From a virus: a stretch of DNA of 25,656 nucleotides. Shown one piece after another: positions 1 through 25,656 of this stretch (positions are counted from its first letter, which is position 1; each line of letters opens with the position of its first letter). Made by a program: the position numbers and the translations under genes. The stretch lies in IMG/VR virus record IMGVR_UViG_3300010430_006862, positions 1 to 25,656 of that record, one strand, 5' to 3'. A model generated the notes under the pieces. The model made no database searches. It was not told where the DNA came from and was given only the letters and a program-made list of their open reading frames with translations.

Positions 1-291
1 TTATTCAGCGGATCGGCAGGCGTCAGAAATCATCTCTGCATATCGACGCCAAGGCGAAACACCTAAGCGGCCCATGTCGCGTCGCATCTCATTCAGGGCG
101 TATCTTTGATCGTTAGGCACTTCGTCTGTAACCCGAAGGTCTTTGGCGTTGTCCGCCTCTTGCTCCAGTGTAACCACTAACGCCCACACGCGGGCCATTT
201 CATCCGCACACTCGAATGGAACGCGGTTCTTGTTCTCTGCCCCGACAGGCAGGCCAGCACATAGCAGGGTGACAATCAAAGCGTATCGCAT
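1..291 (-). CDS. small exported protein of unknown function
   Basis: A 96-residue protein beginning with a clear signal peptide: a short Met-Arg-Tyr start, the hydrophobic run ALIVTLLCAGLPVGA, and a likely signal peptidase I site after VGA. The mature part is charged and mostly helical-looking, with two cysteines (in FECADE and near the C-terminus in DACRSAE) that could form a disulphide in the periplasm. I place the start at 291, not at the longer in-frame start at 336, because AGAGGA lies just upstream at the right spacing. It is transcribed away from the packaging genes and is the only leftward gene at this end, so it could be a lysogenic-conversion gene or part of a neighbouring unit. I do not recognise the family. 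Confidence 0.6.
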   Translation of the reverse strand: MRYALIVTLLCAGLPVGAENKNRVPFECADEMARVWALVVTLEQEADNAKDLRVTDEVPNDQRYALNEMRRDMGRLGVSPWRRYAEMISDACRSAE

Positions 292-368
292 GGGGAATCC
301 TCTATTGGCATTCCTGATACGTAAGCACAGCGACACAACATCGCCAACCCCAAGGGCCAGCGTAGACA

Positions 369-683
369 GTGACAGGATGGCGTGGGCAGCAAGGCACCAG
401 ACAAGAGCGCGGATACGGGGCAGACTGGCAGCGGGCGCGGGCGCAGGCCCTCAAGCGCGACAACTACCTTTGCCGACCATGCGTGAAGCAAGGCAGGATC
501 ACCGAAGCAAAGGCGGTAGATCACATCAAGCCCAAGTCCCAGGGCGGCACGAATGAGCAGTCAAACCTGCAATCCATTTGCGATGACTGCCACGCCACCA
601 AGACACAGGCGGAGGCGCTAGAGGCGCGAGGCATCAAGCCGAGGCCGGGTTACGATGCAGGCGGCAAGCCAGTATGGGACTAA
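369..683 (+). CDS. HNH endonuclease (packaging-associated)
   Basis: A 104-residue HNH nuclease. The core is plain: Asp51-His52 in AVDHIKPKSQGG, Asn66 in NEQSNLQSIC and His75 in CDDCHATKT make the His-Asn-His site, and two CxxC pairs (Cys35/Cys38 and Cys71/Cys74) would hold a structural zinc. The start is GTG at 369, because an in-frame stop at 363-365 excludes anything upstream and there is no suitable later Met. In HK97-like phages a small HNH protein encoded beside the terminase assists the large terminase in cutting DNA at cos; the position directly before the small terminase fits that role here. It is probably a packaging factor, not a homing endonuclease, though the sequence alone cannot prove this. 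Confidence 0.88.
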   Translation: MTGWRGQQGTRQERGYGADWQRARAQALKRDNYLCRPCVKQGRITEAKAVDHIKPKSQGGTNEQSNLQSICDDCHATKTQAEALEARGIKPRPGYDAGGKPVWD

Positions 684-774
684 CGGGGGGGTAGGTCAAA
701 GTTGATGACCTATTTGGGCAGAACCGGCGGCTTCCCATTCCTTCGTGCGCTAACACAGAAAAACGAGGTCCCAA
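684..774. other. candidate cos / terminase-recognition region
   Basis: The 91 bases between the HNH and small terminase genes hold a seven-G run (685-691) followed at once by an inverted repeat, TAGGTCA (692-698) and TGACCTA (706-712), around a 7-nt loop. In HK97-type phages with an HNH gene next to the terminase, cos usually lies in this interval. The repeat could be a terminase binding site or a simple mRNA hairpin. The cut position cannot be read from the sequence. Confidence 0.3.
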
Positions 775-1233
775 GTGGCAAAGAAACCCAGAATTGACAC
801 AACGGCGGGCGCTATTGAGGTTGCAAGGGCATCTCAAAAGCAGATCGAGCCGCCGTCGAATATGCCTCTTACGTTAGAAGACCTGCCATTCTTTTCCAGC
901 GTGATTGATGAGTTCGCGCGGTCGGAGTGGACAGCGCACCAGCTTGAGCTTGCGGCGATGCTGGCAAAAAAAATGCGGCTTCTGCGGGATGAGTTGGAAA
1001 CCCTTGAGGAAGAGGGTTTTTCCCTGATCACTGAAAAAGGGTCTCCCTGCCAAAATCCCCGTCTTGGCGGGGTTCGGATGCTGGATACCTCGATCATGGC
1101 CACGCGGCGCACCCTGTCGCTTCACGCGCGCGCGCAAGGCGGTGAGGCGCGAGACGTTGGCAAGCGGCGGTCGCAGGCGAAAGAGTTTGAGGCCGATCTT
1201 GATGGGGATGACCTGTTGGCGAGGCCAAATTGA
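775..1233 (+). CDS. terminase small subunit (P27-like)
   Basis: A 152-residue protein that should recognise phage DNA and recruit the large terminase. The middle has an acidic helical segment (RLLRDELETLEEEG), followed by the stretch typical of P27-family small terminases: KGSPCQNPRLGGVRMLD and then a helix with RRTLSLHA. The C-terminus is acidic and ends at the large subunit. The start is GTG at 775, with GAGGT at 765-769 as ribosome site. Its stop overlaps the TTG start of the large terminase by four bases (TTGA), so the two are probably translationally coupled and made in a fixed ratio. Confidence 0.85.
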   Translation: MAKKPRIDTTAGAIEVARASQKQIEPPSNMPLTLEDLPFFSSVIDEFARSEWTAHQLELAAMLAKKMRLLRDELETLEEEGFSLITEKGSPCQNPRLGGVRMLDTSIMATRRTLSLHARAQGGEARDVGKRRSQAKEFEADLDGDDLLARPN

Positions 1234-2801
1234 CCCGAGGCGAGAAGGTTATAGCCTTTATTGAGCGGTACTGCTTGACGCCGGAAGGCAAGCATGTCGG
1301 CAAGCCGCTCAAGTTGTTGGAGTTCCAGAAGCGGTTCATCTGCGATGTTTATGACAACCCCGAAGGGACGGGGCGGGCATACTTAAGTATCGCCAGAAAG
1401 AATGGGAAAAGTGCGATAATTGCCGCAATCGCGCTGGCGCACATCGTCGGGCCGGAGGCGAGGCAGAACAGCCAGATCATCAGCGGGGCGCGGTCCCGCG
1501 AACAAGCATCCTTGGTCTTTAAGCTGATGCAAAAGATGATCGGCCTTTCGCCTGAATTGCGGTCAAAGAAAATCACGCGGATCACGCCTTCGCAAAAGAT
1601 GATCACGGGCGTTCAAATGAACGTCGAATACCGGGCTATTTCGGCGGAAGCGGGAACGGCACATGGACTTTCCCCAGTGTTGGCGATCTTGGATGAGGTG
1701 GGGCAGATCAAAGGCCCGACTGATGATTTCGTCGAGGCGATCACGACTTCGCAGGGCGCTCACGACAACCCGCTCTTGATTGCGATTTCTACGCAGGCAC
1801 CAACGGACAATGACCTGTTTTCGCGCTGGCTGGATGATGCGGAGAGCAGCCAAAGCCCGCGCATTGTAAGTCACGTCTACAGCGCACCGGAGGACTGCGA
1901 CCTACTGGACCGCGAAGCGTGGAAAGCGGCGAACCCAGCAATGGGAGAGTTTCGGTCGGTTTCCGATCTTGAGGATATGGCGGCAACGGCAGATCGGTTG
2001 CCTTCCGAGGAAAATAGCTTCCGCTGGCTGTACTTGAACCAGAGGATTGAGGCGACAGCGCCGTTTATCAGTAAGAAGCTCTGGGACACATGCGCGGGGC
2101 AGCTATTGCCACTTGAAGATGGCGCAACGCTATATGCGGGGCTTGACCTCTCTGAGGTGAACGACCTTACCGCCTTTGTGGCGGTGACACCCGTAACAGA
2201 TGAACTATTAGCCCCGGTCGAAACAGCGTGGCACGTCCACCCGACATTCTGGCTTCCCGGTGTCGGGCTTCGGGAAAAGGCTAAGGCTGATCGGGTTCCG
2301 TATGACCTTTGGCAGAAGCAAGGGTTTCTTGAGGCAACGCCCGGATCGACTGTTGATTATGAATTTGTCGCGGCGTTCCTGTTCGAAGCATCGCAGCGAT
2401 ACGACATTCGCAAAATCGCCTTTGACCGTTGGAACTTTCGGCACCTTCGGCCTTGGTTGTTGAAGGCTGGGTTCACCGAAGAACAGGTTGACGGTGATAG
2501 CGCGATATTTGAGCCGATGGGACAGGGCTATCAAAGCATGTCTCCGGCGCTCCGGGATTTGGAAAGCGCTTTTCTGAATGGGTCGATTGTTCATGGCGAT
2601 CATCCCGTTTTGGAAAGCTGTGCACGAAACGCAGTGGTTGACCGCGATCCAGCGGGAAACCGTAAGCTGGCGAAGAACAAGAGCAGGGGCCGTATTGACG
2701 GCATGGTTGCGCTGGCAATGGCTATGAGTGTTGCCGGGACGTGGGAAGCTGGCGGCGGCGGTCCTTCTGTTTACCAAACGCGCGGCGTTCTGACCCTATG
2801 A
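1230..2801 (+). CDS. terminase large subunit (ATPase and nuclease)
   Basis: The 523-residue packaging motor. The ATPase half has a Walker A variant ARKNGKS (residues 55-61) and a Walker B LAILDE (151-156) ending in the catalytic Glu. The C-terminal RNase H-like nuclease half shows its acidic residues in GLDLSEVND (about 306), AFDRWN (about 399) and RIDGMVALAMA (about 490). Length and motif order match the Terminase_1 (YmfN/HK97-type) family. The start is TTG at 1230, inside the stop of the small subunit. It should dock on the portal, translocate DNA into the prohead and cut it, with help from the HNH protein. Confidence 0.95.
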   Translation: MTRGEKVIAFIERYCLTPEGKHVGKPLKLLEFQKRFICDVYDNPEGTGRAYLSIARKNGKSAIIAAIALAHIVGPEARQNSQIISGARSREQASLVFKLMQKMIGLSPELRSKKITRITPSQKMITGVQMNVEYRAISAEAGTAHGLSPVLAILDEVGQIKGPTDDFVEAITTSQGAHDNPLLIAISTQAPTDNDLFSRWLDDAESSQSPRIVSHVYSAPEDCDLLDREAWKAANPAMGEFRSVSDLEDMAATADRLPSEENSFRWLYLNQRIEATAPFISKKLWDTCAGQLLPLEDGATLYAGLDLSEVNDLTAFVAVTPVTDELLAPVETAWHVHPTFWLPGVGLREKAKADRVPYDLWQKQGFLEATPGSTVDYEFVAAFLFEASQRYDIRKIAFDRWNFRHLRPWLLKAGFTEEQVDGDSAIFEPMGQGYQSMSPALRDLESAFLNGSIVHGDHPVLESCARNAVVDRDPAGNRKLAKNKSRGRIDGMVALAMAMSVAGTWEAGGGGPSVYQTRGVLTL

Positions 2802-2811
2802 AGGGGACTAC

Positions 2812-4065
2812 ATGGGAATTTTAGGTTGGCTGCGAGGCCCACGGGCGGCTGTCCAATCTGCGGGCGGCGGTGACGTAATCACCACGTCTGATGAGTTGGC
2901 GACGGCTATTCGCGCGGCGTCTATGGGGTCAGCGTCTGGCATGGTTGTCACGCCTGACACGGCGATGCGGGTTGCGGCGGTTTATGCGTGTGTCAGGCTT
3001 ATTTCTGGTGCGGTGGCAAACCTTCCTTTGCACGTAAAGCGCCGTGTGGATGCGGTAACGCGGGAAGACCTATCGAGCAGCGAAATTTGGTCTGTCCTGC
3101 GCCGGAAGCCGAACGGCTGGCAAACGCCGTCGCAGTTCAAGCGGATGATGCAGGCGCACATTCTGCTTCGCGGTAATGCTTATGCGCAGATTGTCCGGTC
3201 GCGCGGTAAGGTTTTGGCTTTGAACCCGCTGAATCCAGACCGGATGGAGGTCACGCAAACCGACGCGCTGGAACTGGCCTACGAATACACGCGGCGCGAC
3301 GGTCGGAAGGTCAAGATGCAGGCGAATGAGGTCATGCACCTTGTTGGGCTGACACTGGATGGCGTGACGGGCGTTTCTGCGATTACCTACGCCCGTGAGA
3401 CCATTGGCCTAAGTCTTGCCCAAGAACACCACGGCGCGACAACGTTCAAAAATGGGGCGCGTCCAAGTTCTGTTCTAAGCCACCCCGGCAAGTTAGGCCC
3501 CGAAGGAATGGAAAACTTGCGGGCAAGCCTGAATGCTTACCGCTCTGGTGGGGAAAAAGAAGGTCAGGCGCTTATCCTTGAGGAAGGAATGAGCGTCGAT
3601 CAAATGTCGATGACGGCAGAAGACGCGCAATGGATTGAAGGCCGCGAGTTTTCGCGGACTGACATTGCGATGTTCTTTGGCGTTCCGCCGCACATGATCG
3701 GGGACACCAAGAAAAGCACAAGCTGGGGTAGCGGGATTGAACAGCAATCCATCGGATTTGTGACCTACACGCTGGAAGACCACCTGACGACTTGGGAAGA
3801 GACGATCAACCGCGACCTTATCGCAGAAGAAGACGTTTACGCCCGCTTTAACCGTCGCGCCCTTGTTCGCGGCGACATCAAAACCCGTTGGGAAGCTTAT
3901 GTGAAGGCGATGCAGTGGGGTGTCTACAGCCCCGATGATGTTCGCGCCTTGGAAGACGAGAACCCGCGCCCAGATGGCGGCGGCGGCGTTTACTACGACC
4001 CACCGAACACGGCGGGCGGGCAGGAAGGAGAGGCCGATGAGCCTGAAGACACTCCCCAAGATTAA
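2812..4065 (+). CDS. portal protein (HK97 family)
   Basis: The 417-residue portal, which forms the dodecameric DNA channel at one capsid vertex. Family hallmarks include AVYACVRLISGAVANLPLHV (about 64-83), the stem/wing segment LLRGNAYAQIV followed by LNPLNPDRMEV, and a C-terminal clip/crown region with the GVPPHMIGD motif. The C-terminus is Gly/Pro/Asp/Glu-rich and probably flexible. The ATG at 2812 follows GAAGGGGA ten bases downstream of the terminase stop. Its 3' end overlaps the protease gene by 29 bases, so the protease ribosome site is embedded in the portal coding sequence. Confidence 0.95.
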   Translation: MGILGWLRGPRAAVQSAGGGDVITTSDELATAIRAASMGSASGMVVTPDTAMRVAAVYACVRLISGAVANLPLHVKRRVDAVTREDLSSSEIWSVLRRKPNGWQTPSQFKRMMQAHILLRGNAYAQIVRSRGKVLALNPLNPDRMEVTQTDALELAYEYTRRDGRKVKMQANEVMHLVGLTLDGVTGVSAITYARETIGLSLAQEHHGATTFKNGARPSSVLSHPGKLGPEGMENLRASLNAYRSGGEKEGQALILEEGMSVDQMSMTAEDAQWIEGREFSRTDIAMFFGVPPHMIGDTKKSTSWGSGIEQQSIGFVTYTLEDHLTTWEETINRDLIAEEDVYARFNRRALVRGDIKTRWEAYVKAMQWGVYSPDDVRALEDENPRPDGGGGVYYDPPNTAGGQEGEADEPEDTPQD

Positions 4066-4870
4066 GGGCCTACAGGAGCCGCAGGGTTATTCGTGGGACG
4101 TTCCGTCTGACGCTTTGGCGCGGTGGTCTGAGACGGTCGCGGCTGCACCCGAAAGAGCCAACACGATCACGATTTACGACGCCATTGGCGAAGATCCTTG
4201 GGATGGGTCTGGCTTTACAGCAAAGCGGATGAATGCGGCGCTGCGGTCCATTGGCCCGAAAGATGTAACGGTGATGATCAACAGCCCCGGCGGATCGGTC
4301 TTCGAGGGCTTCGCGATTTACAACGAATTGGCCGCACACCCCGCAAAAGTAACGGTCGAGGTCATGGGTATTGCGGCAAGTGCGGCGGCATACATCACGA
4401 TGGCCGGGGATGAGGTCAAGATGGGCCTAGGGACGTTCATCATGGTCCACAACGCCTGGGGTGGCGTGATCGGAAATCGCAACGATTTGGCGGAAGCAAT
4501 CACGGTCTTGGAGCGGATCGACAATGCGCAAATCGACATTTTCGAGGCGCGAACCGGGTTGAAGCGCGAAGAAATAGAAGCCCTGATGAATGCCGAAACC
4601 TTCCTGACGGCCCGTGATGCAGTTGAAAAGGGTTTCGCTGACGATGTGTTCAACGTGCCGGATGCGGAGCCGATGGCCAAGGCCCGCCCCGACATTGCGG
4701 CTAAAAACAAACTGGATGCGCTACTTGCGCAATCTGGCGTCCCGCGCTCTGAGCGCCGCCGGATGCTCAAGGAAGCGACGGGGGGCAAGCAGGACGCTGC
4801 CCCAACGGCTAAGCATGACGCTGGCCTTCATGAAGCCCTGAGCGGGCTTATCGCAACTCTGCGTACATAG
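4037..4870 (+). CDS. ClpP-like prohead maturation protease
   Basis: A 277-residue serine protease of the ClpP fold. The core reads INSPGGSVFEGFAIYN (81-96), then GIAAS with nucleophile Ser115, and IMVHNAWGG with His138; Asp194 in TARDAVEKGFADD is the likely third triad member. It should remove the scaffolding-like N-terminal delta domain of the capsid protein after prohead assembly. A longer in-frame start exists at 3920, but ATG at 4037 follows the strong ribosome site GGAAGGAG and gives the usual N-terminus. The region after about residue 210 is Ala/Lys-rich and likely serves as a scaffold tail or self-cleavage segment. Confidence 0.92.
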   Translation: MSLKTLPKIKGLQEPQGYSWDVPSDALARWSETVAAAPERANTITIYDAIGEDPWDGSGFTAKRMNAALRSIGPKDVTVMINSPGGSVFEGFAIYNELAAHPAKVTVEVMGIAASAAAYITMAGDEVKMGLGTFIMVHNAWGGVIGNRNDLAEAITVLERIDNAQIDIFEARTGLKREEIEALMNAETFLTARDAVEKGFADDVFNVPDAEPMAKARPDIAAKNKLDALLAQSGVPRSERRRMLKEATGGKQDAAPTAKHDAGLHEALSGLIATLRT

Positions 4871-4879
4871 GAGGTCACA

Positions 4880-6157
4880 ATGACCCACGTAGACCACGCC
4901 CGCTTTCGCGGGCTTTCTGGCGTTCGCGCCGACGCTTCCGATCCGAAGGCGCTGATCGGTGAACTCAACAAGGCTTGGGAAGCGTTCAAAGCCGACCACA
5001 CCAAGGAAATCTCGGACATCAAGGCCGGACTGGCTGATGTTGTGCAGACCGAAAAGGTTGACCGTATCAACGCGGACATTACCGAACTCGGCAAGCAACT
5101 GGACGAGGCGAACAAGGCCATTTCCGCGCTGAAAGTCGGCGGTTCCGGCGGTGACAATGACCCGGCGGTTTCGGATCATGCTGCGGCTTTCAATGCATGG
5201 TTCCGCAAGGGTGATCGCGCGATTGACGCTGACCTTCGCGACCTTGAAGTGAAAGCGGCTCTGACCACGGACAAAGACGATGACGGCGGCTATCTGGTCC
5301 CCGAAGAAATGTCCAACACCATCGACCGCGTTGTCGGCACGGTTTCGATTATGCGCGAAATGGCCACGGTCATGCAGATCGGCACCGACACCTACAAGAA
5401 GCTGGTGAACCAAGGCGGCACCGGATCGGGCTGGGTTGGGGAACGCGAGGAGCGCCCCGAAACCGCAACGCCGACGCTGCGCGAACTCGTTTTCAACGCT
5501 CAAGAGTTGTACGCCAACCCGGCGACGACGCAGCGCGCGCTTGATGATGCGCGTTTGGACATCGCTTCTTGGCTGGCAAACGAGGTTTCGATTGAGTTTG
5601 CGGAGCAAGAGGGTGCGGCCTTCGTTTCGGGTGACGGCGTGAACAAGCCGCGCGGCATCCTTGGTTACGATACCGTGGCCAATGCTTCGTACACTTGGGG
5701 CAAGGTTGGCTTCGCCAAGACTGGTGTTGCCGCTGCGCTGACGGACGGTTCGAACAACGGTTCGGATGCGATGATCAGCCTGTACTATGCGCTGAAACAG
5801 CAGTACCGGAACGGCGCTTCTTTCCTGATGTCCGACGCGACGATGGAAACCGTGCGGAAGTTCAAGGATGGTGACGGCACTTACCTGTGGTCCCCGGCGA
5901 CCGCTGGTGGTGAGGTTCCGACCTTCCTTGGCAAGCCTGTTCGAACCGACGACAATATGGACGCAGTTGCGGCCAACGCTTTCCCGATTGCGTTCGGCAA
6001 CTTCCAGCGGGCGTATCTGATTGTTGACCGCTTCGGCACCCGCGTTCTGCGCGACCCGTTCACCAACAAGCCCTACGTGCACTTCTACACGACCAAGCGC
6101 GTAGGTGGCGGAATCCAGAACTTTGAAGCCCTGAAGCTACTCAAGGTTGCAAGCTAA
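4880..6157 (+). CDS. major capsid protein (HK97 fold)
   Basis: The 425-residue HK97-fold capsid subunit. Residues about 24-85 form a charged, heptad-like coiled coil, the delta domain that works as built-in scaffold. A Gly/Asp linker and the segment DLEVKAALTTDKDDDGGYLVP (about 121-141) mark the junction to the mature capsid domain, and the protease probably cuts in this area. The rest has the usual E-loop and A-domain character, ending KRVGGGIQNFEALKLLKV. A perfect ribosome site, AGGAGGT, precedes ATG 4880, as expected for the most abundant virion protein. A stem-loop follows the stop. Confidence 0.95.
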   Translation: MTHVDHARFRGLSGVRADASDPKALIGELNKAWEAFKADHTKEISDIKAGLADVVQTEKVDRINADITELGKQLDEANKAISALKVGGSGGDNDPAVSDHAAAFNAWFRKGDRAIDADLRDLEVKAALTTDKDDDGGYLVPEEMSNTIDRVVGTVSIMREMATVMQIGTDTYKKLVNQGGTGSGWVGEREERPETATPTLRELVFNAQELYANPATTQRALDDARLDIASWLANEVSIEFAEQEGAAFVSGDGVNKPRGILGYDTVANASYTWGKVGFAKTGVAAALTDGSNNGSDAMISLYYALKQQYRNGASFLMSDATMETVRKFKDGDGTYLWSPATAGGEVPTFLGKPVRTDDNMDAVAANAFPIAFGNFQRAYLIVDRFGTRVLRDPFTNKPYVHFYTTKRVGGGIQNFEALKLLKVAS

Positions 6158-6160
6158 TCC

Positions 6161-6185
6161 GGTGGGGCGGTGAAAGCCGCCCACC
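6161..6185 (+). promoter_or_regulatory. stem-loop after the major capsid gene
   Basis: GGTGGGGCGG pairs with CCGCCCACC (one bulged G) around a TGAAAG loop, three bases after the capsid stop. There is no U-run, so it is not a standard intrinsic terminator. It is more likely an mRNA 3'-end stabiliser or processing site that helps keep capsid mRNA abundant. Its core, 6165-6182, recurs exactly at 8882-8899. Confidence 0.55.
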
Positions 6186-6209
6186 ATCACCTTATGAAAG
6201 GATGATCCG

Positions 6210-6596
6210 ATGAAGGACATTTATTCTGATCTGGGCATTGTCCAAGACATGGCCCCGGCGGTTCAATCCGCCACTGTGACTGGCTCTGCAATCGACCTGC
6301 AAGGCTTCAATTCGGCGCTTGTCGTGATTAACACGGGCGCGATTGTCAGTTCTGGTGACTTCACCACGAAACTGCAAGAAAGCGACACGACGACCTCGGG
6401 CGATTTCACGGATGTTGCCGCTGCGGACCTGATCGGTTCGTTCCCGGCAAGTCTTGAAGCCGCCAGCGCGTACAAGGTTGGCTATCGCGGCACCAAGCGC
6501 TATCTACGCACGGTTACGACCAAGAACAGCGGCACTTCGATTGCTGCGGGTATCGTGGTCATCAAAGGCCACGCGGACGACGCTCCGGTCGCTTAA
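6210..6596 (+). CDS. small head protein, possibly decoration protein
   Basis: A 128-residue protein, Thr/Ser/Ala-rich and predicted mostly beta, with alternating hydrophobic stretches such as SALVVINTGAIVSSGDF and AAGIVVIKGHAD. There is no signal peptide or membrane segment. ATG 6210 follows GAAAGGATGA. It sits between the capsid and connector genes, where head decoration or stabilising proteins are often found. The position and beta-rich composition suggest a capsid-surface protein, but I recognise no specific family motif. Confidence 0.6.
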   Translation: MKDIYSDLGIVQDMAPAVQSATVTGSAIDLQGFNSALVVINTGAIVSSGDFTTKLQESDTTTSGDFTDVAAADLIGSFPASLEAASAYKVGYRGTKRYLRTVTTKNSGTSIAAGIVVIKGHADDAPVA

Positions 6597-6597
6597 C

Positions 6598-7173
6598 ATG
6601 ATGCATCGCCCTGTTCTTTCAGTCGCGCCTGCTGCGGAACCGATCACCCTAGCCGAAGCCAAGGCCCATCTGCGCGTTGATCACGACGACGAAGACACCT
6701 TGATCGCGGCTCTGGTTTCGGCGTCTGTGGCGCATCTGGACGGCTGGACGGGCATTCTAGGGCGGTGCGTCATTACGCAAACATGGGTTCAGGCGTTCGA
6801 TGCTTTTTCGTATCGCCTGCGCCTGCCTTTTCCTGACGTTTCCGAAGTCGTCGTGACCTACACGGACGACGATGACCAAGAGCAAACGGTAAGTGCAACG
6901 GACTACACGCTGCTGGAAGACTATTTCGGATCGTATGTCGAGTTTGACAGCGGCTTTTCCCGCCCTTCTGTGGGGCCTGACAGCGCGGGTGTGGTTGTCA
7001 CGCTAACAGCGGGCTACGGCGATGCTGATGCGGTTCCTGCGGCCCTGAAAGCGGCCATGTTGCTGCACATCGGGACGCTTTACGAATACCGCGAAACGCT
7101 TGCGCCAGGTGATGTGAGAACGTCACTGGCATACGAGGCGCTGATTGCGCCATATCGCCGGGTGGGTGTCTGA
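6598..7173 (+). CDS. head-tail connector (phiE125 gp8 / gp6-like)
   Basis: A 191-residue connector that should form the ring bound under the portal. The N-terminus LAEAKAHLRVDHDDEDTLIA and the following helix (ALVSASVAHLDGWTG) are typical of the phiE125 gp8/gp6-like family; the protein ends with helices around AALKAAMLLHIGTLYEYRE. Two adjacent ATGs occur at 6598 and 6601, directly after the previous stop, without a good ribosome site; re-initiation by terminating ribosomes is likely. A longer upstream start at 6454 is rejected because it lies entirely inside the preceding gene in another frame. Confidence 0.85.
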   Translation: MMHRPVLSVAPAAEPITLAEAKAHLRVDHDDEDTLIAALVSASVAHLDGWTGILGRCVITQTWVQAFDAFSYRLRLPFPDVSEVVVTYTDDDDQEQTVSATDYTLLEDYFGSYVEFDSGFSRPSVGPDSAGVVVTLTAGYGDADAVPAALKAAMLLHIGTLYEYRETLAPGDVRTSLAYEALIAPYRRVGV

Positions 7174-7550
7174 TGACATCCGGCAAATTCCGCGAAAAGA
7201 TCACGTTCCAACGGCGCGGCTCTGACGGTCAAACCACGCCAAGCGACGCGACAGATGAGTTCGGCAACCCCATTGACGACTACGGCAATTCCGAGGGCGA
7301 GTTTGAAGACTTCCTGACGGTCTGGGGTGATGTAATGGAGCGCCTTGGTGGCGAGAAGGTCCGCGCGGGGCTGGTGCAGTCTGAGCAGCTTGCGACGATC
7401 CGGGTGCGGCGTTCTACGGCGACCTTGGGCATCACCGAAGCCGACCGGATTATCGCGCGCGGCCAGCCGTGGAACATTCGCAGCATTGCGGAAGTCGGGA
7501 ATGCCAAGAGAACGCTGGATTTCCTGTGTGAAGGCGGGGTTGCGACGTGA
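7173..7550 (+). CDS. phage head closure protein
   Basis: A 125-residue head closure (head-tail joining, SPP1 gp16-like) protein. It begins SGKFREKITFQRRG, the first beta strand typical of the family, and continues with FLTVWGDVMERLGGEK, a strand with IRVRRSTATLGITEADRI and a closing GQPWNIRSIAEVG motif. It would seal the neck below the connector and dock the tail. Its ATG shares one base with the preceding TGA (TGATG), and its own stop overlaps the next gene's GTG. Confidence 0.85.
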   Translation: MTSGKFREKITFQRRGSDGQTTPSDATDEFGNPIDDYGNSEGEFEDFLTVWGDVMERLGGEKVRAGLVQSEQLATIRVRRSTATLGITEADRIIARGQPWNIRSIAEVGNAKRTLDFLCEGGVAT

Positions 7551-7885
7551 AGAAAACTGGCTTCGACAAGACCCGCAACATGCTGAACAAGATAACGCCG
7601 GAAATCGAGGCGAAGTTTGAAACGGCGAACCGCCAGAACGCCGAAGACATTGTTGACGTGGCCAAGGTTCTGATCCCCGAGAAATCAGGCAAGAGCCGCA
7701 ACGCGATCAAGAACATGGACAGCGGCGACGGCGGGCAGTTGATCGACTTCGGGCCGAAATCGAAGGTCATCGAAGGCGAACGTGGTCCGCGCCCCTTTGT
7801 GAACCCGGCGCTACAGGCGACGAAACGAAAGCGGCGGCTGCGGTCGCGCAAGGCCGTGCGTGACGCGGTGAAGGCGGTGACGTAA
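7547..7885 (+). CDS. HK97 gp10-like neck/tail-joining protein
   Basis: A 112-residue basic protein of the HK97 gp10 type. Visible markers are the N-terminal helix ITPEIEAKFETANRQNAEDIVDVAKVLIPEKSG (quoted loosely by its start at about residue 13), the SGKSRNAIKN segment, and the later PFVNPALQAT motif with a Lys/Arg-rich C-terminal helix. The family forms part of the neck or tail completion complex. The start is GTG at 7547, overlapping the previous stop by four bases (GTGA), which indicates coupled translation. Confidence 0.82.
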   Translation: MKKTGFDKTRNMLNKITPEIEAKFETANRQNAEDIVDVAKVLIPEKSGKSRNAIKNMDSGDGGQLIDFGPKSKVIEGERGPRPFVNPALQATKRKRRLRSRKAVRDAVKAVT

Positions 7886-8295
7886 TGCCTGACGGATACG
7901 CGGTCGAACTACAGAAAGCCCTTGTTGCCGCTCTACGTGACGACAGCGGCGTGACGGGCAGGGTCTCAACCCGGATTTACGACCATGTGCCGCAAGGTGT
8001 CACGCGGCCATATTTGCAGATCGGCGGCATTATCCCGCGCCCGCTTCGGACGGACGGAAAAGCCGCCGCATCCATGACATTCGGCATCGAAGCGCACTCT
8101 CGGCCCGTCAAGTCGGGCCGGGTCGAGGCGACACGGTGCATAGAGGCGGTTGTTGCGGCGCTGGACGAAGTGCCGATGACCGTAACCGGATTTACCCCTG
8201 TATTGGTCCAATGGCTGACGCAGGACGTGACAAAGGACGATGACGGCGAAAGCTACACTGCGATTGCTGTCTTTCAGGTGATCCTAGACGGATAG
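7885..8295 (+). CDS. tail terminator / completion protein (DUF3168)
   Basis: A 136-residue DUF3168-type protein. It shows the family pattern: an N-terminal helix (AVELQKALVAALRDD), the strand TRIYDHVPQGVTRPYLQIGG, then HSRPVKSGRVEATRC with a helix and a C-terminal strand YTAIAVFQVIL. Members cap the tail tube at its head-proximal end and set the joining surface. The ATG overlaps the previous TAA (TAATG). It is the last gene of the tightly coupled head-neck block; a 93-bp gap follows. Confidence 0.83.
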   Translation: MPDGYAVELQKALVAALRDDSGVTGRVSTRIYDHVPQGVTRPYLQIGGIIPRPLRTDGKAAASMTFGIEAHSRPVKSGRVEATRCIEAVVAALDEVPMTVTGFTPVLVQWLTQDVTKDDDGESYTAIAVFQVILDG

Positions 8296-8309
8296 GGGTT
8301 CGCCCCTTT
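8294..8309 (+). terminator. weak UUCG stem-loop after the neck genes
   Basis: AGGGG, a UUCG tetraloop, CCCCT and a short U-tract (TTT) lie directly at the end of the tail terminator gene. The stem has only five base pairs and the U-tract is short, so it would be a partial terminator or a processing hairpin between head-neck and tail genes. A second small hairpin, CGCTG-TGA-CAGCG, occurs nearby at about 8349-8361. Confidence 0.35.
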
Positions 8310-8388
8310 GCCCATATCCCGTGCCTTGGGCAAGCACTGGACTGACCCGCTGTGACAGCGCGTCTATCCCATAGAAGGAAGCCCACCC

Positions 8389-8835
8389 ATGGCAAAGCAA
8401 CCCGGTCGGCTTATGCTGATCAAAATCGGTGACGGTGAAGAAACCGAAGCCTTTTCGACCCTGTGCGGCCTGCGTTCCAAAACGCTGACCCTGAACAACA
8501 ATACCTATGACGTGACCACGCCTGATTGCACGACCCCCGGCGGTCAGCTTTGGCAAGAGGTTCTGACGGGCATGCGGTCCCTTTCGGTGACTGGCAGCGG
8601 CCTGTTTGAAGGCGGCACGACGCTGGATCGCTTCAAGGCCATTGCATTCGGCACGGGCGAAACCGACACCGCCGAAGCCATCGGCAACTTTCAGGTGATC
8701 GTTCCCGACTTCGGCACGTTCGAAGGCGCGTTCCATGTGAACGATTGGGAGTTCAACGGCGAACAGGAAGACGCCGAAGCCTACAGCTTCACCCTGGCGT
8801 CGTCTGGCTACATCAGCTTCACCGCCGCCAGCTAA
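8389..8835 (+). CDS. major tail (tube) protein
   Basis: A 148-residue major tail protein of the TP901-1/GTA type. It starts MAKQPGRLMLIKIGDG, followed by strands around LCGLRSKTLTLNNNTYDVTTPDC, and contains the conserved SLSVTGSGLFEGGTTLDRFKA region (quoted in part) and the closing strands FEGAFHVNDWEFNGEQED and ASSGYISFT. It forms the hexameric rings of the tail tube. ATG 8389 follows GAAGGAAGCCC. Its stop overlaps the start of the chaperone gene (TAATG). Confidence 0.9.
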   Translation: MAKQPGRLMLIKIGDGEETEAFSTLCGLRSKTLTLNNNTYDVTTPDCTTPGGQLWQEVLTGMRSLSVTGSGLFEGGTTLDRFKAIAFGTGETDTAEAIGNFQVIVPDFGTFEGAFHVNDWEFNGEQEDAEAYSFTLASSGYISFTAAS

Positions 8836-9260
8836 TGCCAATCACAGCAGAAGCCCCGGCGGGCGGTATCGTGGAACAGTTGGGCGGTGAAAGCCGCCCG
8901 CTGGTTCTGCGCAATGGTGAGATTGAGCGGTTTGAACGCCAGCACAATATCGGGATCTTCGAAGTACTGGATCAGTTGCTAGGCAACGGCAACCCGCAAG
9001 CCCGTCATTGCCGCGATCTGGTGGCCTTGGGTCTGGTTGGCGGGGGGCTGCCCGACAAGACCGCCGATCACATTGTTTCGGCTCTTCCGCCGCACGAAAA
9101 CCACCATATCCGGGCCATAGCGCAAGACCTGTTGTTTGTCGCTTTCGTGCCGCCCGATCTGGATAAAAAAAAAGACAGTTCGGATGGATCGGGCGAGGTG
9201 AGCAGCCCACCCGATACGAAGCCCCAGAAAAGACCAAAAACGCAATCGGAGCGGGCCTGA
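8835..9260 (+). CDS. tail assembly chaperone, GTA-gp10-like (zero frame)
   Basis: A 141-residue protein at the position of GTA gp10, directly after the major tail gene. It carries the features of that family: LGGESRPLVLRNGEIERFE, the helix IGIFEVLDQLLG and the middle segment CRDLVALGLVGGGL. The C-terminal 30 residues, after Lys-Lys-Lys at the A9 run, are low-complexity (Asp/Ser/Pro/Lys). It should coat the tape measure during tail assembly together with the frameshifted longer form. The start at 8835 overlaps the previous TAA; the longer in-frame start at 8745 lies inside the tail tube gene and is rejected. An 18-nt hairpin (8882-8899) lies near its 5' end. Confidence 0.85.
   Translation: MPITAEAPAGGIVEQLGGESRPLVLRNGEIERFERQHNIGIFEVLDQLLGNGNPQARHCRDLVALGLVGGGLPDKTADHIVSALPPHENHHIRAIAQDLLFVAFVPPDLDKKKDSSDGSGEVSSPPDTKPQKRPKTQSERA
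8882..8899 (+). repeat. second copy of an 18-nt hairpin repeat
   Basis: GGGCGGTGAAAGCCGCCC is a perfect 6-bp stem with a TGAAAG loop. It is identical to 6165-6182, the hairpin after the capsid gene. This copy begins 47 bases after the stop of the major tail gene and lies within the chaperone coding sequence, so it is read as protein (Gly-Gly-Glu-Ser-Arg-Pro). Confidence 0.6.
9165..9173 (+). promoter_or_regulatory. -1 frameshift slippery site (A9)
   Basis: Nine consecutive A (zero-frame AAA AAA AAA, then GAC) include the heptamer A-AAA-AAA followed by G, one of the most slippery bacterial sequences. A -1 slip enters an open frame that runs to 9394. A 6-bp inverted repeat, ATCGGG (9188-9193) with CCCGAT (9210-9215), follows and could form a downstream stimulatory hairpin, although its 14-nt spacing is long. 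RNA polymerase slippage on A9 would give a similar mix of products. Confidence 0.7.
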
Positions 9261-9394
9261 GTATCGCGGACTGGCGGGCCATGACGCCTGCTGATTGGTC
9301 GCTGTTTGTCGAGGGCTGGAACGATGCCCATTCGTCGAACGTCGCGCCGCCTTCTTGGGATGAATTGCAGGAGTTGAAGGCGAAGTATGGCTGA
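9173..9394 (+). CDS. -1 frame extension of the tail chaperone (TAC domain)
   Basis: After a -1 slip at the A9 run, translation continues for 73 codons to TGA at 9392-9394, giving a total product of about 186 residues. The extension includes GLSIADWRAMTPADWSLFVE and ends WDELQELKAKYG, which resembles the short tail assembly chaperone that follows gp10 in GTA-type clusters. The conserved-looking part begins upstream of the only internal ATG (9281), and the frame has a stop just before the A-run (9164-9166), so access by frameshift explains the arrangement best, as with lambda G/GT. A separate 37-residue protein from 9281 is the less likely alternative. It ends eight bases inside the tape measure gene. 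Confidence 0.72.
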   Translation, partial: RQFGWIGRGEQPTRYEAPEKTKNAIGAGLSIADWRAMTPADWSLFVEGWNDAHSSNVAPPSWDELQELKAKYG

Positions 9395-11546
9395 GAATAC
9401 CGAACGCATTGCCATCCTTCTTCAGCTTGAGAAGGAGAAGTTTGAGCGCAACGCCAAGACTGCGGCCAATTCGATTGCAGCGCTTGAGCGGAAGTTTGAC
9501 CCTCTAGCGGCGGCTGAGGCGAAGGCGCAGAAGCGACTAGAGCAGTACAGCAACGCCCTTGAGGCCGGAACCATCGACGCGAAGGACTACGCGAAGGCCC
9601 AAGACCTTGTGCAGCGCGAACTTGATCAAAGCATCGCGAAATACAAGGGCGCGAAGAGCAACGTTATCGCGATGAACGGATCGGTTGCGGCGCAAAACGG
9701 GTTCCTAAATCGCAACAAATCCTTTTTCCAGCAGGCTGGTTATCAGGTTGGTGACTTCGCAGTACAGGTTGGCGGCGGTACGTCTGCGGTCACAGCCTTT
9801 GCACAACAGGGTTCGCAGCTTCTCGGGGTTCTTGGCCCAATGGGCGCGATCATGGGTGCTGTGCTGGCGATTTCTGCGCCACTGGCCGGGTCGTTCCTTC
9901 GGAATGCAGAGGATGCGGCCACCTTTGACGACAGCCTAAAGGCGCTTAAGGAGAGCATCGAAGCGCTGAAAGAAGCCGACACCGCATTGCAGGCGAATTT
10001 CGGCGCAGATTACGGCCAATTGGCCGATGAAGCGGAGGCCGTTTTTGCGATCAACCGCAAGATTGCCGAATTGCGGGCAACGGCGGCGCTGGACCGCACG
10101 GCGCGGGGCATTGCGTCCGAGATTGGCGTTGCTGGCGTCTTCGGCTTTTCGCCGGATGAGGTTCGCGACCTAGAAGGGACGATTGAAGGCGTTCGATCTG
10201 AATTGAACAGCCTGCGGGCAGAACAAGGCACGGGAACGCTTGGCGGCTTCACGAGCGAGGTCGAACAGCTTGAGGCGAAGCTAGACGATCTGCGTACAGT
10301 GTCTTCTAACGTTGAAGACCTGTCGGATGCTTTTGGCATGTCGGCGGACGCGGCGCGGGAAGTCGTAACGCAGTTTGCGCAGATCGGTCAGGCGCAAGGC
10401 CCGCAGGAACAGGCCGAAGCCATGTCGCGCCTGATGGATTACATCTACGGCGCGTCGGAAGGTTTGGCCGAAGCGGACGAAGAAGGGCAAGCCCTTTACG
10501 ACAGTCTGCGCGAAGCCGTGATGGAGGCCCTGAACCTCGCCCAAGTGGACATGGCCAAGAACATCGCAGACGCAGCGGATGAAGCGGCGCGGCTGGCTGC
10601 AAATCTTCGCCTTGCTGAAATGCGCTATGAGTTTTCCCCCGGCGGGCAGGCAATGGTCAAATATGGTGGGCGCGGCACTGTAAGCGATCAGGCTGTTACT
10701 GACGGTGCGGGCAACATCCTGAAGGATGGTGTCTTTGTTGATCCTAACGCCCGTTCTGGTGGCGGTCGTAAAAAGCGAAGCGGCGGGGGCGGGCGAACTC
10801 AAACTCCCCTGTTCCAAGTCGCGGAAGACGAACTGAAGAACATCCAGCGCCAACTGGACATGTTGGGCAAAACGCGCGGCGAAGTGGCGGGCCTGACGGT
10901 CAAGTACAAGCTACTGGACGAGGCGAAAAAGCGCGGCCTGGATATTACCGACGAACTGACGGCCAAGATCGACGCAGAGGCTAATCAGGTTCGCCAACTG
11001 GCCGAAGAATACGAGGGCGCGAAAGACAAAATCGCGGCCATGGAGCAAATCCAAAAGCAGTTTAAGGACAGTGTTATCGACGCGGCGATGGGTGGCAAGA
11101 ATGCCATGGATCAATTCGCCAAGTCTATCAAGCGGGCCGCGATTGAATGGGCGTTGTTTGGGTCAGGTCCCTTTGCAGGCAAGAAAACCGGCGGTGGATT
11201 GTTGGGTGGCTTGTTTGGCGGTGGCGGGCTTTTGGGTGGTCTGCTTTCGTTTGAGGGCGGCGGATACACTGGCGCTGGCCCTCGCTCCGGTGGTGTGGAT
11301 GGTCGGGGTGGCATCCCCGCAATCGTTCACCCGAATGAAACGGTTATTGACCACACGAAATCTGCAAATTCGCGCAGCGGTCAGCAGAGCGTCCACGTAA
11401 CGGTCGGTGTCACGGTGGACAAGAACGGCACCATCGCGCCGTTCGTGGCTGACGTGTCATCGCGGTTTGTCAGTGCCGGAATGAAAGCCCAGCAGCAACG
11501 CCTCGGCGGCAATCTCTCCGTCTATCAAGAGCGCGGAACTACCTAA
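9387..11546 (+). CDS. tape measure protein
   Basis: A 719-residue tape measure, which sets tail length and is delivered with the DNA. The N-terminal 110 residues are long charged helices (coiled coil); residues about 112-171 contain the GTA-like segment QVGDFAVQVGGGTSAVTAF followed by a hydrophobic stretch (LLGVLGPMGAIMGAVLAISAP). Further helices follow, then a Gly-rich linker (SGGGRKKRSGGGG), more coiled coil, and a Gly-rich C-terminal region with LGGLFGGGGLLGGLL. Using the usual 1.5 angstrom per residue, the tail would be about 110 nm. The ATG overlaps the chaperone extension by eight bases; GAAGG lies just upstream. Confidence 0.92.
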   Translation: MAENTERIAILLQLEKEKFERNAKTAANSIAALERKFDPLAAAEAKAQKRLEQYSNALEAGTIDAKDYAKAQDLVQRELDQSIAKYKGAKSNVIAMNGSVAAQNGFLNRNKSFFQQAGYQVGDFAVQVGGGTSAVTAFAQQGSQLLGVLGPMGAIMGAVLAISAPLAGSFLRNAEDAATFDDSLKALKESIEALKEADTALQANFGADYGQLADEAEAVFAINRKIAELRATAALDRTARGIASEIGVAGVFGFSPDEVRDLEGTIEGVRSELNSLRAEQGTGTLGGFTSEVEQLEAKLDDLRTVSSNVEDLSDAFGMSADAAREVVTQFAQIGQAQGPQEQAEAMSRLMDYIYGASEGLAEADEEGQALYDSLREAVMEALNLAQVDMAKNIADAADEAARLAANLRLAEMRYEFSPGGQAMVKYGGRGTVSDQAVTDGAGNILKDGVFVDPNARSGGGRKKRSGGGGRTQTPLFQVAEDELKNIQRQLDMLGKTRGEVAGLTVKYKLLDEAKKRGLDITDELTAKIDAEANQVRQLAEEYEGAKDKIAAMEQIQKQFKDSVIDAAMGGKNAMDQFAKSIKRAAIEWALFGSGPFAGKKTGGGLLGGLFGGGGLLGGLLSFEGGGYTGAGPRSGGVDGRGGIPAIVHPNETVIDHTKSANSRSGQQSVHVTVGVTVDKNGTIAPFVADVSSRFVSAGMKAQQQRLGGNLSVYQERGTT

Positions 11547-12226
11547 TGCAGCGACCGATTGTTACGATCCCGCGCGGCCTGTTCCGCGAAGCAAATATGT
11601 CGTGGCGCATCGAATGGCGCGGCCAAGAAAGCGGGATGACCATTGGCGGCAATCCGTTGGGCGTGGCCAATGCCTTTCCCCGCTTTGTCGGTGAACAGCG
11701 TATCATCCTTCACAAGACCGCTATTCGGCGCTGGCGGGCCATTCAGGCGACCGCGCAAGGCCGCTTGGGCATCTACCGCATGTGGATGAACGACCCGGTG
11801 GCCTTTAGCTGGAAAACCGCCGCTGGAGCGCTGGCGAACAATGGCGCGACTTTTTCAAACGGCGAATATCTGACAACTGGATACGGCGTCGAATATACCC
11901 CGATGGCCTTGGCGGTTGGTGCGGTTTCGGCCGGCGCAACTGAAATGCGTGTCGACGTTTCCCCGTGCGGCATTGCCCCGGTCGAAGGCCAGATCATGAG
12001 CGCGGACGATTGGCCCTTTGAGGTTACGTGGGTAATGCCTGTATCCGGCACAATTTACGACATTGGCCTAAGCCGCCTTGCCACGGCGATTGCCGATGAG
12101 GGTGTGATCAATATGCAGGGCTATGGGCGGTTCGAATTGGCAGACGAGGGCCAAGGAAACCCCGCCTATGGGCCGGATCACCATAGCACACCGACCGTGG
12201 CCTTTCAGGAAGTGCTAAAGCGATGA
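11546..12226 (+). CDS. putative distal tail protein (GTA gp12 position)
   Basis: A 226-residue soluble protein, predicted mainly beta (for example YTPMALAVGAVSAGATEMRV), with no signal or membrane segment. It lies directly after the tape measure, the place of the distal tail (Dit) protein, gp12 in GTA clusters. I see the general style (PRFVGEQRIILHKTAIRRW, FEVTWVMPVSGTIYDIG) but no clear DUF2460 signature, so the role rests mainly on position and size. It would form the ring closing the tail tube and bind the hub. The start overlaps the tape measure stop (TAATG), and its stop overlaps the next ATG (ATGA). Confidence 0.65.
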   Translation: MQRPIVTIPRGLFREANMSWRIEWRGQESGMTIGGNPLGVANAFPRFVGEQRIILHKTAIRRWRAIQATAQGRLGIYRMWMNDPVAFSWKTAAGALANNGATFSNGEYLTTGYGVEYTPMALAVGAVSAGATEMRVDVSPCGIAPVEGQIMSADDWPFEVTWVMPVSGTIYDIGLSRLATAIADEGVINMQGYGRFELADEGQGNPAYGPDHHSTPTVAFQEVLKR

Positions 12227-12810
12227 CGTTGATGGTTGAGCAATGGAACCCGCGCGACCGTCTGGTGGGCAAGCTGGAACTGGTGAATATCAACACAACT
12301 GACGGCGATTTCGGATTTATCGCGGGTACGGATGGCGAATTTACCGACATCAACGGCAAGGTCTGGACAGGATCGGCCCTGATAAGCGTTCCCCGGCTTC
12401 AAAGCGCGATTGATGGAGTAGCCCCGGCGGGGTCCATCGAAATGTCATTCATCCAAGACCCTTCGCGCGACGATGTGGTGTCTCAGCTTCGGGATTTGGG
12501 CGTGGCGTGTATTCGCGACCGGGCAATCAGTTTCTACATCCAGCCGATCCGAACGATGGAAGAGTTTTACGCCCCAGTATTGGCCCCGGAATTGCACACC
12601 ACGCGGACCATGCGAACCATGAGCCTTTCGGGCGCGGGCGCGGCTGAGAGGCGTATCACAATCGGCTTTGAACCTTGGACAGAAGACCGACGCAGCGCCA
12701 AGCGGATCGCGCTCAATACCGAAGGCCACGCCAAGCTGACGGGAACGGCCAACCCGTCCCTGTCCTTCATGCCGACTGAGAATTTCGAAGAAGAGAAGCT
12801 ATTCGGATGA
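12223..12810 (+). CDS. putative tail hub protein (GTA gp13 position)
   Basis: A 195-residue protein in the gp13 (hub) slot. It begins with strands (RLVGKLELVNINTTDGDFGFIAG, quoted from about residue 13) and contains GAAERRITIGFEPWTEDRRSAKRIAL, followed by an extended C-terminus. It is much shorter than typical DUF2163 hub proteins and lacks an obvious C-terminal domain, so it may be a minimal or different hub component resembling lambda minor tail protein L in position. The start is ATG at 12223 in an ATGA overlap, and it ends overlapping the next gene by four bases. Function is inferred from order. Confidence 0.55.
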   Translation: MTLMVEQWNPRDRLVGKLELVNINTTDGDFGFIAGTDGEFTDINGKVWTGSALISVPRLQSAIDGVAPAGSIEMSFIQDPSRDDVVSQLRDLGVACIRDRAISFYIQPIRTMEEFYAPVLAPELHTTRTMRTMSLSGAGAAERRITIGFEPWTEDRRSAKRIALNTEGHAKLTGTANPSLSFMPTENFEEEKLFG

Positions 12811-13217
12811 CGCCTCTTTACGCCGAGTTGAACCGCTGGATGGGTCTTCCGTTCATCTGGGGGGAAACCGATTGCATCATGGTTTTGTGCGACTGGATCA
12901 ATGCGGTTCGCGGCGTAGACCCGGCGGCTGCTGATCGGTTCACTTATGACGATGCGGGATCATGCCAGCGGGCCACGCGGTATTTCACCGACCCAGTTGG
13001 CACGCTGGATAGTCGGTTTTCCCCGGCAGGCATCAAGCGGGCGAATGAATTGCGCCCCGGCGACGTTGGGCTGATCAAATTACCGGATCAGCGGCATCCC
13101 GTGGGTGGCATTTGGACGGGTACAATCTGGGGATGCAAGGGGCCCGACGGCACCACGACACGCCACCCGGATACGGTGGAAGTCTTGGCCTTTTGGAGCG
13201 TCGGATATGAAGCGTAA
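12807..13217 (+). CDS. peptidase-like tail protein (DUF6950 / NlpC-P60 position)
   Basis: A 136-residue protein in the place of the NlpC/P60 tail peptidase (GTA gp14). The N-terminus has the pattern of DUF6950 proteins: FIWGETDC with Cys23, a helix, NAVRGVDPAA, and later ELRPGDVGLI and a final strand TVEVLAFWSVG. Cys23 lies where NlpC/P60 enzymes carry the nucleophile; the usual catalytic His is not certain (candidates are in DQRHPVGG and TTRHPDT). It may trim peptidoglycan during DNA entry or may be a degenerate structural relative. It overlaps the preceding hub gene and the following TipJ gene. Confidence 0.65.
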   Translation: MTPLYAELNRWMGLPFIWGETDCIMVLCDWINAVRGVDPAAADRFTYDDAGSCQRATRYFTDPVGTLDSRFSPAGIKRANELRPGDVGLIKLPDQRHPVGGIWTGTIWGCKGPDGTTTRHPDTVEVLAFWSVGYEA

Positions 13218-15369
13218 ACTTCTTGTCGCCGCGCTGATGGCCAGCACCGCTATGACGACGCCGACGCAAGCTAAGGCGGCGCCGCCAGTTCTTGGATTCA
13301 TTCAGGGCATTGCCGCAACGACTTTCGGGTCTGCCGTTTTGGGTGGCACAGTTGCATCTGCGGGGTTCTTAACAGGCGTTTCGGCGGGTGCACTTGGCGC
13401 TGGCTTCTTTGGGACCATCGGCGGGCGTCTGCTCCTGTCTGTCGGGCTGTCTTATCTGTCTCAGGCGCTCACGCCCCGACCAAACATCCCTGAGCCATCC
13501 GCCACGCTGGCGAACTTCGCGCAGCCTGTCAGCTATGCGGTCACGGTCTACGGGCGCGCGCGTCTTGGCGGTCCTCTGGGCTTTACCGGGTTTCAGAACA
13601 GCACAGACGTGGTAACGGGGACGACTGGGGCAAAGCGGCACTATAGCCCGATCCTTGCGGCGCACCCGTGCCACCAGATCGTGACGCATTACCTTGACGA
13701 ACGCGAAGCCGAAATCGACGGCGACGGGCTGGTGACAACCCCGCCCATGGCCGGATATTACCGCATCCGGCCTTTCTTGGGCCAATCCGGGCAAACGGCT
13801 GACGCTGAACTAATCAACAGCTTCACGGAAATCACGAGCGCATATGATTTTGCTGGCCTGACCGGGGCGCACATCTGGGCAAAGCGACCAGCACAAAACC
13901 TTTTTAGAGAGATATACCCAACCGGACGGCAGGGCGCATGGACGCCCGTTATCGACGGCAAAGATACGATCTACGACCCGCGCACGGACAGCACCGGGTT
14001 TAGCCGCAACGCTGGCCTTATCATGGCCGATTGGATCGTGAAAGGGCTGGGGCAATCGGTCGATTGGGATGAAGTCGAGGATGAGGCAGACGCCAGCGAT
14101 GCGACTGTGACGAACGGTGACGGCGGTACGCAGCCCAAGTGGCGGATCGACGGCCGTCTTACTGACGATATGGAATTTGAAGACCAGCGCGCGCAAATGG
14201 CCGCGGCTTGCGATGCTTGGATGTACGAGCGCGCAGACGGCAAGGTGGGCTTTAAGGTTGGACGATATATCGAACCGACGATCACCCTTACGGATGCGGA
14301 CTTCCTAAGCGTCGAGTTTACGGAAGGGGCGTGGGGCCGGAACGCACCAACGGAAGTCGCGGCCAAATACATCGAGCCAGCTAACAACTGGCGGGAAGCG
14401 CCGTCCGGGGCTTACGTGATCGACGCAGGATCACGGCAGGTTCGCGAAGAGCCCCAGCTTTACATGGTGTCCAGCCACAACCAAGCGTCCCGGTTGAACA
14501 AACGGATCGCCAAGGTGAAGCGTCCGCAATATCAGTTTCGTGGCACTCTGGGCATGATGGGGTATTTCTTGCGCGGGCATCGCTTTGTCCGGGTGCAGGC
14601 GCTTGGGATCGACGCGGTGTTTGAGGTTGGCGAGTTGTGGCGCAACGAGGGCGGCTTGTCCTTCGACATTGCGGGGAATTCCGTTGAAAGCGCGGACTTT
14701 GATTTTGTCGCGGCGACCGAGGAACCCGACCGACCCGTGTTTAGTCAGGTCGCAAGTGACGACACGGTTGCAGCGCCAACAGGGCTTGCCGGATCGTCGC
14801 AGGACGGATCGTCCATCCTGTGGACGTGGGATGACCAAGACGCCAGCCTAACGCAGCAACTTCGCATTCGTGAAAGCGGGGCGTCTGATTGGCTTATTAT
14901 CGATGTTCCGGCGGGCCAGTCGTACCAGCTTAGTGCGGGGCTGGTGGACGGCACGGCATACGAGGCGCAACTTCGCAACCGGACATCTGCGCTGCGGTCA
15001 TCCGACTGGGCACCCGTGTCACCGATCACGGTTACAGCCGTGGCCAACTCTACGCCGCCTGCTGCGCATACCGCGTTTTCGGCAACGCTGGACGGCGCTG
15101 ACGTTGACCTATCGTTCACTGCACCGAATGACCCGAACTACTTCGCGACACGCATCTATTGGGCACTAGACAGCACTGACTTTGACGACGCGGCGCTGAT
15201 CCATACCGAATACGGCATACCGTCAAACGTTGACGGATACACGGATGCCGCTCCGGCGTCTGGCGATCAAAGTTACTGGATCGTGCCAATCAACCAATCT
15301 GGCAAGCCTGACGATGACGGCACACTGCCCGCGACGGCGACCGGACCGGAAACTGTAACCGTTCCCTGA
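13207..15369 (+). CDS. tail tip protein J-like (TipJ), host specificity
   Basis: A 720-residue tail tip protein. The N-terminus (MKRKLLVAALMASTAM, then TPTQAKA) looks like a signal peptide and is followed by a Gly/Ala-rich hydrophobic region (about 28-95) ending GGRLLLSVGLSYLSQAL, similar to lambda gpI-type segments fused to TipJ proteins. A central baseplate-like domain follows, with paired features such as WRIDGRLTDDMEFEDQRAQM. Two fibronectin type III-like domains lie at about 521-613 and 616-719. ATG 13207 is preceded by GGAG at a good distance; the longer start at 13105 falls within the previous gene. It overlaps that gene by 11 bases. Role: tip assembly and receptor contact. Confidence 0.85.
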   Translation: MKRKLLVAALMASTAMTTPTQAKAAPPVLGFIQGIAATTFGSAVLGGTVASAGFLTGVSAGALGAGFFGTIGGRLLLSVGLSYLSQALTPRPNIPEPSATLANFAQPVSYAVTVYGRARLGGPLGFTGFQNSTDVVTGTTGAKRHYSPILAAHPCHQIVTHYLDEREAEIDGDGLVTTPPMAGYYRIRPFLGQSGQTADAELINSFTEITSAYDFAGLTGAHIWAKRPAQNLFREIYPTGRQGAWTPVIDGKDTIYDPRTDSTGFSRNAGLIMADWIVKGLGQSVDWDEVEDEADASDATVTNGDGGTQPKWRIDGRLTDDMEFEDQRAQMAAACDAWMYERADGKVGFKVGRYIEPTITLTDADFLSVEFTEGAWGRNAPTEVAAKYIEPANNWREAPSGAYVIDAGSRQVREEPQLYMVSSHNQASRLNKRIAKVKRPQYQFRGTLGMMGYFLRGHRFVRVQALGIDAVFEVGELWRNEGGLSFDIAGNSVESADFDFVAATEEPDRPVFSQVASDDTVAAPTGLAGSSQDGSSILWTWDDQDASLTQQLRIRESGASDWLIIDVPAGQSYQLSAGLVDGTAYEAQLRNRTSALRSSDWAPVSPITVTAVANSTPPAAHTAFSATLDGADVDLSFTAPNDPNYFATRIYWALDSTDFDDAALIHTEYGIPSNVDGYTDAAPASGDQSYWIVPINQSGKPDDDGTLPATATGPETVTVP

Positions 15370-15402
15370 ACACCCTAAAATCGCTGAATAGGAGTATTTG
15401 CC

Positions 15403-18132
15403 ATGGCTGCTTTGCCCGGTAAAACCATTGCGCTTGGCAATCCGCCCGCATCTGACCACCAAATCAATCCGACGCTTTTGGCGACGTGGATGACGGAACT
15501 TGAGGCGCTGGCAGGGTCCGGTGCGCTGTCCTACATCGACAACAGCCTGACCGATCTTGAAGCCCGTACGGGCGTCACAGACGGTGAATATGGCATCGTC
15601 CTGAATGCAGGCGACGAAGGCGGCACCTACGAATACCAGACCGACGAGTGGGTCAAGGTTGCAGGCATCCCGACGATCATGGCGGGTACGCTTGCGGAGA
15701 TTTCACTGCTGGCGGCATCTTGGACGGAGCTTTCGACCATCACAGGGTCGCGCGATGGCCAGCCTGCCGTGGTTTCTGACAGCGACACGGAACAGCACAC
15801 AGATCCGGTGACGGACGCCACGGTGTTCAACTACGGCTCATATGCATGGCGAGAGGCTGAGAGCGCGTGGGAGCGCGTTGGAGAAGTTGGCGATATTGCA
15901 GCTGCGGCGGCATACGCGGCGCAATTATTGGCAGAGGCCGCGAAGGAAGCTTCGGAGACTGCCCAAGCCGAGGCCGAAGCCGCACAGGCTGGCTCGGAGC
16001 TTGCGGAAGATGGAGCAGAGGCCGCGCAAGCCGCATCGGAAGCCGCCCGAGATCTTTCTGAAACCTATGCCGGTATAACACACCGCGCTCCAACTTGGAC
16101 CGCACTTGCTGCGATTTCGGGGACTGCGGGGGATTATGGGTATGTTGGCCCAGAAGATGCCGGGACGCACACCGACCCGGTTGCAAGCGGAACAGTGCCT
16201 AACGAGGGTGTCTACCTTTGGGATGGAACGGGGCTTGGGTCGGCAGAGGCAGAGCGCATTGGAACAACCGGCCTCGCCAACTTCAACGCACAACTTGACC
16301 GTGACGGTTACAGCTTTCCCCGCGACCGTTCGAAATATGGCATGGTTTACATGCCGAGTGTTTTCACCAACTCGGCCAGTGAAGTCACGTTCACAGGTTG
16401 GAACACTGCGCAAATCACGACTGGTTCAGGGAACGATTACAGGGCGGTTTTTTCGCTCAGTCATTCCTTTGTTGAGGCTGGCGCAACCTTGGTGTTTTTC
16501 ATCCGCGTAGACAGCGGTTCGCACAGCGCGCCTATCCTTTACCTGACCAGCACCGACCGTGGCTCAGAAACTATCACTTTCACACAAGAGCGGGCGGGCT
16601 TTTACGTCGCAGAAACCGTCACGCCTTCAAGCGGCTTTAGTGCGGTAACTGCTATTCTGACATCCTCAGACGCTTCTAACCCGGTTGTGTGTTCTAAATT
16701 CATGTGGGCCATCAAGCCTAGCGGTGCGACGGGCATTCGGCCTGAATACGAGGCTACCGCGCTCCAATCGTGGGTGATGGGGGATTACCAAGAGGGACCG
16801 GGCAACCTATGGAGTGTCGATAAGGGTACGTTGTCGGTTACGTCAGGCGACGGGTCGGAAAGCGTTAGGGCGACGGGTATCACCGTTGACAACGACGAGG
16901 AATTTTTCGTCGCCTGCTATATCGAAGATGAAGACGGAAACCCTGCCAATGTTGACCGCGCCTACATTCGCGCAGCGTCATTCGTATATAATAACACGTC
17001 TGAAATTATTTATCTTGATCCGGTCGCGGATTATCCCGGCGTTTATGCGAAAAGGGCGATTTTCGACACGCTGGAAAATGCTTCGCTCTACGTTGAACTT
17101 ATCATCGATAATGCGCAGACGATCACCGCCTATACTCAGAAGGCAGTGACGGTTAAAGCGGTGCAGATCTACAAGAAGCCGCCCGCATCCTTTTTCCCGC
17201 CGAGCGCGCTGTCCTACACGGATTCCGACGAAATCGTCGCGCATGTCTACGATGGCGTAATGAATGTTTTCACTCCGACGTTCACGACTTCTGGCAATCG
17301 ATATATTTGCTGGCAACCGCGTCGCTTTGATGCGACCGGGGGAGCGTATGGCGGCGGTGTTGGGTCAGTTCTGGAGGAAATCTTTCTGTGCAACCGCGTT
17401 GGCCCGAACGCATTCAAACCCATTTATGACGGGACGGACGTAGGGTTAAACGGCTTCGCCATTAAGAAAGACGATACCGTTGATGATTTCGTTGGGGGGG
17501 ACGTTCACACTGGCCAAGCCCGCCGCGCGTCCCCGCAACTTTTGATTGATGATGTTGCCGTAACCCATGGGGCGCGGAAAGACTACATTTGCTCTAAGGT
17601 CGAGTTGCGAGAGTTCTACGAACTATACAGCCCGACAGACGGAACAACGGTATTTTGCAACGTCGATACCGTGCAAATCTGGGAAGGCAACACCTTCAAG
17701 GTTACGAACACGTTCACCTATCAGTCCGACGAAGACCTGATCACGGACTACACCTACATGCTTTCCCCAAAACTTTATTGGGATGATGCGGCGTCAAACG
17801 GCGCGATCTGGGAGACGATCACGATGCCGGATCAGTCGGATGCAGCTTATACTCCGGGTGGCGGTGTAAATGCGACGTACCCGAGCGAAAGCCACTTCCA
17901 GATGGCAGATAGCACTAATGGCTTGAACTGGGATGTTGAGGTGCAGGGCAGCGTTCCCGGCACATTCCGAAGCTGGATTCAGGCGGGGGCGGGCAGCCGA
18001 AAGCTATACATGGCATCCAAAGCAATCACCGATAGCTCCGGCTTGGTGGGCGAACAGGGTAATCCGGTTTCGGTTTCGACAAGCGAAGTCGTTGAAATTG
18101 AGGTCCACACCACTGTGACGGACTCGGCTTGA
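15403..18132 (+). CDS. large tail fibre protein with Ala-rich coiled coil
   Basis: A 909-residue protein, the last and largest virion gene. A short N-terminal attachment region is followed by two copies of a module (about 107-161 and 231-287) sharing the pattern THTDPV / TV.N.G.Y.W / ERIG-like ends. Between them (164-221) lies an Ala/Glu/Gln heptad-rich segment that should form a trimeric coiled-coil shaft. The remaining C-terminal 600 residues are beta-rich (for example SALSYTDSDEIVAHVYDGVM, LYWDDAASNGAIWETITMPD) and probably carry the receptor-binding tip. TAGGAGT precedes ATG 15403. I see no intramolecular chaperone or known enzymatic motif. The gene contains a G7 tract at 17494-17500. Confidence 0.8.
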   Translation: MAALPGKTIALGNPPASDHQINPTLLATWMTELEALAGSGALSYIDNSLTDLEARTGVTDGEYGIVLNAGDEGGTYEYQTDEWVKVAGIPTIMAGTLAEISLLAASWTELSTITGSRDGQPAVVSDSDTEQHTDPVTDATVFNYGSYAWREAESAWERVGEVGDIAAAAAYAAQLLAEAAKEASETAQAEAEAAQAGSELAEDGAEAAQAASEAARDLSETYAGITHRAPTWTALAAISGTAGDYGYVGPEDAGTHTDPVASGTVPNEGVYLWDGTGLGSAEAERIGTTGLANFNAQLDRDGYSFPRDRSKYGMVYMPSVFTNSASEVTFTGWNTAQITTGSGNDYRAVFSLSHSFVEAGATLVFFIRVDSGSHSAPILYLTSTDRGSETITFTQERAGFYVAETVTPSSGFSAVTAILTSSDASNPVVCSKFMWAIKPSGATGIRPEYEATALQSWVMGDYQEGPGNLWSVDKGTLSVTSGDGSESVRATGITVDNDEEFFVACYIEDEDGNPANVDRAYIRAASFVYNNTSEIIYLDPVADYPGVYAKRAIFDTLENASLYVELIIDNAQTITAYTQKAVTVKAVQIYKKPPASFFPPSALSYTDSDEIVAHVYDGVMNVFTPTFTTSGNRYICWQPRRFDATGGAYGGGVGSVLEEIFLCNRVGPNAFKPIYDGTDVGLNGFAIKKDDTVDDFVGGDVHTGQARRASPQLLIDDVAVTHGARKDYICSKVELREFYELYSPTDGTTVFCNVDTVQIWEGNTFKVTNTFTYQSDEDLITDYTYMLSPKLYWDDAASNGAIWETITMPDQSDAAYTPGGGVNATYPSESHFQMADSTNGLNWDVEVQGSVPGTFRSWIQAGAGSRKLYMASKAITDSSGLVGEQGNPVSVSTSEVVEIEVHTTVTDSA

Positions 18133-18292
18133 ATCGATAAAACCAAGCACCGCCGCCCGTGCTGGAACATGGGCGACGGCTGGCCAACCGAAACCATGAA
18201 GGGGTTCCGAATGACGTGTTTATCAAATCGGCGTGACGATCTGATTCTGCAAGGCTTGAAAAACAGCCCCATAGTGACGGGGTGGTGAGAAA
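18133..18292 (+). other. gap after the tail fibre: hairpin and possible micro-ORF
   Basis: A stem at about 18151-18180 (GCCG CCCGTG, loop CTGGAA, CATGGG CGA CGGC) follows the fibre stop without a U-run. A possible micro-ORF runs from ATG 18169 (or 18211, with AAGGGG upstream) to TGA 18286-18288, giving 39 or 25 residues. Its composition does not identify it, and it may be chance. Confidence 0.3.
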
Positions 18293-18517
18293 GTGGACGA
18301 TATGACGCCAACAGACCGCCAAAAGCTGGATGACCTGCATCGCTTTTTCATGGAGCCGCCCCGCAAAGGTAAGCCCGCCCGCGCCGATCAAATCGACAGC
18401 CTTCTGTTGGCGGTCCAAACGGGCAAGCTATCCGTCAGGGCGCTCCTTTGGCTGGCGGGCGGTATCGCGGCTATCGCTGCGGCTTATACGCAGATCAAGG
18501 GGATTTTGCCGAAATGA
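18293..18517 (+). CDS. small membrane protein, holin-associated type
   Basis: A 74-residue protein with a hydrophilic N-terminal part (DRQKLDDLHRFFMEPPRKGK, about 8-27) and one C-terminal transmembrane segment (WLAGGIAAIAAAYTQIKGIL, about 53-72). This topology, cytoplasmic helix then a single membrane span near the end, recalls XhlA-type proteins of phage lysis modules. Start GTG 18293 or ATG 18302, neither with a strong ribosome site. The stop overlaps the next gene (ATGA). It probably works with the following membrane protein or as part of the lysis system. Confidence 0.6.
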   Translation: MDDMTPTDRQKLDDLHRFFMEPPRKGKPARADQIDSLLLAVQTGKLSVRALLWLAGGIAAIAAAYTQIKGILPK

Positions 18518-18969
18518 GCAGGAAGCGCACCTTTCGTTTGATTGATGCCTTCGCGTCCATTGCTGTCCTCTGGGCTATAATGGCGCTCGTCCCGGCAAAT
18601 TGGTTCTGGTTCGATCCGGGGCGGGTGATCGTTGGCGATGGCATGGCGGCGCATCCCCCCGAGGTTTCATTCACCCGCAAGATCAAGCGCGACACCCGCA
18701 TGAAGTACCAGGTGGTTATTCGTGAGGTTGGCGGGGCCGTGGTCTGTGACCCCGCCAGCGCGGCTTTTACTTATCGCAAGGATGCCACCTTACCGGACCA
18801 TATTGACCTGATTTGGTGGACAGGAAATGACGCAAGGTGCTGGCCGCGTGAGCCGGGAACGTACCTTATGGAAACGTGCTGGACCGTTGTTTCGCCGTTC
18901 TGGGGGCTTGTGCCACCCAAGCCTATTTGCCGGGAAAGCCCGCCGTTCCGGGTGACGGAAGGCAAGTAA
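18514..18969 (+). CDS. membrane-anchored protein with extracytoplasmic domain
   Basis: A 151-residue protein. A basic start (MSRKRTFRLI) precedes one transmembrane segment (DAFASIAVLWAIMALVPANWFWF, about 11-33), so the remaining 115 residues should lie in the periplasm. That domain is beta-like and has four cysteines (VVCDPAS, DARCWPREPG, METCWTV, PICRES), suggesting disulphides. ATG 18514 overlaps the previous stop; a longer start at 18448 lies in the previous gene. I do not recognise the family. It could aid lysis, block superinfection or change the envelope. The candidate RNA begins at its stop codon. Confidence 0.65.
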   Translation: MSRKRTFRLIDAFASIAVLWAIMALVPANWFWFDPGRVIVGDGMAAHPPEVSFTRKIKRDTRMKYQVVIREVGGAVVCDPASAAFTYRKDATLPDHIDLIWWTGNDARCWPREPGTYLMETCWTVVSPFWGLVPPKPICRESPPFRVTEGK

Positions 18970-19293
18970 ACCCGCCTGCATTCTGCGATAGCAAGTGCGT
19001 GGGGTTTCGGTAGAGCGCGGGACAGGCATCCTTACGGGTAGCCTCCGCCTTCTGCTCTGAGAAGGGCGGTCAAACATACCGCGCTCTGAAGGCAACACCA
19101 TCCCGTCTTCACGTTTTAAGTCGCAGCCGTGCCGCGCCAACGGTGTTGCCGCCAGAAAGCGGCGCGGTGCGGGCCTACAGCAGTTACAGCTTAATGTCCT
19201 TCGCAATGCCTCACCTAGTACGGGCATCCGACGTCACAGCGTTTCGCTCAGCCTGAGGGTGCTACCCCCTCGCTAGGGAACAATCCGCACCGC
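18968..19293 (+). ncRNA. candidate structured non-coding RNA (novel)
   Basis: The 366-base gene-free gap between 18970 and the lysozyme start is unusually rich in complementary segments. In order: AAACCC (18968-18973) with GGGTTT (19002-19007), enclosing a hairpin with a GATA loop (18978-18998); AGAGCGCGG (19012-19020) with CCGCGCTCT (19079-19087), enclosing two hairpins in a three-way junction; GGCAACACC (19091-19099) with GGTGTTGCC (19142-19150); GCGGTGCGG (19164-19172) with CCGCACCGC (19285-19293), enclosing hairpins at 19206-19227, 19238-19248 and 19250-19274. Three perfect 9-bp pairings in about 330 bases exceed my rough chance expectation of about 0.2. No convincing ORF on either strand, and no tRNA fold. 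Orientation is assumed to follow the flanking late genes. I cannot assign it to a known RNA family. Confidence 0.6.
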
Positions 19294-19335
19294 ACCTACA
19301 CATTACCCCACCCACCCATGAAAGGGAATAGCCCT

Positions 19336-19992
19336 ATGAACCGCATCACGTACCGCGTGGCGACGGAAGTGCTGTCGCACGAAGCAATCATCCGTCAGGC
19401 GTACAAAGACAGCGAGAACGTTTGGACATGGTCAGGCGGCATCACCAGCAAATCCGGCCATGACGTGACCCGCTATATCGACAACCCCCAGCCCATGAAG
19501 CGGTGCATCGAAGTATATGTTTGGGTGCTTCAAAAGTACGCCGATGACGTGACCGAGGTGATGGGCGATTTGACCGAAGAACAATTCGCCGCCGCTTTGT
19601 CGTTCCACTGGAACACGGGGGCGATACGCACAGCATCATGGGTCAAGCACTGGAAGGCAGGGGATATTGCCCGCGCCCGCAAGTCTATCATGAATTGGCG
19701 CAAGCCTGCTGAGATTATCCCCCGCCGCCAAAAAGAGCGCGACCTGTTCTTTAACGGCAAATGGTCAGGCGATGGCAAAGTGATCGAATACACCCGCCTT
19801 ACGTCGCGCCATACACCCGTATGGGGCAGCGCCAAGCGCGTCGATATTCGCAGCGACCTTTTGGCCGCTCTGAATGCCAACGCAGAACCGCCCGTCCGTC
19901 CTGACGTAGAGCCGCCACAAGAAGCGCCAGAGATGCGCAAGGGGTGGCTGGAAAGCCTCATCAAAGCAATCATCGGAGTGTTTCGCAAATGA
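19336..19992 (+). CDS. endolysin, GH24 lysozyme (T4-like)
   Basis: A 218-residue muramidase. Glu16 (LSHEA), Asp25 (AYKDSE) and Thr31 (WTWSGG) have exactly the spacing of the T4 lysozyme triad Glu11-Asp20-Thr26. Later family landmarks are AALSFHWNTGA and IPRRQKERDLFF. The C-terminus is a Pro/Glu linker and an amphipathic or hydrophobic helix (ESLIKAIIGVF), which may help association with the membrane. No signal peptide is obvious, so it should depend on the holin. ATG 19336 is preferred over ATG 19318 because AAAGGGA lies between them at the right place. The stop overlaps the next gene (ATGA). Confidence 0.9.
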   Translation: MNRITYRVATEVLSHEAIIRQAYKDSENVWTWSGGITSKSGHDVTRYIDNPQPMKRCIEVYVWVLQKYADDVTEVMGDLTEEQFAAALSFHWNTGAIRTASWVKHWKAGDIARARKSIMNWRKPAEIIPRRQKERDLFFNGKWSGDGKVIEYTRLTSRHTPVWGSAKRVDIRSDLLAALNANAEPPVRPDVEPPQEAPEMRKGWLESLIKAIIGVFRK

Positions 19993-20174
19993 GCAACCTA
20001 TCCCCTTTTGTCCGCATCGCCCTTCGCATAATCGGCGGCTATCTGATCGGCGCGGGCTATGCGTCCGAGGATGATCTTTGGATCTTCACTGACCCGGAAC
20101 TTGTCGGCGCTGTTGCGCTGGTAGTGTCTGAGGCGTGGTATTTCGCGGCTAAGCGCTTCGGCTGGTCGAAGTGA
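19989..20174 (+). CDS. holin-like protein (Pam3-gp28 type)
   Basis: A 61-residue protein with two hydrophobic segments, RIALRIIGGYLIGAGYA and LVGAVALVVSEAWYFAAK, separated by an acidic linker (SEDDLWIFTDPE). The pattern GAGYASEDD...FTDPELVGA...SEAWYFAAKRFGW is familiar from putative holins of rhodobacterial prophages. It should form the membrane hole that releases the lysozyme. ATG 19989 sits in the ATGA overlap with the lysozyme stop, and its own stop overlaps the GTG start of the spanin gene. An earlier in-frame ATG (19944) is inside the lysozyme gene. Confidence 0.78.
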   Translation: MSNLSPFVRIALRIIGGYLIGAGYASEDDLWIFTDPELVGAVALVVSEAWYFAAKRFGWSK

Positions 20175-20416
20175 CCCGCTACGCCCTCATAGCCGCCCTT
20201 GTGGCCTGCCTAGGCCTTGGCGGGGCTGCGTCCTACCTATGGCACCGCAACGCTACCCTGCGGGCTGAAAATGACGCTCTGTCGATCCGCGTCAACGGAT
20301 GCAGCGCCCGCATTCAAAACATCATCAAAGACATGAGGTCCGACAATGAAATCGACGCTATTCCCGATGATGGCTTGCGTGATGTTCCTTCCGGCTGGCT
20401 CCTGCCTTCGCCCTGA
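20171..20416 (+). CDS. inner membrane spanin subunit (Rz-like)
   Basis: An 81-residue i-spanin candidate: an N-terminal membrane anchor (YALIAALVACLGLGGAASYLW, about 4-24), a coiled-coil stretch (TLRAENDALSIRVNGC), then a segment DNEIDAIPDDGLRDVPSGWL typical of phage Rz analogues. The start is GTG at 20171, overlapping the holin stop. The outer-membrane partner is encoded partly within its 3' end in another frame. Together they would bridge the periplasm and disrupt the outer membrane in the last step of lysis. Confidence 0.75.
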   Translation: MTRYALIAALVACLGLGGAASYLWHRNATLRAENDALSIRVNGCSARIQNIIKDMRSDNEIDAIPDDGLRDVPSGWLLPSP

Positions 20417-20576
20417 CGTTATCGAAAGCACCGCGCCACTGTTCTGCGATGTTGAGGAAAAACGCCTGTTCACTCAGGCGGAATTAGACTGGCGGGCCGC
20501 AAACGCACCGTGGAACCTTCGACGGGACTTCAAAACTAACACGACATGGGATCGTGAGTGTCAGGCCGGGGAGTGA
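20346..20576 (+). CDS. outer membrane spanin lipoprotein (Rz1-like)
   Basis: A 76-residue protein whose N-terminus is a lipoprotein signal: MKSTLFPMMACVMF followed by LPAGSC with Cys20 as lipidation site (acceptable, not ideal, lipobox). The mature part carries FTQAELDWRAANAPWNLRRD and two more cysteines. It overlaps the i-spanin gene by 71 bases in another frame, the classical Rz/Rz1 arrangement. ATG 20346 follows GAGGT. Its stop codon lies in the loop of the transcription terminator. Confidence 0.72.
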   Translation: MKSTLFPMMACVMFLPAGSCLRPDVIESTAPLFCDVEEKRLFTQAELDWRAANAPWNLRRDFKTNTTWDRECQAGE

Positions 20577-20589
20577 TCCTCGGCCTTTT
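20563..20589 (+). terminator. intrinsic terminator of the late operon
   Basis: AGGCCGGGGA pairs with TCCTCGGCCT (10 bp, one G-U) around the loop GTGA, followed by TTTT and, after GC, TTT. The loop contains the o-spanin stop. It ends the rightward late transcript and protects the convergent leftward operon. In the leftward direction no T-run follows, so it acts one way. Confidence 0.85.
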
Positions 20590-20607
20590 GCTTTGGGGGT
20601 GACGGGG

Positions 20608-20841
20608 TTAGTTGGACAGTTGCTTTCGCAACATGCGCGTGCCTTTTGCGGTTCTGGTGACGACCGGGCCATCCGGGCCGTTTTCCAACGTCAAGAACCC
20701 GATTTCTGCCAGCCTACGACTGCGCTTCAATTCTTCGGCGTTCAGGCCGATATGGTAGTGGCAAAGCTCATCCACCTTATCGAGACCGAGAGCGGCAGCA
20801 TCCATGATGTTGCTTAGTGTCATGTCAGGGGTGTCGCTCAC
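20608..20841 (-). CDS. small protein, winged-helix-like
   Basis: A 77-residue protein with no membrane or signal sequence. The C-terminal half, SRRLAEIGFLTLENG...VTRTAKGTRMLRK, has the feel of a winged-helix tail (helix, two short strands, then T..G..ML), so DNA binding is possible. The start is GTG 20841 with GGAGG at good spacing; an internal ATG six codons later is an alternative. It ends in Ser-Asn like several neighbours and is the promoter-distal gene of the leftward operon. Function unknown. Confidence 0.6.
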   Translation of the reverse strand: MSDTPDMTLSNIMDAAALGLDKVDELCHYHIGLNAEELKRSRRLAEIGFLTLENGPDGPVVTRTAKGTRMLRKQLSN

Positions 20842-20858
20842 TTCGGCCTCCGGGGTTT

Positions 20859-21137
20859 TTAGGATTCGGCGGGCGACATGGGCTGCCAGCCGATCAGGTC
20901 AAAACAGCGTGCGTCGGTCCAGCAATCTTGGTTCATGTCCCAACCGGCGACGTGCCATTCACCCTCGTCGTCTTTCCAGCCAACGCTAACAAACCTGTCG
21001 CCCACTCCATGATCGCCCGACGAAACCGGCATTTCGCAACTGCGCGGAAAGTCGGACGTTTCAGGCTCAGTCACGACGCAAAGCACCTGCACCGTGTCAT
21101 AGCTTAGGGTGTATTTTTCAGGGCTGATCCACGACAT
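20859..21137 (-). CDS. small soluble protein, DUF551-like
   Basis: A 92-residue acidic protein rich in Trp and Cys. The ending GWDMNQDCWTDARCFDLIGWQPM resembles the C-terminus of DUF551-type phage proteins, which start with a WISV-like motif and close with a W..MP motif; here the N-terminus is MSWISPEKY. ATG 21137 is selected over the upstream in-frame ATG at 21179 because CCGGAGGCACC lies directly before it. Biological role unknown. Confidence 0.6.
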   Translation of the reverse strand: MSWISPEKYTLSYDTVQVLCVVTEPETSDFPRSCEMPVSSGDHGVGDRFVSVGWKDDEGEWHVAGWDMNQDCWTDARCFDLIGWQPMSPAES

Positions 21138-21159
21138 GGTGCCTCCGGCGGTTGATGGA

Positions 21160-21363
21160 TTAGGCAGCGAAGCGCTCAATTCTGGCGCGCAGGACTTCGT
21201 TGTAGTTCGCCATGTATTCGCGCTGGATAATCAGAAGCTTTCGATCTTCTGCGGCGAGGCCGGTGAATGTGTGGCCGTCCATGAAGGCGTCCAGCTTGAT
21301 CAGCTTTTCCTGCAATTCTTTTTGCTCTGCGACTACGCGTTGTTCGTGTGGTTGAAGTTCCAT
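21160..21363 (-). CDS. crAss001_48-related protein
   Basis: A 67-residue all-helical protein: PHEQRVVAEQKELQEKLIKL, then DAFMDGHTFTGLAAEDRKLL and a second helix REYMANYNEVLRARIERF. This is the pattern of the small phage family named after crAss001_48: two long helices separated by a short turn, probably an antiparallel hairpin. Its function has not been established as far as I know. ATG 21363 follows AAAGGAAG, one of the few junctions in this operon not using CCGGAGGC. Confidence 0.7.
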   Translation of the reverse strand: MELQPHEQRVVAEQKELQEKLIKLDAFMDGHTFTGLAAEDRKLLIIQREYMANYNEVLRARIERFAA

Positions 21364-21381
21364 GCGGCTTCCTTTCAGGGG

Positions 21382-21591
21382 TTAGTTGGACTGGACGCGG
21401 TTGCGCCCAAAATGAGGTTTGATCCCCTGCCGCCTCTGCAGCTCGACAAAGGTGTCGGCGAGGATTGTGAGCATGTTACGCAAGTCGCTGTCAGAGACTT
21501 CTGGCGCAGTGATCCCGTTCTCGGGGTTGCGGATCATATCGACCGTCACCGTCGATAGCTTGCACATGTGGCTCAACATGTCGTCGTCCAT
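21382..21591 (-). CDS. small helical protein of unknown function
   Basis: A 69-residue acidic protein, predicted helical (DSDLRNMLTILADTFVELQRR), with no signal or membrane segment. ATG 21591 follows CCGGAGGCATC. It ends VQSN, and the stop region matches the repeated GTCCAACTAA junction. No family recognised. Confidence 0.6.
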   Translation of the reverse strand: MDDDMLSHMCKLSTVTVDMIRNPENGITAPEVSDSDLRNMLTILADTFVELQRRQGIKPHFGRNRVQSN

Positions 21592-21615
21592 GATGCCTCC
21601 GGGCGTTTTCTGGAT

Positions 21616-21864
21616 TTAGGTTTCATTAGGCGGAGCGGCATCGAATATGCGGCCGCTTCGATTGTCGCGGATGGTGTGTAAATTTGGCTTTCCGTCCCGT
21701 TCCGCTCTGATCCACCAGACCCGCCAGCCGCGCCTACTGCGCGACCGTGGTCTTAGCTGGCGTGCTATCCAAGAGCGTGCGGCGCCAAGCGTCTGGAAAT
21801 GCCTACCACCGCCGTAAAGCGGCTGTCCGTTTTCCAAGACTTCATATGGTCGCCGGCCCTGCAT
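21616..21864 (-). CDS. small basic protein of unknown function
   Basis: An 82-residue strongly basic protein (runs such as RPRSRSRRGWRVWW) that could bind nucleic acid. The central helix GAARSWIARQL is followed by strands WRVWWIRAERDG. ATG 21864 follows CCGGAGGCACC. No family recognised; the consistent ribosome site and tight packing support that it is real. Confidence 0.58.
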   Translation of the reverse strand: MQGRRPYEVLENGQPLYGGGRHFQTLGAARSWIARQLRPRSRSRRGWRVWWIRAERDGKPNLHTIRDNRSGRIFDAAPPNET

Positions 21865-21876
21865 GGTGCCTCCGGG

Positions 21877-22077
21877 CTATTTGGATTTGGAAAAGTCGTG
21901 CATGAGCATCCTACCGTCCGAGTATTCGATCACGCATTTCTCTTTGCGGCGGCGGTGTGCGGCGCGGTGCGACATGATGCCCAAATGGTGGATGGCCTTG
22001 CCGCAGGTGATGCAGTAGCAATCCGGCTCACGCTTCTTCCCCGGCGGACGGTTGTGACCCATACCTTCAAAACTCAT
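21877..22077 (-). CDS. small zinc-finger protein
   Basis: A 66-residue protein with Cys22-x2-Cys25 and His37-x3-His41 separated by 11 residues (ITCGKAIHHLGIMSHRAAHRRRK), very close to classical C2H2 spacing; Cys20 and Cys48 are further candidates. The rest is basic. A DNA- or RNA-binding, or a protein-interaction role is plausible. ATG 22077 follows GGAGGCCGAT. It ends SKSK, like the gene after next upstream. Confidence 0.65.
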   Translation of the reverse strand: MSFEGMGHNRPPGKKREPDCYCITCGKAIHHLGIMSHRAAHRRRKEKCVIEYSDGRMLMHDFSKSK

Positions 22078-22092
22078 ATCGGCCTCCGGCGT

Positions 22093-22431
22093 TTATTGGA
22101 CTGCAAGAATGGCGACCCAAATCAGCTTGCAGCCGATGTGAAGCGCCTGATCAATATTTACGGAACGGTGGCCTTCACCAAACGCGCCGTCGTTCTTGAG
22201 ATAGTCGATCACGAAATGCACCACAGCCTCGGCCATGCCCAACCAAAGTGATCCGGTAATGACCCCGACGAAACCGCCGTGGATCACAGAATGCGCGGCC
22301 AGCGATTGATACCAAGGGTATCCGCTTGGGTGCGGGTTTCGGTGACTTTTCGTTGTGGCGATCCACGTCGCCTGCACAGGATAGTCAGCAAGCGCATGAG
22401 CGAAGATCAGAAGTGCGAGCGTTTCTAGCAT
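22093..22431 (-). CDS. DUF3307-like membrane protein
   Basis: A 112-residue membrane protein with three to four hydrophobic segments and conserved polar residues inside them: His12 and Asp16 (FAHALADYPVQ), His47 and His51 (AAHSVIHGG), His72 and Asp76 (VHFVIDYLKND), Asp94-Gln95 and His98 (NIDQALHIG). This is the DUF3307 pattern, which suggests a metal-binding or hydrolytic site within the membrane; the function is unknown. ATG 22431 is preceded by CCGGAGGCACC; the longer in-frame start at 22581 overlaps the neighbouring gene. Confidence 0.8.
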   Translation of the reverse strand: MLETLALLIFAHALADYPVQATWIATTKSHRNPHPSGYPWYQSLAAHSVIHGGFVGVITGSLWLGMAEAVVHFVIDYLKNDGAFGEGHRSVNIDQALHIGCKLIWVAILAVQ

Positions 22432-22445
22432 GGTGCCTCCGGGGG

Positions 22446-22601
22446 CTATTTGGATTTGATCTTGCGGTAGATGCTGACGGCGGCATCCAGCGTCGCCGCG
22501 ACCGCGAACATGGCGGCGAAGGCAAGCCCGATCATCGCGCAGAAGATGGCGAAGAACGGGATATTGTTTGCCTCGACCCAAGCGAAAAATGCAGCTTCCA
22601 T
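22446..22601 (-). CDS. single-span membrane peptide
   Basis: A 51-residue peptide with one long hydrophobic helix (FFAIFCAMIGLAFAAMFAVAA, about 16-36) and a basic end YRKIKSK. ATG 22601 follows CCGGAAGGAACC. A longer in-frame start at 22682 would cover the neighbouring gene. It lies next to the DUF3307 gene and might act with it in the membrane. No family recognised. Confidence 0.6.
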   Translation of the reverse strand: MEAAFFAWVEANNIPFFAIFCAMIGLAFAAMFAVAATLDAAVSIYRKIKSK

Positions 22602-22615
22602 TGGTTCCTTCCGGG

Positions 22616-22783
22616 CTAAGTGGACTGTCGGTTCAGCGCGCGGGCATAGGCCGCATGCCATCGGCGGTAGTCTTCCAGCCATTCGGCATTCGGCCAGCCC
22701 GCTGGTGGTATTGGCGGGGCAGGAAAGTCGCTTGCACGAAGCCCGGCTTCCTTGTGCGCCTTGCGTTCTGCGGTGGTGGTCAT
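22616..22783 (-). CDS. small protein of 55 residues
   Basis: A 55-codon ORF starting ATG 22783 after CCGGAGGCCC and ending TAG at 22616-22618. The product starts MTTTAERKAHKEAG, has a Pro-rich middle (FPAPPIPPAGWPNAEW), then a helix EDYRRWHAAYARALNR. It fills exactly the space between its neighbours, uses the operon's standard junction and ribosome site, and so is very likely a real gene that simple length cut-offs would miss. Function unknown. Confidence 0.62.
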   Translation of the reverse strand: MTTTAERKAHKEAGLRASDFPAPPIPPAGWPNAEWLEDYRRWHAAYARALNRQST

Positions 22784-22798
22784 TTGGGCCTCCGGGGG

Positions 22799-23035
22799 CT
22801 AGTTGGACTTGGACGCAAAGAGCATGATGCGCTCTTCGACGTGCGGGACGGTGCCCTCGTTGAACATCTGCACCGCCTTCTTCGGGTCACGCTCCATTGC
22901 GACCAGCAGAAGCGTGGCGATAGTGTGGTCGAGGGTGATCAAAACCTGCGCCCGATCCTTCACGGGGTCGCGCCCGTCTAGGATCAGTTTCGCGGCCTCA
23001 AGGGCAAGTTGGCTGTCACGGGATGGCTGGCTCAT
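22799..23035 (-). CDS. small helical protein of unknown function
   Basis: A 78-residue soluble helical protein: SQLALEAAKLILDGRDPV, then RAQVLITLDHTIATLLLVAM and KKAVQMFNEGTVPHVEERI. No enzyme motif or DNA-binding signature. ATG 23035 overlaps the stop of the upstream gene (ATGA), the only coupled pair in this operon. It ends SKSN. Proteins of this style occur in alphaproteobacterial phages but I know no function. Confidence 0.6.
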   Translation of the reverse strand: MSQPSRDSQLALEAAKLILDGRDPVKDRAQVLITLDHTIATLLLVAMERDPKKAVQMFNEGTVPHVEERIMLFASKSN

Positions 23036-23220
23036 GCCATGGCCTCATATGCCGAGTCGCGTGGGTCGTACTCCGCCCAATCGGTCGCCGATTTGTCGGC
23101 GTCAGGTACGCGATCATCGAACGGCTTTGGGTGGTTCTTGTTGTATTTCACCGATGGATTCGAGCTGCGGTAGATTGCTGATCGCACATGGCAAATTGTC
23201 TTGGCGTTGTCGTAGGTCAT
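23032..23220 (-). CDS. first gene of the leftward operon, unknown function
   Basis: A 62-residue polar protein (MTYDNAKTICHVRSAIYRSS, then a Lys/Asp-rich middle and an acidic end). ATG 23220 is chosen because GGAGGCAC lies directly upstream; the longer in-frame start at 23286 has no such site. It follows a structured leader of about 250 bases and is promoter-proximal, so it may be the earliest product. No family recognised. Confidence 0.55.
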   Translation of the reverse strand: MTYDNAKTICHVRSAIYRSSNPSVKYNKNHPKPFDDRVPDADKSATDWAEYDPRDSAYEAMA

Positions 23221-23428
23221 TAGTGCCTCCGTCGTGTTTGGGCTGTGCCGGGCTTTCACCGACCGCAGGGATTGTCGCCCCCTCATTGACCCTGTGCGCT
23301 CGGGTCAACCCGCTCGCCACGGACACGCGCCGTGGTCGCCTACTCAGAACTGCACCGTGGGGCGGGCTTTCAGCGGTTCCCGATGTTTCCCTCTGGCTCG
23401 CGACCGTTCCTTTCGCTTGGTATCTCTG

Positions 23429-23468
23429 ACCCTTGGTGCCGGATCGCAATGAGTGCAGCACCAAGGGT
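23429..23468. promoter_or_regulatory. 11-bp perfect inverted repeat
   Basis: ACCCTTGGTGC and GCACCAAGGGT are perfectly complementary around an 18-nt loop. On the plus strand it is followed by GTTTTGACTG, a poor terminator tail; on the minus strand it would be the first hairpin of the leader. It may be a leader attenuator, an antitermination element or a protein-binding site. Confidence 0.5.
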
Positions 23469-23471
23469 GTT

Positions 23472-23500
23472 TTGACTGTTCTTGACGTATGCTATATATC
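23472..23500 (+). promoter_or_regulatory. candidate rightward promoter
   Basis: TTGACT at 23472-23477 and TATATC at 23495-23500 are separated by 17 bases, within an AT-rich patch. It would drive the RHH, GIY-YIG and membrane-peptide genes with a leader of about 90 bases. A second TTGACG occurs at 23482. Confidence 0.4.
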
Positions 23501-23517
23501 GAGGGGCATATTGTAAA
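23489..23517 (-). promoter_or_regulatory. candidate leftward promoter
   Basis: On the minus strand TTTACA (23517-23512) and TAGCAT (23494-23489) have 17-base spacing; TATAGC with 15-base spacing is an overlapping alternative. It would start the leader of the leftward mini-gene operon. It overlaps the rightward candidate, so the two promoters would compete. Confidence 0.35.
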
Positions 23518-23596
23518 CTTATTTGTGCCATAAAAAGTGCATTAAATACTTGGCAAAGAAGTTTATGCGTGGCACCGTGCGATTATGGAAAAGAAC

Positions 23597-23767
23597 ATGT
23601 CACGACCGACCAACGCCGACTTAGGGCGGCAGAGCAGAACAAGGCGGGTCCCGGTTCAGCTTACTGATGAGGAATATGAAGAACTTGCGGCGGCGGCGGC
23701 GCGGGCTGGCCTTGGGGTCGGGCCGTTTGTTCGTGCCAAGGCATTGGAGGCCATTAGGGATGGCTGA
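23597..23767 (+). CDS. ribbon-helix-helix-like DNA-binding protein
   Basis: A 56-residue protein: a basic N-terminus (RPTNADLGRQSRTRR), a strand RVPVQLTDEEY and two helices (EELAAAAARAGLG, GPFVRAKALEAIRDG), the layout of small ribbon-helix-helix proteins related to CopG/MobC. It would dimerise and bind DNA, perhaps its own promoter. ATG 23597 follows GGAAAAG; ATG 23585 is an alternative. The stop overlaps the next gene by eight bases, which suggests joint expression with the nuclease. Confidence 0.7.
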   Translation: MSRPTNADLGRQSRTRRVPVQLTDEEYEELAAAAARAGLGVGPFVRAKALEAIRDG

Positions 23768-24194
23768 AACCTGCCTTTACAGAACCTTCGATGGTGAGGG
23801 GCGGCTGCTTTATGTGGGCATTTCGGGGAATTTGAAGGGGCGAATGGCTATGCACAAGTCTAAGTCGGCTTGGTATCCAGAAATGGTTCGGGCTTCTGTG
23901 GAGACCTACCCGTCGCGCCGGGAAGCTGAAAATGCTGAACGTAAAGCGATCCTTTCCGAAGGCCCAACCCATAACGTGGCCAAGTTAAGCCCGCTTGCAA
24001 GGCGCTGGCGCGATGCCATGACGCCGGATGAAAAATCACAACTAGATGAACTCAAGCGTCAAAGTGAAGATGCGAAGGCAAATCTCAGGGCGACTAAATC
24101 TCGGCTTAAGGCCCGCTGTGACGCGCGAAAAAGGCGGGCGAAAAAATGGGACGCAGGTGAAATCAACGATCTTGCCGATGATGGCGAGGTCTGA
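23760..24194 (+). CDS. GIY-YIG nuclease
   Basis: A 144-residue protein with an N-terminal GIY-YIG domain (about 1-80) and a C-terminal charged coiled coil (85-135). The active-site set is intact: Tyr7 (CLYRTF for GIY), Tyr18 (LLYVGIS for YIG), Arg28 (LKGRM), Glu60 (EAENAERKAI) and Asn72 (THNV). There is no separate DNA-binding domain apart from the basic tail, so it looks like a small phage-type nuclease, not a classical intron homing enzyme. ATG 23760 follows TTGGAGG. The DNA target is unknown; host DNA degradation, exclusion of other phages or regulation are possible. Confidence 0.82.
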   Translation: MAETCLYRTFDGEGRLLYVGISGNLKGRMAMHKSKSAWYPEMVRASVETYPSRREAENAERKAILSEGPTHNVAKLSPLARRWRDAMTPDEKSQLDELKRQSEDAKANLRATKSRLKARCDARKRRAKKWDAGEINDLADDGEV

Positions 24195-24207
24195 ACAGGA
24201 GCGGGTG

Positions 24208-24402
24208 ATGCCGAGCTGTAATACGCCAAGCCGATCTGAAATGGTGCACTGTCAACCGCCGCCTCCGTGCCCTGAGGGGATGCAGTGTGATCCACCGACC
24301 TTCTTAATAGTGGCGTTCGTCCTGCTGTTTGTAGGAGCGGCGCTTGGACTGGCGGCTTTACTTGTCTGGCTCGCAGAGCGACTCGAGAGTAAATCCACAT
24401 AG
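24208..24402 (+). CDS. small Cys/Pro-rich membrane peptide
   Basis: A 64-residue peptide: a Pro/Cys-rich N-terminal part (VHCQPPPPCPEGMQCDPP) followed by one transmembrane helix (FLIVAFVLLFVGAALGLAALLVWL, about 32-55) and a short charged end. ATG 24208 follows CAGGAGC. It lies 13 bases after the nuclease gene and is convergent with the integrase, whose stop is only six bases away. It could be a membrane partner of the nuclease or an unrelated lysogeny gene. No family recognised. Confidence 0.6.
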   Translation: MPSCNTPSRSEMVHCQPPPPCPEGMQCDPPTFLIVAFVLLFVGAALGLAALLVWLAERLESKST

Positions 24403-24408
24403 GAAGCC

Positions 24409-25656
24409 CTACCTCCTAAGCCTAACCACGCCAGCACCAGCGCCCGTAACATGTTGCGCCCATGCTTCCATAACGGGGGCGCGGCGTTCCAACAGATCAG
24501 ATCGTGCGTAACTGCGTTCCACCTTATTGCCGACCGAATGGCCTAAGATTGTTTCGGCCACGTCATAAGAACAAACGTCATTGTCCTGCACCCACGTTCG
24601 AAAACTGGTCCGAAAGCCATGTGGCCTGCCTTCTTCGCCCATTTCACGCATGTGCTTGGACAAGCTGGAATCGGTTATTGGATTGTCGCGGTAGCCAAGA
24701 AAAACGAAATCATCCGCGATCATGCGTCGGTGTTCGATTATTTCCATTGCGGCGGCGGATAGCGGCACCCGGAAATCCTGCGCCTGACCTTCCTTGCCTT
24801 TGATGCGATCCGCCGGGATAGTCCACACGTTGCCGTCAAACTCTTCGAACCGTGCCAGCCTGCACCCTGACGCCCGAACCAGCGTCAGCATCATAAATTG
24901 CAGGCACCGGGCAACCCGCCCGCGTCCTTCTAGGCGCTGATACAAGTCGGGTGTATCCTGCCAAGGCGTTGCCGGAATCGGCGCGGTCTTGTGGTTCACC
25001 TCCCCCAACATGTGTTTGGCCGCTTCAATCGTGAAGGGATCGCATTCGAACCCCATTAGCTTCCCGTTGCGAAAAACGATGTGCAGGCGTTGGATGGCCT
25101 TTTCGGCGGTCGGGTGCTTTGTTCGCCATATCGGCGCAAGCGCGGCCTTAACGTCCGCAGGCTTGATGGTGCTGATCGGTCGATTGCCGATCTTCGGGAA
25201 TACGTGGGTTTCCAGCGGCGAAATCCAGCGGCCCGCTTTTCCTTCTTTTCGCAGCCCTGCTTTCTTCGCTTCAAGCACATCGAGCGTCAGATCGGCTAAG
25301 GTCGGATCGTCGCGGTTCAATTCCTCCAGAACGGCGGCTTTCTGCGCCGCGCGTTCGGTGATCGGGTCGCGCCCGCGTTGCAGTTCGTAATTCCAGCGAT
25401 CCCGCTCTTTCCGTGCGTCCGCAAGGCCGATGGCTGGATATGAGCCTAGGCCCATTTGCCGCCGCTTGCCGCCGAAGCTATACCGCCAAATCCATTTGCC
25501 GCCTGTTTCCGACTTGTGCAATTCCAGCCCGCCACCGTCGCCATAACGGCCCGGTCCTGCCTTCTTGATGCCTACCGCTGATAAAGCCAACTGTTCCCCC
25601 GCGCCGCCAGCCCGCCACTTAGCCCGCCAAACGGTCGCGGTACAGTAACGGACCAC
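24409..25656 (-). CDS. int: tyrosine integrase (P4/DUF4102 type), possibly 5'-incomplete
   Basis: At least 415 residues. An N-terminal arm-binding DUF4102 domain (GRYGDGGGLELHKS, KWIWRYSFGGKRRQMGLGSY) is followed by a core-binding SAM-like domain (about 115-215) and the catalytic domain: Arg261, Lys288 (RIKGK), His346-x-x-Arg349 (HGFRTSFR), His373 (LGHS) and Tyr383 (ERSYARSD). The position usually holding His before VPLS is Phe295. It integrates and excises the phage genome. The open frame reaches a GTG at the window edge; a TTG at 25590, preceded by GGGGGAA, would give the more usual short N-terminus. No att site is identifiable in the window. Confidence 0.92.
   Translation of the reverse strand: MVRYCTATVWRAKWRAGGAGEQLALSAVGIKKAGPGRYGDGGGLELHKSETGGKWIWRYSFGGKRRQMGLGSYPAIGLADARKERDRWNYELQRGRDPITERAAQKAAVLEELNRDDPTLADLTLDVLEAKKAGLRKEGKAGRWISPLETHVFPKIGNRPISTIKPADVKAALAPIWRTKHPTAEKAIQRLHIVFRNGKLMGFECDPFTIEAAKHMLGEVNHKTAPIPATPWQDTPDLYQRLEGRGRVARCLQFMMLTLVRASGCRLARFEEFDGNVWTIPADRIKGKEGQAQDFRVPLSAAAMEIIEHRRMIADDFVFLGYRDNPITDSSLSKHMREMGEEGRPHGFRTSFRTWVQDNDVCSYDVAETILGHSVGNKVERSYARSDLLERRAPVMEAWAQHVTGAGAGVVRLRR

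Follow-up and report, generated by a model that had tools for sequence, protein, structure and literature searches.

A non-coding gap with a stable 5′ half ahead of a phage endolysin gene, and its possible origin at a lysis-cassette recombination junction

The lysis cassette of the phage described here is interrupted, directly upstream of the endolysin gene, by a long gap containing several perfect RNA stems, which raises the question of whether this stretch is a large structured RNA or a by-product of recombination between lysis modules. The window, which is the whole stretch of DNA that was analyzed, is a virus record of 25,656 bases. On the plus strand, genes for terminase, portal, capsid, tail, and tail fibres precede a short lysis cassette, and the phage is probably temperate because an integrase gene is present on the minus strand at the right end. 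Its protein relatives are found in phages of Alphaproteobacteria, among them Paracoccus phage Pben1 and Rhodobacter phage RcapNL. Among the TerL relatives, the record IMGVR_UViG_3300010392_005399 (L028) shares 100% identity with positions 230–3798 of the window and probably represents the same phage; it reaches approximately 16 kb further left than the window and stops short of the lysis region.

The cassette opens on the plus strand with a small membrane ORF (18293–18517) and an uncharacterised membrane-protein gene (18514–18969), the latter having homologues in the loci L012 (59%) and L142 (41%). After the gap come the plus-strand endolysin gene (19336–19992), which belongs to the phage lysozyme family PF00959 and has its nearest relative in the locus L138 (62%), a Pam3-gp28-type holin (19992–20174), and an Rz-like spanin (from 20171). 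The endolysin start is most likely at 19336, not 19318, because the L138 lysozyme leader can be aligned with the Shine-Dalgarno-like motif AAAGGGA and the bases around it. The assignment of this motif and the likely start codon (19336–19338) to the plus-strand segment 19322–19338 is based on the sequence, the L138 leader alignment, and a local GGGAATAGCCC hairpin. With the endolysin most likely beginning at this position, the non-coding gap extends over 18970–19335 on the plus strand and measures 366 nt. The genes of the record had been described as packed end to end, which holds only roughly, as a second gap of 160 nt, at 18133–18292, separates the tail-fibre gene from the first membrane ORF.

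No coding signal was detected in the gap, where none of the six frames has a codon-usage score that reaches the 95th percentile for off-frame sequence. Open frames of 71–86 codons are present on both strands, and they matched nothing in Pfam or PHROG and nothing among phages by tblastn; a small-ORF scan found nothing, and a scan of viral contigs with an open frame running through the gap yielded no relative. A protein hidden in the gap was thus ruled out by codon usage and by the Pfam, PHROG, and tblastn searches. No tRNA was detected within the whole 25.6-kb record, and neither a terminator-like site nor a consensus promoter was detected inside the gap. A sigma-70-like consensus is not required for phage late promoters. 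The initial observation that no ORF, tRNA, or terminator accounts for the gap is therefore borne out by codon usage, protein searches, and the tRNA and terminator scans.

Three perfect 9-bp pairings had been noticed in this region by eye, and all of them are present exactly at the coordinates first given: AGAGCGCGG/CCGCGCTCT (19012–19020/19079–19087), GGCAACACC/GGTGTTGCC (19091–19099/19142–19150), and GCGGTGCGG/CCGCACCGC (19164–19172/19285–19293). The three stems are mutually compatible. Dinucleotide shuffles of the gap contain on average 0.21 stems of at least 9 bp, in agreement with the chance estimate of about 0.2 in the preliminary description, and three such stems occurred in none of 300 shuffles. 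Among 6,292 windows 350 nt long from other loci, nine (0.14%) contain at least three compatible 9-bp stems, and within this record such sets occur over the gap only.

The folding stability of the region is uneven. In the test set beforehand, which asked for a folding energy of the whole region below that of dinucleotide shuffles, the energy proved ordinary on the plus strand (z −1.30, 11 of 100 shuffles equally good) as well as on the minus strand (z −1.28). The 5′ half (18968–19152) reaches a z of −2.40 against shuffles, and an 82-nt segment within it (19008–19089) reaches −3.92, with none of 200 shuffles as good. This segment is among the best few of the 1,281 82-nt windows in the record, in a scan whose z values are noisy owing to the 25 shuffles used. 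The 3′ half (19153–19300) is ordinary (z −0.96). The unusual stability is confined to the 5′ half, chiefly to the three-way junction at 19008–19089.

When 18968–19152 is folded alone, a 5′ hairpin of the form AAACCC...GGGTTT (18968–19007, plus strand) precedes the plus-strand three-way junction, which is closed by the stem 19012–19020/19079–19087 and has inner hairpins at approximately 19024–19044 and 19045–19069. A long hairpin (19091–19150, plus strand) follows, its closing stem GGCAACACC/GGTGTTGCC having a pair probability of about 0.93. The stem GCGGTGCGG/CCGCACCGC spans 19164–19293 on the plus strand around the weakly defined 3′ half, and the region it encloses is not unusually stable despite the high pair probability of this closing stem (0.92–0.98). 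Folding the complete gap as one piece displaces the 5′ hairpin and offers the second stem an alternative partner. The initial interpretation is supported in part: the region is non-coding and its 5′ half folds better than chance, but the ordinary energies of the whole region and of the 3′ half speak against one large RNA in which almost all segments pair. A kissing three-way junction like that of the phi29 pRNA was also considered and rejected, as the two loops, UUAC and GCUCUG, are not complementary.

By comparison of gene orders, the gap coincides with a module junction, with the flanking modules having different partners elsewhere. In both L012 and L142, the homologue of the upstream membrane-protein gene is followed by another gene within tens of bases, and in L142 the endolysin lies on the opposite side of this homologue. 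In L142 (2501–4928), counterparts of the window's small membrane ORF and membrane-protein gene lie downstream of the lysozyme with their order reversed, which demonstrates module shuffling. The lysozyme relative in L138 is preceded by a different small membrane ORF of 98 codons, and 45 nt separate the stop of that ORF from the lysozyme start.

Two short segments of the gap recur in the L138 leader region (2440–2503). The first, CGGTAGAGCGCGGG, is identical to window positions 19008–19021; the second, a 27-nt block CCCATCCACCCCGAAAAGGGAACATCC, is 78% identical to its counterpart CCCACCCACCCATGAAAGGGAATAGCC at 19307–19333. The shared 14-mer arose in one of 5,000 shuffles for this single pair, which becomes a chance figure of about 0.02 by our estimate because some 90 relatives were compared. 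If the match reflects homology, it suggests that roughly 270 nt (approximately 19022–19300, plus strand), lying between the L138-shared flanks CGGTAGAGCGCGGG and CCCACCCACCCATGAAAGGGAATAGCC, are extra in the window phage relative to the 45-nt leader of L138. L138 possesses the arm 19012–19020 without a pairing partner. Under homology, the 5′ arm would predate its 3′ partner, and the stem 19012–19020/19079–19087 would therefore be less likely to have evolved as a unit.

Relatives of the gap were searched for in several collections, which may omit records very near the window. The check with Infernal proposed in the preliminary description retrieved no Rfam family, either at the gathering score over the whole window or at a permissive threshold (E up to 5) over 18500–19600, ribozyme models included. 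The blastn search of the gap against phages, plasmids, and E. coli gave nothing above chance, and that against 385 alphaproteobacterial genomes gave no homologue; the 10 short, mostly GC-rich matches in the latter (20–38 nt, per-genome E 3e-4 to 9e-3) are close to chance. A covariance model built from the single sequence 19008–19152 (R1) recovered only itself from the window, 119 retrieved loci, and the 385 alphaproteobacterial genomes. The pattern CTCTGAAGGCAACACC gave 14 matches in viral contigs, none of them a homologue. None of the 49 whole viral records with related terminases contains the gap, and no related lysis genes are present in the stretches examined from seven of them. A mosaic junction is preferred over a large RNA machine because no relative of the gap was found in any collection searched.

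Large RNAs of phages and prophages offer a natural comparison. Two of them, GOLLD and ROOL, frequently lie near tRNA islands (PMC12286853), and GOLLD, which often exceeds 800 nt, increases in expression during lysis (PMC12286853). The gap resembles them in being non-coding and phage-borne and in having several helices, but it has no Rfam match, no tRNA in the 25.6-kb record, and no homologues from which a conserved structure could be derived, and its 366 nt fall well below the length often reached by GOLLD. Among the GOLLD and ROOL features tested, the gap shares only its non-coding and phage-borne nature, so that the likeness to these RNAs considered in the preliminary description is unsupported. 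Hammerhead ribozymes flank prophage genes and, according to one proposal, cleave long phage transcripts to give gene-length mRNAs (PMC3088659). As a structured RNA between phage genes, the gap is similar to them, but neither the hammerhead nor any other Rfam ribozyme model matched at E up to 5.

Our leading, though tentative, interpretation is that the gap is a lineage-specific untranslated stretch at a recombination junction of the lysis cassette, whose function, if any, would most likely be exerted in cis. An L138-type endolysin module may have been placed behind an L012-type membrane-protein module by recombination, and the gap would then be transcribed inside the late polycistronic mRNA. 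The order and strand of the genes make it plausible that the gap is transcribed late, together with the lysis genes. In such an mRNA, the endolysin ribosome-binding site would be preceded by the folded 5′ half, comprising the first hairpin, the stable three-way junction, and the long hairpin. If functional, this structure may act in cis as a barrier, with consequences for how the endolysin-holin-spanin mRNA is processed or coupled, or for its stability. The interpretation draws on the non-coding character of the gap, its three stems in excess of chance, its stable 5′ half, the lack of such a gap beside homologues of the upstream gene, and the short L138 leader whose two segments flank the extra sequence. 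The location of the gap on the same strand as the lysis genes, and the lack of a promoter or terminator consensus inside it, are likewise in line with this interpretation; the ordinary energy of the whole region and the possibility that the L138 14-mer is a chance match (about 0.02 after correction) speak against it.

The cis effect, if the gap does anything, may differ from that of familiar lysis-gene leaders. In the T4 lysozyme gene (gene e) and lambda S, an untranslated RNA structure by the ribosome-binding site hides the start site. The gap likewise places an untranslated RNA structure beside the ribosome-binding site of a lysis gene, but it forms a long leader without a clear effect on Shine-Dalgarno exposure. 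This exposure is equal with and without the long leader, while the start codon and the mean of its surroundings shift slightly, and part of the Shine-Dalgarno sequence pairs within the local GGGAATAGCCC hairpin in all folds computed, with the long leader or with none. A leader that hides the start site was rejected because Shine-Dalgarno exposure is not lowered by it, and the simplest cis mechanism is thus not seen.

A recombination scar serving as functionless filler, with stems and stable hairpins that are either accidental or left over from older sequence, is nearly as likely as a cis-acting stretch. It agrees with the failure to find a homologue in any collection searched, with the ordinary energies of the whole region and the 3′ half, with the partnerless arm 19012–19020 in L138, and with the occurrence of triple stems by chance in 0.14% of windows, and it must also be considered that the region was picked after a reading of the whole record. 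What filler explains poorly is the conjunction of three stems against 0.21 expected and a junction with a z of −3.9 in a non-coding gap, which is jointly improbable.

The separate structured non-coding RNA of approximately 180–330 nt, made late in infection, that was originally proposed is unlikely. The same low probability applies to the form in which such an RNA, built around the 82-nt junction, would be a cassette before the endolysin in one temperate-phage lineage and be made during lysis. Three compatible perfect stems, a stable 5′ half, and a non-coding gap are what such an RNA predicts, but it has no Rfam match and no homologue, the promoter and terminator consensus are absent from the gap, the whole fold and the 3′ half are ordinary, and pairings compete when the complete gap is folded. 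The support for a separate large RNA goes no further than the stems. Even less probable is a small gene that has decayed or escaped recognition, such as a second membrane ORF, now lost, corresponding to the one preceding the L138 lysozyme: the open frames on both strands and the 98-codon ORF at the same place in L138 would suit it, but the codon-usage signal is absent, Pfam, PHROG, and tblastn against phages gave no match, and no frame-bearing relative emerged from the viral contigs. The untranslated stretch at a recombination junction, acting in cis if at all, remains our tentative choice.

Two other sites in the record are also predicted to fold well. The gap at 18133–18292 has a z of −4.02 on the minus strand versus −0.44 on the plus strand, and its minus strand ranks first of 786 windows in a 130-nt scan of the record. 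It carries terminator-like hairpins at the minus-strand 3′ end; the best Rfam hint is symR (E 0.12, far below the gathering score), and homologue searches with this gap found none. It is possibly a minus-strand small RNA, and as a candidate for one it is no weaker than 18970–19335. In the 82-nt scan, the most negative z (about −5.2, from only 25 shuffles) fell on 24848–24929 on the plus strand, antisense to the integrase gene.

At present, this case mainly illustrates that the presence of several perfect stems is not enough to make a gap a large RNA, and that long untranslated stretches can be left behind where lysis cassettes are joined as mosaics. If the 5′ half is a genuine element, it would constitute a lineage-specific RNA cassette at the entry to the endolysin-holin-spanin genes, and transcript processing at this site could set the timing of lysis.
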